64,000 bases of DNA from Oscillospiraceae bacterium (lineage in GTDB: Bacteria > Bacillota > Clostridia > Oscillospirales > Ruminococcaceae), in assembly GCA_015067145.1 (NCBI GenBank), contig SVNA01000009.1, positions 1 to 64,000 on the forward strand. Reading direction: 5' to 3'. The notes beneath the pieces are model-generated. The model was not told the origin of the DNA, searched no databases, and saw only the letters and a program-made list of their open reading frames with translations. Numbering within the stretch: the first letter of the stretch is position 1; each line of letters begins with the position of its first letter. The position numbers were made by a program, and so were the translations under genes. This document shows, one piece after another, positions 1 through 64,000 of this stretch.

Positions 1-35
1 CTACCGTGCCAACGGATTTCTGTGAGTTTTTTCAT
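1..35 (-). CDS. 5' end of a CDS (partial, runs off window); MKKLTEIRWHG(R) resembles the start of a 2-oxoacid:ferredoxin oxidoreductase gamma subunit (IRWHGRGGQG motif)
   Basis: Minus-strand AAAGGGGATTAAAA-ATG followed by MKKLTEIRWHG; only 11 codons visible. Confidence 0.5.
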   Translation of the reverse strand, partial: MKKLTEIRWHG

Positions 36-267
36 TTTTAATCCCCTTTCAATTTTTGGCAATTTTATAAAAATTGTTATTCCAACAAGGTTTCTCACAT
101 ATGTTCATATGCTACATATGTAAGAAAAACTTATTATTATAAAGCAATTTAATAAATTGCATTATTGATTTTGTAGCCCAATTTTTACGCACAGATAGCT
201 ATAACCTTCCTTTGTCCATAAAGAAAAGTTATACTAAACTATACAATAAATATTTAGGTTCACATTA

Positions 268-296
268 AGTATAATACAAACAGCACATTTTGGCAA
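268..296 (-). promoter_or_regulatory. Putative promoter for the partial gene at 1-35: TTGCCA-N17-TATACT
   Basis: Minus-strand hexamers at 296-291 and 273-268 with 17-nt spacer; implies ~225-nt 5' UTR. Confidence 0.45.
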
Positions 297-478
297 TAGG
301 CATTTTAGCCGTAAATTAACAGCAAAACAGGGCATTTTTACCGATTGTTAAATTTTTAATTAAAATATTTTTAATCGGTTTACATATGTCGCTGTATGGT
401 GTACTTTTTGCAGTGTTTTTGTGCTATTTGTATAAAATTTGCCCTTATTTTTCTACAGGCAAAATTGCATAATTTTAA

Positions 479-516
479 AAAAATCGACAGAGCGAAGCTG
501 CCCTGTCGATTTTTGT
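479..516 (-). terminator. Intrinsic terminator of the NhaC-family gene
   Basis: AAATCGACAG...CTGTCGATTT stem with T-run on the minus strand. Confidence 0.8.
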
Positions 517-545
517 TAAGTAGAATTAAATTGTTATTTTAACAA

Positions 546-1922
546 TTATTTAGCAGCTACTTTGGAAGATGCACAGTCATGTTCCCAATCCCATGGATCT
601 TTTTTCATGCAACCGTCTGCGTATGGTACGAAGAAGGAAACGATCATTGTAACTACGAGGAGACCCTGGTACCAGAGAAGTGGGATGATATCCATTGGAC
701 CTACGGAGTAGCCAGCTGCTGCTGCGAGGGAACCTGCAACGAGGATCTGAGCACCGTAAGGGATAGCACCCTGGAAGATACAGGATGTAATGTCGAGGAT
801 AGAAGCTGTTTTTCTTGGGTCAACTTTGTATTCGTTTGCGATACCTTTTGCGATTGGGCCAACAATGATGATGGAAACTGTGTTGTTAGCTGTTGCAAGG
901 TCAGCTGCTGCTGTGAGAGCTGCGATACCGAACTGAGCAGATGTTTTGCCCTTGATGAATGTCTGGATTTTGCCAAGGAGCCATTCCAGACCGCCCTGTT
1001 TTGTAACCATGTAAGACAGACCGCCCATGAAGAGGGAGAGGAAGAATACTTCTGCCATGCCTGTGAAACCGGAGTAGATGTTGGAAGCGAATGTAAGGAT
1101 TGTGAGTTCGCCGCCTACCATACCGATGATACCTGCGGAGAAGATACCTACTGCCAATGTTACGAATACGTTGAGACCAACGATTGCGAGAACAAGAACA
1201 AGGATGTATGGGAGAACTTTGATAACGCTGAATTCAAGAACTTCTGGAGCAACAGCTGTTTCTGGTCTGCCGAAGATAGCAAGGAGAACAACTGTGATAA
1301 CTGCTGCTGGAGCTGCGATAAGACCGTTAACACGGAATTTATCTTTCATTTCAACGCCCTGTGTTCTTGTTGCAGCGATTGTTGTGTCGGAGATCATGGA
1401 GAGGTTGTCACCGAACATAGCACCGCCGATAACAGCTGCTACAGCGAGAGGAATGTTAAGACCTGCAACGTCTGCAACGCCGAGAGCGATTGGGATAAGT
1501 GCGGAAACTGTACCCATGGATGTACCTGTTGCTACACCAAGGAATGCAGCGATGATGAACATGCCTGGGATGAGGAGTGGAGCTGGGATGAATTTAACAC
1601 CCATGTTAACTGTGGAAGCAACACCGCCCATTGCACTTGCAACAGCAGAGAAGCCGCCTGCGAAAAGGTAAACCATCAACATGATGATGATGTCTTCCTG
1701 ACCACAGCCTTTTGCAAAGTCAGAGAAGTTTTCTTCAACTGTGCCTTTGAACATAATGAATGCTACGAGAACAGCAAAGAAGAGTGCTACTGGAGATGGG
1801 AACTGATAGAAAGCCATATCAACGCCCTGTGCCTGCAGGATGATACCTGCGCCGAGATAGATAACGATAAAGATAAGAAGTGGAATCAAAGCCAGACCGT
1901 TACCTTTTTTCTGATTACTCAT
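546..1922 (-). CDS. NhaC-superfamily Na+/H+ antiporter family protein (possible MetT-type amino-acid transporter)
   Basis: ORF trimmed to MSNQKKGNG..., preceded by AAGGAGGATTAT; multi-TM, NhaC-like motifs. Confidence 0.85.
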   Translation of the reverse strand: MSNQKKGNGLALIPLLIFIVIYLGAGIILQAQGVDMAFYQFPSPVALFFAVLVAFIMFKGTVEENFSDFAKGCGQEDIIIMLMVYLFAGGFSAVASAMGGVASTVNMGVKFIPAPLLIPGMFIIAAFLGVATGTSMGTVSALIPIALGVADVAGLNIPLAVAAVIGGAMFGDNLSMISDTTIAATRTQGVEMKDKFRVNGLIAAPAAVITVVLLAIFGRPETAVAPEVLEFSVIKVLPYILVLVLAIVGLNVFVTLAVGIFSAGIIGMVGGELTILTFASNIYSGFTGMAEVFFLSLFMGGLSYMVTKQGGLEWLLGKIQTFIKGKTSAQFGIAALTAAADLATANNTVSIIIVGPIAKGIANEYKVDPRKTASILDITSCIFQGAIPYGAQILVAGSLAAAAGYSVGPMDIIPLLWYQGLLVVTMIVSFFVPYADGCMKKDPWDWEHDCASSKVAAK

Positions 1923-2366
1923 AATAAGATAATCCTCCTTTTTTTTAATATGTAAACGTTTATACATTATAAAACATTGACTGACTGACAAATTCTTTGT
2001 GCAATTTATACAGTTTCGCAAAGTTTTATAACAAAATTGTTTATTTTATATTACCAAACTATTAACAAGATTTCAACCATCAGTTTCACATAACCAGTTA
2101 TCGCTTTTCTATATAACCTTTTTGTCAGCTTATCTAAAAAACAGATAACGGGATATAGAAATAAAGTGCTAACATTATTTTTTTTGTTATGCTATTATAA
2201 TAGTAACAAGACAAAATGACAACTTGCGGGTATTTTTGAGTAAAATTTTTATAAAAAATGCTATATCAAAAACATATACCTTATAAAATGTCTCCGTCTT
2301 ATTGTACAGGCAGCGCTTTCAGCGCTTTAATATTACAGTTTACAATTTTACAAAGGAGTTTTTATC

Positions 2367-3560
2367 ATGGATTACACAAACAAAGGTTTTGGCACAAAAG
2401 CTGTTCATGCTGGTAACGTACACGACAAACAGTACGGTGCTTTGACAATGCCAATCTATCAGACATCTACATTCGTATTCGAAAGCTGTGCACAGGGCGC
2501 TGCAAGATTCCGTGGCGAAGAAGCAGGTTACATCTACTCCCGTCTCGGCAACCCAACAACTTCCGTTCTCGAAGCTAAAATCGCAGCTCTCGACGGTGCA
2601 GAAGCTTCCCTCGCAACATCCTCCGGTATGGGTGCTATCTCCTCTACACTCTGGACAATCGCAAAAGCTGGTGCACACATCGTTGCTGACGGCACACTCT
2701 ACGGCTGTACATACGCTCTTCTTGCACACGGTCTTACAAGATACGGTGTTGAAGTAACATTCCTCGATACATCCGATATCGAAGCAGTTAAAGCAGCTCT
2801 CAAAGAAAACACAGTTGCTGTATACCTCGAAACACCAGCTAACCCTAACCTCAAAATTGCTGACATCGCAGCAGTAGCAGAAGCAGCACACGCTTACAAC
2901 CCAGAAATCAAAGTTATCTGCGACAACACATTTGCTTCTCCATACCTCCAGAGCCCACTTGCTCTCGGTGCTGACGTTGTTGTTTACTCCGCAACAAAAT
3001 ACCTCAACGGCCATGGCGACGTTATCGCTGGTTTCGTTTCCGGTAAAGCTGACTTCGTAAGCCAGGTTAGAATGTTCGGTGTAAAAGACATGACAGGTTC
3101 CGTTCTTGGCCCACAGGAAGCATTCCTTATCCTCCGTGGTCTCAAAACATTCGAAATCAGAATGATGAGACACTGCGAATCCGGCAAAAAAGTTGCTGAA
3201 TTCCTCAACAACCACCCAATGGTTGAAAAAGTTTACTACCCAGGTCTTGCAAGCCATGCTAACCATGAAGTTGCTGCAAAACAGATGCGTGACTTTGGTG
3301 CAATGATCTCCTTCGAAGTTAAAGGCGGCAAAGCTGCTGGTGAAAAATTTGTTAACAGCCTTGAACTCTGCACACTTGCAGTTTCCCTCGGCGACGCTGA
3401 AACACTTATCGAACACCCAGCTTCCATGACACACTCTACATACAGCCCAGCTGAACTTGCTGAAGCAGGTATCCCAGAAGGTCTCGTAAGACTTTCCGTT
3501 GGTCTTGAAAATGTAGAAGATATCATCGCTGACCTCGAACAGGGTTTCGCAAAACTTTAA
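2367..3560 (+). CDS. Trans-sulfuration PLP enzyme, methionine gamma-lyase-like
   Basis: YSRLGNPTT, SATKYLNGHGD (PLP lysine), LYGCTYALLAHG with Cys at the MGL-type position; SD AAAGGAG. Confidence 0.85.
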   Translation: MDYTNKGFGTKAVHAGNVHDKQYGALTMPIYQTSTFVFESCAQGAARFRGEEAGYIYSRLGNPTTSVLEAKIAALDGAEASLATSSGMGAISSTLWTIAKAGAHIVADGTLYGCTYALLAHGLTRYGVEVTFLDTSDIEAVKAALKENTVAVYLETPANPNLKIADIAAVAEAAHAYNPEIKVICDNTFASPYLQSPLALGADVVVYSATKYLNGHGDVIAGFVSGKADFVSQVRMFGVKDMTGSVLGPQEAFLILRGLKTFEIRMMRHCESGKKVAEFLNNHPMVEKVYYPGLASHANHEVAAKQMRDFGAMISFEVKGGKAAGEKFVNSLELCTLAVSLGDAETLIEHPASMTHSTYSPAELAEAGIPEGLVRLSVGLENVEDIIADLEQGFAKL

Positions 3561-3600
3561 TCTGACACTTTTAGTAATATCCATACAAATTTTCTACGCA

Positions 3601-3632
3601 AAGACAGGGCTTTTTATAAGCCCTGTTTTTGT
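3601..3632 (+). terminator. Intrinsic terminator after the methionine gamma-lyase-like gene
   Basis: ACAGGGCTT...AAGCCCTGTTTTT. Confidence 0.85.
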
Positions 3633-3752
3633 TTGTATATATTTATTTTCTGTATACCTTTCGTCCTCTGCAGATATACCTTATCTTTTTGTGATAAACA
3701 CCATTATTTATACATATACTAATATGTATATTATAAATAAGGTGGTTTTTTG

Positions 3753-4475
3753 ATGAACAAGGATTATTGTCTTACAGGAACAAAGGTTGTAATTCGCAGA
3801 CTGTTCAAACAGGATTTTGAGGATATATTAAGCTGTTATGAGGAATACAAATTACTTTATCACAACCCGATAAACACCGGTTTTATGGAAAATATATTTT
3901 TATACGGTGAAATATGGGGTGCGTATCTGAAAGACAATATTATAGGATGCTGTTATTACTTCCCTGTAAACAGTGAATTTTTCTCTTCATCTGCTTTTTG
4001 TGAGGCATTGAAAGACTTTATCAGTAACAGCGAAAAATATTTTTATATGGGATATGTGGGTATAAAACACGGTATGATGTCAACCTGTGATCCAGAATGT
4101 CCAAACCGACCAACCGAAAGCGGCTTGTATCAGGCTTTTATGAATATCGCACAGATGCAGGCTTTCAGGAGAGGTTTCAAGTATATAATTCATGCTTCAC
4201 CTGTAAAATTGAGACAATGCTCCGAAACCTTTTTTACCGGCGGATATAATCTTATAAAAATCCGTGGCTTGGAAAATCTTGTTGTCCATTATATTTTTGC
4301 AAAACCTGTATTCAGCGAAGAAAATATATATGAAACAGACACAACCGCCCCTCCGAAAAAAATACTGCTTGAGGACACAAAAAAAATATCCGCCCTGCTT
4401 GAGAACGGATACTGTGGAGTTGATTATTCAAAAAATGATAATACTATGTATTTGTGCAGATTAATAACCGATTAA
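3753..4475 (+). CDS. Hypothetical protein, possibly GNAT-like
   Basis: Intact ORF with AAGGTGG upstream; weak acetyltransferase-like N-terminal pattern. Confidence 0.6.
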   Translation: MNKDYCLTGTKVVIRRLFKQDFEDILSCYEEYKLLYHNPINTGFMENIFLYGEIWGAYLKDNIIGCCYYFPVNSEFFSSSAFCEALKDFISNSEKYFYMGYVGIKHGMMSTCDPECPNRPTESGLYQAFMNIAQMQAFRRGFKYIIHASPVKLRQCSETFFTGGYNLIKIRGLENLVVHYIFAKPVFSEENIYETDTTAPPKKILLEDTKKISALLENGYCGVDYSKNDNTMYLCRLITD

Positions 4476-5297
4476 AAGACCTTTTTCCATAGCATAAAAG
4501 CTTGTGAGGCCTTTGCAGTGGTTTACAGTGATATCCTCTGTGTGACATCTTTCCCTGATAAGCTCTTTGATTCTTTCAACCGCTTTCAGATTGTTGCAGT
4601 GGCTGATAACAACAGGCTTGCCTGTCATATCCTTCTGCTCGTTCATATATTCAACCATTTTTTCAAGGGTTTTTTCGTCACCACGCACCTTGAACATAAG
4701 TTCCACTGTACCGATATCACTTGCCTGTGCAACAAGGTGAATACCCAGTGCCGCAACCACTTTGCCTACAAGAGGTTTCATTCTGCCTGCTTTGATAAGG
4801 TTGTCAAACTTTTCGAGGGTGAAAACAAGTCTCACTTCTTTTGCGTATTCTTCAATTTTTTCTACGATTTCTTCAAAAGGAAGACCTTCACCGATAAGCT
4901 TGTCTGCATAACGTGCAATAAGCACCATTTCGCCTGCTGTTGACCAGCTGTTTACAACATGAACGTTCTTTTCAGGATATTCTTCTTTTACCATTTCTGC
5001 TGCCTGAACTGCCGCATTATATGTACCGCTGAGATTGCTTGTGATACAGATACAGATGATATTGTCTGCTGTTATAAAATGCTCGTAAAAAGCATTTGGC
5101 GGCGGGCATGCTGTAGATGATGCGGATTTCTCTTTATCCATAGCATCCAGCAGCTGAGGAACATCTATAGTTTCATCGTCCACAAACTCTTTATCTCCAA
5201 CGCGGATTGTCAGAGGTGCAATTTTAATTTCTGCATTTTTAAAAGTATGCTGCGGCATAAGGTCACAGCTGGAGTCAAGCACGATGTTCCATGTCAT
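4461..5297 (-). CDS. DegV family protein
   Basis: VLDSSCDLMPQ, SSTACPPPNAFYEHF, ITSNLSGTYNAA motifs. Confidence 0.9.
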   Translation of the reverse strand: MTWNIVLDSSCDLMPQHTFKNAEIKIAPLTIRVGDKEFVDDETIDVPQLLDAMDKEKSASSTACPPPNAFYEHFITADNIICICITSNLSGTYNAAVQAAEMVKEEYPEKNVHVVNSWSTAGEMVLIARYADKLIGEGLPFEEIVEKIEEYAKEVRLVFTLEKFDNLIKAGRMKPLVGKVVAALGIHLVAQASDIGTVELMFKVRGDEKTLEKMVEYMNEQKDMTGKPVVISHCNNLKAVERIKELIRERCHTEDITVNHCKGLTSFYAMEKGLLIGY

Positions 5298-5341
5298 AAT
5301 AGATATACCTCTTTTTGCAAATTTACATAGTTTTCAAAACT

Positions 5342-5370
5342 ATATTACACCACTTAAATAATTATGTCAA
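5342..5370 (-). promoter_or_regulatory. Putative sigma-A promoter for the DegV gene: TTGACA-N17-TAATAT
   Basis: Minus-strand TTGACA (5370-5365), 17-nt spacer, TAATAT (5347-5342). Confidence 0.75.
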
Positions 5371-5385
5371 CAAATAAATATAACA

Positions 5386-5414
5386 TTGACAAAAGTTTAT
5401 TTTTATCTTAATAT
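5386..5414 (+). promoter_or_regulatory. Putative sigma-A promoter for the DUF1836 gene: TTGACA-N17-TAATAT
   Basis: TTGACA 5386-5391, 17-nt spacer, TAATAT 5409-5414. Confidence 0.75.
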
Positions 5415-5485
5415 AATTTTAACAAAGTTATTGTTTGAATTTACCAATATCAGTTTAGCATACAATATTCCAGAGGTAAAGTATT

Positions 5486-6007
5486 ATGACAAATAAATTC
5501 CAAGATTTTCATATGCCGAGATATGATGAAATTCCTGACATAGATTTATATATGGACCAGCTGCTTGCATACATCGATAAAGTGCTGTCTCCGTTGCTTA
5601 TAACAAACAACGAGAAAACCCTGACAACATCTATGGTTAACAACTATGTAAAACAGGGTGTATTGCCACCTACTGTAAAGAAAAGATATTCCCGCGAACA
5701 TGTAATTATCCTTATGGAAATCTGTCTTGCAAAACAGATTTACTCCATACAGGAAATCGGCAAGCTTATCAGCGTTCAGCATGCAATATTTGACACAAAA
5801 ACAAGCTATAACTATATCTGTACCGAGCTGGAAAATGCCCTTAAATGCACCTTTGCAAACGAGCCTCTTATAAAAGACAGCGGCAGCAGCAACAAAGCCG
5901 CCCGTCTGCTTGTCCGCAACACCGTTATAGCCTTTGCACACAAACTCCATACACAGCTTATGTGCGAAGAACTGTATAAAGAACACGTTGAAAACGCTGA
6001 AGAATAA
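5486..6007 (+). CDS. DUF1836 domain-containing protein
   Basis: MVNNYVKQGVLPPTVKKRYSREHV(I/A) pattern, HTH-like. Confidence 0.8.
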   Translation: MTNKFQDFHMPRYDEIPDIDLYMDQLLAYIDKVLSPLLITNNEKTLTTSMVNNYVKQGVLPPTVKKRYSREHVIILMEICLAKQIYSIQEIGKLISVQHAIFDTKTSYNYICTELENALKCTFANEPLIKDSGSSNKAARLLVRNTVIAFAHKLHTQLMCEELYKEHVENAEE

Positions 6008-6025
6008 CAATTCAATAAAAACAAT

Positions 6026-6067
6026 TACCCGCCAGACACTTTTTATCAGTGTGGCGGGTAGTTTTTT
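6026..6067. terminator. Intrinsic terminator, probably bidirectional
   Basis: TACCCGCCAGACACT...AGTGTGGCGGGTA then GTTTTTT. Confidence 0.8.
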
Positions 6068-6075
6068 GCAATTTT

Positions 6076-6291
6076 TTATCTGTTGAACAGCTCCTGCATT
6101 CTGTCAAAATTCTGCTGTTTTCTCTTTTTGGTTTCCTCTTCTGCATAGTGAAACATACCGTCTTTGAGACATACAATATCGTTTTCCTGCACATCGTAGT
6201 CGAAAAACTCTCTTGCAAACACCTGAAGTTCACCAAAAGAATCCTCTGTGAGAATCATAGGACCTTTTATCTGTATGATAGAATAAAACAT
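6076..6291 (-). CDS. DUF3006 domain-containing small protein
   Basis: 71 aa; adjacent to ComEC-type MBL hydrolase, typical DUF3006 context. Confidence 0.65.
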   Translation of the reverse strand: MFYSIIQIKGPMILTEDSFGELQVFAREFFDYDVQENDIVCLKDGMFHYAEEETKKRKQQNFDRMQELFNR

Positions 6292-6292
6292 T

Positions 6293-7174
6293 TTATCCTC
6301 CTGTTTTTGTCAGCAGTTTATTTTTTGTTATTGAATATACAATAGTTCCGTCACGGAATGTTATGCCGTAAGGAATATTATTTTTCTCAAATCTCTTTAC
6401 AACACTGTTGTGTGGATGACCGTATTCGTTGTCCTTGCCTGCCGAAATTGCAATAAAATCGGGGTTGATTGTTTTTATGAATTCTTCGCTGTTGGATGTA
6501 GACGAACCGTGATGGCCCGCTGTGAAAAGTGTTACCTTTTCTCCGAAAACCTTCATCAGTCTTTTTTCATATTCCTCTTCCCCGTCAGCGGTATTGAGAT
6601 ATGTGAAATCTCCCTGACGGAACAACGCGGCAACCGAGGTATCATTTACTGTCAGGTCATTGTATGTTTCGTCCAGTATTGTCAGCGTACCGTTGCCGAC
6701 TGTGTAACTGTCGCCCTTTCGGGCAGGGATAAGTTTTATGTTTTTCTTATCCACAGTATCAAGGAACAGTTCAAAGAACGAGGTTGTCGGCATATTTTCC
6801 ACAGTGAGATTTGGGATAACCATATTATTTATGCGGAAATTGTTCATCACATCTATAATATCGGAGGTGTGGTCGAAGTGAAAATGTGTAACCACAACCA
6901 GTTCCAGCTCTGTTATCCCCGCATTGCCAAGATAGGTTACTGCATCGGTGTGCCCCGTATTTGTATAACCCGCATCGATAAGACAGTATCTGCCGCCACT
7001 TGCGATCAAAGCACTGTTGGCCTGACCAACGCTGAGTATGGAAACAGTGTCCCCTGCCTGTGCAAGATTTACAGGGTTTGGCTTTGTGGGGCCAAAATTG
7101 CCCAGCTGTGTGAGCGAAAACCCGATTATAACAATAACCAGAAGATATACAATCTTTAAAATCTTACTTTTCAT
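6293..7174 (-). CDS. ComEC/Rec2-type MBL-fold metallohydrolase
   Basis: VVTHFHFDHTSDI, TAGHHGSSTSNS, GHPH motifs. Confidence 0.9.
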   Translation of the reverse strand: MKSKILKIVYLLVIVIIGFSLTQLGNFGPTKPNPVNLAQAGDTVSILSVGQANSALIASGGRYCLIDAGYTNTGHTDAVTYLGNAGITELELVVVTHFHFDHTSDIIDVMNNFRINNMVIPNLTVENMPTTSFFELFLDTVDKKNIKLIPARKGDSYTVGNGTLTILDETYNDLTVNDTSVAALFRQGDFTYLNTADGEEEYEKRLMKVFGEKVTLFTAGHHGSSTSNSEEFIKTINPDFIAISAGKDNEYGHPHNSVVKRFEKNNIPYGITFRDGTIVYSITKNKLLTKTGG

Positions 7175-9069
7175 CGTCTACCCTTGTGCATATCTCGGTT
7201 GCGTTTCTGTGCTTCCTGCCAGTTTTTTACAGGCACATTTTTGCGTTTTGGACTGGATGCGGAATATGCAGCCTCTGATTTTGTCTTTTTGCTGCCTACA
7301 AGAAGAGGTATAAGGTCTTCGCGATGTACCTGTTTCAGTGCTTCACGCACAACCTGTGTATTTTTAGGATTGTAGTACTGCAGCAGTGCACGCTGTGTTG
7401 CCTTTTCCTGAGAAGTTTTTGCAACATATACAGGTTTGAGTGTGTACGGGTCAAGACCTGTGTAGTACATTGATGTGGAAACCGTACCGGGTGTAGGATA
7501 AAAATCCTGTACCTGCTCAGGTCTGATTTTATTTTTAGCCAGATACTCTGCCAGCAGAACAGCATCCTTGAGGGTGCTGCCCGGATGGCTGGACATAAGA
7601 TATGGCACAAGATACTGTTCCTTGCCAATTTTCTTTGTTATCTGATAGAACTTGTTCTGGAATCGGTCGTACAGACCCAGAGCAGGCTTGCCCATACATT
7701 CCAGTGTTTTCGGTGCAAAATGTTCAGGTGCAACCTTCAGCTGACCGCTTACGTGGTGCTGCACCAGTTCTTTGAAGAAACTGTCGTCCCTGTCGTGCAT
7801 TATGTAGTCATATCGGAGACCGCTGCGGACAAACACACGTTTTACACCTTTTATTGCACGGATTTTACGCAACAGGCTGAGGTAGTCGCTGTGGTCAACC
7901 TGAAGATGGGGACAAGGTGTAGGTGCAAGACATTTTCTGTCGGGACAAAGACCCTCTGTTACCTGCTTTTTGCAGCTTGGAATACGGAAGTCGGCAGTAG
8001 GGCCGCCAACATCGTGGATATACCCTTTAAAATCAGGGGATGCAGCAATCTTTTCCGCCTCTGCCAGTACACTTTCGTGGCTGCGGCTGGTTACAAAGCG
8101 GCCCTGGTGCATTGTGATTGCACAGAAGTTGCAGCCGCCAAAACAGCCACGGTTATGGATAATGGAGAAACTTACCTCCTGAATGGAGTTAAGGCCGCCC
8201 TCCTTGTCATATATTTCAGGGTATGTGCGGGTAAAGGGCAGTGCAAAAAGTGCATCCAGCTCCTTGCGGTAGAGTGGTTTTGCAGGCTTGTTCTGTACAA
8301 GGTACAGATCATTTGTCTGCTTCTGCACCACAACCTTGCCGTTGATATGGTCCTGATTTTCCATCTGTACACGGGTTGCTTTGGAATAGCTGACCTTATC
8401 TTCGCTTACCTTTTTATAGCTTGCACATTCAGCATAACCTACAGGCAGTTCCCACTGCTGAGCCAGCCAGCAGGTACCTGGGATATCGTGCATTGTTTTT
8501 ATATCTTCACCTCTGGCAAGACGCTGTACAATCTCGGCTGTCTGACGTTCGCTCATGCCAAAGGACAGCAAATCAGCACCGCTGTCCAGAAGAACCGAGG
8601 GCATAACGGAATCTGACCAGTAGTCGTAGTGTGCAAAACGGCGAAGCGAAGCCTCTATGCCGCCGATAACTACAGGCAGGTCAGAGTAAGCCTGTTTTGC
8701 CAGCTGTGTGTAGACCGTAACAGCACGGTCAGGGCGTTTACCCTGTTTGCCGCCAGCGGAATAGTCATCGGTATCACGGCGTTTTTTTGCAACAGTGTAA
8801 TGGGTAACCATACTGTCCACGTTGCCGCTGCCAATGAGAAAACCGTATTTTGGCTTGCCGAAGCGTTTGAAATCCTCGCAGTTGTTGAATTTTGGCTGCG
8901 GAAGCACACAAACATTAAAGCCCAGTGCATCAACAATTCTTGCGATAACCGCAGTGCCAAAGCTTGGGTGGTCAACGTAGGCATCTCCCCCCACAACCAC
9001 GAAATCAGGCTGGGTAAATCCAGCCTGTATCATTTCGTCATAGGTAATAGGTAATAATTTTTCTGTCAT
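7171..9069 (-). CDS. YgiQ family radical SAM protein
   Basis: NRGCFGGCNFCAI radical SAM CxxxCxxC motif; YgiQ-like N-terminus. Confidence 0.93.
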   Translation of the reverse strand: MTEKLLPITYDEMIQAGFTQPDFVVVGGDAYVDHPSFGTAVIARIVDALGFNVCVLPQPKFNNCEDFKRFGKPKYGFLIGSGNVDSMVTHYTVAKKRRDTDDYSAGGKQGKRPDRAVTVYTQLAKQAYSDLPVVIGGIEASLRRFAHYDYWSDSVMPSVLLDSGADLLSFGMSERQTAEIVQRLARGEDIKTMHDIPGTCWLAQQWELPVGYAECASYKKVSEDKVSYSKATRVQMENQDHINGKVVVQKQTNDLYLVQNKPAKPLYRKELDALFALPFTRTYPEIYDKEGGLNSIQEVSFSIIHNRGCFGGCNFCAITMHQGRFVTSRSHESVLAEAEKIAASPDFKGYIHDVGGPTADFRIPSCKKQVTEGLCPDRKCLAPTPCPHLQVDHSDYLSLLRKIRAIKGVKRVFVRSGLRYDYIMHDRDDSFFKELVQHHVSGQLKVAPEHFAPKTLECMGKPALGLYDRFQNKFYQITKKIGKEQYLVPYLMSSHPGSTLKDAVLLAEYLAKNKIRPEQVQDFYPTPGTVSTSMYYTGLDPYTLKPVYVAKTSQEKATQRALLQYYNPKNTQVVREALKQVHREDLIPLLVGSKKTKSEAAYSASSPKRKNVPVKNWQEAQKRNRDMHKGRR

Positions 9070-9086
9070 AATATATTATCGTATAT

Positions 9087-11534
9087 CTACTGTTCGTTAT
9101 TATTGTTTATCATCATTTCAAGCCACTGGTTTTTGGTGATTAGTACCTGACGCGGCTTGCTTCCTTCGTATGGGCCGATAATACCCATCTCTTCCATCTC
9201 GTCCATAATGCGTGCTGCACGGGCATAGCCCAGCTTCAGTTTTCTCTGCAAAAGGCTTGTGGAAGCCTGTCCCGCATCCACAACGGTTTCTATAGCTTTG
9301 TGAATCATTTCATCACGCTGTTCGCCGTCAGAATCTGCTGCAGCTGCACCGCTCTTGCTGCCTGTTGCCGCCGCAATATTTTCCATGGAAGAAATCATCT
9401 CTTCGTTATAGTTTACAACATAGTCGGTCTTGATAAAGTCGATTACCTTACCGATTTCTTCGTCTTTAACATAGGTACCCTGAACACGGATAGGCTTTGC
9501 TGCACCCAATGGCAGATAGAGCATATCGCCCATACCCAGCAGTTTTTCCGCACCGCCGCCGTCAAGGATTGTACGGCTGTCTATCTGGCTGGAAACTGCA
9601 AAGGCAATTCTTGCAGGGATATTGGCTTTGATAAGGCCGGTGATAACGTCAACGGACGGACGCTGTGTTGCAACGATAAGGTGCATACCCGCTGCCCTTG
9701 CCTTCTGTGCAATACGGCAGATGTAGTCTTCCACCTCTTTGCCCGCAACCATCATAAGGTCTGCAAGTTCGTCGATAACAATGGCTACATAAGGCAGCTT
9801 TTCAAGGTCTTCCCTTGTTTCCGCCAGCTTGTTGTAGCTCTTGATTTCTCTCACACCTGTTTCGGCAAAGAGTTTATAGCGTTTTTCCATCTCGGCAACT
9901 GCACTGCCAAGGGCCCCCGCCGCCTTTTTAGGCTCGGTTACAACAGGCATAAGCAGATGCGGAATGCCGTTGTATTCGGCAAGTTCAACCACTTTAGGGT
10001 CGATAAGGATAAGCTTTACATCTTCAGGAGAAGATTTATAAAGGAAACTGGTAATAACTGCATTGATGCATACAGATTTACCGCTGCCTGTTGAGCCTGC
10101 AATAAGCAGGTGAGGCATTCTGGTAAGGTCCGCCACAACCACATTGCCCGCAATATCTACACCCAAAGCAATGGAAAGCGGAGATTTACTGTCTTTAAAC
10201 TCCTTGCTTTCGAAAATTGTGCGGATGTTTACCGAGCTGGAAGCTTTGTTTGGAACCTCAATACCAACTGCAGCCTTGTTTGGAATAGGTGCTTCGATAC
10301 GCACACCGCTTGCTGCGAGGTTCAATGCAATATCATCTGCAAGGCTTGTGATTTTGCTGATTTTTACACCTGCCAGGGGCTGAAGTTCATATCTTGTTAC
10401 CGACGGACCGCGGGAAATATCGATAATTTTTGTCTGCACACCAAAGCTTGCAAGGGTATTTACCAGCAGTTCTGCATTGGTTTTCAGCTCGTTTTCAATA
10501 TCACCTGCAGATTTTCTGCCCGCACGGTCAAAGAGTGTGATTGGAGGTTTGCGGTAAATGTAAGGTTTTTCCTCTGCCTTTTCGCCCTCTGCTGTTTCGC
10601 CCTCTGCTTTTGATGCTTCCTCTGCCAGAGATGTCTGCTGTGTCTCCTCTTCTTTTTCCTCTTCCTGAGGAGCTGTGAGGTTCAGCTTTTTCATGATTTC
10701 TTCAATCTTCTGCTGTTCAAGCTGCTTGTTCTCCTGAACACTGTCGAAAGTCTCGGCAAAGTTATCTATATCTCCGATTTCTTCCTTCTCCGCAGGCTGC
10801 ACAATCGGATCATCAATTTCAAAGTCAATCTTTTTACTGCGTTTTTTAGGCTGTTCTGCCTGTTTTTCAGCTTTTTCTCTTTCAGCCTGCTTTGCAGCTT
10901 TTGCGGCACGGCTTTCTTCTCTTGCTCTTTCCAGCTCTGCTTTCTGTTTTTCAGCCTCTGCCTTTGTGCGTTTATAGATATCGTAAGGGGTTGTGTCTGT
11001 AAGCATCATTGCAAAAACCGCAGTGAGCACACCCACAATAATCGCTGCAGGTGCAATACCCATATTGGTGATAAGCGGAATTGTTGCCAGTGCTGCCACA
11101 CCGCCTGTGAATGTGAACGGCTTGCTGTTTTCCCACAGACCTTTTACTGTGAGAATCCATGCTTCCTGCTGGGTGAATGCTGTGGAAAGAATATGTATAA
11201 GGCTGGCAACCAGCATAACACAGATTACAGATTCCACCATCTTCCATTTTACAGGTCTGCCCTTTGCTGTGAGCACTGCAAGATATATGAGGATTATACC
11301 GATGATATAGTTTGTGGCACCGAAAATGCCGAATGTGTAGCCCTTAATCTGTTCCCACACGGCTTCTCCCGGCACAAAGCACAGCCCAAGCCAGAGCAGG
11401 CCCAATGCGAACATTAAAATGCTCCAGGCACGGTTGATTTCCGCCTTTTTCTGCTCCTGTTTTGATGGTCTGCCCCTCTTTTTACCTGTTGCGGTTGTTG
11501 TTTTGGTGTTTTTTGCACCTGTCTTTTTTGGCAT
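9087..11534 (-). CDS. FtsK/SpoIIIE family DNA translocase
   Basis: Four-TM N-terminus, [13 protein letters not shown] Walker A, C-terminal gamma winged-helix. Confidence 0.95.
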
Positions 11535-11717
11535 AGTTTTTCTCCGTTTTCAGATTTTCCCAAAATTTATGTAATGGGCATAATAGCCCAATATAATCAA
11601 ACTTTACATTATATAATACCATATTTATATAAAAAATAAAATAGATAATTTGTGGTATTTTGGTGTATAGCGAGTACTGTCGTTTTAATACTCAGCTGCT
11701 GACTGTATCCATTTAAA

Positions 11718-12389
11718 CTATCTTTTGCCGCTGTCTTTTTCTATTTCACTGTACAGAAACTCAAGGGCATCACCTATATATCCTATCTGGTCGATAAGGC
11801 CCTCCTCCACCGCCCCGTTGCCATCCAGCACAGTACCCTGGTCCATAATAAGCTCGCCGTTTTTCGCCATAAGCTTTGTAAATTTCGCTTTTGTTATGCG
11901 GGAATTGCGGGTTACAAAGCTCGTTACACGCTCCTGTATGGAATCCAGATAGTTCATCGTCTGCATTGTGGCAAGAACTGTGCCGCTGTGGCGCACGGGG
12001 TGGGCAGTCATTGTTGCTGTTGGCACAATAAAAGAACGTTTTGCACTGACTGCAAGGGGTATGCCAATAGAATGTCCTCCTCCCAGCACTATACTTGCAG
12101 TTGGTTTGGTCATACCGCAGATAAGCTCTGCTATGGCAAGGCCTGCCTCCACATCACCGCCCACTGTGTTGAGAATGATGAGCAGACCCTCGATATCGGG
12201 ATCCTCCTGAACTGCAACCAGCTGTGGTATGACATGCTCGTATTTAGTGGTTTTAATCTGCGAATTGGACTCAAAATGTCCCTCTATCTGCCCTATTATC
12301 GTAAGACAGTGTATCGGGTGCTTGCCTTTTGTGGTGTTAACAAGCCCTGCTTCTTCTTTCTGCACTGTATTTTCTGCATTATTTTCCAT
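11718..12389 (-). CDS. tepA: ClpP-class peptidase (TepA-like)
   Basis: Starts MENNAENTV; GGGHSIG and TMTAHPVRHSG patterns as in TepA. Confidence 0.8.
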   Translation of the reverse strand: MENNAENTVQKEEAGLVNTTKGKHPIHCLTIIGQIEGHFESNSQIKTTKYEHVIPQLVAVQEDPDIEGLLIILNTVGGDVEAGLAIAELICGMTKPTASIVLGGGHSIGIPLAVSAKRSFIVPTATMTAHPVRHSGTVLATMQTMNYLDSIQERVTSFVTRNSRITKAKFTKLMAKNGELIMDQGTVLDGNGAVEEGLIDQIGYIGDALEFLYSEIEKDSGKR

Positions 12390-12466
12390 ATTGCTGCCTC
12401 CTTTTGTGCATATTATTATATGTAAAGGTTGCCGCAATATTTAACTGCACAAACTTGTGCAAAAAT

Positions 12467-12495
12467 TTGACAAAGTCTGTCTTTAATTGTACAAT
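12467..12495 (+). promoter_or_regulatory. Putative promoter of rex: TTGACA-N17-TACAAT
   Basis: TTGACA 12467-12472, 17-nt spacer, TACAAT 12490-12495. Confidence 0.75.
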
Positions 12496-12552
12496 AAAAA
12501 GCAGAAAATTAATTGCATCAAATTGAAATCAATATGTTAAAGGCGGTGTTTT

Positions 12553-13191
12553 ATGTCCAGTCCAAAAGCTTCCTTACCTGTTATCCGCAGACTTCCAAGA
12601 TATTTCAGATACATAACAGAACTGAAATCCATTGGCAAAACAAGAGTTTCTTCCAGCCAGCTGGCTGAAATTATGGGTTCCACACCAAGCCAGGTGCGTC
12701 AGGACTTCAACTGCTTTGGTGGCTTTGGCCAGCAGGGTATCGGTTACAGTGTTGAACTGCTGCACAGCGAAATTGAACATCTGCTTTTCCCAAATGACCA
12801 TATTACTGCCATATTGGTTGGTGCAGGCAGCCTTGGTGCAACAATCGCAAATTTTGTTCTGCACGAAGCTGACAGTGTAAAGCTGAATGCAATATTTGAC
12901 AACAACATCAATCTTGTGGGCAAAACACTCCACAATATAAAAATACTAAACGCCGACACAATAGTTGAATACTGCCAGGAGCACAAACCTGACCTTATAA
13001 TTGCCTGTATTCCAAAGGATGCTGCCGAAAAATTTGCACCTACACTTTCTGCAACAGGCGTAAAGGGTGTATGGAATTTCAGCCACTATGATTTCAGCAT
13101 CTACGACAAATCTCTTATTGTGGAAAATGTGCATCTGCGAGACAGCCTGATGGCATTGAGCTACAGAATAAACCACGCTGACGAAGAATAA
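12553..13191 (+). CDS. rex: Redox-sensing transcriptional repressor Rex
   Basis: RRLPRYFRYITEL, SSQLAEIMGSTPSQVRQDFNCFGGFGQQGIGY, GAGSLGATIA. Confidence 0.95.
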   Translation: MSSPKASLPVIRRLPRYFRYITELKSIGKTRVSSSQLAEIMGSTPSQVRQDFNCFGGFGQQGIGYSVELLHSEIEHLLFPNDHITAILVGAGSLGATIANFVLHEADSVKLNAIFDNNINLVGKTLHNIKILNADTIVEYCQEHKPDLIIACIPKDAAEKFAPTLSATGVKGVWNFSHYDFSIYDKSLIVENVHLRDSLMALSYRINHADEE

Positions 13192-13207
13192 ACTTATATT
13201 TATAAAT

Positions 13208-13239
13208 AAAAAAACGACAGAAATTCTGTCGTTTTTTTA
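13208..13239. terminator. Bidirectional intrinsic terminator
   Basis: AAAAAAACGACAG-AAATT-CTGTCGTTTTTTT. Confidence 0.85.
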
Positions 13240-13270
13240 TTTACTGTATTCTAATTGGTATGCAAACTAT

Positions 13271-14566
13271 TTACTGTGCTGTTTCAAAAACTTTTTCCCA
13301 GCTGAGCTGGCTTTTTTCCACAGTGGATGGGTTTGCCGCTGTTAACATATAGTTAAAGGACCAGATTTCTCCCAGATTTTTCTCCTGCATGATACGGTAG
13401 CCGTCGCTTGCCAGCATATGCGGATAAAACTCGTTGAGCGTGCCTGCAAAATAGTTTACATTGAACTCTGCCCACATAGAAGCAAGGGCATCCTTTTCCT
13501 CTTCGGTCAGTTTAAGTTCCGCTACCCTTTCATATGCTTTTCTGTATGCAGATTCAAAGTAGAAATCTTTGTTGTATTTATCAAAATTGAGCAGATTTTC
13601 GTCTTCTATACCGTTTTTTTCTGCATAGCCCTGCACATCAATCTTCTGGACATTGTAGAACATCTTTTCAGGTGAAATATGTACAACACCATACTGGCAC
13701 TCACGGATTGTCATGCTTGATGTGGCGATATCCGTAACACCGCTTTGAGTTTCTTCTATATGCTGCAGATGGATATGACCGCTGAGGTTTACATCCACGC
13801 CGTATTTATCATAGATTTCCACAAGTTCATCACTGTTGTAGACTGTATATTCAAAGCTGAAAGCATCATCAGGATAGTGGTTTACAATATTCTGATGTGT
13901 AAATGCAACTATTTTATCATCCTTGTCCAGCTTTGCCAGCTCAGTATCCAGCCAGGTGAGCATCTCCTCTTCTGCCAGGATACCGCCGGTCATAAAACTC
14001 TGAGGTGTGTGGATTGCCGCCACATAGATATCTTTACCCAGCTTTACAATATAACTGAGACCATCGGGAGAAACAGTATATGCAATATCAGGGCCGAATT
14101 CCTTATAATATTCCACAAAATCCGCCTCGGTTGTATAGTCGGCTTTGTAGGATAAATCTCCTTCATACCCACGGCTGAAAGGATATTCAATATCGTGATT
14201 GCCTGGAATAGCCAGCACATCTATGCCTGCTGCCTCGATTTTTTTAAGTTTCAGGATAAAATCCTCGTGGCTTAATTTTTCGCAGTTGAAGGTAATATCA
14301 CCGCTGATAAGCACCGCGTCAGGCTTTTGGGCTATAACATCCTCCACGAATGCATCACATATTTGCTCTGAATAGTGGGTCATCTTGCCGTCACCCGAAA
14401 TCAGCATCTCCACAAATGCATCGGAATTGTCGGTAAGCTGCTGGGAGAGATAGTGCATATCTGTTGCGTGAAAGAGGGTAACCTCGCTTTTTTCATCCTT
14501 TTGGTCTGCACCGCAGCCCGAAAATACAAGTGCGGCTGCTGTAATAAGTGCAAAAATTCTTTTCAT
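13271..14566 (-). CDS. Metallophosphoesterase lipoprotein
   Basis: LVFSGCGAD lipobox; GDITFN, IPGNHDIE, GHIHLQH motifs. Confidence 0.9.
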   Translation of the reverse strand: MKRIFALITAAALVFSGCGADQKDEKSEVTLFHATDMHYLSQQLTDNSDAFVEMLISGDGKMTHYSEQICDAFVEDVIAQKPDAVLISGDITFNCEKLSHEDFILKLKKIEAAGIDVLAIPGNHDIEYPFSRGYEGDLSYKADYTTEADFVEYYKEFGPDIAYTVSPDGLSYIVKLGKDIYVAAIHTPQSFMTGGILAEEEMLTWLDTELAKLDKDDKIVAFTHQNIVNHYPDDAFSFEYTVYNSDELVEIYDKYGVDVNLSGHIHLQHIEETQSGVTDIATSSMTIRECQYGVVHISPEKMFYNVQKIDVQGYAEKNGIEDENLLNFDKYNKDFYFESAYRKAYERVAELKLTEEEKDALASMWAEFNVNYFAGTLNEFYPHMLASDGYRIMQEKNLGEIWSFNYMLTAANPSTVEKSQLSWEKVFETAQ

Positions 14567-14603
14567 TGTATTACCTCGAAAAAACAGTATTTCTGCTTAT
14601 TTT

Positions 14604-15551
14604 TTAGATATATTCCTTTACCTTTGCACCCGAGAAATAGTGCAGGTTAAGTTCCTTGGAGAGATATTCCAGAATTTTGAGACCCCACACACTGTTGCCC
14701 TTTTCGTCAAGGCTTGGACCGTAAACTGCAATGCCGAAATTATCCTCAACACAGCACATAATGCCGCCGCCTACACCGCTCTTTGCCGGTATGCCTACTT
14801 TGATGGCAAATTCACCGGAGCCGTCGTACATACCGCAGGTAACCATAAGGGTTTTTGCAATGAGAGCATATTCGCTTTCCACAAGTCTTTCTCCTGTGAA
14901 GATATTTACACCGTCATTTGCAAGAATGCTGCCTATTCTTGCAAGGTCTTCGGCATTTACATTTACAGAGCACATTTTGAAGTAGAAGTCCAGTGTCTGT
15001 TCAACATCCTTTTCCAGCACACCTTCGTTGGCAAGCATATAGGCGATTGCACGGTTTTTCATACCCGATGCTTTTTCGGAAAGATATACTTTTTCATTAA
15101 GATATATATCCTCTCTGCCGCAGAGTTTACGCATAAGTGCGAGAAAATCGCTGAACGGAAATTCGGAATCGATAACCCCTGCAACTGCAATCGCCCCTGC
15201 ATTGATCATAGGGTTAAGAGGTATATGGTTGTGTGTTTCCAGACGGACAATACTGTTGAAGGCATCCCCTGTAGGTTCTACCCATACCTTGTCAAAAACT
15301 CTGTCCCTGCCCACTGTCTGCAAGGCAAGAATAAGGGCAACCACCTTGGAGATACTCTGCATAGTGAAAAGTGTTTCACAGTCCCCCGCTTTGTATATTT
15401 TCTTGTTGTTGGCAACAATACACACGCCAAGGGCATCACGGTCTGCCTTGAAAAGCTCCGGGATATAGCTTGCAACCTTGCCTGTGTTTTCAAAACTTTT
15501 TGCGTAGTCCAGTGCTTTTTTTACAAGTATTTCAAGATTTGTTTTTTCCAT
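14604..15551 (-). CDS. glsA: Glutaminase A
   Basis: FTMQSISKV, NPMINAGAI, GIPAKSGVGGGI motifs. Confidence 0.93.
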   Translation of the reverse strand: MEKTNLEILVKKALDYAKSFENTGKVASYIPELFKADRDALGVCIVANNKKIYKAGDCETLFTMQSISKVVALILALQTVGRDRVFDKVWVEPTGDAFNSIVRLETHNHIPLNPMINAGAIAVAGVIDSEFPFSDFLALMRKLCGREDIYLNEKVYLSEKASGMKNRAIAYMLANEGVLEKDVEQTLDFYFKMCSVNVNAEDLARIGSILANDGVNIFTGERLVESEYALIAKTLMVTCGMYDGSGEFAIKVGIPAKSGVGGGIMCCVEDNFGIAVYGPSLDEKGNSVWGLKILEYLSKELNLHYFSGAKVKEYI

Positions 15552-15647
15552 ATATATAAATCCTTTTCTGCATTATACAAGTTTAGCTGAAACATATTAT
15601 TAATAATATACCACAAAAAAATGATAATATAAAGATATTTGCAAGCA

Positions 15648-15684
15648 AAAACCTCTCACCCTAAACGGATGAGAGGCTGTTTTA
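15648..15684 (-). terminator. Intrinsic terminator downstream of the TraX-like gene
   Basis: CCTCTCA...TGAGAGG hairpin with T-run on minus strand. Confidence 0.7.
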
Positions 15685-16422
15685 AAATATAACTGTCAGG
15701 GCGATAATAAGCATATGCAACGGGTAGAAACCGTAACAGAAGTTTCTGAACCATTTTGCACTGTACCCCTTTTCGCCGTTGTAAAGCCAGATAAATACAA
15801 GGCTGAGCATCGCAAGAGACTGCTGAACAAGATTAAAGCTGAAACCGAAAATTTCTACAGGGTAGTAAAGGCCGCTGAGCATCTCCACATTGATATACCA
15901 CAGACAGAGCATCTGTCCGATGAGACACCACCATTTTTTCTGACGGAAGAAATAGAATGTCAGAACCGTCAGTACACCTGCACCGAAATAATCGGTCATA
16001 GCAATATAACCGAGGGCTGTGGCAAAAAGGGCTGCAACCGCCGCAACAGGTATGGTAAGCCAGAGTTTGCCTTTTTTGCGTATTGTTTCAATAAAATGGA
16101 TAAGCCCCAGGGCAATGAGAAATGTCCAGATAACATTCTGATGGAACGGATAGATAAATGAGCTGGAATACATAAGATTGAACGGTATTTCCGACAGCAA
16201 TGCAAGGATAAGCAGACGTTTGGCGTATTTTTTTACATTGCCTGTGTGTGCATAGCCTTCGGCAATCATAAAGGCAAAGATTGGAAAAGCCAGTCTGCCC
16301 ACCCAGGTGAGCCAGTCGTTGCCCGGAACAACCCTTGCCCACAGATGGTCACAGAGCATAAATGCCATCGCAAGTATATGAAGTGCTGATGATGTAATGC
16401 CGAATTTATTTTGTCTTTCCAT
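15682..16422 (-). CDS. TraX family membrane protein
   Basis: MLCDHLWA...WVGRLAFPIFAFMIAEGYAHT pattern. Confidence 0.85.
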   Translation of the reverse strand: MERQNKFGITSSALHILAMAFMLCDHLWARVVPGNDWLTWVGRLAFPIFAFMIAEGYAHTGNVKKYAKRLLILALLSEIPFNLMYSSSFIYPFHQNVIWTFLIALGLIHFIETIRKKGKLWLTIPVAAVAALFATALGYIAMTDYFGAGVLTVLTFYFFRQKKWWCLIGQMLCLWYINVEMLSGLYYPVEIFGFSFNLVQQSLAMLSLVFIWLYNGEKGYSAKWFRNFCYGFYPLHMLIIALTVIF

Positions 16423-16477
16423 ATATGCTCCTGCCGCTGAAAATCAGCCATATTATTTTTTCGAAAATATTTAAAAG

Positions 16478-16526
16478 AAAAGGCCTGTCAAAAGCTTTGA
16501 ATAAAGATTCTGACAAGCCTTTTAAT
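16478..16526 (-). terminator. Intrinsic terminator of the GntR/ABC operon
   Basis: AAGGCTTGTCA...TGACAGGCCTTTT on minus strand. Confidence 0.7.
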
Positions 16527-16570
16527 TATATTATGCTCAATTTATTAAATTTGTGTGATAACCGATAAAA

Positions 16571-18877
16571 TTATTTTATATATCCCACGATATCCCTTTC
16601 GAAATTATCAATATCCTCAAATTTTACAAAATCAGGCAGGTCTCTGCCCTGGATATAGTACGCCATATAGTCCACTTCATCCCATTCGGCATAGTTGATA
16701 TCAACATCGCTTTCGGTAAAGAGCACTGCGTAGAACACCTCTTCCTGTGCAGGTCCGTAAAGGCTCACCTTGCTGTTTTCTGCAAGCTGTGCAATCTGCT
16801 GAGGTTCTTTGTATTCATTTCTTCTTTCTTCCCAGCGGATATTGTCATAGAAAGAGAGCTGGTCGTAGTATTTTTTTGTTGACCAGTAAGGTGTGTTCTG
16901 GTTTTCGTCATATGGATAGTAGCAGTATGTCACATAGGCTGTCATATCCTGCGGCACTGTGAGGGTTGTGTACTCCTCAAGGTCAAGTTCTCTGAGTGCT
17001 GCAATTGTGTTGATACAGTCTTCTGTCACATCAAAGATAACATTCTGATGTAGAGGCTGGGTGCGTTCCTTGAGGTATGGCTCGTAACGTGCAGTCTCGA
17101 CAGCAGCCATAGCCTTGGTAAACCCGCCGGGAAGCTGCTGTGCTTCTTCAATGGCTTTTTCGTTGATATATTTTACAATCGTATCTGCATCATCTTTGTA
17201 CATTATCTCGATTCTTGCAAGAACAGGGCCTGTGTGCTGATCTTTCATCTGACGGGTGGTATTGAGTGTATCCTGTGCAATGGCACTGTACAGTTTTTCA
17301 ACACCTTCAGGGCTGAGTGTCACTGTGTGATTGTTGCGACCGAAACCGTCCTTGATTCTGAAGCTTTTCACCATATCAGGTGCTGTTTCAAAAACAGGAT
17401 AAAGCTGTCTTTTGAAGCTTTCCAGGTCCTCCAGCTTTACAAGCTGCTTCATAACCTCTATCGGTATATCGTTGCGGTACATGCGCACCATCTCCCTGCC
17501 GTTTGCAAGGGTGTAGGTTATTAAGATATTGTCATAGACACACTCGATGCCTGTTTTGTCGATGGAATCCACTATTGTTTTGTGGATATCCTTTACCATT
17601 TCAATTTCATCAGAGTCTGTAAAAACAACGTTGCTGTTGCCTGCATAGTAATAGTAGAGGGTGCCGCGGGTATTTATCTGTGCAGTTGAAACCTCGTTGT
17701 AGTCACCCGCATAGTTTATGGACACAGATTCTATCTTTTCTGTTGCAGGTATGCGGCTTTCGTAGCCGAAGAAGCCGTTGCTGATGCAGAAAAGGAATGC
17801 AACTGTCAGCACAAGGCTTGCACCAAGGCCCGCAAGACCGCGTTTTGTAGGTTTTGGGTTGCGGGAAACGATGGCGTTGAAAACAAGGTAGATTACCACA
17901 GTAAAGATGCAGCTGGTAACAGTTACCAGAGTTATGCTGTCTATGCCCCATCCAAAGATGCCCTGATAGCCAAAGCCAAATAGTGCACCGCCGCCAACGG
18001 AAGCTGCAAGAAGGATAAACTGATAGAGCACACTTTTTGTGCTTGCACTCTGGGCAGTTTCGCTTTTGCGGCTTGTATAAAGACGGCAGGATATAAACAT
18101 TATTGCTATAATTGCCGCTATGTAGATTGTATTAAGCAGTATGCCCTGTGTAAGTTCCCCATCGGAGAACACCTGATAGAGCATTGTTGCCGGCGAAAAT
18201 TTAAGAGCAGTGTACATCACCTCGCCGGAGCCGCTGAAGCCTGTAACATATTCTTCCATAAGCAGACATATAAGCACTGTATAGCTTGGCACTATTGCAA
18301 GAAATGCACCTGTGAAGATTGCACTGTCAAGGCTGGTGTTGCAGCATACACAGCAGAAAAATGTTATTGCCGCAATAAGTACGGTGAGCAGTGCCACACG
18401 CAGCATCTCATAAACGATAAGCAGTGTAATCTGGTCGATTGTAACCTCGTTTACCGCGATAACGATGCCGTAACAGATAAACTGCACACCCAGCAGCACT
18501 GTGAGAACTGCAGCAAAGTTTGCCATAAGCATCTGCGGACGTCTTACAGGCAGTGCGTGGAAAACATCCACCGCCTTTTTGCTGTGCATAAAGCTGTTTA
18601 CATACACCGAAATTATTATTGTGCCTGCGATAACCGCCGCAAAGTAGAGAATCACTGATGCGTTTGTGTATATTTCAGGCATGCCGCTGAAATTGTAGTA
18701 GCTGTAACCCTGCAGCATACGTTCTTGTGCCTCTATTGCCTCTATGACAAAGAACATCGGCAGAGTGATAAGGCTGATGAGGCCGTAGATTATACCCATG
18801 CCACGGATACGTCTGAGGGCACTTTTATAAAGAGATAAAAACAGTTTTTTATCAGAATATAATGCTGTTTGTGTCAT
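16571..18877 (-). CDS. ABC-2 type transporter permease (DUF6449-like)
   Basis: Multi-TM N-terminus, large soluble C-terminus, next to ATPase and GntR regulator. Confidence 0.8.
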   Translation of the reverse strand: MTQTALYSDKKLFLSLYKSALRRIRGMGIIYGLISLITLPMFFVIEAIEAQERMLQGYSYYNFSGMPEIYTNASVILYFAAVIAGTIIISVYVNSFMHSKKAVDVFHALPVRRPQMLMANFAAVLTVLLGVQFICYGIVIAVNEVTIDQITLLIVYEMLRVALLTVLIAAITFFCCVCCNTSLDSAIFTGAFLAIVPSYTVLICLLMEEYVTGFSGSGEVMYTALKFSPATMLYQVFSDGELTQGILLNTIYIAAIIAIMFISCRLYTSRKSETAQSASTKSVLYQFILLAASVGGGALFGFGYQGIFGWGIDSITLVTVTSCIFTVVIYLVFNAIVSRNPKPTKRGLAGLGASLVLTVAFLFCISNGFFGYESRIPATEKIESVSINYAGDYNEVSTAQINTRGTLYYYYAGNSNVVFTDSDEIEMVKDIHKTIVDSIDKTGIECVYDNILITYTLANGREMVRMYRNDIPIEVMKQLVKLEDLESFKRQLYPVFETAPDMVKSFRIKDGFGRNNHTVTLSPEGVEKLYSAIAQDTLNTTRQMKDQHTGPVLARIEIMYKDDADTIVKYINEKAIEEAQQLPGGFTKAMAAVETARYEPYLKERTQPLHQNVIFDVTEDCINTIAALRELDLEEYTTLTVPQDMTAYVTYCYYPYDENQNTPYWSTKKYYDQLSFYDNIRWEERRNEYKEPQQIAQLAENSKVSLYGPAQEEVFYAVLFTESDVDINYAEWDEVDYMAYYIQGRDLPDFVKFEDIDNFERDIVGYIK

Positions 18878-19757
18878 AGCCTATCGCCTCCATTTCGTAT
18901 ACAAATACCTCTTCCAGAGTGAGAGGGATGTAATCCACAAAAATAGGATTGTATTTGCTCATAAATTTTTCTGCTTCATCACAGCCCATTGCACAGGCTA
19001 TTGTATATACACTGCCGCTCTTTTTAACGGATAGTATTCTGTCGTGCTGCAGTTCTTCAAGGCGGATGGTGCTGTTTTTATCCAGTGCCAGCTGCACCTT
19101 GCAGAAGCGGTCGGACAGTGCGTCCATTGTGTGCTGCATAATCAGCCTGCCTTTATGGAGAATACCAACTGTGTCGCAGAAGTCTTCCAGCTCTCTCAGG
19201 TTGTGGCTGGAGATAACAACAGTCATATCGTTCTGCAGTACCTCTTCGGCGATGAGTTTTCGCACTGCAACACGGATAACAGGGTCAAGGCCGTCAAATG
19301 CTTCATCCAGAAGCAGATATTTGGGCTGACAGCTGAGGGCGAGAATAATTGCCGCCTGACGCTTCATACCTTTGGAAAAGGTTTTTACCCTTGCTTTTTT
19401 ATCCAGCGGAAAACGGCTTGCCAGCTTTTCATATTTTTCCTGACTCCAGCTTGGATAGAGGCCTTTGTAGATAAGGCTCATATCATCCATACTGCTGTTT
19501 GGAAGAAAATACATATCATCGCTTACAAAAAACACCTTGTGCTTTGCAGCGATATTTTCGTAAACCTCTTCCCCATCTACCGAAACTGTACCGCCGTCGG
19601 CATAATAAACACCGCTGACAGTACGCAGAAATGTGCTTTTACCACTGCCGTTTGTGCCTACAAGGCCGTAGATGCTGCCCGGCCGAATTGATATATTAAG
19701 GGAGTCAACCGCAACTTTTTCATCAAACTTTTTTGTAAAATCTGTTGCTGTTATCAT
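18852..19757 (-). CDS. ABC transporter ATP-binding protein
   Basis: VGTNGSGKSTFLR Walker A, FSKGMKRQAAI signature, LLLDEAFDGLD Walker B. Confidence 0.95.
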   Translation of the reverse strand: MITATDFTKKFDEKVAVDSLNISIRPGSIYGLVGTNGSGKSTFLRTVSGVYYADGGTVSVDGEEVYENIAAKHKVFFVSDDMYFLPNSSMDDMSLIYKGLYPSWSQEKYEKLASRFPLDKKARVKTFSKGMKRQAAIILALSCQPKYLLLDEAFDGLDPVIRVAVRKLIAEEVLQNDMTVVISSHNLRELEDFCDTVGILHKGRLIMQHTMDALSDRFCKVQLALDKNSTIRLEELQHDRILSVKKSGSVYTIACAMGCDEAEKFMSKYNPIFVDYIPLTLEEVFVYEMEAIGYDTNSIIF

Positions 19758-20125
19758 ACCTTGTCCTCCTTGAATATTTTTTCCACACAGCTTAAAATCT
19801 GTGCTTTGTCTGCCTTTGCATCCTTTAGCTGTCTGAGGACAGCTTCCAGATTGTCAAAAGCCAGATTAACCTCTTTTTCTTTTACGGAATTTATATCGTT
19901 TACAAAGCTGCCTCTGCCTGCAACAGAATAAATGATACCTTCTTTTTCCATATCCTGATATGCCTTCTGGATTGTGTTTGGATTCACCCCCAAATCACGG
20001 GCCAGACTGCGTACAGACGGAAGCTGGGAGTCCTGCTCAAGAACGCCTGCCATTATAAGCTCCAGTGTTCTGTTTTTAAGCTGTTCATATATTGGCACAC
20101 GGCTTTTCAGGTCAAGTATAAACAT
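19754..20125 (-). CDS. GntR family (YtrA subfamily) transcriptional regulator
   Basis: PIYEQLKNRTLELIMAGVLEQDSQLPSVRSLARDLGVNPNTIQKAYQDMEKEGII. Confidence 0.93.
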   Translation of the reverse strand: MFILDLKSRVPIYEQLKNRTLELIMAGVLEQDSQLPSVRSLARDLGVNPNTIQKAYQDMEKEGIIYSVAGRGSFVNDINSVKEKEVNLAFDNLEAVLRQLKDAKADKAQILSCVEKIFKEDKV

Positions 20126-20205
20126 ACGCCTCTCCTTCCTTTCTTTTTTCTGTGCAGAGACTACATCACCATGTATTCTCCTCTGCTGTATGGCTGCACC
20201 ACATC

Positions 20206-20232
20206 AACTGTATTAGTTGTTATAGTACAGTT
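20206..20232. promoter_or_regulatory. Candidate YtrA-type operator
   Basis: Perfect inverted repeat AACTGTA-N13-TACAGTT between putative promoter and the GntR gene. Confidence 0.5.
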
Positions 20233-20364
20233 ATTACAGTTTTATAATATCATACCTTGCCAAATATGCAAGGCTTTTCACATCTTTTTTACAAGTTGTA
20301 CACATTTTGGAGAAAATTCTTTATAAAATCATATACTATTAGTAATATTTTCTTTTAAAATAAC

Positions 20365-20393
20365 AAAAATCCCCGACTTTTGTCGGGGATTTA
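20365..20393 (-). terminator. Intrinsic terminator of cysS
   Basis: ATCCCCGAC-AAAA-GTCGGGGATTTTT on minus strand. Confidence 0.85.
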
Positions 20394-20404
20394 GTTATAT
20401 GGTA

Positions 20405-21796
20405 TTATTTTTTGATAATCTGTGGGCCCTGTGGTGTGTCTTTAACTTCGTAGCCCATTGCACTGAGTTCGTCACGAATCTGGTCAGCACGTGCCCAGTT
20501 CTTTTCTTTTCTTACAGCTGTTCTTTCTTCTACCAGAGCTTTAACTTCTGCAGGGATTTCGTCCTTGTTTCTGTTGTAGAGGATACCCAGAACTTCTGCC
20601 ATTTCGTCAAATGCCTTTGCAGCGTGTTCCAAAGCAGCTTTGGACTGTTCCTTGCCGTTTACGTTGATAAATGTAACAAGTTCAAACAGCTTGGAGAGAG
20701 CATCAGCTGTGTTGAGGTCGTCATCCATAACAGTGATAAATTCAGCAACGAGTTTGTCTGCTTCAGCAACGATTTCGTCTTTGCCTTCGCCAGCGTGGCT
20801 GATAAGGAAGTCAAGATGTTCTCTTGCTGTATAGAGTCTTTCAAGGCTGGATTTGCACTGGTCGATAATTTCTCTTGTGAAGTTCAGCGGTGAACGGTAG
20901 TGTGCTGTGAGAAGGAAATAACGGATAACTTCGTAACCAACCTGTTCAGCAATTTCTCTTACTGTAAAGAAGTTGTTGAGAGATTTGGACATCTTCTGGT
21001 TATCAACGTTGAGGAATGCGTTGTGCATCCAGTAGTGGCTGAATTCGCAGCCGTTTGCACATTCGCTCTGTGCAATTTCGTTTTCGTGATGTGGGAAGAT
21101 AAGGTCTTCGCCGCCGCAGTGAAGGTCAATTCTGTCACCAAGGTGTTTTTTGCTCATTGCGGAACATTCGATATGCCAGCCAGGACGGCCTTCGCTGAAT
21201 GGGGATTCCCATTTTGGTTCGCCGGGTTTGGAAGCTTTCCACAGAGCAAAGTCAGCAGGGCTTTCCTTGATGTCGTCAACAGCAATTCTTGCGCCGCTTT
21301 CCAGTTCTTCCAGTGGGTTGTGGCTCAGCTTGCCGTATTCGTCAAAACTGTGTACACGGAAGTATACGTCGCCGTTGTCAACGCGGTATGCGTGGCCTTT
21401 GTCGATAAGTGTCTGAACGATATCGATAATTTCTGGGATTGTGTCGGAAACGCGTGGACGGCTTGTTGCTGGTTTTACATTGAGTCCTTTAAGGTCTGTG
21501 TAGTATTCGTTTTCGTATTTTCTTGCAACAGCTTCAAATGTTGTGCCGTCTTCGTTTGCTTTTTTGATGATTTTGTCATCGATGTCTGTAATGTTGGAAA
21601 CGTAGTTTACATTGTTGCCGCGGTATTCCAGATATCTGCGGAGTGTATCAAAGATAACTGCAGGACGTGCGTTACCGATGTGCACAAAGTTGTAAACTGT
21701 TGGTCCGCAAACGTAGATTTTGTATTCACCCTCAACCTGTGGGATGAATTCTTCTTTTTTGCGTGTAAGTGTGTTGAAAATCTTCATGTGAGCCAT
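20405..21796 (-). CDS. cysS: Cysteine--tRNA ligase
   Basis: YVCGPTVYNFVHIGNARPAVIFD, KMSKSLNNF, WHIECSAMS. Confidence 0.97.
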   Translation of the reverse strand: MAHMKIFNTLTRKKEEFIPQVEGEYKIYVCGPTVYNFVHIGNARPAVIFDTLRRYLEYRGNNVNYVSNITDIDDKIIKKANEDGTTFEAVARKYENEYYTDLKGLNVKPATSRPRVSDTIPEIIDIVQTLIDKGHAYRVDNGDVYFRVHSFDEYGKLSHNPLEELESGARIAVDDIKESPADFALWKASKPGEPKWESPFSEGRPGWHIECSAMSKKHLGDRIDLHCGGEDLIFPHHENEIAQSECANGCEFSHYWMHNAFLNVDNQKMSKSLNNFFTVREIAEQVGYEVIRYFLLTAHYRSPLNFTREIIDQCKSSLERLYTAREHLDFLISHAGEGKDEIVAEADKLVAEFITVMDDDLNTADALSKLFELVTFINVNGKEQSKAALEHAAKAFDEMAEVLGILYNRNKDEIPAEVKALVEERTAVRKEKNWARADQIRDELSAMGYEVKDTPQGPQIIKK

Positions 21797-21894
21797 AGAT
21801 TTTTCTCCTTTTACTTTAAAATGATTTTATATGATGTGTGTCATTTACAATAATAGCCTTAAATACTGCCGCTGAGCGAAACTGAAAGGAAACA

Positions 21895-22158
21895 GATAAA
21901 TAAAAAACGCCTTCATCTGCACAAAAACAGACGAAGGCGATAATACACAAAATTACCACGGTTCCACTTCGGTTTATAACTCGGGCTCCATATAACGGTG
22001 GACACCGCACAAGGCTAATATCCTCTTGAAGTTCGCCCTGTGTGCTTTCAAGTGCATTGGGCAGCTTATTGTCCTTAAGGCGCTTTCAGCGGGTCACGCC
22101 TATTCTCTGTCAAGGTTTTACACTGCTTACTATTCTTGATAATAACGCATTTCACATA
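21895..22158 (-). promoter_or_regulatory. T-box leader upstream of cysS
   Basis: T-box core GAAGTGGAACCGTGG (21970-21956, minus), terminator CGCCTTCGTCTG...CAGATGAAGGCGTTTTTT; located before cysS. Confidence 0.88.
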
Positions 22159-22165
22159 TACAAAT

Positions 22166-22194
22166 ATATTATCAGTTCGGGGGTGTTTTGTCAA
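22166..22194 (-). promoter_or_regulatory. Promoter of the cysS T-box leader: TTGACA-N17-TAATAT
   Basis: Minus-strand TTGACA (22194-22189), 17-nt spacer, TAATAT (22171-22166). Confidence 0.8.
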
Positions 22195-22398
22195 CTGGAA
22201 ACAGCATTTGTCCCTTTTTGCTTTTGTCCCGACAGATTTAAACTCCATCGTTTCCATCAAATATTGATACTATTGAAAAAATATGCTAAAGTGAAACTGA
22301 AAGATAAACTTGAATTTGACGAACAGTAAATAGGTAGAAATATTTACATTTATTTAGTAAAATGCAGTTATAAATCTGCATTTGCGGAGGAAATACTG

Positions 22399-23178
22399 AT
22401 GTATGATGATAATCTGAAAAATAGCATTGTAAGCAAAGCACGTGAATTGGGGGCAGATATTGTAGGTGTATGTTCTGTTGAAAGCTGGAAAGACGAACCT
22501 CTCCAAAGTCCTGAGTTTTGGCCTCAGAATATTTGGCCATGGGCAAAAACTGTTATCGTAATGGCGATCCCTTTGCTTTACCCGATGAGTGCTACTGCGC
22601 CGTCAATGGTTTTCAAAGAGCAATATGATACAAGTAATCGTATTACAGATAATATGGCATATTTCCTTGCAAAGTATATAATGCACGAAAAGCATTACAG
22701 AGCAATATTCTTCCCGAGAGATTGCTATGATGGTATGGAAGCATTGCTGCGGCACGAAGCGGCTGCTTTTTCCCACGTGGTTGCGGGATATTATGCAGGC
22801 GTGGGTACAATAGGCGACAGTCACAATCTGATTACTGCCCAGTTCGGACCAAGGATAAGGCTTGTTTCGGTAATTACCGATGCTCCTATTGTGCCAGACA
22901 GCAAAATTGAAAAGAATTTGTGCATTCATTGTAAAAAATGCCTTAAATGCTGTCCATCCCAGTGTTTTACTGAAGGCGGAGAAGAGGAGCTGTCGGGGCT
23001 TTATGGTTTTGACCGCGACAAATGCACATTATATCATATGGACCTTATCAAGCATCACAGATTCCCTTGCGGATACTGTGCTACATTCTGCCCTGTCGGT
23101 GAAGATATAAAGATGTATTCATCTGTGGAGGCTGTGTCTGAAACAGGAAAAAAACATTGTCAGACATATGGTTCCTGA
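22399..23178 (+). CDS. 4Fe-4S double-cluster protein, epoxyqueuosine reductase (QueG)-like
   Basis: CIHCKKCLKCCPSQCF and CGYCATFCPVG cluster motifs. Confidence 0.75.
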   Translation: MYDDNLKNSIVSKARELGADIVGVCSVESWKDEPLQSPEFWPQNIWPWAKTVIVMAIPLLYPMSATAPSMVFKEQYDTSNRITDNMAYFLAKYIMHEKHYRAIFFPRDCYDGMEALLRHEAAAFSHVVAGYYAGVGTIGDSHNLITAQFGPRIRLVSVITDAPIVPDSKIEKNLCIHCKKCLKCCPSQCFTEGGEEELSGLYGFDRDKCTLYHMDLIKHHRFPCGYCATFCPVGEDIKMYSSVEAVSETGKKHCQTYGS

Positions 23179-23234
23179 TGTAAAGAAAACAGTTATAAAT
23201 ATTTCAATTTTGCAAACTATTTATAAATTCAAAC

Positions 23235-23327
23235 TGTCATACTGAGCGACGCGAAGTATCTCTCTGTCTGCTCAAAATAATGTCTGTGCAAACCGAGAGA
23301 TTCTTCGGCTAAAGCCTCAGAATGGCA
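23235..23327. repeat. Imperfect intergenic inverted repeat (GTCATxCTGAG...GAAGxATCTCTC type)
   Basis: Left TGTCATACTGAGCGACGCGAAGTATCTCTC; right reverse complement TGCCATTCTGAGGCTTTAGCCGAAGAATCTCTC. Confidence 0.75.
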
Positions 23328-23395
23328 TAAATTCCAATAGGTTGAACACCGTCAGTAATCCATACGAAAGTTTCACTATAAATCAAATAACAAAA

Positions 23396-23436
23396 TAAGC
23401 GGGCAGTTGCTGTGAACTGTCCGCTTTCTTTTTACT
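23396..23436. terminator. Intrinsic terminator
   Basis: AAGCGGGCAGTT-GCTGTG-AACTGTCCGCTTTCTTTTT. Confidence 0.8.
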
Positions 23437-24010
23437 TTGCATTTCTGATAAGGTCAAAGTTAGGGATAATATACTGCATACCGCTTACCACTGTGAGCAC
23501 AGCCATAATCCACATAAGTACATTTGTCACAACTGCCATTGTGCTGTATGTTGCCTGTGGGATTGCACCCATAGCAAGCAGTGACATTGCCAGCAGACCA
23601 AGCATGCTTGCCACCATCTGCAGCACTGTTTTCATCTTGCCCATCATACCTGCGGCGATAACCTTGCTGCCTTTTGGGTTTGCTGCAGCGATAAGTCTTA
23701 TACCGCTTACTGCAAATTCTCTTGCCAGAACTATACAGATAACAACCTCGTGGCACATACCGTTAAGGCAGAGGTAGATAAGAGCCACTGTTGTAAGCAG
23801 TTTATCTGCCAATGGGTCCATAAATTTGCCGAAATCTGTTACCATATTGTATTTTCTTGCGATGGAGCCGTCCAGAAAATCGGTAAAGGAAGCCGCTGCA
23901 AAAACAATAAGACCGATAAGGTAGCTGTATGGGTTGTCAATATACATAAACACCATAAAAACAGGTACCAGTACAAATCTTAAAAGTGTAAGTTTATTAG
24001 GTAAATTCAT
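23432..24010 (-). CDS. pgsA: CDP-diacylglycerol--glycerol-3-phosphate 3-phosphatidyltransferase
   Basis: MNLPNKLTLLRF start; DFLDGSIARKYNMVTDFGKFMDPLADK motif. Confidence 0.95.
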   Translation of the reverse strand: MNLPNKLTLLRFVLVPVFMVFMYIDNPYSYLIGLIVFAAASFTDFLDGSIARKYNMVTDFGKFMDPLADKLLTTVALIYLCLNGMCHEVVICIVLAREFAVSGIRLIAAANPKGSKVIAAGMMGKMKTVLQMVASMLGLLAMSLLAMGAIPQATYSTMAVVTNVLMWIMAVLTVVSGMQYIIPNFDLIRNAK

Positions 24011-24023
24011 AACAAAATCTCCT

Positions 24024-25343
24024 TTAAACAAGTTCTGCGTAAAGGTCGTAGATATCACTCTGGACAACCTTTACCTTTACGATGTCGCCCATCTCAACAT
24101 CGCTGTCGCCGTCTATGTAAACCTCGCCGTCAATTTCAGGGGCATCATAAACACTGCGGCAGATCCAGATGCCGTTTTCGCTGTCATAATCGTCAACGAT
24201 AACGTCGATTTCCTTGTCCACCAGCTTTGCCTGACAGCTTGCCATAATATCTGTCTGCATAAGCATAATTGCATCTGCTCGCTGCTGACGGACTTCCACG
24301 TCTATCTGATTTTCCATCTGTGCGGCAACTGTGCCGTCCTCTTCGGAGTATGCAAAACAGCCAAGACGTTCGAATTTTGTTTCCTTTACAAACTGGTACA
24401 GCTCGTCGAATTCTTCCTGTGTTTCGCCCGGATAGCCTGTGATAAGGGTTGTACGGATGGAGATATGCGGAATAGCTTTTCGCAGACGTGACACGGCATC
24501 CTTGATGATTGCTGTGCCGCCCTTGCGGTTCATGGATTTAAGTACGCGGTCGTTGATGTGCTGAATTGGCATATCAAGGTATGGCACAACCTTTGGATTG
24601 TTTGCCATCTCCTCGATAACTGCGTCGGAGAGACGTTCGGGATATGCGTACATAAGGCGAATCCAGTCGATGCCGTCAATTTTGCCGATTTCGCTGATAA
24701 GGGTGTTCAGTCTGCCTTCGCCGTACAGGTCCTCGCCGTAGGCTGTGATGTCCTGTGCAACGATAATGATTTCTCTTACGCCTTCGTCAGCAAGGAATTT
24801 TGCTTCTTCCACACAGCTTTCCATAGCACGGCTGCGGTGTGGGCCACGGATCATCGGGATTGCACAGTAGTGGCAGCAGTTGGAGCAGCCTTCTGCAATT
24901 TTGAGGTAAGCATAATGCTTTGGTGTGGAGATAATACGTTTTGCTGTGATGTCAAGGTCGGTTTTTTTGCCGTAACGGCAGACCTTTTCACCCTTTACAA
25001 CACTTTCCACAATATCGCAGATATCACTGTTGGAGCCAATGCCCACAACAGCATTAATTTCAGGAATATCATTGATGATTTCGTCACGGTAACGCTCTGC
25101 AAGACAGCCTGTAACCACAATTTTAAGCTTCGGGTTCTCCAGACGTGCTTCCACTGCGTTGAAGATATTTTCGATTGCTTCTTCCTTTGCAGAGGTAATA
25201 AAACCGCAGGTGTTGATGATGCATACATCAGCCTCGGTCATATCTGTTGTGGTTGTGTGACCTGCCTTGAGCAGTGCGTGTGCGATTATATCGGCGTCCA
25301 CCTGGTTTTTAGGACAGCCGAGAGATACTAAAGTTATAACCAT
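24024..25343 (-). CDS. rimO: Ribosomal protein S12 methylthiotransferase RimO
   Basis: SLGCPKNQVDAD, EGCSNCCHYCAIPMIRGPHRSR. Confidence 0.96.
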   Translation of the reverse strand: MVITLVSLGCPKNQVDADIIAHALLKAGHTTTTDMTEADVCIINTCGFITSAKEEAIENIFNAVEARLENPKLKIVVTGCLAERYRDEIINDIPEINAVVGIGSNSDICDIVESVVKGEKVCRYGKKTDLDITAKRIISTPKHYAYLKIAEGCSNCCHYCAIPMIRGPHRSRAMESCVEEAKFLADEGVREIIIVAQDITAYGEDLYGEGRLNTLISEIGKIDGIDWIRLMYAYPERLSDAVIEEMANNPKVVPYLDMPIQHINDRVLKSMNRKGGTAIIKDAVSRLRKAIPHISIRTTLITGYPGETQEEFDELYQFVKETKFERLGCFAYSEEDGTVAAQMENQIDVEVRQQRADAIMLMQTDIMASCQAKLVDKEIDVIVDDYDSENGIWICRSVYDAPEIDGEVYIDGDSDVEMGDIVKVKVVQSDIYDLYAELV

Positions 25344-25969
25344 TAATATTCGTCCTCTAATTCAATATCCAGCGATGAAAGGGCAGATTTTATATCGTGA
25401 TAGCTGAAACCTTTTCGCATAAGTGATGCAATAACCTTGTGGGGCTGGTCCAGCTTGCTGTGGTATTTTTTCTCGATTAAATACCGCAGATTTTCCGTCT
25501 GTGTATCGCTGTCATAGTTTTCTATACAACATTCTATTATATCTTTATTTATCCCCAATGTCAAAAGTTTGGCACGGGTTTCAGATAAAGAACACTTTTT
25601 GACATTTATAAGATATTCTGCCTTTGCCCTGCAGTACTCCTCGTCATTTATAAGACCGTATTCTTCCATTTTATCGCAGGCGGCATCGGCACAGGCAGCA
25701 TCAAAATTGCGGCACAGCTTTGTGAACAGTTCCCTGCGGCTGTGACTGCGGTAACTGAGCAGATTATACGCTTTCTGCACCGCTTTGTTTGTGTTGCTTT
25801 TTTCGTAAAGCAAAGTAAGCTCCTGCTGTGAAAAGCAAGAGCCTATCTCTATTTTATACTGTGCCAGAAGCATATCGTCCACCGAAAAGAGAAAACCATT
25901 TTCGGAGAAAAGTGCGTTGAGGCCTTTTTTTGTTTTTGTTATATCTGTTATCTTTATACTATTCAACAT
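25343..25969 (-). CDS. recX: Regulatory protein RecX
   Basis: [25 protein letters not shown]; follows recA. Confidence 0.9.
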
Positions 25970-27110
25970 CTATATCAATGTTTGCACTGCGTCTTCTTGG
26001 TGCAGGCTTTTCTTCTTTGATTTCTTCCACATCAGCAGGTGCAGCTTCGGCTTTTCTTGCTGCAAGGCGGTTCACTGTCTTTTTGTTTTCTTCAGCCAGC
26101 TTTGCAAAAACCTTTTCTTCAATTTCCTGTGCAAGTTCAGGATTCTGAACAAAGTATTCCTTGATGTTGTCACGGCCCTGACCAAGTCTTGTATCGCCGT
26201 AGCTGAACCAGGAACCGGATTTCTGAACAATGCCCATATTTACGCCGATATCGAGAATTTCGCCAACCTTGGAGATACCCTGACCGAACATAATGTCAAA
26301 TTCAGCTTCTCTGAACGGAGGAGCAACCTTGTTTTTAACAACCTTTGCTCTTGTGCGGTTGCCCACAACTTCGCCGCCCTGCTTGAGGGATTCGATTCTT
26401 CTTACATCAATACGAACGGAAGCATAGTATTTGAGAGCACGGCCGCCAGGTGTTGTTTCCGGGTTGCCGTACATAACGCCAACCTTTTCACGCAGCTGGT
26501 TGATAAACACAACAACTGTGTTTGTCTTGCCGATGGAACCTGTGAGTTTGCGGAGAGCCTGGCTCATAAGTCTTGCCTGAAGACCAACATGGCTGTCGCC
26601 CATTTCGCCTTCAATTTCAGCACGTGGAACCATTGCAGCAACAGAGTCCACAACCACAACATCGATAGCACCTGAACGCACAAGTGCTTCGCAGATTTCC
26701 ATTGCCTGTTCACCTGTATCTGGCTGGGAAACAAGGAGAGAATCGATATCCACACCCAATGCACCTGCATAGATTGGGTCAAGTGCGTGTTCAACGTCGA
26801 TAAAAGCTGCTGTGCCGCCTTTTTTCTGTGCTTCTGCTGCAATGTGCAGAGCGATTGTTGTTTTACCGCTGGACTCAGGGCCATAGATTTCTACAACTCG
26901 GCCTCTTGGTACACCACCGATGCCAAGGGCAACGTCAAGAGAAAGGGAGCCTGTGGAAATTTTGTCCACATTCATTGTAACGTTTTCGCCAAGACGCATA
27001 ATTGCACCTTTACCGAACTGTTTTTCAATATTCGCAAGGGCTGTCGCCAATGCTTTTTCTTTGTCGGAAGCTACTGCTGCGGACTGCATAGGTTTTTTAG
27101 CCTGAGCCAT
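25959..27110 (-). CDS. recA: Recombinase RecA
   Basis: [13 protein letters not shown] and full RecA core. Confidence 0.98.
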
Positions 27111-27181
27111 AAGGATTCTCCTTTATATATAAATTTTACATTTAACAACTGTTGGTTGTAATTATATTATCATATTCATAA

Positions 27182-27241
27182 TAAAACTGCAAGAGTATTT
27201 TGAAACTTTTTTCCATAAAATAAACACTTCTGCAGTTTTTT
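27182..27241 (-). terminator. Putative intrinsic terminator after prmC
   Basis: AAAACTGCA...TGCAGTTTT arms with long loop. Confidence 0.5.
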
Positions 27242-27246
27242 GTTTA

Positions 27247-28080
27247 TTACTTCTGAGCAACCACACCCCGTGGATTGCCGCCCAGATCCACTATTTCTTT
27301 TATTATATTATAACCCTCCTGTGTGAGAATATTTCTCACAGACTGCTGCTGGTCAAAGCCGTATTCAAACACAAGATATCCCTCTTTTTTAAGCACTTTT
27401 CGGTAGTTTTTAGAAATATAACGGTAGAAAAGCAGTCCTTCTTCTTCCGCAAAAAGTGCCATTTCCGGTTCGAAGGAAACTTCGGTCTGGATAGTCGGCT
27501 TTACGTCGGGATGTATATAAGGGGGGTTGGAGATGATAACATCCACAGAATTTTCTGCAATAATTTTATCATATTCAAAAATATCACCTTTAACCACTGT
27601 TACGCTGAGGTTTGTGTGTGCAATATTTTTTTCAAGATATCTGAAAGCTTCGTCGGACTTTTCCACTGCTGCGACCGTTGCCTCAGGACAGAATTTTTTC
27701 ACTGCAAGAGCAATACAGCCGCTGCCGCTGCATAAATCCACAACGGTTGGATTTTCCAGCTTTTCAATAACCTCAAAGGCGGCTTCGCAGACAGTTTCGG
27801 TATCCTGACGGGGAATAAGCACCCCTTCGCCCACATATAAATCCATATCAAAAAACTGCCATACACCAAGAATGTACTGCAGAGGATAGCCCTCTCTTCT
27901 TTTCTGTGCATATTCCAGCAGTTTTTCTGCATCTGCCCGAGAGATATCTGCCGCAAAAAGCTCGATACGTTTTTTGCCGAGGACAAATTCTATAAGCTGA
28001 TTTGCCTCAAAGGCTGCGTCACTGTTCGGGTTTTCCTCCATTACAGCACACATCTGCCTGTAGATATCATTTATTACCAT
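27247..28080 (-). CDS. prmC: Peptide chain release factor N5-glutamine methyltransferase
   Basis: PRQDTE and ISNPPYI motifs. Confidence 0.93.
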   Translation of the reverse strand: MVINDIYRQMCAVMEENPNSDAAFEANQLIEFVLGKKRIELFAADISRADAEKLLEYAQKRREGYPLQYILGVWQFFDMDLYVGEGVLIPRQDTETVCEAAFEVIEKLENPTVVDLCSGSGCIALAVKKFCPEATVAAVEKSDEAFRYLEKNIAHTNLSVTVVKGDIFEYDKIIAENSVDVIISNPPYIHPDVKPTIQTEVSFEPEMALFAEEEGLLFYRYISKNYRKVLKKEGYLVFEYGFDQQQSVRNILTQEGYNIIKEIVDLGGNPRGVVAQK

Positions 28081-28988
28081 TTGTCATCTTCCTTTGATTC
28101 CGGAATAACCTTAAGTGTTGCCGCAATGGCAACCTCAATCATATCATCGTCAGGTTCAAGGGTTGTGAATTTCTGAAAAAACAAACCGGGAGCTGCAAGC
28201 ACCTTTGTGCAGGCGTTTTCGTGTCTGCCTGTAAATTTGAGAATTTCATAGGCAATGCCCACAACCAAAGGCAGAAACAGCAGTTTAAGACCCACACGTG
28301 CAAGGGTGGAGTTCCACGGAACAAAACTGAACACAAGGATACTTACAATAATAACTATAAAGAGAAAGCTTGTGCCGCAGCGAGGGTGAAAACGGCTTTG
28401 CGGTCTGATGTTTTCAACGGTCAGTTCCAGCCCTGCTTCATAGCATGCGATGGTTTTGTGCTCTGCACCATGGTACATAAACAAACGTTTTACATCGTCA
28501 AGATAGGTGATTCCCCACAGGTAGATAAAGAATATGATCAGTTTGAGCAGACCTTCCACAGCAGCTTTTAATGCTCCCAGCTCCACAAACTTAGAAATAA
28601 AGCCTGTGATAACTGTCGGCAGTACCATAAACAGCACCAGTGCCAGCATACCGCCCAGCACACCTGCCACCATTGTGAGAAAATCCGTTGCCTTTTTGCC
28701 GAATCTTTCTTCCAGCCAGATTTCAAGCTTTGTTTTTTCCTCTTCGCCCTCCAGTGCAATATTTGCAGAGTACATGAGGCAGTCATAGCCTGTTACAAGG
28801 CTTTCAATAAAGCTGAACATACCTCTGAGCACAGGAATTTTTGAAAATTTATTCTTTTTTGTATCCTCTTCCCTGACAGTTATTCCGCCGTCAGGACGAC
28901 GCACAGCTGTGGCTGTGATGTGAGGGCCTTTCATCATAATGCCTTCAATAAGAGCCTGTCCGCCGATTGATGTTTTGTGTTGTGCCAT
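28074..28988 (-). CDS. DUF1385 domain-containing membrane protein
   Basis: GGQALIEGIMMKGP, FMYHGAEHKTIACYEAG, RFHPRCGTSFLF. Confidence 0.92.
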   Translation of the reverse strand: MAQHKTSIGGQALIEGIMMKGPHITATAVRRPDGGITVREEDTKKNKFSKIPVLRGMFSFIESLVTGYDCLMYSANIALEGEEEKTKLEIWLEERFGKKATDFLTMVAGVLGGMLALVLFMVLPTVITGFISKFVELGALKAAVEGLLKLIIFFIYLWGITYLDDVKRLFMYHGAEHKTIACYEAGLELTVENIRPQSRFHPRCGTSFLFIVIIVSILVFSFVPWNSTLARVGLKLLFLPLVVGIAYEILKFTGRHENACTKVLAAPGLFFQKFTTLEPDDDMIEVAIAATLKVIPESKEDDKW

Positions 28989-28990
28989 TA

Positions 28991-30403
28991 TTATCCTTTC
29001 ACAGTACGCACTGTTCTGAGTGTAAACCGCATACTTGTATATTTTTCGTATTCACTATCAATATCAAAGGTACCGCCGTGGAGGGTGACAATCTCGCTTA
29101 CAAGAGCAAGACCGATGCCGCTGCCCCTTTTTGCACCTCTGCCTTTGTAGAATTTCTGTTTTACCTTTTTGATATCATCAGGATGTATACCCTTGCCGTA
29201 GTCTTTTATCTCTACTGTGGCCTTTTCCTGTGTTTTGTCTGTAAAGATGTTAACCTCTATAACAGAATTTTCGCCTGAATATTTGATTGCGTTATCCAGA
29301 AGATTTATCATAACCTGTTTTATCCGGCTTTTGTCGGCCATAACAGGTATAAACTCTTCAGGTTCGTCAAATTTTATGGTTATACCCATGCTTTCTGCCT
29401 GAGGTGTATACATGATAACCGCATCGTAAACCTCGGCAACAAGGTCCAGTTTTTCCTTGCTGAGCACAAGTGCTGAATTCTGCAGGCGGGAAAAATCCAG
29501 CAGATTTTCCACCATGGAATAGAGACGTTCCGTCTCGGTGAGGATAATTTCGGTGCCTTTTTTCATTGTGGCAACATCCTCGGTATTTTCCATAGTTTCT
29601 GCCCAGCCTTTTATTGCTGTAAGCGGCGTACGCAGTTCGTGGGAAACTGATGATATAAACTCGTTTTTAAGTTCATCGTTTCTGCCAAGTTCATACGCCA
29701 TATGGTTGATTGATGTGCACAGATCCCCTATTTCATCGTTGTACTGTGCATTGTCGATACGCACATTGAACTCGCCCTGTGCTATCTTGTCTGCAGTATC
29801 CTTTATCGACTGTATCGGATTTACAATACTTTTAACAAAGTACATACCCGACATAACGCTGAACACTATAACTATTGCAGCTGCAAGCACTGCAAGGGCA
29901 ATTACAAAGCCCAGTTCTTCATCAACACGTTCAAGGGATGTGATGATTCTCACACCGTACACCTGACCTGCATCTTCGTCAATAATACAGGTTGCACTCA
30001 TTATCTTTTCATCAAGCTGGGATGTATACGTATTGATGTACATCTTTTCGCCGGAATTGACTGCTTTTATATAATCCTCTGCATGATGTGTTCCTGCAGG
30101 GTTAAAGCCTGACGAGGTGGCAAGTATATTGCCGCTGTCATCCAGCAGCATAAGCTCAAAGGTTTCTTTTTCGGCAAATTCTGTGGTAAGGCGGAACATA
30201 AGCTGCTGCTTTTCTTCCGATGACATTATGCCCGATGCTGCCAGCGTGCCGTCCATTGTGTTGATACGGTTGGTCAGAGCTGTCTGTGCTGCAGAATAGT
30301 AGCTGTTACGGAAGGTGGTCACCAGAAAAACTTCGGCCACTATGAGCAGGGCGATAATTATGAGCAGGCTGCCCTTAATCCATCTTTTTGTAATACTGTT
30401 CAT
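28991..30403 (-). CDS. HAMP-containing sensor histidine kinase
   Basis: SSVSHELRTPLTAIKGW H-box, NLLDNAIKYS N-box, GSGIGLALV. Confidence 0.95.
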   Translation of the reverse strand: MNSITKRWIKGSLLIIIALLIVAEVFLVTTFRNSYYSAAQTALTNRINTMDGTLAASGIMSSEEKQQLMFRLTTEFAEKETFELMLLDDSGNILATSSGFNPAGTHHAEDYIKAVNSGEKMYINTYTSQLDEKIMSATCIIDEDAGQVYGVRIITSLERVDEELGFVIALAVLAAAIVIVFSVMSGMYFVKSIVNPIQSIKDTADKIAQGEFNVRIDNAQYNDEIGDLCTSINHMAYELGRNDELKNEFISSVSHELRTPLTAIKGWAETMENTEDVATMKKGTEIILTETERLYSMVENLLDFSRLQNSALVLSKEKLDLVAEVYDAVIMYTPQAESMGITIKFDEPEEFIPVMADKSRIKQVMINLLDNAIKYSGENSVIEVNIFTDKTQEKATVEIKDYGKGIHPDDIKKVKQKFYKGRGAKRGSGIGLALVSEIVTLHGGTFDIDSEYEKYTSMRFTLRTVRTVKG

Positions 30404-30415
30404 ACTTTCTCCCGT

Positions 30416-31108
30416 TTACACTGTCCAGCGGTAGCCATAGCCCCAGATTGTAACAATGTGCTGCGGATTTGACGGGTCTTCCTCGATTTTTATGCGAAGA
30501 CGGCGGATGTTTACGTCAACAATTTTTACATCTCCATAGTAATTTTCGCCCCATACACCCTCAAGGATTTTTTCTCTTACAAGGGCTGTGTCCCTGTTGC
30601 GGAAAAACAGCTCCATGATGCTGAACTCCACACTTGTCAGGTCAATCATCTGTTTGTTTTTATAGAGCACACGGCTTTTCAGATCCAGAGTGAAAGGACC
30701 GGACTGAAGAATATCCTCATTTGATGCCACCTGCTCTGTGCGGTTGAGGCGACGCAGAAGGGATTCCACCCTTGCCAGAAGCTCCTGCATACCAAAAGGT
30801 TTTGTTATGTAGTCATCTGCTCCGACAGAAAGGCAGGTTACCTTGTCGTACTCCTGACTTTTGGCAGAGAGCATGATTATGCCTATTTTATCATCATTTT
30901 TTCTGATATGTTCACAGAGGTATATACCGTTCATTCCCGGAAGCATAATGTCGAGAATTGCCACGTCGAACTTTATGCCGCCGCCGATAAGTGTGATTGC
31001 ATCCTCCGCATTTGTAACCCTTGTAACACTGTGATGTGCCATTTTAAGATTTATCTCAACAATCTCGCCAATGCTGAGTTCGTCTTCAACTATTAAAATT
31101 TCAGCCAT
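30416..31108 (-). CDS. OmpR/PhoB family response regulator
   Basis: LDIMLPGMNG receiver, winged-helix C-terminus ...HIVTIWGYGYRW. Confidence 0.95.
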   Translation of the reverse strand: MAEILIVEDELSIGEIVEINLKMAHHSVTRVTNAEDAITLIGGGIKFDVAILDIMLPGMNGIYLCEHIRKNDDKIGIIMLSAKSQEYDKVTCLSVGADDYITKPFGMQELLARVESLLRRLNRTEQVASNEDILQSGPFTLDLKSRVLYKNKQMIDLTSVEFSIMELFFRNRDTALVREKILEGVWGENYYGDVKIVDVNIRRLRIKIEEDPSNPQHIVTIWGYGYRWTV

Positions 31109-31128
31109 AATCTGTACCTTCCTTGCAT

Positions 31129-32403
31129 TTATCCCAAATCTGTTACACTTTTCAGTATATGCTGTATATCTGACAGTCCAACCTGTTTTTCAAAGCTGAG
31201 ATGCCAGGCTTTTGTATCCTTGTAAACAATGTACGAATAGGCACCAAGCTCTATATCGTTGCGGTATTCCACCTGTGTCACTGTAAAGAGAGGATTATCC
31301 CCATCTTTATCATCGTCCGTTTTTCGCAGCACCTGCCAGCTGCCGTCACTGTATTCGGTGTAAACCTCTCCCTGCCAGCTGTCAGGTATTGCCACAAACA
31401 GTGATTCCTGTGTGTCATATATGCCTATATATTTTCTCACCGGCTGTTCCGGCGTGTAGTCTGTCCACTCCACTGTTTTCAGCACTGCAGGGTCGTCTGT
31501 GCGTTCTTCCTGAATAACCGACGGAGTTTCTATGTATCCGTCGCCATCTATATCTGCACAGTTAAGGTCGTCGGTGTACTCCCACAGTTTGCTTACAACC
31601 GTCATCTGAAAAGCATCAAACATCTTGCCGCCATCGCGGAAAACCATCCCCTCTGTATGCATCTGGTTATAGTCATCCCGGTAATCTGCATACAGCACCA
31701 TCTCACCGGCTTTGCTGTGTGCCAGTGTAAACTGTGTTATATCAATATTATAATATTTAAGCAGACGTGTACCAACCACCCTGAAGGTTCCGTCCTGTGT
31801 AAAGGACAGCGAACGCAGACGCATTCTGCCGTCCGATGTTCTGTTGGAAAGTATCACATCGTCATATCCGTCATAGGTTACATCCCCCACGATTATATCC
31901 TGACAGCTTTCGGCATATTCCCATATATCCGAACCTCCGTCTGTGAAGTATGCAACAAAAAAGTTTTCGTCAATATTTGCAGTGTTATATCCTACAAGAA
32001 GCTGTTTTGTGTCCAGACCTTCAAAGCTAACCGCAGAAAAGTAGAACACTTCCGCCCCCAGGCCTTCCTTGTCAGAAACTATATTCCATCTGCCGTCACT
32101 GTGCGACAGCAATGCCATACGTATGTTTGCACCTTTGTTTGGTGCATAATAGAACACTACTGCCTCTTCCTTTTCGTCCCCGTCTATATCTATAAACTGC
32201 ACCGGAGAGGAATACCCCTGAGAGGTGGAATGTCTGAGGGTTACATTTTCTCCTATATAATTGTCTATCGCCTTAACAATCTCACTTTCGGTCTGTGAAA
32301 ATTTTGGAGCCGAAAGCAGATTTGTGATATTGTTTTTGCCCCTGAAACCACTGCAGCCTGTAAATGTCAGAGCTACACATAACAGCAAAATCAGTCTTTT
32401 GAT
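31129..32403 (-). CDS. Lipoprotein with FG-GAP/VCBS-like acidic repeats; start probably the ATC codon at 32403
   Basis: Lipobox TFTGC; FIDIDGDEKEEAVV, CADIDGDGYIE; SD AAGGAGG 8 nt upstream of ATC. Confidence 0.65.
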   Translation of the reverse strand: MKRLILLLCVALTFTGCSGFRGKNNITNLLSAPKFSQTESEIVKAIDNYIGENVTLRHSTSQGYSSPVQFIDIDGDEKEEAVVFYYAPNKGANIRMALLSHSDGRWNIVSDKEGLGAEVFYFSAVSFEGLDTKQLLVGYNTANIDENFFVAYFTDGGSDIWEYAESCQDIIVGDVTYDGYDDVILSNRTSDGRMRLRSLSFTQDGTFRVVGTRLLKYYNIDITQFTLAHSKAGEMVLYADYRDDYNQMHTEGMVFRDGGKMFDAFQMTVVSKLWEYTDDLNCADIDGDGYIETPSVIQEERTDDPAVLKTVEWTDYTPEQPVRKYIGIYDTQESLFVAIPDSWQGEVYTEYSDGSWQVLRKTDDDKDGDNPLFTVTQVEYRNDIELGAYSYIVYKDTKAWHLSFEKQVGLSDIQHILKSVTDLG

Positions 32404-32482
32404 AGGATATCCCTCCTTATAAATTTACTCATATCAATATATTTTACCACTAATATCATTTTGGTGCAACAAAACCGATGCT

Positions 32483-33235
32483 TTAAATTGCATATAAACT
32501 CACATATATAATCACCGCACCTGCTGCAGCCCCTGTTATTGTATGTAATTTCCCCGATAGTTTCAGCGAAGCAGGCAGCAGTTCGCACAGTGAGGTCTGC
32601 ACCATAATACCGCCCACTGCCGCCAGCACTGCCCCCGTAAACAGTTCATTGGCCATACCGCCAAAAAGCACAACGGCTGCCAATCCGCCTATAAATTCGC
32701 TTATTCCCGCAAAGAAACTGTGCCCCACCGCCTTTGCTCTTGATGACGTGAGATACAGCACACCGCTGGCCACCACTATGCCCTCCGGTATATTGTGCAG
32801 TGCCACCGCAATGGCTATCTCCAGCCCGAAACGGGTATCCTCCAGCCCTGAAAAAATTGTAAGCATGCCTTCGGGCAGATTGTGCAGCACCATAACCGCC
32901 GTGGTTACAAGGCTTATATGCACAGCCTGTGTATAATCAGCCTTGTCTCTGTATATATAATCTGCTGCAGCTGATATCCCCCGGCCTGTGACCCATCCCA
33001 CTGTAGAAATCAGTGCCATAACTGCCGCCGCAGACATGGCATCCATGTATCCCAACATATTTTCATAGCACCTGGGCATCATTTCGATAAGAGAAACGGT
33101 TATCATCACCCCCGCTGCAAATCCCTGAAAAAACGACATTGTCCTGTCCGATATTTTTCTGAAAAGTGCTACAATAACCCCGCCTATCCCTGTGGAAAGC
33201 GAAGAAAAAGCAGATAACAAAATTGGATATATCAT
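32483..33235 (-). CDS. ZIP family metal transporter
   Basis: HNLPEGML and HNIPEGIVVA motifs. Confidence 0.93.
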   Translation of the reverse strand: MIYPILLSAFSSLSTGIGGVIVALFRKISDRTMSFFQGFAAGVMITVSLIEMMPRCYENMLGYMDAMSAAAVMALISTVGWVTGRGISAAADYIYRDKADYTQAVHISLVTTAVMVLHNLPEGMLTIFSGLEDTRFGLEIAIAVALHNIPEGIVVASGVLYLTSSRAKAVGHSFFAGISEFIGGLAAVVLFGGMANELFTGAVLAAVGGIMVQTSLCELLPASLKLSGKLHTITGAAAGAVIIYVSLYAI

Positions 33236-33372
33236 ATAAATTACCCTCTTTTTGTGTTCAATTTAAGTCTTTCATATATAAAAAGCTCTATTAACAGGGT
33301 ATGCAAAGAGGGATATTTCCGTTAAATCTGTGAAAATTTTACAGTAAAAATTTCACAGTATTATTTTCCGCA

Positions 33373-33407
33373 CACTACTTGACATTACATAGTAGTGGTG
33401 ATAATAT
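33373..33407 (+). promoter_or_regulatory. PadR-cassette promoter TTGACA-N17-TAATAT with overlapping inverted repeat CACTACT-N11-AGTAGTG
   Basis: TTGACA 33379-33384, TAATAT 33402-33407; repeat arms 33373-33379 and 33391-33397. Confidence 0.7.
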
Positions 33408-33518
33408 AATAGCAACAACAGCAGCAGAGTATACATTTTGCAGATATGCAGTTATGGTACACACGTTCTGTAATAATGCTGCTGCGATATATAGATGTAT
33501 CTGCAAAAGGAGATATAG

Positions 33519-33842
33519 ATGAACACTCAATTTAAAAAAGGCGTTCTGGAACTTATCGTTCTTCTGGTTATAAGCAAGGAGGACAAATACGGTTATCAGC
33601 TGGTAAATGAAGTCGGAAAGATTGTGGACGTAAACGAAGGTACAATCTACCCTCTTTTGAAAAGACTTACCAATGAAAAATACTGTGAAACATATCTGGA
33701 GCAGTCCGCCGAGGGCCCTGCGAGAAAATACTACAGAATCACCACTGCAGGCAGAATTTATCTTGAAGTTCTGTCAAAAGAATGGCTGGAGTTCACCCGG
33801 ATTGTAAACAATTTTATCAAGGAGATGCAGAACAATGACTAG
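33519..33842 (+). CDS. PadR family transcriptional regulator
   Basis: YGYQLVNEVGK...VNEGTIYPLLKRL. Confidence 0.95.
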   Translation: MNTQFKKGVLELIVLLVISKEDKYGYQLVNEVGKIVDVNEGTIYPLLKRLTNEKYCETYLEQSAEGPARKYYRITTAGRIYLEVLSKEWLEFTRIVNNFIKEMQNND

Positions 33843-34770
33843 GGAAGAATTTTTTGCGAAACTGGACGCAAGGCTCAGCATCCTCAACGAAAATGAACGC
33901 AAGGACATTATTGAAGAGTATCAGAGCCATATAGAATTTAAAATGCAGGACGGAAAAACCGAGGCACAGGCTATCAGTGATTTTGGGGATATTGACGCTC
34001 TGGCAGATGAAATTCTGGAGGCATACCACATAGACAACAGTGCAACAAAGCAGAAAAGTCTTGAATACTACATAAAATGCTGTGTAGGATTTATCAACGA
34101 TGTAACAGAAAGAATACTCAGCCTTTCAGTGAGCGATATTGCAAAAATAATCGTTGAGTTTTTTGTGGTGCTGCTGGCAATATGGCTGCTGTCTATACCC
34201 GTTGATATGGTGTCAAGAGCAATAACAGGTACAATATACAGCTTTAATCTGGGCAGTATTTCCGATGTGCTGGCAGGTGTTGTAAACCTGTTTGCCGAGC
34301 TTATCAATCTGGCTGTAGCATTTCTGATTGTATACAGCTTTATCAGAACAAGGGTTATGACCAGAAAACCCGTTATGCCAAAGTATAAGCAGAAAAAAGA
34401 AACAACAGATTTTATTTCTGATGAAAACAACTTTGATTACAGCGAAGCAAACTTTGATGTACAAACGGGCAAACCTCTGAAAAATAAGAAAACCATTGCC
34501 GATGTGGGCCGAAGCAGCGGAGATTTTCTTGTTAAACTGATTGCCTCCATACTTAAAATATTCCTTTTCCTTGTAATATGGCTGCCTGGTGTTGCCTGCA
34601 CAATTATGTTTATAGTTGCATCTGTACTGCTCACACTGCTTATGATTACACAGGGTATAGGTCTGTGGGGTATCTGCCTTATCTGTATCGGCAGCGGTAT
34701 AGTGAGCCTTGGTATCATCGCATGGATGACCGACATTATCTTTGGAGGTAAACATAAAAATGAAGCTTAA
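33835..34770 (+). CDS. HAAS/DUF1700 family membrane protein
   Basis: N-terminal MTREEFFAKLDARLSILNENERKDIIEEYQSHI then multiple TM segments; next to PadR. Confidence 0.85.
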   Translation: MTREEFFAKLDARLSILNENERKDIIEEYQSHIEFKMQDGKTEAQAISDFGDIDALADEILEAYHIDNSATKQKSLEYYIKCCVGFINDVTERILSLSVSDIAKIIVEFFVVLLAIWLLSIPVDMVSRAITGTIYSFNLGSISDVLAGVVNLFAELINLAVAFLIVYSFIRTRVMTRKPVMPKYKQKKETTDFISDENNFDYSEANFDVQTGKPLKNKKTIADVGRSSGDFLVKLIASILKIFLFLVIWLPGVACTIMFIVASVLLTLLMITQGIGLWGICLICIGSGIVSLGIIAWMTDIIFGGKHKNEA

Positions 34771-34849
34771 AATATTTATTGCAGTTATCACTGCCTTTAC
34801 ATTTGCTGCTTTTGCAGTTTTTACCGTTAAAAGGAGTAAAAAATCATGA
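34760..34849 (+). CDS. 29-aa putative membrane peptide MKLKIFIAVITAFTFAAFAVFTVKRSKKS
   Basis: GGAGGT upstream of ATG, single TM stretch, overlaps both neighbouring genes (ATGA with the next ORF). Confidence 0.5.
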   Translation: MKLKIFIAVITAFTFAAFAVFTVKRSKKS

Positions 34850-35352
34850 AAAAACTTATAGCTTCCCTTATTGCAGGGGCAATTTTTATCGGCGTCGGCG
34901 TCGGGGTTTTCTTTATGGAGATAGCGGAGTTTTCCAGCACCGATTACTTTGCATACATAAAAGAAGATAATATAAAAACATTTACATTTGAAGATGACAG
35001 TATTTTTACCGAAAACACTGACGAAGAAGTCGTTATAAATGTCTATCTCGGAGAATACTTCAGTCAGTACGGAGGATACAAAATTGTGGACTCCCCTTCC
35101 ACCGAAGGTATTGAAATAAGCATAGATTACCGCGGTTCCAGACCACTGTTTAATTTTTCCGACTACAGCGGCAACGACAGCACTGTATACAGCCTGCACT
35201 GTTATCAGTCCACACCGATGCCAAAAGAGATACTTGATGCTGTAAAGTATATCTGTCAGAATAAGGTTATTGTCAGAAACAGCGATATGTTCATAGTGGA
35301 AAATGTCACAATAAAAACCTGCAATCCCCACCTGCTGAAGATAGAAAAATAG
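34846..35352 (+). CDS. Hypothetical membrane-anchored or secreted protein of the PadR/HAAS cassette
   Basis: N-terminal hydrophobic segment; AAAGGAG upstream; translational coupling. Confidence 0.65.
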   Translation: MKKLIASLIAGAIFIGVGVGVFFMEIAEFSSTDYFAYIKEDNIKTFTFEDDSIFTENTDEEVVINVYLGEYFSQYGGYKIVDSPSTEGIEISIDYRGSRPLFNFSDYSGNDSTVYSLHCYQSTPMPKEILDAVKYICQNKVIVRNSDMFIVENVTIKTCNPHLLKIEK

Positions 35353-35403
35353 AATATTCAACGCATAATTCTCAATACATATCCTTTACATATCACCCAA
35401 TAA

Positions 35404-35447
35404 AGAAAACAGCTCAGAGCATTTGGCCCTGAGCTGTTTTCTTATTA
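35404..35447. terminator. Bidirectional intrinsic terminator
   Basis: AAGAAAACAGCTCAG...CTGAGCTGTTTTCTT. Confidence 0.85.
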
Positions 35448-35458
35448 TATATTCAGTT

Positions 35459-36037
35459 TTACCATAAATAATCGCCGATGGTGTATGCGTAGGCAAAGAT
35501 GAGGGTAAACAGAAGCACCCACATAATCACCTGAAGAAGTATAAGCAGAATTACCGCCAGTCTGTTTGTGCCGCCTTTGCGGTGGATAAAATTCTGCCGT
35601 GAGGTTTCGTCCATAACGTTTGCCTGCTGTGCCAGCTTCTGTATATGCATCATATATATGTAGTTGCCGAAAAGGCCGGACGCAATTCCGCTGAGCAACC
35701 CGAAGGAAAACTCTGTAATCACATTAAGCATAAAAACCGCAATCCACCATACTGCTGCAACGGCGTACATTTTGCGGTATACCATCCAGTTTACAGGAAA
35801 GAGGAAGGAACACCAGTTCCAGGAAACTTTTTTACCCTGATATTTAAACCCAAGAAAACGCGGAATGTAATACTCCTGTTTTGTGCCCACAAGCTGTTCT
35901 TCCACAGGGTCTATGGAACTGTCTGTATACACCTTTGAGGTGCTGTTATTTTCGTTTTCAACACCTGTCGCCTTTCCGCAGTTTACGCAGAAAGCATCTT
36001 TATCACCTATATCGGTGCCGCAGTATCTGCAATACAT
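35459..36037 (-). CDS. Zinc-ribbon, DUF2628-like membrane protein
   Basis: MYCRYCGTDIGDKDAFCVNCGKA N-terminus followed by TM helices. Confidence 0.8.
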   Translation of the reverse strand: MYCRYCGTDIGDKDAFCVNCGKATGVENENNSTSKVYTDSSIDPVEEQLVGTKQEYYIPRFLGFKYQGKKVSWNWCSFLFPVNWMVYRKMYAVAAVWWIAVFMLNVITEFSFGLLSGIASGLFGNYIYMMHIQKLAQQANVMDETSRQNFIHRKGGTNRLAVILLILLQVIMWVLLFTLIFAYAYTIGDYLW

Positions 36038-36070
36038 AACATTCCTCCTTTTCTTTTTATCATAAACAGA

Positions 36071-37192
36071 TTAAAACAGTTTTTTCTTGTTGTGCCGTGC
36101 TACACTGAGCACCATACCCATAGCACAGTAGGTCGCCAGTACACTGGTACCCCCCGCAGAAAACAGCGGCAGGGTGATGCCGATAACAGGCAGAACTGAA
36201 AGGTTCATCCCTATATTTATAATGCTCTGAAAGATAATCATAGCAAAAACACCTACACAGATGAGTGAGCCCTGAACGTCGGCAGAGCGGTTTGCGATGG
36301 CAAGTATGCGGAAGCACATGGTGAGGATAACGGTTATAACGATGAGAATACCGATAAAGCCCACACTCTCCGCTATAAAGGAAAACATAAAGTCATTCTG
36401 TGGCAGCGGTACATTGTTGTGGTTATCCACCATAAAGCCTTTGCCGAAAAGCTGGCCCGAACCGATGGAGATTTTGCCTGCATTCTGCTGCAGCAATATT
36501 GATGCGTATTCTGGGTTCTCGCTGTCAAAAAGAGCCAGAATTCGGTTCTGCTGGTATGGCTCCATAATCTTGAACCACAGTATCGGAAGCCCCACAACTG
36601 CAGCCCCTGCTGCTATGCCGATAAGTTTCCAGCTTATACCCGCCGCAAAGAACATGCTTGCGATGATAAATGCGTAAACCAGCATTGTGCCGCCGTCTCG
36701 CTGATAGGCAACAAAGGCAAAAGGCACAAGTGCTACAACCACAAGTTTGATAAGTGTATTTACTTCGTTTATATGATCCTTGTTTCTTTCTATAAAATGG
36801 GCAAGGGTGATAATCATACTGATTTTCAGCAGTTCGCTCGGCTGAAGTGACATGCCGCCGGGCAAGGCAATCCACGCCTTGTTGGTTGTGCCCGGAGGAG
36901 CAAAACCGATAATGGCTGTAAGCACCATAAGTCCGATGCACAAAGCCATGTGGACTTTATACCACTCGCACAGTTCTTTATAGTCAATTATGGAAAGCAG
37001 TATTGCCGCTGTAACGCCAAGCAGGCTTGCCACCAGCTGCACTATAACAACCTTTACATCCCCTACGGCGTTCATTGTTTTATATATGGAATAGATGCTG
37101 TATACAGATATGGCGCTGCAGGTTGCACACAGGCCAATAAAGATAAAGTCTGTCTGCTCGATAAACTCCCGCAGCCACGGATTATTGTTCAT
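36071..37192 (-). CDS. FtsW/RodA/SpoVE family protein (RodA-like)
   Basis: QPSELLKISMII, GIGMNLSVLPVIGITLPLFSAGGTS-type motif. Confidence 0.92.
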   Translation of the reverse strand: MNNNPWLREFIEQTDFIFIGLCATCSAISVYSIYSIYKTMNAVGDVKVVIVQLVASLLGVTAAILLSIIDYKELCEWYKVHMALCIGLMVLTAIIGFAPPGTTNKAWIALPGGMSLQPSELLKISMIITLAHFIERNKDHINEVNTLIKLVVVALVPFAFVAYQRDGGTMLVYAFIIASMFFAAGISWKLIGIAAGAAVVGLPILWFKIMEPYQQNRILALFDSENPEYASILLQQNAGKISIGSGQLFGKGFMVDNHNNVPLPQNDFMFSFIAESVGFIGILIVITVILTMCFRILAIANRSADVQGSLICVGVFAMIIFQSIINIGMNLSVLPVIGITLPLFSAGGTSVLATYCAMGMVLSVARHNKKKLF

Positions 37193-37267
37193 ATACAGCC
37201 CTCCTTTGCTTTTAAAAATTTTTATTTAGTATATAACATATTTTAAAATATATCAACTTTAAAATAA

Positions 37268-37296
37268 TTGTACATTTACTGTTTTTATGATATATT
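37268..37296 (+). promoter_or_regulatory. Putative promoter of tsaE: TTGTAC-N17-TATATT
   Basis: Hexamers at 37268-37273 and 37291-37296. Confidence 0.5.
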
Positions 37297-37341
37297 ATTT
37301 AAGAGTATAATATGTGAAAATTCAAGGGAAGGAGTATTATC

Positions 37342-37767
37342 TTGAAAGAATATATTTCCAACTCAAAGGAAGAGACAGTTGCAATTGCAAAAAACATTGT
37401 TCCTCTTTTATCCAACCACGATATAATATTCTTTGACGGAGGTCTCGGCATGGGCAAAACAGCCTTCTGTCAGGGACTTTGTGACGGCCTTGGCATCAAT
37501 GCCACCGTCACCAGCCCGACCTTTGCCATTGTAAATGAATATACAGGCTATCCTCTCAGCCTTTTCCACTTTGATATGTACCGCATAGAAAATGAAGACC
37601 AGCTTTACAATATCGGTTTTTATGACTATCTGGACTACGACGGTATTGCCGCCATCGAATGGGCGGAAAATATAAAGGACTTTTTCAATGAAAATACCGT
37701 TACAATTAAGTTTGAAAAGCTGGGAGAGACAGTGAGAAAAATTACCATAGAAGGAGATAATTTCTGA
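37342..37767 (+). CDS. tsaE: tRNA t6A biosynthesis ATPase TsaE (TTG start)
   Basis: GGLGMGKTAFCQGL Walker A, TSPTFAIVNEY; GGAAGGAG SD. Confidence 0.93.
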   Translation: MKEYISNSKEETVAIAKNIVPLLSNHDIIFFDGGLGMGKTAFCQGLCDGLGINATVTSPTFAIVNEYTGYPLSLFHFDMYRIENEDQLYNIGFYDYLDYDGIAAIEWAENIKDFFNENTVTIKFEKLGETVRKITIEGDNF

Positions 37768-38432
37768 TGTTGATTTTAGGTGTGGACTGCTCCTCCAAAC
37801 AGGGCAGCGTGGCAGTTGTGCGGGATTCAAAGCCGCTGTACCAGTGTGTTTACGACTCCAATATGACACACAGCCAGAATCTGCTTAGCCTTATAGAAAA
37901 CGCGGTGACAATATGCGGCATAAACAAAAAGGATATTGACCTTTTTGCAGTTACTCTGGGCCCCGGTTCCTTTACAGGTTTAAGAATTGGTCTTGCTCTT
38001 GTAAAAGGTATGGCCATAGCACTTAACAAACCTTGTGTAGGGGTGTCCTCCCTTGCCGCTATGGCAGAAACAGTGGACCTTGACGGTGTTGTTATCCCTT
38101 GCTTTGATGCAAGACGCGGTCAGGTATACTGCCGCATAACCGACGGCGATGAAGTGATTGCAGATGATGACTGCATTATGGCTGCAACCCTTGAGGATTT
38201 TGTTTCCAGTTGTAAAAAAGACATATATTTTGTTGGCGACGGCAAGGATGTATGTTATAATAAATTCAAAGAATACAAAAATGTTAAAAATCATTCTGCA
38301 CTGATGCCCTGTATAGCTTACGGTGCCTGCCTTATGGCAGAAAATATGCCGCCTCAGACACATTTTGAGCTGAGCCCAAGCTATCTGAGACTTTCACAGG
38401 CAGAAAGAGAATTAAAGGAGAAGAACAAATGA
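37767..38432 (+). CDS. tsaB: t6A biosynthesis protein TsaB
   Basis: VTLGPGSFTGLRIGLALVKG. Confidence 0.95.
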   Translation: MLILGVDCSSKQGSVAVVRDSKPLYQCVYDSNMTHSQNLLSLIENAVTICGINKKDIDLFAVTLGPGSFTGLRIGLALVKGMAIALNKPCVGVSSLAAMAETVDLDGVVIPCFDARRGQVYCRITDGDEVIADDDCIMAATLEDFVSSCKKDIYFVGDGKDVCYNKFKEYKNVKNHSALMPCIAYGACLMAENMPPQTHFELSPSYLRLSQAERELKEKNK

Positions 38433-38866
38433 TAGTTTTAGCTGCTGACCACGGTGGTTTCCACCTTAAAGAAGAAGTAAAAAAATATCTTGAAGCAAAA
38501 GGTGTTGAGCTTGTTGACGTAGGTACATTCTCTACAGACAGCATCGACTACCCTGACATTGCAAAAAAAGGCTGTGAAAAAATCACAAGCGGTGAATGTG
38601 ACAAAGGCCTTTTCTTCTGCGGCACAGGCGTAGGCATCTCTATTGCTGCAAACAAAGTTAAAGGCATCCGTGCATGCTGCTGCAGCGACCATTTCAGTGC
38701 AAAATACACACGTCTCCACAACGATGCAAACGTATTGTGCCTTGGCGGCCGTGTAGTTGGTGCAGGTGTTGCCTGCGAGCTTGCCGACCTGTTCCTTGAA
38801 ACAGAATTCGAAGGCGGCCGTCACGCAACACGCGTTGGCAAAATTATGGCTATCGAAGCTGAATAA
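38429..38866 (+). CDS. rpiB: Ribose 5-phosphate isomerase B
   Basis: ADHGGFHLKEEVKKYL, CGTGVGISIAANKVKGIRA. Confidence 0.96.
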   Translation: MIVLAADHGGFHLKEEVKKYLEAKGVELVDVGTFSTDSIDYPDIAKKGCEKITSGECDKGLFFCGTGVGISIAANKVKGIRACCCSDHFSAKYTRLHNDANVLCLGGRVVGAGVACELADLFLETEFEGGRHATRVGKIMAIEAE

Positions 38867-38873
38867 TGCTCAT

Positions 38874-38900
38874 ACGGGAGGGGTATTCCCTCCCTTTTTG
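38874..38900 (+). terminator. Intrinsic terminator after rpiB
   Basis: GGGAGGG-GTATT-CCCTCCCTTTTT. Confidence 0.7.
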
Positions 38901-38951
38901 ATAAAAATATCTATATCATAAACACAATCTAATTAAACGGAGAAATATATT

Positions 38952-39581
38952 ATGTCAAAAGTTTTAGTATTGGACCACCCGCTTGTAAAGCACAAAGTTG
39001 CAATTATGCGTAATAAGGACACAGGTACAAAGGAATTCAAGGCTGTTGCAAAGGAAATTGCAATGCTGATGTGCTACGAAGCAACAAGAGAGCTTGCTGT
39101 TGAAGATGTTGATGTGGAAACACCAATAACAACTGCACGCTGCCAGATGCTGGCAGGCAAAAAGTTGGCTATCGTGCCAATCCTCCGTGCAGGTCTTGGC
39201 ATGGTTGACGGTATGCTGGAGCTTATCCCATCTGCAAAAATCGGCCATATCGGCCTTTACCGTGACGAAGAAACCCTTGAACCTGTAGAATACTTCTGCA
39301 AAATGCCAAGTGACATCAGCGAAAGAGATGTTTTTGTAGTTGACCCTATGCTTGCAACAGGCGGCAGTGCAGTTGATGCAATCAAGCTTATCAAGGCCCG
39401 CGGTGCAAAAAACATCAAATTCCTCTGCCTTATCGCAGCACCTGAAGGTGTTAAAAAGCTGAGCGAAATGCACCCTGATGTTGACATCTTCTGTGCGGCA
39501 CTGGACGACCATCTGAACGAACACGGTTACATTGTTCCTGGCCTCGGTGATGCAGGTGACAGAATTTTCGGCACAAAATAA
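38952..39581 (+). CDS. upp: Uracil phosphoribosyltransferase
   Basis: [45 protein letters not shown]. Confidence 0.97.
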
Positions 39582-39599
39582 AATATGTATTCAAAGCAA

Positions 39600-39634
39600 A
39601 ATCCGTCCATTTTTATGGGCGGATTTTTTGTGTT
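39600..39634 (+). terminator. Intrinsic terminator after upp
   Basis: AAATCCGTCCA-TTTT-TGGGCGGATTTTTT. Confidence 0.8.
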
Positions 39635-39683
39635 TCAGCCACTTTTGAATATAATAAGCCACCCTGTATAATCTCATATAAAA

Positions 39684-39716
39684 ATCAAAAGCACCTGCAA
39701 ATGCAGGTGCTTTAAT
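39684..39716. terminator. Intrinsic terminator-like hairpin
   Basis: AAAAGCACCTGCA-AA-TGCAGGTGCTTTAATTTT. Confidence 0.75.
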
Positions 39717-39778
39717 TTTGCCTGGAGATAAAAAGTGCCATGGGGATATTTTAGATTGCTAGGAATAGTATCTGCTGA

Positions 39779-40054
39779 TTATTCGCCTTTTTCTGCTGCG
39801 AAACATTCGCTGCAAAGAACAGGTCTGTCTTCTCTTGGTTTAAATGGAACTCTTGCTTCTTTACCGCATTTTGCGCAAACGGAAGTGTGGTATTCTCTCT
39901 GTCCTTTAACCTGATTTTTTCTTGCATCGCGGCATGGTTTGCATCTCTGTGGTTCGTTTTCAAAACCTCTTTCTGCATAGAATGCCTGTTCGCCTGCTGT
40001 AAAAGTAAATTCCTGTCCGCAATCTTTGCAAACTAATACTTTGTCTTCGTACAT
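39779..40054 (-). CDS. Zinc-ribbon domain protein (probable zinc-binding, zf-trcl type)
   Basis: CKDCGQEFTFTAGEQAFYAERGFENEPQRCKPCR. Confidence 0.88.
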   Translation of the reverse strand: MYEDKVLVCKDCGQEFTFTAGEQAFYAERGFENEPQRCKPCRDARKNQVKGQREYHTSVCAKCGKEARVPFKPREDRPVLCSECFAAEKGE

Positions 40055-40169
40055 TGGTACCTCTCCTTAAAAATGTATTAGCCCTGTGAGAAATTAAACC
40101 AATGCCGCTGCTTGTGGCTTATAGCCTTGTTTTAAGTTGCCCGGGCTTATATAATAAAGACCTTCGTCT

Positions 40170-40706
40170 CTATTTTCTAAGTTTTTTGTGAATACGCTGT
40201 ATTGCATTGTTTACAGCCTTTTCGTCCTTACCTGTCATATCAGCAATCTCTTTATAAGAATACTGCATTGTATATAAACTGAAAACCAGAAACTCAAACC
40301 TTGAAAGCTTCTGTTTGGCGGTAAGGATAAACTCTTTGTTCTGCTCTTTTGTGAGGATATCATTTTCTGCATCGGAAGCGATATCCTCTTCCTCCAGAGT
40401 TTTCGCTTCTGACAAAATCTGGTGCTTCTGGCTCTGGCTGGAGTTATAGGCAGTTATTATGCTGTTGAGTATACATTTTTTGGCATAGGTGGGGAAACTT
40501 GCACCCTTATCCTGTGAATAGCTTAAAATCGCTTTGAACAGGCCGATGTTGCCCTCCTGTACGGCATCCTCAAAGTCAAAGGATTTTGTACGCAACTTGT
40601 ATGCACATGATTCTATTGCAGGTCTGAAAACTTTGAATATATATTCAATATCCTTGTGGGAACCCTGCTTTGCCAAGGCAACATACTGCTCCATTTCCTT
40701 TTGCAC
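40170..40706 (-). CDS. Sigma-70 family RNA polymerase sigma factor
   Basis: DFEDAVQEGNIGLFKAI region 2, C-terminal HTH. Confidence 0.88.
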   Translation of the reverse strand: MQKEMEQYVALAKQGSHKDIEYIFKVFRPAIESCAYKLRTKSFDFEDAVQEGNIGLFKAILSYSQDKGASFPTYAKKCILNSIITAYNSSQSQKHQILSEAKTLEEEDIASDAENDILTKEQNKEFILTAKQKLSRFEFLVFSLYTMQYSYKEIADMTGKDEKAVNNAIQRIHKKLRK

Positions 40707-40871
40707 TTTGAAACCTCAGAAAAAATATATTAAAAAACATAGTGTGTCATTTTTTGTATTATTAAACATATTATACAAAACCGGACACACTATGTCAAAT
40801 TATTTTTATTATCTTGTACAAAAACAACAAATTGAGCACAATTTATTTTCAATAATTGTTGAATATATTCA

Positions 40872-42239
40872 TTATGCGTTATCCCTTGTAACTGTTCTTA
40901 TCCATCTGCCTGACATTATTCGTTTTAACTCTATTACAATTTTTATAAATGCATCACATCTCATGGAAAGATACACCAGCGGTGCAGGTGCGTGCAGTAC
41001 CAGACCAAGCACCACGCTGAGCGGAATATTTATAAGCCACATACCGCCGCCGTCCAGCAGAAGTGCCAGCTTTGTATCCCCGCCGCCGCGGAGAACACCA
41101 ACAATATTTACTATGTCAATAGCCGCAAGAGGCTGTATGCATACCACAACTGTGAGCATCTGGAAAGCTGCCAGCTTTGCCTCGGGAGTGATGTTGTAGA
41201 TGGAGAGGAACGGATTTCTGACAAGAAGAACAACGATGGACATTATAAAACCGATACAGAAAGCTGTAAGGTTGATTGTAACAGCTGTCTTCTGTGCACG
41301 CTCCAGCTTGCCCTGACCGATTGTCTTGCCGCAGATTACTGCCGCAGCATTTGCCACACCGAATGTGAATACGGAAGCAAGGTTGTAGACAACAGTTACC
41401 ACACTGTTTGCCGCAACAAATGTGGAACCGATGTGGCCCATGATAACACCTGTTGTAACACTGCCCATGCCCCAGATAAGCTCGTTGCCCATAACAGGCA
41501 GTGCATGGTGGATAAAGTCCGGGATAAGGCTTGTGTCAATCTTGAACATACAGTGCCATTTGAAACCGATTTTCTTTTCGATAAAGTACATATATACTGC
41601 TGCACAGCAGAACTCGAATACACGTGCTGTAACGGTACCCACCGCAGCACCCTGCACACCAAGGGCAGGTGCCCCGAATTTACCGAAGATAAACATATAG
41701 TTTACGATTACATTTACAAAGAAGGACATACCGTAAACTGTGGTGCTCACCTTTACCTGTTCAACTCCCCGCAGAGCGAGGAAGTAGCAGTTGGAAAGAG
41801 AGTAGAACACAAAACCCAGCGATAGAGTTTTCAGATAGGAAACACCTGCTGTGATAACCTCTGCCTCGTTGGAAAAAAGGGACATTATCTGCTCGGTAAA
41901 GAAAAATGCCGCTACTGAAAAAACGATGGAAACCACAAACATTGTCATGGTGGATATACGCATAACACGGCGGATAACATCTGTGTTGCCCTTGCCCCAG
42001 TACTGAGAGATAAGCACCGAAGCACCGCCACACACACCAAAGCCTGCAATCATCATAAGAAAAAATGTCTGTCCGCCAAGACTTGCACCGGAAACTGCAA
42101 TATCACCCAGTTCCCCCAGCATGATTGTATCCATAGCTGAAACACCGTGGTTGATGACATTCTGCATTGCTATAGGCAGTGCAACGGCTACAAGGGTTAT
42201 GAAATATTCTTTGTCAAAAACAAAATGCTTTTTTAACAT
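40872..42239 (-). CDS. MATE family efflux transporter
   Basis: 12-TM MATE pattern; start at MLKKHFVFDKEYF with GGAGG upstream. Confidence 0.93.
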   Translation of the reverse strand: MLKKHFVFDKEYFITLVAVALPIAMQNVINHGVSAMDTIMLGELGDIAVSGASLGGQTFFLMMIAGFGVCGGASVLISQYWGKGNTDVIRRVMRISTMTMFVVSIVFSVAAFFFTEQIMSLFSNEAEVITAGVSYLKTLSLGFVFYSLSNCYFLALRGVEQVKVSTTVYGMSFFVNVIVNYMFIFGKFGAPALGVQGAAVGTVTARVFEFCCAAVYMYFIEKKIGFKWHCMFKIDTSLIPDFIHHALPVMGNELIWGMGSVTTGVIMGHIGSTFVAANSVVTVVYNLASVFTFGVANAAAVICGKTIGQGKLERAQKTAVTINLTAFCIGFIMSIVVLLVRNPFLSIYNITPEAKLAAFQMLTVVVCIQPLAAIDIVNIVGVLRGGGDTKLALLLDGGGMWLINIPLSVVLGLVLHAPAPLVYLSMRCDAFIKIVIELKRIMSGRWIRTVTRDNA

Positions 42240-42299
42240 TGGTCCTCCCTGTTTTGATTTATATACAAAAGGTCTATATAGAGCTGAATACACAAAAAA

Positions 42300-42336
42300 A
42301 GATAGTATTCAAACCTATCTGTTCGAATACTATCGA
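42300..42336 (-). terminator. Terminator of tRNA-Leu
   Basis: GATAGTATTC...GAATACTATC hairpin followed by TTTTTTT on minus strand. Confidence 0.75.
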
Positions 42337-42338
42337 TC

Positions 42339-42425
42339 TGGTGCCGGTGGTCGGGGTCGAACCGACACGGTATCACTACCACAGGATTTTGAGTCCAGCA
42401 CGTCTGCCAATTCCATCACACCGGC
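42339..42425 (-). tRNA. tRNA-Leu (anticodon CAA), CCA encoded
   Basis: GCCGGTGTGATGGAATTGGCAGACGTGCTGGACTCAAAATCC...GGTTCGACCCCGACCACCGGCACCA. Confidence 0.95.
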
Positions 42426-42636
42426 TTATACAGCTTTATTATTATACAAAACATTTTTATAAATTGCAAGCATTTTTTTACGGTTTTGGGGTAAATGCCG
42501 CCCATATTTTTATACTTTTCGCAATATTTTATCAAAATATGTCAGTTTGTTTATGCAGCAATTAATTTCCGTTATATGTTTTACATCTGTATTTCTGTCA
42601 ATAATCCTCTAAAAGATTATATAGTGAGGAAAATAT

Positions 42637-43317
42637 ATGGAATATATTAAACTTCTGGGAATTCTGATTGTTGTGCTGGGCTTTGCACTTAAGCTGGACT
42701 CGATACTGATTATCGTAATCGCCGCCTTTGTAACTGCACTGGTGGGCGGTGTTGATATGGTCACGCTGGTGGAAACCTTTGGGGAAAGCTTTGTGTCAAA
42801 CCGCAGCATGACTATATTTATCCTTGTTATGCTTGTGACGGGAACTATGGAACGCAACGGACTTAAAGAGGCCTCCTCTGCCCTTATCGGCAGAATAAAA
42901 GGTGCAACAGCGGGGATGGTTATTGCCGCTTACGGTGTTATCCGCGGAGCGTTCGGTGCTTTCAACGTTGGCATCGGCGGTGTGGCAGGGTTTATACGCC
43001 CTGTGCTGATACCTATGGCAACAGGCACTGTTGAATCCAAAGGGCATACTGTAAACGAAAACCATCTTGAACAGATAAAAGGTATGGCGGCGGGGATTGA
43101 AAATATCTCCTGGTTTTTCTGTCAGGTGCTGTTTGTGGGCGGTTCGGGAGCATTGCTTGTTCAGGGCACTCTGGCAAATCTCGGCTACGATGTACCGCTT
43201 ATACGTCTGGCTGCCGTGGAGATACCTGTGGCGATTGCGGGGGTGGCTTTTGGCGTTATTTATTACTATTTAAAAGACCGACGCCTGAGCAGAAAATACT
43301 ACAGCAAGGAGAAATAA
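42637..43317 (+). CDS. DUF969 family membrane protein (proposed 5-oxoproline transporter subunit)
   Basis: Family-typical sequence and adjacency to DUF979 and pcp. Confidence 0.82.
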   Translation: MEYIKLLGILIVVLGFALKLDSILIIVIAAFVTALVGGVDMVTLVETFGESFVSNRSMTIFILVMLVTGTMERNGLKEASSALIGRIKGATAGMVIAAYGVIRGAFGAFNVGIGGVAGFIRPVLIPMATGTVESKGHTVNENHLEQIKGMAAGIENISWFFCQVLFVGGSGALLVQGTLANLGYDVPLIRLAAVEIPVAIAGVAFGVIYYYLKDRRLSRKYYSKEK

Positions 43318-43318
43318 T

Positions 43319-44260
43319 ATGGAGTTTTTTACAAGTGCCGATATACCTGTGATGACAAAACTGCTGGAGATTGTATATATAATCATCGGCTTAATATGTC
43401 TGTACACTGCAGGCATAAACCTTTTTGACAGGGAAAATCCGTCCCCCTGGGGCACATCTGCTTTCTGGGGCAGTGTGGGCATTGTCATCGCCTTTGGCAG
43501 GTGGCTGCCCAATATCATAAACGGCGGGCTTATTCTGCTGATGAGCACCAGTGCCATTCTGCGTCTTGTAAAATCCGGGCGGGACCTTGCCCCCACACCC
43601 GAACAGACAAAGGCAAAGTTTGAAAAAATCGGTATGAAAATATTTATACCTGCCCTTTCAATCGGTGCGTTCTCCCTTATTTTTGCCTTTCTCGGCGGAA
43701 ACGCCCTTGTAGGCACAGGCTTTGGTGTTCTGGTGGCTATGGTGCTGCTGTTTGCATTTTCCTCTGACAACAGACCAAAGGTGTTTTTTGACGATGCGGC
43801 GAGATTTCTTTCTATTGTAGGGCCAACAAGTATGCTGCCGCCTCTCCTTGCAGTGCTGGGCACAGTGTTCACCCTTGCAGGCGTTGGAGATGTTATCGCT
43901 GACATTGTGGGCAGAATTATCCCTCAGGGTAATGTAAACCTTGGCATTGTTGTATACGCACTGGGCATGGTGCTGTTCACAATGATAATGGGCAACGCCT
44001 TTGCGGCGATTACTGTTATGACTGTGGGTATAGGTGCACCTTTTGTGCTGGCATACGGTGCTGACCCTGCAGCGATTGTTATGCTGGCACTCACCTGCGG
44101 CTACTGCGGCACACTGCTGACACCAATGGCGGCAAACTTTAACATTGTGCCTGTGGCCATACTTGATATGAAGGACAAGATGGGGGTAATAAAAAACCAG
44201 ATTCTGCCTGCTGTATTTATGATTGTTTTTCAGATAATCTATATGATTATAATAAAATAA
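43319..44260 (+). CDS. DUF979 family membrane protein (proposed 5-oxoproline transporter subunit)
   Basis: Directly downstream of DUF969; multi-TM. Confidence 0.82.
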   Translation: MEFFTSADIPVMTKLLEIVYIIIGLICLYTAGINLFDRENPSPWGTSAFWGSVGIVIAFGRWLPNIINGGLILLMSTSAILRLVKSGRDLAPTPEQTKAKFEKIGMKIFIPALSIGAFSLIFAFLGGNALVGTGFGVLVAMVLLFAFSSDNRPKVFFDDAARFLSIVGPTSMLPPLLAVLGTVFTLAGVGDVIADIVGRIIPQGNVNLGIVVYALGMVLFTMIMGNAFAAITVMTVGIGAPFVLAYGADPAAIVMLALTCGYCGTLLTPMAANFNIVPVAILDMKDKMGVIKNQILPAVFMIVFQIIYMIIIK

Positions 44261-44272
44261 ACGAGGTATCAG

Positions 44273-45247
44273 ATGAACAAGGAAAAAGCTCTGCGGGGAG
44301 CAAAAATTATAATCGAAAACTGGATGTGTCTGAAAGAAAACGACCGGCTGCTGATTGTTACCGATTCAGGTCATAAAGAAGAAGCGGAACTGCTGAAAAC
44401 CGTTGCCGAGGAAGCGGGCAGCAAGGCGTATATCCATATCACACAGACCAAGGGCAAGCTGGTGGGGGTGTATTTTGATGCCACTCCTCATGCCTTTACC
44501 GAATATGACTATATCATCGGTGCAACCGACTATTCCCTTGTGACCACCGTTGCCGCCAGAACAGCCATAAGAGAGGGCAAAAAGTTTTTGTCCCTGCCTC
44601 TGCACACAAACGACGGACACAGTATGCTGGAGTATGATTTTCTGATGTGCGATACCGACAGAAGCAGAACTGCCGCACAGACCCTTATAAAAAAACTGCA
44701 GCATGCCCATATAATACACGTTACAACCACGCTGGGCACTGACATTTATTTTTATAAAAAGGAGCGTCACGCAAAGTTTTTCAACGGCAAGGTACACGAC
44801 TGTGATGGGTATTCCTCCGCAAGCATAGAAGTGTATGTGCCTGTACAGGAGGACAAAACCCACGGCATTGTGGTGCTGGATGGCTCTTACGGATATATCG
44901 GCAAGGTGCAGACGCCTTTCAACATAACCTTTAACCACGGAAAGATAACAGGGATTGAAGAAAGCAAGGACGGAAATATCCTGAAAGACTTTATAGAAGA
45001 CTATAAAGATGATAAAATGTATACAGCAAGCGAATTCGGCATCGGGCTGAACCCCCTCTCCCATTGCGACGGCAACTGCTATATAGAGGACGAATCCGCC
45101 CTTGGTACCGTCCACATCGGCCTTGGCAGAAACCTTGCCCTTGGCGGTATGTGGGAAGCAAGCGGACATTTTGACCTGACAATCCGTAACCCCGATGTAT
45201 ATGCTGACGGGTTTAAGATAATTCACAGCGGAAAGATAATAATTTAA
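44273..45247 (+). CDS. M29-like (aminopeptidase T-type) metallopeptidase
   Basis: HIGLGRN and SGHFDLTIRNP near C-terminus; family-like length and context. Confidence 0.7.
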   Translation: MNKEKALRGAKIIIENWMCLKENDRLLIVTDSGHKEEAELLKTVAEEAGSKAYIHITQTKGKLVGVYFDATPHAFTEYDYIIGATDYSLVTTVAARTAIREGKKFLSLPLHTNDGHSMLEYDFLMCDTDRSRTAAQTLIKKLQHAHIIHVTTTLGTDIYFYKKERHAKFFNGKVHDCDGYSSASIEVYVPVQEDKTHGIVVLDGSYGYIGKVQTPFNITFNHGKITGIEESKDGNILKDFIEDYKDDKMYTASEFGIGLNPLSHCDGNCYIEDESALGTVHIGLGRNLALGGMWEASGHFDLTIRNPDVYADGFKIIHSGKIII

Positions 45248-45259
45248 GGAGATTTATAT

Positions 45260-45904
45260 ATGAAAATTCTCGTTACAGGCTTTGACCCTTTTGACAAAGA
45301 AAAGATAAACCCTGCTTATGAAGCGGTAAAGCTGCTGCCCGATAAAATAAACAGTGCGGAAATTATAAAAAAAGAAATTCCCACCGTTTTCGGCAAAGGT
45401 GCCTGCGAGATGGAAAAGGCCATTGAACAGCACAACCCCGACTATGTCATCTGTGTGGGACAGGCCGGCGGCAGAAGCAGCATATCTGTAGAAAAGGTCG
45501 CCATAAACTTTATCGATGCAAGAATCCCCGACAATGAGGGCAATCAGCCTGTAAACACATCCATTATACCTGACGGAGCAACCGCCTTTTTCTCCTCCCT
45601 GCCAATAAGGGCTATGGTGGAAAATGTGCGTGAACACGGCATACCCGCCAACATCTCCTACTCTGCAGGTACATTTGTATGCAACGAGATTATGTACCGT
45701 CTGCTGCATCTGATTGACAGTAAATATCACCATATTAAAGGCGGTTTTATCCACGTGCCATATACAACGTCACAGGCTGCTGCAAAACCCGACGGCACTG
45801 CAAGCATGGACGAAAAAACAATCGCCAAAGGGTTGGAATACGCCATACTTGCCATTGTGCAGAACAAGGAGCACAGCGGCGGCAATATGGGCACAACACA
45901 CTGA
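45260..45904 (+). CDS. pcp: Pyroglutamyl-peptidase I
   Basis: VTGFDPFDKEKINP, VCVGQAGGRSSISVEKVAIN, SYSAGTFVCNEIMY. Confidence 0.95.
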   Translation: MKILVTGFDPFDKEKINPAYEAVKLLPDKINSAEIIKKEIPTVFGKGACEMEKAIEQHNPDYVICVGQAGGRSSISVEKVAINFIDARIPDNEGNQPVNTSIIPDGATAFFSSLPIRAMVENVREHGIPANISYSAGTFVCNEIMYRLLHLIDSKYHHIKGGFIHVPYTTSQAAAKPDGTASMDEKTIAKGLEYAILAIVQNKEHSGGNMGTTH

Positions 45905-45910
45905 TTTTTC

Positions 45911-45948
45911 ACAAAGAAAAAAGACACATCGCATGATGTGTCTTTTTT
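45911..45948. terminator. Bidirectional terminator between pcp and tRNA-Thr
   Basis: AAAAAAGACACATC-GCAT-GATGTGTCTTTTTT. Confidence 0.85.
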
Positions 45949-46023
45949 GGAGCTGTTAAGCGGATTCGAACCGCCGACCTCTTCCTTACCAAGGAAGTGC
46001 TCTGCCTACTGAGCTATAACAGC
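45948..46023 (-). tRNA. tRNA-Thr (anticodon GGT), CCA encoded
   Basis: GCTGTTATAGCTCAGTAGGCAGAGCACTTCCTTGGTAAGGAAG...TAACAGCTCCA. Confidence 0.97.
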
Positions 46024-46156
46024 GAGCATAGCGAGCTGTTTCAACGTTCTGACAGCAGGTGTGCAAGCAACTGCAATGCACAAGCATTGAATTGTGCAAC
46101 AATTCTGTCAGGTTGTTATAACATCAAAGTTGTTTCAACCTCTTATTTACAGAAAA

Positions 46157-46188
46157 AGCAACTGTCCTTGCGGATAGTTGCTTCTTCT
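46157..46188 (-). terminator. Terminator of the tRNA-Trp/tRNA-Asp unit
   Basis: AAGCAACTATCCGCAAGGACAGTTGCTTTTT on minus strand. Confidence 0.75.
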
Positions 46189-46190
46189 TT

Positions 46191-46267
46191 TGGCGACCCG
46201 AATGGGGCTCGAACCCACGACCTCTAGCGTGACAGGCTAGCGTTCTAACCAACTGAACTACCGGGCC
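46191..46267 (-). tRNA. tRNA-Asp (anticodon GTC), CCA encoded
   Basis: GGCCCGGTAGTTCAGTTGGTTAGAACGCTAGCCTGTCACGCTAG...GGGTCGCCA. Confidence 0.97.
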
Positions 46268-46287
46268 ATCAGCAACTGTAAACAATT

Positions 46288-46363
<76 letters not shown>

Positions 46364-46488
46364 TTACAAGTTGCTAAATTATTATATAACACCGGCAGTC
46401 TGTTGTCAAGGTTTATTTTTAAAATATTTTGCTGTTTTTTCCGAAAAAGCAAAAGCACAGCAGAAATTCCACTGTGCTTTGATAAAGT

Positions 46489-47733
46489 CTATACATCCCT
46501 GTTGTACAAGGGTTTAACCTCGTTTCTGTGGCGGAACATTATAAGGTAAATTGCAGTTACATTTATCACCATCATGCCGATGAGGATTGTTCTTTCCGGT
46601 AAAAACTCGCCCAGAGAACCCGCCACAATCTGACCTGTGAGGGTACCCATTGTGGTTATCATCTGGAATGTGCCGTTAAAGCGGCCGCGTACTGTATCGG
46701 GAACATAGCTTTGTGTTGCGGAGATGCGGATGTTGAAACTGGTAACGCTTATGATGCCCACAAAGAAGAACACCACAAACATCACAGGCACCGGCAGCCA
46801 CAGTTTGAAACCGTCGCATATCGAACAGGCAAAATATACACATATTGCTATGAGGAATTTTTTCTCGGCAGGGTATTTGAATTTATAGTGTATAAGGCCC
46901 CCTGTAAAACGCCCCATAAGACCTGTGGTGGTGATAAGTGTGTATAGGGTTATAACATTTATCGGTACATGGCTGAAAAGCTGTGCGTTGTTTTTGAAAA
47001 ACGGCAGCAGCAGGGTGTTCATCACACCGCCTGCCATATTGCAGACAAAGAAATAGCTGGTGATAACGATAAGGGCTTTTTCTCCTTTGATATATTCCAG
47101 ACCTTTGCGGAAGTCCTCGATATAGTGCTTTGCACCTGAAGATATCTTCCCCTCTCTGCCCTCTTCCTTGTGCTTAATCTGTGTTTCACATACTGCGGCA
47201 ATAAAGAATGTTACGGCATTGAACAGAAACAGCGGTGCAAGGGTGCCCAGCAGATCGTAAACCATGGATGCCACAGGCGTCATAAAGGATGCCAGCGGCA
47301 TAAGCATGCTGGAGATGGAGTAAGCTTTGCGGAAGTTGCCAGCGGTTATAAGGTTGGGATAAAAGCTTTCGTAGGCAACGGTGTATATGCCGTCAATACT
47401 GCCGATGACGATGCAGACTGCAAGCAGTGCGAAAAAGTTGAAGAAATCGGCATTGAGCACAAGAAACATAAACAGATATATAGTTGCCGATGTGAAGTCC
47501 AGCGTGTATATGATTTTTCTGCGGGAAAAACGGTCCACTATCGGCCCTGCCATAATAGGTGCTATAACCTTTGGCATATTGTAGAACACCATAAAAAGTG
47601 AGTACAGAAATGTTGAGTCGGTTTTTTCCAGCACCAGCAGACCAATGGCAAAGCCTGCCACCATATTGCCCAGCATGGATATTGCCGAACCGATTGTTAT
47701 AATTGTAAAATTTTTAGTCCATAAATTCTGCAA
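46489..47733 (-). CDS. MFS transporter
   Basis: 12-TM MFS pattern, PIVDRFSRRKIIY loop 2-3 motif. Confidence 0.92.
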   Translation of the reverse strand: MQNLWTKNFTIITIGSAISMLGNMVAGFAIGLLVLEKTDSTFLYSLFMVFYNMPKVIAPIMAGPIVDRFSRRKIIYTLDFTSATIYLFMFLVLNADFFNFFALLAVCIVIGSIDGIYTVAYESFYPNLITAGNFRKAYSISSMLMPLASFMTPVASMVYDLLGTLAPLFLFNAVTFFIAAVCETQIKHKEEGREGKISSGAKHYIEDFRKGLEYIKGEKALIVITSYFFVCNMAGGVMNTLLLPFFKNNAQLFSHVPINVITLYTLITTTGLMGRFTGGLIHYKFKYPAEKKFLIAICVYFACSICDGFKLWLPVPVMFVVFFFVGIISVTSFNIRISATQSYVPDTVRGRFNGTFQMITTMGTLTGQIVAGSLGEFLPERTILIGMMVINVTAIYLIMFRHRNEVKPLYNRDV

Positions 47734-47809
47734 AACATTTGCCTTCTTCTCTTTGTTGTACCAGATTTATCATACTCCTTAATTTATTAATTGTAAACAA
47801 TATAAACGC

Positions 47810-47845
47810 AAAAAACCGTGTATGCCACAAGACATACACGGTAAT
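47810..47845 (-). terminator. Terminator of the NSS transporter gene
   Basis: ACCGTGTATG...CATACACGGTTTTTT on minus strand. Confidence 0.85.
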
Positions 47846-47859
47846 TTTCAGCTGTCTGT

Positions 47860-49203
47860 TTATAACATACTGATTACGTTTGTAATCATAACGATAAGGA
47901 TAAGCACAGGAGCTATAAATTTGATTACAAAGCTGAAATAACCCTTTGCTTTTACACCAAATTTGCCGCCCTGTTCGATTTCATCATAGATAAATTTTGG
48001 TTTGAGAATCCAGCCAACAAGGATAACGATGATAAGTGCACCGATTGTCATGCCGATGTATTCACCGCACCAGTCATAGAAGTCAAGGAAGCCCATGCCG
48101 AGAATTGTAACGTGGCTGAGTTCGCCAAAGCTGAGTGCTACAGGGATACCGAGTGCTGTGATAACAGCACCTGTGCCGATAGCTGCTTTTTTACGGCTGA
48201 TACCTTTATTTTCGCTGAGAACGGATGTTGTAACTTCCAGCATAGAGATGGAGCTTGTAAGTGCAGCAAACAGAACCAGCACAAAGAAGATGAGGCCGAA
48301 GATATTGCCCATAGCCATTTCGTTGAAAACGCTTGGAAGAGTGATAAACATAAGTGCAGGACCTGCATCAGGAGCAAGACCGAGAGCAAATACTGCAGGG
48401 AAAATTGCGATACCTGCAAGGATTGCAGCTGCTGTATCCATAAGAGGAATGATAACAGCGTTCTGCTGGATATTGTCGTCATCTTTGAGGTAAGAACCGT
48501 ATGTAATCATTGTACCTACACCAAGGGAGCAGGAGAAGAACATCTGGGACAAAGCAAGACCAAGTGTTTCAGGTGTGAGCTTGGAGATGTCAGGTTTGAA
48601 AAGGAACTCAAAACCTGCTGCTGCACCAGGCAGTGTTACAGAACGGATGATGATAATGATAAGACATACAAAAAGTGCAGGCATCATAATTTTGGATGCT
48701 TTTTCGATACCGCCTGCGATACCTTTTGTAACAATGAAGATTGTGGCAATCATAAACAGCACAAAGAAGATGATGCCCAGATATGGGCTTGCTGTAAATG
48801 CACCGAAATATTCACCAGGTGCTGCAATCGCATTTGAAGGGCTGAAAACAGCTTTTGCGTACTGAAGTGTGTAGTTTACAATCCAGCCGCCGAGAACTGC
48901 GTAGAAGCCGAGAATGAGCGAAACAGCAACAACGCTGATGTAGCCTGCAAAGCCAAAGCGTTTGTCAAGCTTTTTGAAGATTGTTACAACGTTGGCTTTT
49001 ACCTTTCTGCCCAGTGCGAATTCGCACATCATAACAGGGATACCAACCAGTGCAACGAAAATGAGGTATGCAACGATAAACGCAAAACCGCCGCCCATAC
49101 CTGCTTTGTAAGGGAAGCCCCAGAGGTTACCAAGACCAACTGCGGAACCTACGGAAGCCATAATGAAGCCAAATTTGCTGGCAAATTGTCCTCTTTTTTC
49201 CAT
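47860..49203 (-). CDS. Sodium-dependent (NSS/SNF) transporter
   Basis: FGFIMASVGSAVGLGNLWGFPYKAGMGGGFAF. Confidence 0.95.
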   Translation of the reverse strand: MEKRGQFASKFGFIMASVGSAVGLGNLWGFPYKAGMGGGFAFIVAYLIFVALVGIPVMMCEFALGRKVKANVVTIFKKLDKRFGFAGYISVVAVSLILGFYAVLGGWIVNYTLQYAKAVFSPSNAIAAPGEYFGAFTASPYLGIIFFVLFMIATIFIVTKGIAGGIEKASKIMMPALFVCLIIIIIRSVTLPGAAAGFEFLFKPDISKLTPETLGLALSQMFFSCSLGVGTMITYGSYLKDDDNIQQNAVIIPLMDTAAAILAGIAIFPAVFALGLAPDAGPALMFITLPSVFNEMAMGNIFGLIFFVLVLFAALTSSISMLEVTTSVLSENKGISRKKAAIGTGAVITALGIPVALSFGELSHVTILGMGFLDFYDWCGEYIGMTIGALIIVILVGWILKPKFIYDEIEQGGKFGVKAKGYFSFVIKFIAPVLILIVMITNVISML

Positions 49204-49358
49204 ACTTTTCTCCTATCGCAGAAGTTTGATTTTTGACTTGCGCCAACTTCTGCAAATTATTTTTATACAAATAATTTCTATAAATAATACCACACATACA
49301 GATATATTTCAATACAAACAGGTATATTTCCAGCTTAATTGTGAATAATTTGTAAACA

Positions 49359-49398
49359 AAAAATCACACGGAGTATACCCCCGTGTGAAAAAGCTGTT
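49359..49398 (-). terminator. Terminator of the PepV-like gene
   Basis: TCACACGGGGGTATACTCCGTGTGATTTTTT on minus strand. Confidence 0.8.
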
Positions 49399-49419
49399 TT
49401 GTAATTATATTTTTATAAA

Positions 49420-50817
49420 TTAAAACTCGATTTCCATAAGTCTTGCTGTTGCGATAATAAGGATTTCAAGGGCTTTCATAAAGCCTTTGATGTCATAGCC
49501 TTCCTCTGCACCGTGAACAGGACCGATAAAATCAGGGAAATAGTCTGTTTCGCTTGCAGATGGTTCAATGCCGAATGCTGCTGCTGCAGGGAAATGACGT
49601 GCGTATGTGCCGCCGCCGATTGTATATGCATCTTCATTTCTGCCTGTTGCATCGTTGTATGCAGAGAGAAGTGCCTGGATTGGTGCGGAGTTTTTGTCCA
49701 CATAAAATGGTTTTACTGTATGAATATTCTTTGTTGTACCGCCAACAGAAGCCAGTTTTTCTGCGAGGATTTTTTCGATTTCCTCACCTGTGATGGATGT
49801 TGGATAGCGGCAGTTGAAGTTCTGCACAAAGCATCCGTCTTCAATCTTCATCATACCGCCGATAAATGTGAGAGGTTCAAAGATGCCGTCGTCGGAAGCA
49901 ACGCCCATACCTTCACCGTAGTTTGTTGCGTGGAGGTCACGGAGCATATTGAAATATTTTTCTTCATCTGCTGTTAAAAGACCGTTATCAAGGCAATAAT
50001 TAACAAGCATACCGATTGCATTCTTTGTACCTTCTGGCATAGCAGCATGGCCGCCGATGCCAAAAGCTTTCATTGTTGCTGTTTCGCCGTCAACTGTGAT
50101 TTCAATGCCGTCAGCTTCAGGAAGTGCTTTGCCCTGATGTTTAACTGTGATGGATGCACGGTCAGGAATAACGTTGGAAGCCACACCTGCTGTGAAATCC
50201 ACAACGTTGCCGTTTTCGATTTTTGCACTTACAAGGTCACCTGATGCCTGACCTTTTTCGCCGCAGCATACAGGGAAGTTTGCATCAGGAGTGAACGCAA
50301 ACACAGGTGCAGGATAGTTTTCAAGGTAGTAATCAAGGTCACGCATACCTGTTTCCTCTTCGCAGCCGAAAAGTGCACGGAGAGTATAAGGCAGTTTTTC
50401 GTAGTTGTCTTTGAAGAATTTGAGCACATACATTGAGAGAACAGCAGGGCCTTTGTCGTCGCATACGCCGCGGCCGATAAGCCAGCCGTCAACTTCACGC
50501 ACTACAAACGGGTCGCCTTTCCAGCCGTTGCCCTCCGGAACAACGTCAAGATGAGCGATGGAAGCGATGTATTCTTCCTTTTCGCCTTTAACCTCTGCAT
50601 AGCCCATATAGCCTTCGCAGTCTTTTGTATCAAGACCGAGACGGCGGCTCATTTCAAGGGCAAGGTCCAGACATTCGCGGTTTTCTTTGCCGAATGGTGC
50701 ATTTTCTTCTGCCGGTCCAAGCAGGCTTCTGATAGCACAGATATCTTTGATGTCCTGAACGATATTTCTTTCGTTTTCCTTTACAAATTCTATAACTTTA
50801 TTGCGAAAATTTTCCAT
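49420..50817 (-). CDS. M20 family dipeptidase, PepV-like
   Basis: SIAHLDVVPEGNGW, GRGVCDDKGPAV, GGGTYARHFPAAAAFG; start trimmed to MENFRNK. Confidence 0.92.
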   Translation of the reverse strand: MENFRNKVIEFVKENERNIVQDIKDICAIRSLLGPAEENAPFGKENRECLDLALEMSRRLGLDTKDCEGYMGYAEVKGEKEEYIASIAHLDVVPEGNGWKGDPFVVREVDGWLIGRGVCDDKGPAVLSMYVLKFFKDNYEKLPYTLRALFGCEEETGMRDLDYYLENYPAPVFAFTPDANFPVCCGEKGQASGDLVSAKIENGNVVDFTAGVASNVIPDRASITVKHQGKALPEADGIEITVDGETATMKAFGIGGHAAMPEGTKNAIGMLVNYCLDNGLLTADEEKYFNMLRDLHATNYGEGMGVASDDGIFEPLTFIGGMMKIEDGCFVQNFNCRYPTSITGEEIEKILAEKLASVGGTTKNIHTVKPFYVDKNSAPIQALLSAYNDATGRNEDAYTIGGGTYARHFPAAAAFGIEPSASETDYFPDFIGPVHGAEEGYDIKGFMKALEILIIATARLMEIEF

Positions 50818-50958
50818 AAACGTTTCTCCTTTTGCAGAAAATTTATATTTTGCTATTTTATAGTATAATATGAAACTGTCATAATTACAACATAAAACAT
50901 TTGTATTATATAACAAGATATGATATCATTATGGCGATAAAACCGAAAGGAAATATAT

Positions 50959-51309
50959 ATGAAAAAACTTTTAAATATAAATACAATCCTCATCGGCATT
51001 GTACTTGTTGCGGGTATTGCAGGTATGCTGTTTATAAACGCAAACAAAACCAGCGGCAGCAAGGCGATTGTGGATATAAACTTTGAAGGTAAACAGGAAA
51101 GGGTGGAAATTGACCTTTCCGTTGACGAAACACACCATATCCAGACCAATCTGCCTGTAACCCTTGTGGTTGAAAACGGCGAAATCTGGTTTACAGACAG
51201 CCAGTGCCCAGACCATCTTTGTGAGGGCTTTGGCAAAATAAGCTATGACGGAGAAAGTGCATCCTGCCTGCCTGCAGGGGTTATTGTTGTAGTAAGCGAA
51301 GGGAATTAG
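50959..51309 (+). CDS. NusG domain II-containing protein
   Basis: N-terminal TM; VENGEIWFTDSQCPDHLC pattern. Confidence 0.85.
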   Translation: MKKLLNINTILIGIVLVAGIAGMLFINANKTSGSKAIVDINFEGKQERVEIDLSVDETHHIQTNLPVTLVVENGEIWFTDSQCPDHLCEGFGKISYDGESASCLPAGVIVVVSEGN

Positions 51310-51312
51310 ACT

Positions 51313-52266
51313 ATGAAAGCTGTACGCCTTGTAATAATTGCAGTATTGAGTGTAAGTATGATTGCTGTGGGTATATTTACCGTAGTACAGCTTTCTTCCG
51401 GAAAACCTGATGACAGTTCATCTCAGGTTGTTTCCGAAAGCACAGACTCCTCTGACCTGCTGCTGAATGCACAAAGCGAAGATATTCAGACTGGTGCTCC
51501 TGTTGCAGATGAAACAGAGACAGACGAAACCGGAAACAGCAAGGATGCTGTTAAAATTACTTTGGGTGATATAGAAAGCAAGGATATCTCCGCCCTCAGC
51601 AGTGATGCTGTTACCTGGGGACCCGGCGTAAGCTTCAATGATGACAACCAACCAACTGCCTGTGTTTCCCTGCATGAAAAATACGGAAATCTGGGTGCGG
51701 TTTTTCTCCATGATGACAGCAGAATTTATCTCACCTTTGACCTTGGATATGAATCGGGATATACAAACGATATTCTCGACACATTAAAGGAAAACAATGT
51801 GAAAGCCACCTTTTTTGTGACAGGCAGCTATACCAGAAATCAGGAAGAAATTATAAAACGCATTATCGCCGAGGGACACACAGTGGGCAACCACAGCGAC
51901 ACCCATCCTGATATGACTGCAATCTCTGAAAGTGATGCCGCTAAAGAAATTACATCCGTACACGACATCGTAAAGGAAAAATACGGCTACGAAACATATC
52001 TGTTCCGCTTCCCTGCAGGTACTTTCAGCGAAAAAACGCTGGCTATTGCCGCAGAAAACGGCCACCACAGCGTGTTCTGGTCCTTTGCTTACAACGACTG
52101 GGACAACGCAAACCAGCCCGATGTAACCGAAGCCCTGCAGAAAACAAGCGACCGTCTGCATCCCGGTGCTGTTTATCTGCTGCATCCGATGGAAACAAAC
52201 AGCATAATTCTCGGCGATTTAATCAGAGCCGCAAAGGAAAAAGGCTATGAAATCGGCATAATGTAA
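51313..52266 (+). CDS. Polysaccharide deacetylase family protein (PdaA-like)
   Basis: LTFDLGYESGYT, GNHSDTHPDMT, FRFPAGTFSEK, LLHPMETN. Confidence 0.9.
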   Translation: MKAVRLVIIAVLSVSMIAVGIFTVVQLSSGKPDDSSSQVVSESTDSSDLLLNAQSEDIQTGAPVADETETDETGNSKDAVKITLGDIESKDISALSSDAVTWGPGVSFNDDNQPTACVSLHEKYGNLGAVFLHDDSRIYLTFDLGYESGYTNDILDTLKENNVKATFFVTGSYTRNQEEIIKRIIAEGHTVGNHSDTHPDMTAISESDAAKEITSVHDIVKEKYGYETYLFRFPAGTFSEKTLAIAAENGHHSVFWSFAYNDWDNANQPDVTEALQKTSDRLHPGAVYLLHPMETNSIILGDLIRAAKEKGYEIGIM

Positions 52267-52271
52267 CTAAA

Positions 52272-52318
52272 ATACCCGAGCGGATATAAAACATTATCCG
52301 TGCGGGTATTTTTTTGTT
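52272..52318 (+). terminator. Intrinsic terminator after the deacetylase gene
   Basis: AAATACCCGAGCGGATA...TATCCGTGCGGGTATTTTTTT. Confidence 0.75.
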
Positions 52319-52408
52319 GCGATATTTTTATACACCTGCTTTCTGTTGCAAAATACTGCTGCATAGTGTTAATATATTATATAATCTCTCTTTAAAAGGA
52401 GACTTATC

Positions 52409-53827
52409 ATGAAGAAGAAAAAACTGGCAAAAATTATACTGCTTGCTATGCCGCTTATTCTTGGTATGACAGGCTACTTTATTGTAGACGGGCGTCCCTT
52501 TCTGCAATCTTTGTACATTTCCATAAAGCTTTACGGATTTGGTGCAGAAGAAACACCGCCTAATACAATTATAGAAATCGCCCGATGGGTAGGTCCTGTT
52601 GCAACTGCCAGCACCATAGTTGCCGTTGTAGCACTACTTCGCAGAGGCATACACAATATTATTGCAAATATCGGTGGTAACAGCACTGCTGTATATGGTC
52701 CCGACAAGCTAAAAGACAATATGCTGAAACAGCTGGGCAAAAAAGGCATAGACGGCAGAGACAAATTTGTTGAAGCCGACAACTATATTTTGCTGGACAG
52801 TGAAGATAAAAACCTTGCATTTTATGAAAAGCACCGCAAAAAACTGGTGAACAATGAAGTTTTTGCCAAAAGCGACTCACTTTCAGCACAGTGGGCATCT
52901 GAACACAATCTGCACCTGTTCTGCCCCGAGGAGATTGCAGCCTCTGTTTTCTGGAAAGAACACTGTATCTATCCTCTTTCCAGACAGTGTGACCACAAAA
53001 TGAAAATTGCTGTTCTGGGCTTTGACAAGCTTGGCAGAGAACTGATTTTATCTGCATTGCAGAGCAACATCTTTTCCTCTGTTCAGCAGCTTAGCTATCA
53101 CATCTGGGGTGATGCTGACGGCTTTCTGAATATCCACCATCAGCTTTCACAGATTGAGGACAACATTGTTTTTCATTATAAAAACTGGTATGAAGAAATT
53201 GGTTTCCTAAATCAGTGCAATATGATTATCGTCACTGCTCAGGATAATCAGTCCGACCTTGTCAGAAAGCTGCTGCTTGCCACAGACTGTAAAAAAATAT
53301 ATCTTTTCAGTGCTGCCGACTGTAATATACGTCTTATCGAAAACAGCGACAGAATTACACCTTTCGACTGGACCAAAACTGCTTTCTGTGCAAAAAATAT
53401 CCTTGAAAACGAACTTTTTGAAAAGGCAAAACTGTTAAATCTGCGTTATAAAAATCTCTATAATAACGTAGAAGAAAACAGCAAAAACAAGGAACTGTGC
53501 TGGCAGAAGCTCAACACCTTTACCCGTTATTCCAATATCAGTGCCGCAGATTTTTACGATATAATGAAATATATCCTCATCTGCGAAAACCAGCCTGCAG
53601 ATATTGAGCAGCTGCCCGAAGACTGGGTTGACCGGCTTGCAAACCTTGAACATATACGCTGGTGCAGATATCATTATCTGAACAACTGGAAATACGGCAA
53701 AGTGGAAAACGGCACAAAGGATGTTAAAAACCGCATTCACGCAGACCTTGTTCCTTACGATACACTTTCTGACAGCGAAAAAGAAAAAGACAAAGAAAAT
53801 ATCCGTATTCTTTTCTCCCTCGGATAA
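52409..53827 (+). CDS. Membrane protein with channel-like N-terminus, TrkA-N/Rossmann-like regions and C-terminal RyR domain
   Basis: N-terminal TM-loop-TM; KIAVLGFDKLGREL Rossmann motif; C-terminal LEHIRWCRYHYLNNWKYG...IHADLVPYDTLSDSEKEKDKENI matches RyR pattern. Confidence 0.78.
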   Translation: MKKKKLAKIILLAMPLILGMTGYFIVDGRPFLQSLYISIKLYGFGAEETPPNTIIEIARWVGPVATASTIVAVVALLRRGIHNIIANIGGNSTAVYGPDKLKDNMLKQLGKKGIDGRDKFVEADNYILLDSEDKNLAFYEKHRKKLVNNEVFAKSDSLSAQWASEHNLHLFCPEEIAASVFWKEHCIYPLSRQCDHKMKIAVLGFDKLGRELILSALQSNIFSSVQQLSYHIWGDADGFLNIHHQLSQIEDNIVFHYKNWYEEIGFLNQCNMIIVTAQDNQSDLVRKLLLATDCKKIYLFSAADCNIRLIENSDRITPFDWTKTAFCAKNILENELFEKAKLLNLRYKNLYNNVEENSKNKELCWQKLNTFTRYSNISAADFYDIMKYILICENQPADIEQLPEDWVDRLANLEHIRWCRYHYLNNWKYGKVENGTKDVKNRIHADLVPYDTLSDSEKEKDKENIRILFSLG

Positions 53828-53877
53828 TTTTGTACATTCGTCACTTACCTTTTCTGATATATCAAGGAGGTTTTTCC

Positions 53878-54252
53878 ATGATTTTTGATAAACTGAACGG
53901 TCAGAAGACCAAAAAAGACCTTTTTCTGCTTTGCAACAAATGCCGCAAATTTCTTTCTGAACAGCTGGAAAAGGAAGACTTTCGTGGTTTTTCAGTGCAT
54001 TTTAAAAATATAGTAAATGGCTGGAGTATAGACCAATGCGGTCTGCGTATAGTAAAAAGCTATAAGGGCGAAGGCTATTTCTGTCTTGAAATCTTCGGCA
54101 CCTTCCCTGACGGTTCGGGCTATGAGATGAAAAATATACTTTTACAGGAAACAAAAGATAAACTTAAAGAGTATCTTGCAAGGGATGAAATGGCCGATGA
54201 AATGATTGAAACCTTTGGCAACTTCAGCGAAAGTATTGAAGACAAGCTGTAA
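53878..54252 (+). CDS. Hypothetical protein downstream of the RyR-domain gene
   Basis: AAGGAGG upstream of MIFDKLNGQKTKKDLF; no family recognised. Confidence 0.7.
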   Translation: MIFDKLNGQKTKKDLFLLCNKCRKFLSEQLEKEDFRGFSVHFKNIVNGWSIDQCGLRIVKSYKGEGYFCLEIFGTFPDGSGYEMKNILLQETKDKLKEYLARDEMADEMIETFGNFSESIEDKL

Positions 54253-54262
54253 TTACAATTTT

Positions 54263-54310
54263 ATAAAAAACAAAAACCGTATGGGCACAAATTGTTCCAT
54301 ACGGTTATTT
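54263..54310. terminator. Intrinsic terminator, probably bidirectional
   Basis: AAAACCGTATGG...CCATACGGTTATTTTTT. Confidence 0.8.
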
Positions 54311-54321
54311 TTTTATCTGTT

Positions 54322-55038
54322 TTACAGTGCAAAACCGCCGTCAACGGTGATAAGCTGGCCTGTGATGAATTTTGCCTTATCGCTTAGCAGAAATTCCACT
54401 GTATCTGCCACATCCTGCACTGTGCCAATGCGGCCAAGAGGTGTTTCAACTGCAAGTGCCTGCAGATCTTCTTCGCTGAAACAGTTGAGCATATCAGTTT
54501 TTATAACACCGGGACATACTGCATTTACTCGGATACCGCTTGGTGCCAGTTCCTGTGCGAGAGCTTTTGTGAAAGCGTTTATACCACCCTTTGTTGCAGA
54601 ATAAACTGCCTCGCAGCTTGCTCCGTTGTTGCCCCAGATTGATGAGATATTCACAATGCTGCCGGAGTGCTGTTTTACCATTATATCCACTGCCTGCTGA
54701 CATACAAATATTGTGCCGCCCAGGTTTATATTTACCAGCTTTATGATATCCTCTTCCTTCATATCCTGCAGCAGACCAACCCAGGAAACACCTGCACAGT
54801 TCACAACACAGTCAAGAGATTTGAAGCTGTCCTTTATATGTGCAAAAAGTGCCGCAACATCGCTGTAATCCGCCACATTGCACCTGGTATAGATTATTCC
54901 GTGAAGTTTTGAAATTGTATCAAGACCGTCACTGGTAGAATTGTATGTGCCGATAACAGTATAGCCTTTTTCAGCTAAGGTTATGGCAATCTGACGGCCG
55001 ATGCCTTTGCTTGCACCTGTAACAAGAGCTGTTTTCAT
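54322..55038 (-). CDS. SDR family oxidoreductase (possibly EF-P 5-aminopentanone reductase, YmfI-like)
   Basis: ALVTGASKGIGRQIA, NCAGVS, YSATKGGINAFTKALAQEL; start trimmed to MKTALVTG. Confidence 0.9.
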   Translation of the reverse strand: MKTALVTGASKGIGRQIAITLAEKGYTVIGTYNSTSDGLDTISKLHGIIYTRCNVADYSDVAALFAHIKDSFKSLDCVVNCAGVSWVGLLQDMKEEDIIKLVNINLGGTIFVCQQAVDIMVKQHSGSIVNISSIWGNNGASCEAVYSATKGGINAFTKALAQELAPSGIRVNAVCPGVIKTDMLNCFSEEDLQALAVETPLGRIGTVQDVADTVEFLLSDKAKFITGQLITVDGGFAL

Positions 55039-55103
55039 AGTGTAAAAATCCAATCTTTATTCTTATAAGAATATTTTACTATATATATAATCATTTTTCA
55101 ACA

Positions 55104-55142
55104 AAACAAAAGGCAGGGATATCCCTGCCCTTGATTGTTTTA
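55104..55142 (-). terminator. Intrinsic terminator of proS
   Basis: AAGGGCAGGGATATCCCTGCCTTTTGTTTT on minus strand. Confidence 0.75.
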
Positions 55143-55151
55143 TTATGAATA

Positions 55152-56609
55152 CTAGTAAGCTTTGCCCCAGACAACAACTGTTTCGGTTTCTTTGCCGCAG
55201 ATTGGGCAAACACCTTTTTTAATACCCTGTTCGCCAAATGGCATACATCTGGATGAGAGGCCTGCTTTTTCTTTCATTGCTTCTTCACATTCTGCACTGC
55301 CGCACCAGTGAGATTTGATAAAGCCGTCGTTTTTGTCAGCCTGTGCAATGATATCTTCCAGTTTTTCAAGCTCAACTGTTCTTGTCACGAGATTTTCTTT
55401 TGCACGTGCGTAGAGAGCATCTGCGTATTCTTTGAACACTCTTTCAAGTTCTGCTTCCAGATTGTTGAGAGATACAAAGATTTTTTCACGTGTGTCACGG
55501 CGAACAAGAACACACTGGTTCTTTTCGATATCTTTTGGACCGATTTCAAGGCGGATTGGCACACCTTTCATTTCGTACTCTGCAAATTTCCAGCCTGGCT
55601 GGTTGTCGCTGTCGTCAAGTTTTACACGATAGAGATTTTTGAGGCGTTCTTTAAGTTCGTATGCTTTGTCAAGAACACCTTCCTTGTGCTGTGCAACAGG
55701 GATGATAACAAGCTGGTGTGGTGCGAGAGCCGGTGGGAGAACAAGACCTTCGTCGTCACCGTGGCACATGATGATAGCACCTACGATACGTGTGGACATA
55801 CCCCAGGAAGTCTGATGTGGGTATGAACGGCCATTGTTTCTGTCTGCAAATGTGATGTCAAATGCACGTGCAAAACCGTCGCCGAAATAGTGGCTTGTAC
55901 CACTCTGAAGAGCTTTGCCGTCGTGCATCATAGCTTCAACTGTGTATGTTGCTTCTGCACCTGCAAATTTTTCGCTGTCTGTCTTTTTACCTTTGATAAC
56001 AGGAATCATTGCTTCTTCTTCAAGGAAAGCAGCGTATGTGTCAAGCTGCTGGAGAGTTTCTCTCTGTGCTTCTTCTGCTGTTTCATGAAGTGTATGACCT
56101 TCCTGCCACCAGAATTCACGGCTGCGGAGGAATGGACGTGTTGTTTTTTCCCATCTTACAACGCTGCCCCACTGGTTGTAGAGGAATGGAAGCTGACGGT
56201 AGGACTGAAGCACGTTTTTCCAGTGTTCACAGAAAAGAACTTCAGATGTTGGACGTACGCACATACGTTCTTCCAGTTTTTCTTTGCCGCCGTATGTTAC
56301 CCATGCAACTTCCGGTGCAAATCCGTTTACATGGTCTTTTTCCTTCTGAAGCAGACTTTCAGGAATGAGAAGCGGAAGTGCCATATTTACATGGTCTGTT
56401 TCCTTGAAACGTCTGTCCAGGCATTTCTGGATATTTTCCCAGATTGCATAGCCGTATGGACGCACATAAACAAAACCTTTAGCTGTGGAATAGTCTACGA
56501 GCTCTGCTTTAAGGCAGATGTCAGTATACCACTGTGCGAAATCTTCGTCACGGCTGGTAATACTTTTAACCAATTTGTTGTCTTTTGCCATTTTATTTTC
56601 CTCTTTCAT
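55152..56609 (-). CDS. proS: Proline--tRNA ligase, archaeal/eukaryotic-like (type 3)
   Basis: RSREFWWQEGHT motif 2, C-terminal CMPFGEQGIKKGVCPICGKETETVVVWGKAY; ATG at 56591 is an alternative start. Confidence 0.94.
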   Translation of the reverse strand: MKEENKMAKDNKLVKSITSRDEDFAQWYTDICLKAELVDYSTAKGFVYVRPYGYAIWENIQKCLDRRFKETDHVNMALPLLIPESLLQKEKDHVNGFAPEVAWVTYGGKEKLEERMCVRPTSEVLFCEHWKNVLQSYRQLPFLYNQWGSVVRWEKTTRPFLRSREFWWQEGHTLHETAEEAQRETLQQLDTYAAFLEEEAMIPVIKGKKTDSEKFAGAEATYTVEAMMHDGKALQSGTSHYFGDGFARAFDITFADRNNGRSYPHQTSWGMSTRIVGAIIMCHGDDEGLVLPPALAPHQLVIIPVAQHKEGVLDKAYELKERLKNLYRVKLDDSDNQPGWKFAEYEMKGVPIRLEIGPKDIEKNQCVLVRRDTREKIFVSLNNLEAELERVFKEYADALYARAKENLVTRTVELEKLEDIIAQADKNDGFIKSHWCGSAECEEAMKEKAGLSSRCMPFGEQGIKKGVCPICGKETETVVVWGKAY

Positions 56610-56663
56610 AAAATTTGCCCCTTATAACGATGATAAGGGGCAAACTGAATTATTCTCTAAAAA

Positions 56664-56891
56664 TTACTTGTTTTCTTCGATAAATTTAACAAGGTCGCCC
56701 ACTACTTTGATATCGTCGATTGCTTCATCGGGAACTTCCACGCTAAATTCGTCTTCAATAGACATAACAATATCTACGAAATCAAGGCTGTCAGCATCGA
56801 AATCGTCTCTGATGTTGGATTCCATTGTAATGAGTTCTTCGCTGATTTCAAGCTGTTCTGAGATAATTTCTCTCAATTTTTCAAAAACCAT
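56664..56891 (-). CDS. acpP: Acyl carrier protein
   Basis: DDFDADSLDFVDIVM phosphopantetheine site. Confidence 0.97.
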   Translation of the reverse strand: MVFEKLREIISEQLEISEELITMESNIRDDFDADSLDFVDIVMSIEDEFSVEVPDEAIDDIKVVGDLVKFIEENK

Positions 56892-56988
56892 AGTAGTTCT
56901 CCTTATGTTTTATGCAGATATCTCTGCTTATTATACTTACATATACACTTATAATTTATAACTTTTATGTTATATTGTCAAGGTATTT

Positions 56989-57990
56989 TTATCTGTAATC
57001 TATATTGAGGTTTGCCATACCGTTAAGATTTACATCACCAATGTTGCCGGACAGATATTCATAATATCCCTGTGCCGCAATCATCGCACCGTTGTCGCCG
57101 CAGAGGGAAATTTCTGGGCATACAAAGCGTTTGCCCTTTGCCTTTTCTTCGATAAGCTCCCTGAGGCGTCTGTTTGCCGCAACACCGCCTGCGATTGCAA
57201 GGGTGTCAAAGCCGAATTCCTCTGCCGCATTTACAAGGTTGTCGGATAATATCTGACTGATTTTTTCCTCAAAGCTTGCCGCAAGGCTGTTAATGTCGGT
57301 TTCTTCACCTTTCATATTATTGATGTTGAAGATGTTGATAACCGCTGTTTTAAGCCCCGAAAAACTTACATCATATTTGTTTTCTGTGTGAGGTGTAGGC
57401 AGCTTGTATTTTGTTTTATCGCCGCTCTGGGCCGCTTTGGATACTGCAGGTCCGCCCGGATAGCCAAGACCTAAAGTACGGCTTACCTTGTCAAAGGCTT
57501 CGCCCGCTGCGTCGTCGATAGTTCTACCGATTACACGGAATTTTGTGTAGTCCTCCACTGCAACAATATGGCTGTGACCGCCCGATGCCACAAGGCAGAT
57601 GAACGGCGGTTTAAGGTCCTTATGGGTGAGATACAGTGCCGCAATATGTCCGCGTATATGATGTGTTGGCACGATCGGCTTGCCACTGGCAAAGGAAAGT
57701 CCCTTTGCAAAATTTACGCCAACAAGCAGTGCACCGATAAGCCCCGGGGCAAAGGTGCAGGCGATGGCGTCGATATCATCCACCGTGCAGTTCGCCTCGT
57801 CAAAGCATTTCTGCACCACTTCGCTGACTGCATCAATATGTCTGCGGGAAGCAATTTCAGGCACAACACCACCGTAAAGGCCGTGTTCTTCCGCCTGTGA
57901 ATATACAATATTGGAAATTATTTCTCTGCCATCCTTTACGATGGAAGCCGCTGTTTCGTCACAGCTGGATTCGATACCCAATACTAACAT
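56989..57990 (-). CDS. tsaD: tRNA t6A transferase component TsaD
   Basis: GIESSCDETAASIV, HHIRGHIAALYL, LVASGGHSHIV. Confidence 0.97.
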   Translation of the reverse strand: MLVLGIESSCDETAASIVKDGREIISNIVYSQAEEHGLYGGVVPEIASRRHIDAVSEVVQKCFDEANCTVDDIDAIACTFAPGLIGALLVGVNFAKGLSFASGKPIVPTHHIRGHIAALYLTHKDLKPPFICLVASGGHSHIVAVEDYTKFRVIGRTIDDAAGEAFDKVSRTLGLGYPGGPAVSKAAQSGDKTKYKLPTPHTENKYDVSFSGLKTAVINIFNINNMKGEETDINSLAASFEEKISQILSDNLVNAAEEFGFDTLAIAGGVAANRRLRELIEEKAKGKRFVCPEISLCGDNGAMIAAQGYYEYLSGNIGDVNLNGMANLNIDYR

Positions 57991-58051
57991 AGATTTTCCT
58001 CTGATTAATTATATAGATATAGCTGATTTTATAATTTTATTACCGATTATA

Positions 58052-58474
58052 TTATAAGTCAAGTTTATAGATAAGGGCAGCTTCCCTTGGGTTTGAGTAG
58101 AAGTTTTTTCTTGTGCCGATATGCTCAAATCCCAGTTTTTCATACAATGCGATGGCAGAAGCATTGCTCTCCCTTACTTCCAATACGCAGGGCAGTCCCA
58201 GCAGCTTTAATGTTTCTGCCAGCAGATATCCGCCATATCCTTTGCGTTTGTGGCCTTTGTCTGTGACGATGAACACCAGTTCTGCATCATCTGCAACAAG
58301 ATAGGAGACAAAAGCCACTACACCGTCTTCCCCTTCCAGCACAAAGCTTTTTATGCTGTCGTTGGAAAAGCTGTCCTCAAGGGCGGTTCTGCTCCAGCCG
58401 TCAGGCACATTTTCAAAAATATGTGCAACCGCTGCCACGTCCTTTTCTTCAAAGGGTCTAACCTTTCGCAACAT
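58052..58474 (-). CDS. rimI: Ribosomal-protein-alanine N-acetyltransferase
   Basis: GNAT fold: GHKRKGYGGYLLAE, EVRESNASAIALYEKLGFEHIGTRKNFY. Confidence 0.92.
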   Translation of the reverse strand: MLRKVRPFEEKDVAAVAHIFENVPDGWSRTALEDSFSNDSIKSFVLEGEDGVVAFVSYLVADDAELVFIVTDKGHKRKGYGGYLLAETLKLLGLPCVLEVRESNASAIALYEKLGFEHIGTRKNFYSNPREAALIYKLDL

Positions 58475-60992
58475 ACCAGTTTTCCCCCCTGTTCACATCC
58501 ACTTTAAGCGGTACCGAAAGCTGTGCGGCGTTTCTCATCTCTTCGCCGAGAATCTGTGCCGCTTTTTCGGCTTCGTCCAGTGGTGCTTCAACGATAAGTT
58601 CGTCGTGTACCTGCAGGATAAGCTTTGCTTTGAGGCCCTCGTCTCTGAGGCGGTTTGCAACCTTTACCATTGCAATTTTGATTATATCCGCACTTGTACC
58701 CTGGATTGGTGTGTTCATGGCCATACGCTTGCCCATCTCCTGAATGTTGCGGTTGGAGTTGCTGATTTCGGGCAGTATGCGTTTGCGGTTGTAGAGAGTG
58801 GCAACATATCCGTTGTCCTTTGCAAACTGTGTGATGGTGTTCATATACTCCTTAACACCCACAAATGTATCCAGATAGTTGCTTATAAACTGGCTTGCCT
58901 CTTTTACTGTGATGCCCACATCCTTTGCAAGGCTGAAAGCACCAATGCCGTACACAATACCAAAGTTTACCGCTTTTGCACGGGAGCGTATCTGCGGTGT
59001 AACCATCTCCACAGGCAGCTTCATAATCTTTGCCGCTGTCTGTGTGTGGATATCCTCGTTGTTTATGAAGGCTTCTCTCATGGACTCATCACCGCTGATA
59101 TGTGCAAGAATACGCAGTTCAATCTGTGAATAGTCGGCATCGAGAAGGATGTGCCCCTCTTTTGCCACAAAGAATTTGCGGAGTTCCTGCCCCAGCTCTG
59201 TGCGTACGGGGATATTCTGCAGGTTCGGTTCTCCCGAAGAGATACGGCCTGTTCTTGTTTCTGTCTGGTTGAAGGTGGTGTGTATTCTGCCGTCTTCACG
59301 GATTTTATCCTTCATACCCTCAACATAGGTGGAATTTAATTTCTGATAGGTTCTGTAGCTGAGAATTTTATCAATTACCGGATGATATTTTCTTAAGCCC
59401 TCCAGCACCTCGGCATTGGTGGAGTAGCCCGATTTTGTCTTTTTGCCTGCAGGCAGCCCAAGGTCTTCAAAAAGTGCCTTGCCAAGCTGTTTCGGGCTGT
59501 TCAGATTAAACTCATATCCAACCATATCATAAACATCAGCAAGATATTTTGCCAGCTGTTCCTTGAGCATTGTACCGAATTCTTCCAAAGCCTTTTTATC
59601 CATGCCAAAGCCTTCGTACTCCATCTCTGCAAGCACCTTCGCAAGGGGCATTTCGATATCATATAGCAGCCCGTGCTGTTTTTCGTCCTCTATAAATCTG
59701 AGATAATATTCATAAACCTGCTGTGCAAACGGGGCAAAGCTGTCTTCGCATTCAAACTTTGCAACAGCGTCCACGGCGGCGGAAATACGCTCAAAATCGT
59801 AGCTTGCGGCAAGGGGATTTGCAAGGTATGCCGCCAGTTTCATACAGAAGGACACATTTTTTATATCTATTCCGTTTTCTATGCAGAACGTGTAAAGAGA
59901 TTTGCTGTCATATGCAATTTTTTCTTTGTTTTCGTCCTCCAGAAATGCTTTGAGAAGCTCGCTGTCAGCACCGCAGGAATATATATTTTCATCCCACATT
60001 GCGATAAATTTATCGCCGTTCTGATAGATGATTGCCCTGCTGAGAGAGTTGTCAAACTCTTTTATTTCAACACTGTCAAGGGCAGAATCCACCACATCAA
60101 AGAGGTTTATATTTTCCACACTCTGCTGCGGTACCAGCTTTTCTGCAAGGGAGAACATCTCCAGTTTTCTGAGAGTTTTTGACACCTTATCGCTGTTTGC
60201 AGCCTTTTTCAGATAGCTTTCAGGGTTTATATCCATCTCCACATCGCACTTGATTGTACCGAGGATTTTTGAAAGGTATGCCATCTCTTTGTCGTTTACC
60301 AGCTTTTCCCTCACACCTTTTTTGATTTTTGCATCGTCGATATTTTCGTACACGCCGTCAAGGCTGCCAAAATTCTGCAGCAGTGTAACAGCGGTTTTTT
60401 CGCCAACGCCCTTTACCCCCGGGATGTTGTCGGAGGTATCGCCCATAAGTGCTTTAAGGTCGATAAGGCTTTCGGGATAAAGGCCGTATTTTTCAAAAAC
60501 AGCCTCCCTGTCCATAATCTGTGTGTGGCCTTTGCCCATCTGTGTTGTGGCAAGGGCAACGCATACATTGTCATCGATAAGCTGGAGGGAGTCTCTGTCC
60601 CCTGTGGCGATATAGCATTCGTCCCCGCGTGCAGAACAGCTTTTTGCGATTGTGCCAAGGATATCGTCTGCTTCAAATCCCTCTTTTGTAACAATGGTAT
60701 ATCCCAGGTCACTGAGGATTTCCTTGAGTACAGGCATCTGCTGTGCCAGTTCGTCAGGCATCCCCTTTCTGCCTGCCTTGTAACCGTCAAACAGTTTGTG
60801 GCGGAAGGTTTTTGCCTTGAGGTCAAATGCCACAGCCACACAGTCAGGCTTAATGTCCTGTTCAAGTTTTATGAGTATATTGAGAAAGCCGTAGATACCG
60901 TTAGTGTACTGGCCATCCTTTGTTGTGAGAAGCTTTATACCGTAGAAAGCACGGTTTAAAATGCTGTTGCCGTCAATGGCGAGAAATTTCAT
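58458..60992 (-). CDS. polA: DNA polymerase I
   Basis: 5' nuclease MGDTSDNIPGV; polymerase DADYSQIELRILAHISGDESM, AKAVNFGIVYGIG, QVHDELIVEAP. Confidence 0.97.
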   Translation of the reverse strand: MKFLAIDGNSILNRAFYGIKLLTTKDGQYTNGIYGFLNILIKLEQDIKPDCVAVAFDLKAKTFRHKLFDGYKAGRKGMPDELAQQMPVLKEILSDLGYTIVTKEGFEADDILGTIAKSCSARGDECYIATGDRDSLQLIDDNVCVALATTQMGKGHTQIMDREAVFEKYGLYPESLIDLKALMGDTSDNIPGVKGVGEKTAVTLLQNFGSLDGVYENIDDAKIKKGVREKLVNDKEMAYLSKILGTIKCDVEMDINPESYLKKAANSDKVSKTLRKLEMFSLAEKLVPQQSVENINLFDVVDSALDSVEIKEFDNSLSRAIIYQNGDKFIAMWDENIYSCGADSELLKAFLEDENKEKIAYDSKSLYTFCIENGIDIKNVSFCMKLAAYLANPLAASYDFERISAAVDAVAKFECEDSFAPFAQQVYEYYLRFIEDEKQHGLLYDIEMPLAKVLAEMEYEGFGMDKKALEEFGTMLKEQLAKYLADVYDMVGYEFNLNSPKQLGKALFEDLGLPAGKKTKSGYSTNAEVLEGLRKYHPVIDKILSYRTYQKLNSTYVEGMKDKIREDGRIHTTFNQTETRTGRISSGEPNLQNIPVRTELGQELRKFFVAKEGHILLDADYSQIELRILAHISGDESMREAFINNEDIHTQTAAKIMKLPVEMVTPQIRSRAKAVNFGIVYGIGAFSLAKDVGITVKEASQFISNYLDTFVGVKEYMNTITQFAKDNGYVATLYNRKRILPEISNSNRNIQEMGKRMAMNTPIQGTSADIIKIAMVKVANRLRDEGLKAKLILQVHDELIVEAPLDEAEKAAQILGEEMRNAAQLSVPLKVDVNRGENWYVAKG

Positions 60993-61042
60993 ATTTATGT
61001 CTCCCTTGCTGGAATTTACAATACATAATATATATTTAAATT

Positions 61043-61075
61043 AGTATACCATATTTTATTATTTTATGGTATACT
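61043..61075. promoter_or_regulatory. Palindromic overlapping divergent promoter for polA (-) and dus (+)
   Basis: AGTATACCATA-N11-TATGGTATACT; each arm carries an extended -10 TGGTATACT facing outward. Confidence 0.55.
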
Positions 61076-61115
61076 ATTTATCTAATGCAAAAATAAATTT
61101 TACAGATGAGGTTTT

Positions 61116-62084
61116 ATGGAAATTAAAGGTCTGGATATAAAAAACAAAGCGGTGCTTGCCCCTATGGCAGGCTTCTGTGATATTGTAATGCGTAAAGCGG
61201 CAGACGATTTTGATGCAGGTTTTACCGTGAGCGAAATGGTAAGTGCACGTGCTTTGTACTACGGTGATAAAAAAAGCCACGAGCTTATGGAAACTTTTTC
61301 CCATAAAGCTCCATTTGGCGTGCAGCTTTTCGGCTTTGACCCAAATGACTTCGTCCATGCCACAAAACATGTTCTGGACCATAATCCTGATTTTATAGAT
61401 ATAAACATGGGCTGTCCTGCCCCTAAAATTGTAAACAACGGCAGCGGCAGTGCACTGATGAAGAACCCGCCCCTTGCGGCAGAAATCGCAAAGGCTGTGG
61501 TGGAAAACGCAAAGGGCAAACCTGTAAGCGTAAAAATCCGCAAAGGCTGGGACGAAAATTATCTCACCGCCGTGGAGATGGCACAGAGATGCGAAGCCGC
61601 AGGTGTAAGCTTTATCACTGTCCACGCACGAACAAAACAGCAGATGTACACCCCTGGCATTGATCTTGATATTATAAAAGCTGTAAAACAGGCGGTTAAT
61701 ATCCCTGTTATCGGCAACGGTGACATCACCTGTCCTGAAGACGCTATAAAAATGATGGACTACACAGGCTGTGACTATGTTATGGTGGGCAGAGAAGCAT
61801 TGTGCCGTCCGTGGATTTTCCGCCAGATTAAACAGGCCTTAAACGGCGAAACTATAGACAGCGACCTGACAGTTGAAGAAAGAATGCAGCTGCTTATGTG
61901 GCACATTGAAAAGCTGTGCGAGGTAAACGGTGAATTCGCAGGCATGAAAAAAGCCCGCGGACAGGCAGCGTTATATATGAAAGGTCTGCGTGGTGCGGCA
62001 CATCTGAGGTATCTTACCAACAGCCTTTCTGTATTCAGCGATGCCGAAAATCTTGTAAAAGAGGTGTTAAAGGAAAATGTATAA
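61116..62084 (+). CDS. tRNA dihydrouridine synthase (DusB-like)
   Basis: LAPMAGFCDIVMRK, INMGCPAPKIVNNGSGSALM, VHARTKQQMY, GNGDI. Confidence 0.95.
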   Translation: MEIKGLDIKNKAVLAPMAGFCDIVMRKAADDFDAGFTVSEMVSARALYYGDKKSHELMETFSHKAPFGVQLFGFDPNDFVHATKHVLDHNPDFIDINMGCPAPKIVNNGSGSALMKNPPLAAEIAKAVVENAKGKPVSVKIRKGWDENYLTAVEMAQRCEAAGVSFITVHARTKQQMYTPGIDLDIIKAVKQAVNIPVIGNGDITCPEDAIKMMDYTGCDYVMVGREALCRPWIFRQIKQALNGETIDSDLTVEERMQLLMWHIEKLCEVNGEFAGMKKARGQAALYMKGLRGAAHLRYLTNSLSVFSDAENLVKEVLKENV

Positions 62085-62661
62085 CTTCAATGCACTTGTT
62101 TCCAGAATAAAATATATACCTAGATGGAGCCTGATGAGACAGAGCCGCCAGGAATATCTGGCAGAGCACACCACAGAGGTGATGCAGATTGCCCACACCC
62201 TTTCCGCAGTTGCAAAGGAAAACTTTGGTGCTGATGTGGACGAAAAGAACATTGTCATGTGCGGTTTGTACCACGATATAAGCGAAATTCTGACAGGCGA
62301 TATGCCTACACCTGTAAAATACAATGATGTTGTGCTTAAAAGAGCCTATAAGGATATGGAGGCAAAAGCAACCGACAAGATGATTGAAACGGTTGACCCG
62401 CAGATTAAAAACCATATTGCTCCTTTTGTAAAGGGTGATGTACTCAGTGAAAGAGAACACAAAATCCTCAAAGCAGCCGACAAACTGTCTGCACTTATAA
62501 AATGTATGGAAGAGCTGCAGTGCGGCAACACCGAGTTCAAGCTGGCATTTGAGAGCACAAAACAGTCTCTGGAAGCTATGAATCTGCCTGAGGTGGCTTA
62601 CTTTATGGAGAATATGCTGCCTGCCTACAACCTTTGTCTTGACGAACTTGCAAAAATATAG
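62077..62661 (+). CDS. HD-domain 5'-deoxynucleotidase, YfbR-like
   Basis: RQEYLAEHTTEVMQIAHTL, CGLYHDISEILTGDMPTPVKY. Confidence 0.92.
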   Translation: MYNFNALVSRIKYIPRWSLMRQSRQEYLAEHTTEVMQIAHTLSAVAKENFGADVDEKNIVMCGLYHDISEILTGDMPTPVKYNDVVLKRAYKDMEAKATDKMIETVDPQIKNHIAPFVKGDVLSEREHKILKAADKLSALIKCMEELQCGNTEFKLAFESTKQSLEAMNLPEVAYFMENMLPAYNLCLDELAKI

Positions 62662-62673
62662 CGGGGCGGTAAA

Positions 62674-64000
62674 TTGAAAAGTTTAAACAGTAATTTTACA
62701 TCAAAGGTACCGTATATAAAGATATTTTCGCTGGGATTTTTCACCGCAGTATGTATATTCCTGCCCTTTCTTGTGGCGGACAAGGGATTTTTTCTCTACG
62801 CGGGGGATTTCAACAGCCAGCAGATACCTTTTTATATGAACGCTGTGCGTGCAGTGCAAAACGGCAGTTTTAACTGGAGCTGGAACACCGACCTTGGCGG
62901 CAGTATGGTGAACTGCTATTCATTCTACCTTGTGGGTTCCCCTTTCTTCTGGCTGAGCTGTCTGTTCCCGTATAAATGGGTGCCGTATATGATGCCGCTG
63001 TGGCTGATGCTTAAATTTGCCCTGGCAAGCCTTGGGTCATTTATGTTTCTGCGTAGATATGCAAAGGATGCAAACTTTGCATACATAGGTGCAATACTTT
63101 ATGCTTTCAGCGGTTTTTCGGTGTACAACGTATTCTTCAACCACTTTCTGGAATCGGTGGCGTTTTTTCCATTTTTACTGTGGAGCCTTGACGAATTTGT
63201 ACTAAACCGCCGCAGAGGGCCATTTGTATTTTTTGTGGCAATAAATCTTATAAACAACTACTTTTTCTTTGCAGGTCAGGTTGTATTTTTATTTATCTAC
63301 TTTATCTGCAAGCTTTTAAGCGGCGAATACCGCATAAAAATCAAGGAATTTTTCCTGCTGGCATTTGAAAGCCTGCTGGGGGTACTTTGCGGCTGTGTAC
63401 TGTTTGTGCCGTCGGTTGTAAGCATACTGGACAACCCACGCAGTACACAGATGTTCGAGGGTATGGAGTTCTGGCTTTACAATAAGGTTCAGCAGTATTT
63501 TGCCATCTTTATGTCGGCATTTTATCCGCCGGAAATCCCCTATTCCCCAAATATGTTCACCGACTGCAGCATAAAATGGACAAGTATGTCCGCCTTTGTG
63601 GTGCTGGGCGGTATGTTCGGATTTTTTGTATTTATTAAATATTTCAGAAAATCCGCTTTTACAAAAACATTCCTTTGCTGCATAGTATTTGCCTTTGTAC
63701 CTGTGCTGAACAGCAGCTTTTATGCTTTCAACGACAACTACTACGCACGCTGGTTCTATATGCCGCTGCTTATCCTTGCAGCGATGAATATACAGAGCTT
63801 CGCCCTTTGCAAAGCAAAAATTTACCACGGGCTTAAGTACACAGCAATATGCACAGCGTTTTTCTGCATATTTGCACTTACCCCGTCAAAAAATGATGCG
63901 GGGTTGTTCAAACTGGGTTTACAGAAAGACACCGCTCTGTTCTGGCTGATGTTCCTCATTGCAGCGGCAAGTCTTTATCTCTGTTTTATATTGGTGCAGA
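62674..64000 (+). CDS. YfhO family membrane protein, partial (runs off window; TTG start)
   Basis: Open frame from TTG 62674 to window end: LKSLNSNFTSKVPYIKIF...FFLYAGDFNSQQIPFY...; absent from the supplied ORF track because there is no stop. Confidence 0.85.
   Translation, partial: MKSLNSNFTSKVPYIKIFSLGFFTAVCIFLPFLVADKGFFLYAGDFNSQQIPFYMNAVRAVQNGSFNWSWNTDLGGSMVNCYSFYLVGSPFFWLSCLFPYKWVPYMMPLWLMLKFALASLGSFMFLRRYAKDANFAYIGAILYAFSGFSVYNVFFNHFLESVAFFPFLLWSLDEFVLNRRRGPFVFFVAINLINNYFFFAGQVVFLFIYFICKLLSGEYRIKIKEFFLLAFESLLGVLCGCVLFVPSVVSILDNPRSTQMFEGMEFWLYNKVQQYFAIFMSAFYPPEIPYSPNMFTDCSIKWTSMSAFVVLGGMFGFFVFIKYFRKSAFTKTFLCCIVFAFVPVLNSSFYAFNDNYYARWFYMPLLILAAMNIQSFALCKAKIYHGLKYTAICTAFFCIFALTPSKNDAGLFKLGLQKDTALFWLMFLIAAASLYLCFILVQ

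What the first reader, a model, noticed from the sequence alone, without database searches (positions are those of the whole stretch)
52409..54252. Terminator-bounded two-gene cassette: RyR-domain membrane protein plus small unknown protein
Seen: a terminator at 52272-52318, a 472-aa protein whose C-terminus (LEHIRWCRYHYLNNWKYG...HADLVPYDTLSDSEKEKDKENI) reads as a ryanodine-receptor RyR domain, a 124-aa protein with its own AAGGAGG site, then a terminator at 54263-54310. Known: RyR domains (Pfam PF02026) occur in a minority of bacterial proteins and their ligands and functions are mostly unsettled. Inference: this is an autonomous membrane signalling or channel module with a dedicated partner. 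It is the best candidate in this window for an undescribed system.
Basis: partly seen in the sequence, partly recalled or inferred. Interest (0 to 1): 0.68.

Follow-up and report, generated by a model that had tools for sequence, protein, structure and literature searches.

The report
Orphaned RyR-domain membrane receptor of TIR systems
A gut bacterium carries a membrane protein ending in the domain that regulates our muscle calcium-release channels; relatives of it sit beside immune-type TIR enzymes that make NAD-derived signals, so bacteria appear to use the signal-to-RyR link long debated in animals, although in this genome the adjacent TIR gene is missing.

Summary
The two genes and both terminators are real. 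Gene 1 (52409-53827, 472 aa) is a short membrane segment, a Rossmann-like region and a C-terminal RyR domain (PF02026, E 7.8e-9). The four residues with which phage RyDEP binds cADPR isomers are all present (H415, W418, H444, D461) and are invariant in 14 homologues. The 124-aa gene 2 is not a conserved partner: it was found in one other genome only, where it follows a TIR gene.

The recurrent partner is a TIR protein. Sister species carry RyR-TIR or RyR-TIR-P124 at the same chromosomal slot. Other lineages have TIR-TPR, TIR-WD40, DUF4062 or fused TIR beside RyR proteins. In 394 genomes of the order, 88% of RyR-positive genomes carry a TIR against 23% of the rest (P 3e-13). The window genome has lost or never had the linked TIR but keeps one TIR elsewhere, of the type that partners RyR channels in sister species.

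Best reading: a receptor/effector of a Thoeris-like TIR system, with the RyR domain binding a TIR-made ADPR-type signal that gates a membrane pore. Pore identity, ligand and anti-phage function are untested. A TIR-system survey that might already report this (Yirmiya 2025) was not available.

The parts
52269..52312 (+). intrinsic terminator of the upstream deacetylase gene; left boundary of the cassette
   Evidence: fold -24.0 kcal/mol, z -8.0
52346..52375 (+). likely sigma-70-type promoter: TTGCAA, 18 nt, TAATAT; similar element before the RyR gene in G004 and G006
   Evidence: read from sequence and compared by eye; consensus scan not enriched over shuffles, so inference
52395..52402 (+). 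ribosome-binding site AAAGGAGA
   Evidence: sequence
52409..53827 (+). RyR-domain membrane protein, 472 aa
   Evidence: PF02026; 14 full-length homologues aligned
52433..52648 (+). membrane segment: hydrophobic stretches aa 9-27 and about 60-78 around a pore-helix-like stretch aa 30-46 (FLQSLYISIKLYGFG); no TVGYG filter
   Evidence: hydropathy; same membrane region in the second RyR subunit of TIR-RyR-RyR operons (hhalign E 3.6e-33 over full length); no significant match to the K+-channel pore
52991..53341 (+). Rossmann-like beta-alpha-beta region, homologous to the cytosolic domain of K+-channel-type RyR proteins
   Evidence: hhalign E 1.1e-53 over aa 149-468; AF2 secondary structure, low confidence
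53618..53806 (+). RyR domain, aa 404-466
   Evidence: PF02026 E 7.8e-9
53651..53653 (+). H415 = RyDEP catalytic H75; with W418 (53660-53662), H444 (53738-53740) and D461 (53789-53791) equals RyDEP H75/W78/H100/D117
   Evidence: alignment to DyoEdafos gp78; invariant in 14 homologues; roles of the RyDEP residues from PMC13232231
53864..53870 (+). AAGGAGG ribosome-binding site of the 124-aa gene
   Evidence: sequence
53878..54252 (+). 124-aa protein (P124); predicted alpha-beta4-alpha2, low confidence; only other copy follows the TIR gene in G004
54275..54306 (.). terminator between P124 and the convergent fabG-like gene; right boundary
   Evidence: fold -16.7 kcal/mol, z -5.5

Best explanation
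Gene 1 is the receptor/effector half of a Thoeris-like TIR signalling system. A TIR enzyme, on sensing infection or stress, makes an ADP-ribose-type nucleotide from NAD+. The C-terminal RyR domain binds it through H415, W418, H444 and D461. The Rossmann-like ring region then opens (or assembles) a small non-canonical membrane pore, changing ion flux and stopping growth of the infected cell. In the window's strain the TIR gene that sits between RyR and P124 in a sister species is absent, so the channel would be served in trans by the genome's only detected TIR protein (contig C9, TIR-WD40 type). P124 is an accessory gene of unknown role. Shown: domain content, residue conservation, the same chromosomal slot in sister species, and TIR linkage and co-occurrence. 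Inferred: the signal's identity, pore function, gating, defence role, and in-trans pairing.
For: RyR domain and conserved ligand residues (residue roles from PMC13232231). RyR plus TIR at the same slot in G004 and G006. TIR beside the same family in G045, G106, G184 and G418, and beside K+-channel-type RyR pairs in G001, G010, G012, G015, G368 and G403. TIR-RyR fusion in G089. TrkA_N + RyR + DUF4062 on an Arcobacter plasmid; DUF4062 is a TIR-like NADase (PMC13174449). Genome-level co-occurrence: order 28/32 vs 83/362, P 3e-13; genus 7/8 vs 0/8, P 0.0014; class 12/14 vs 46/158, P 5e-5. At least 10 of 32 RyR loci lie within about 10 kb of a TIR against 0.2 expected. Own-genome TIR on C9 is 33-36% identical over its first 350-450 aa to the TIR-WD40 partners of RyR channels in sister species.
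Against: No TIR in the window or within the slot in G000 or G011. In G621, G471, G661, G813, G568 and G542 the gene is unlinked to any TIR, and in the four f52 genomes it sits in a conserved housekeeping-like context, which suggests a broader role. The membrane segment lacks a K+ selectivity filter and has no significant similarity to known pores. Co-occurrence counts are not corrected for phylogeny. TIR and RyR could both simply be accessory genes of larger or defence-rich genomes. Structure models are poor. No ligand or phage data.
Confidence: 0.55

Rival explanations
1. Housekeeping nucleotide- or redox-gated ion channel: the protein senses ADP-ribose/NAD(H)/ATP level through the Rossmann-like and RyR regions and tunes ion balance, with TIR genes as occasional neighbours.
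For: Syntenic, TIR-unlinked copies beside alr, a NAD(P)HX-repair-like gene and yebC-like genes in four f52 genomes; unlinked in G568 and G542; TrkA_N-type domains in relatives.
Against: All four f52 genomes and G568 still carry TIR genes; patchy presence in one variable slot in the window's genus; TIR linkage in many independent arrangements.
Confidence: 0.2
2. Signal-degrading attenuator: the RyR domain is a RyDEP-like glycosidase that cleaves TIR-made cADPR isomers and switches the response off.
For: Both RyDEP catalytic residues (H75, D117) are present.
Against: Fused to a membrane and ring domain, as in ligand-gated channels. In PMC13232231 other conserved RyDEP homologues bound but did not cleave.
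Confidence: 0.12
3. Decaying remnant: with the TIR gone, the window cassette is a non-functional leftover.
For: No TIR in the slot; G006 copy has an in-frame stop; G011 has RyR alone.
Against: Both window ORFs are intact with good ribosome-binding sites; ligand residues kept; a related TIR exists elsewhere in the genome.
Confidence: 0.1

Closest known systems
Thoeris anti-phage defence (ThsB TIR + ThsA effector)
   Same: TIR enzyme paired with a separate nucleotide-binding effector; TIR domains here score to ThsB-type models
   Different: Effector is a RyR-domain membrane/channel protein, not SIR2-SLOG, Macro-TM or caspase-like; TIR not linked in the window; defence untested
RyDEP, phage RyR-domain anti-Thoeris protein (PMC13232231)
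   Same: RyR domain with the same four cADPR-contacting residues
   Different: RyDEP is a 138-aa soluble phage enzyme or sponge acting against defence; here the domain ends a 472-aa chromosomal membrane protein
RCK/TrkA-gated two-helix K+ channels
   Same: Membrane segment plus cytosolic Rossmann-like ring region; TIR-linked paralogues are true Ion_trans_2 channels
   Different: Window protein has no TVGYG filter, no Ion_trans_2 or TrkA_N match, and ends in RyR
Animal ryanodine receptors (RyR repeat domain)
   Same: Homologous RyR repeat, adenine-ligand pocket residues conserved
   Different: No Ca2+-release channel core; 472 aa instead of ~5000
Swarozyc / DUF4062 NADase systems (PMC13174449)
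   Same: DUF4062 gene next to TrkA_N and RyR genes on an Arcobacter plasmid
   Different: No DUF4062 found beside the window genes

Membership tests
RyR domain (PF02026) | Match above curated cut-off | tested here: met
   36.1 bits vs 27.4
RyR domain (PF02026) | Adenine/ribose-contacting H, W, H, D | tested here: met
   H415, W418, H444, D461; invariant in 14 homologues
Thoeris-type TIR system | TIR gene in the same operon | tested here: not met
   Absent in the window; present in G004, G006 and others
Thoeris-type TIR system | TIR protein in the same genome | tested here: met
   C9:1990-5202, TIR_2 E 2e-10
Thoeris-type TIR system | Effector activated by a TIR-made nucleotide; phage protection | not testable with these tools
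   Needs biochemistry and phage assays
Thoeris-type TIR system | Known ThsA effector domain | tested here: not met
   No PADLOC match
RCK-gated K+ channel | Ion_trans_2 pore with TVGYG filter | tested here: not met
   No Pfam pore match; pore comparison not significant
RCK-gated K+ channel | Cytosolic region homologous to that of a real K+ channel | tested here: met
   hhalign E 1.1e-53 to A4, whose members carry Ion_trans_2
RyDEP glycosidase | Both catalytic residues | tested here: met
   H415 and D461
RyDEP glycosidase | cADPR cleavage activity | not testable with these tools
   Most homologues in PMC13232231 bind without cleaving
Dedicated RyR + P124 two-gene system | P124 conserved next to RyR genes | tested here: not met
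   Only G000 and G004, and in G004 after a TIR gene

The most novel reading that the evidence does not exclude
Bacteria run a complete TIR -> cADPR-type signal -> RyR-domain ion channel circuit, a prokaryotic counterpart of the disputed cADPR-ryanodine receptor axis of animals, in which TIR and channel can be encoded together or far apart; the window is an unlinked version.
Probability: 0.4. Interest if true: 0.85.

Novelty: new variant of a known kind. Interest (0 to 1): 0.66.

Why it matters
Whether cyclic ADP-ribose acts directly on ryanodine receptors has been argued over for decades. Small bacterial operons that pair a likely signal-making TIR enzyme with a RyR-domain channel would let the question be tested with two or three purified proteins. 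They would also add membrane-potential control to the known outputs of TIR immunity, and explain why phages carry RyR-domain sponges and hydrolases.

Tried and rejected
P124 as a conserved partner: rejected. Canonical K+ pore in the window protein: not supported. Viral origin: no full-length relative in viral contigs or phage records; no full-length plasmid relative. TIR remnant in the 50-bp RyR-P124 gap: only 50 bases, no TIR-like sequence seen by eye. The TIR-system survey (Yirmiya 2025) and an older comparative-genomics paper on nucleotide-centred conflict systems (Burroughs 2015, from memory) were not held, so prior description of TIR-RyR channels could not be excluded.

Full report
Observation. 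The cassette is real. Gene 1 spans 52409-53827 (472 aa) and gene 2 is best started at the ATG at 53878 (124 aa) with AAGGAGG in front. Both flanking hairpins fold far better than shuffled sequence and end in U runs. Gene 1 has a PF02026 RyR domain at 404-466 above the curated cut-off, and nothing else is recognised in either protein by Pfam, NCBIfam or PADLOC. A conserved-looking promoter (TTGCAA-18-TAATAT) precedes gene 1 and has counterparts before the RyR gene in two sister species. This was read by eye, and the promoter scan of the region is not enriched over shuffles.

Anatomy of gene 1. Two hydrophobic stretches flank a pore-helix-like segment, followed by a Rossmann-like region and the RyR domain. 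The cytosolic part (aa 149-468) is homologous (E 1.1e-53) to that of RyR proteins whose N-termini are genuine potassium-channel pores (Ion_trans_2 E 1e-12 to 1e-15; KcsA-like chains in the PDB). The window's own membrane segment does not match that pore. It does align, as part of a full-length match (E 3.6e-33), with the second RyR subunit found in the same operons as those channels. Channel function is therefore an inference, and ion selectivity is unknown.

Ligand site. The 2026 RyDEP study (PMC13232231) showed that a phage RyR-domain protein binds and cleaves 2'/3'cADPR using H75, W78, H100 and D117. I fetched that protein (phage DyoEdafos gp78) and aligned it: the residues correspond to H415, W418, H444 and D461. 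All four are invariant in 14 full-length homologues spanning several families. In three stand-alone ~95-aa bacterial RyR proteins the H100 position is threonine. The window family therefore keeps the residues expected for an ADPR-type ligand.

Neighbourhoods. In the window's genus the slot between a polysaccharide-deacetylase gene and fabG is variable. It is empty in G007, holds a ClC-type channel in G002, RyR+TIR in G006, RyR+TIR+P124 in G004, RyR+P124 in the window genome and RyR alone in G011 (in G004 and G011 the deacetylase flank itself was not recovered as an ortholog, but the fabG flank was). The TIR of G004 and G006 is a TIR-membrane protein with a weak PDZ match. More distant relatives of gene 1 lie beside TIR-TPR proteins in G045, G106 and G184 (in G184 an opposite-strand second RyR gene lies between them) and beside a TIR protein in G418. 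K+-channel-type RyR pairs lie beside TIR proteins in G001, G010, G012, G015, G368 and G403. One protein in G089 fuses TIR and RyR. An Arcobacter plasmid has TrkA_N, RyR and DUF4062 genes in a row, DUF4062 being a TIR-like NADase (PMC13174449). In G477 the overlapping upstream gene is the C-terminal part of a TIR-STAND-type protein by homology to one in G006, cut by a contig end. The TIR domains carry a conserved glutamate in the usual WVxxEI-like position; that this is the NADase catalytic residue is my own knowledge of TIR enzymes.

Statistics. In 394 genomes of the order, TIR_2 occurs in 28 of 32 RyR-positive genomes and 83 of 362 others (P 3e-13). In the genus it occurs in 7 of 8 RyR-channel genomes and 0 of 8 others (P 0.0014); in a class sample, 12 of 14 versus 46 of 158 (P 5e-5). 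At least 10 of 32 RyR loci lie within about 10 kb of a TIR where 0.2 are expected. The TIR list was truncated, so this is a lower bound, and the expectation assumes a mean genome of 2.25 Mb. Of 15 genomes with a full-length relative of gene 1, 13 carry a TIR; the two without are 76% and 65% complete assemblies. None of these tests corrects for phylogeny or genome size.

The window genome. It has one RyR protein and one detected TIR protein, on another contig; the assembly is 83% complete, so others may be missing. That protein is 33-36% identical over its first 350-450 residues to the TIR-WD40 proteins that sit next to RyR channels in sister species, and similar to the unlinked TIR proteins of G621, G471, G661 and G813. 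In-trans pairing is therefore plausible. G568 gives a parallel: its RyR gene is unlinked, but the genome holds a TIR-TPR protein 37-43% identical to the linked ones of G045, G106 and G184.

Gene 2. P124 is narrow: one other copy, 47% identical, after the TIR gene in G004. The single-sequence model suggests alpha-beta4-alpha2 at low confidence. It may be an accessory or modulator; nothing supports a dedicated partnership with RyR.

Conclusion. The best explanation is a Thoeris-like TIR system with a RyR-domain membrane effector, in an unlinked form here. I put this at 0.55, because pore, ligand and defence function are untested and some lineages keep the gene in a housekeeping-like context. Prior description could not be fully checked, since the most relevant preprint was not held.

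Noticed in passing
L018 (G006) 10295-11755: The RyR gene beside TIR in G006 has an in-frame TAA in the SNISAAD motif: pseudogene or assembly error.
   Followed up: no
L084 (G002) 7562-8818: The same chromosomal slot holds a ClC-type channel gene in G002, so different membrane-channel genes occupy one variable site.
   Followed up: partly
L123-L126 (G621, G471, G661, G813): Gene 1 relatives fixed next to alr and yebC-like genes, opposite a membrane protein with an acidic tail; unlinked to the TIR genes of those genomes.
   Followed up: partly
L070-L072, L076, L077: A further RyR class (about 580-635 aa, several membrane helices) with no TIR nearby.
   Followed up: no
L026 9796-11805 (G089): Single protein with membrane helices, TIR and RyR domains.
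   Followed up: partly
L034 (G081), L038 (G428): Stand-alone ~95-aa RyR proteins lie directly beside TIR genes (coordinates) but lack the histidine equivalent to RyDEP H100.
   Followed up: partly
L087 5676-8408: Methylobacterium plasmid protein with an AAA/MoxR-like region and a C-terminal RyR domain, near a SIR2 family gene.
   Followed up: no
L122 and L142 (G477 contigs C117 and C251): Contig ends look like two halves of one TIR-STAND-TPR gene, which would make a TIR, TIR-STAND, RyR operon; the join was not tested.
   Followed up: partly
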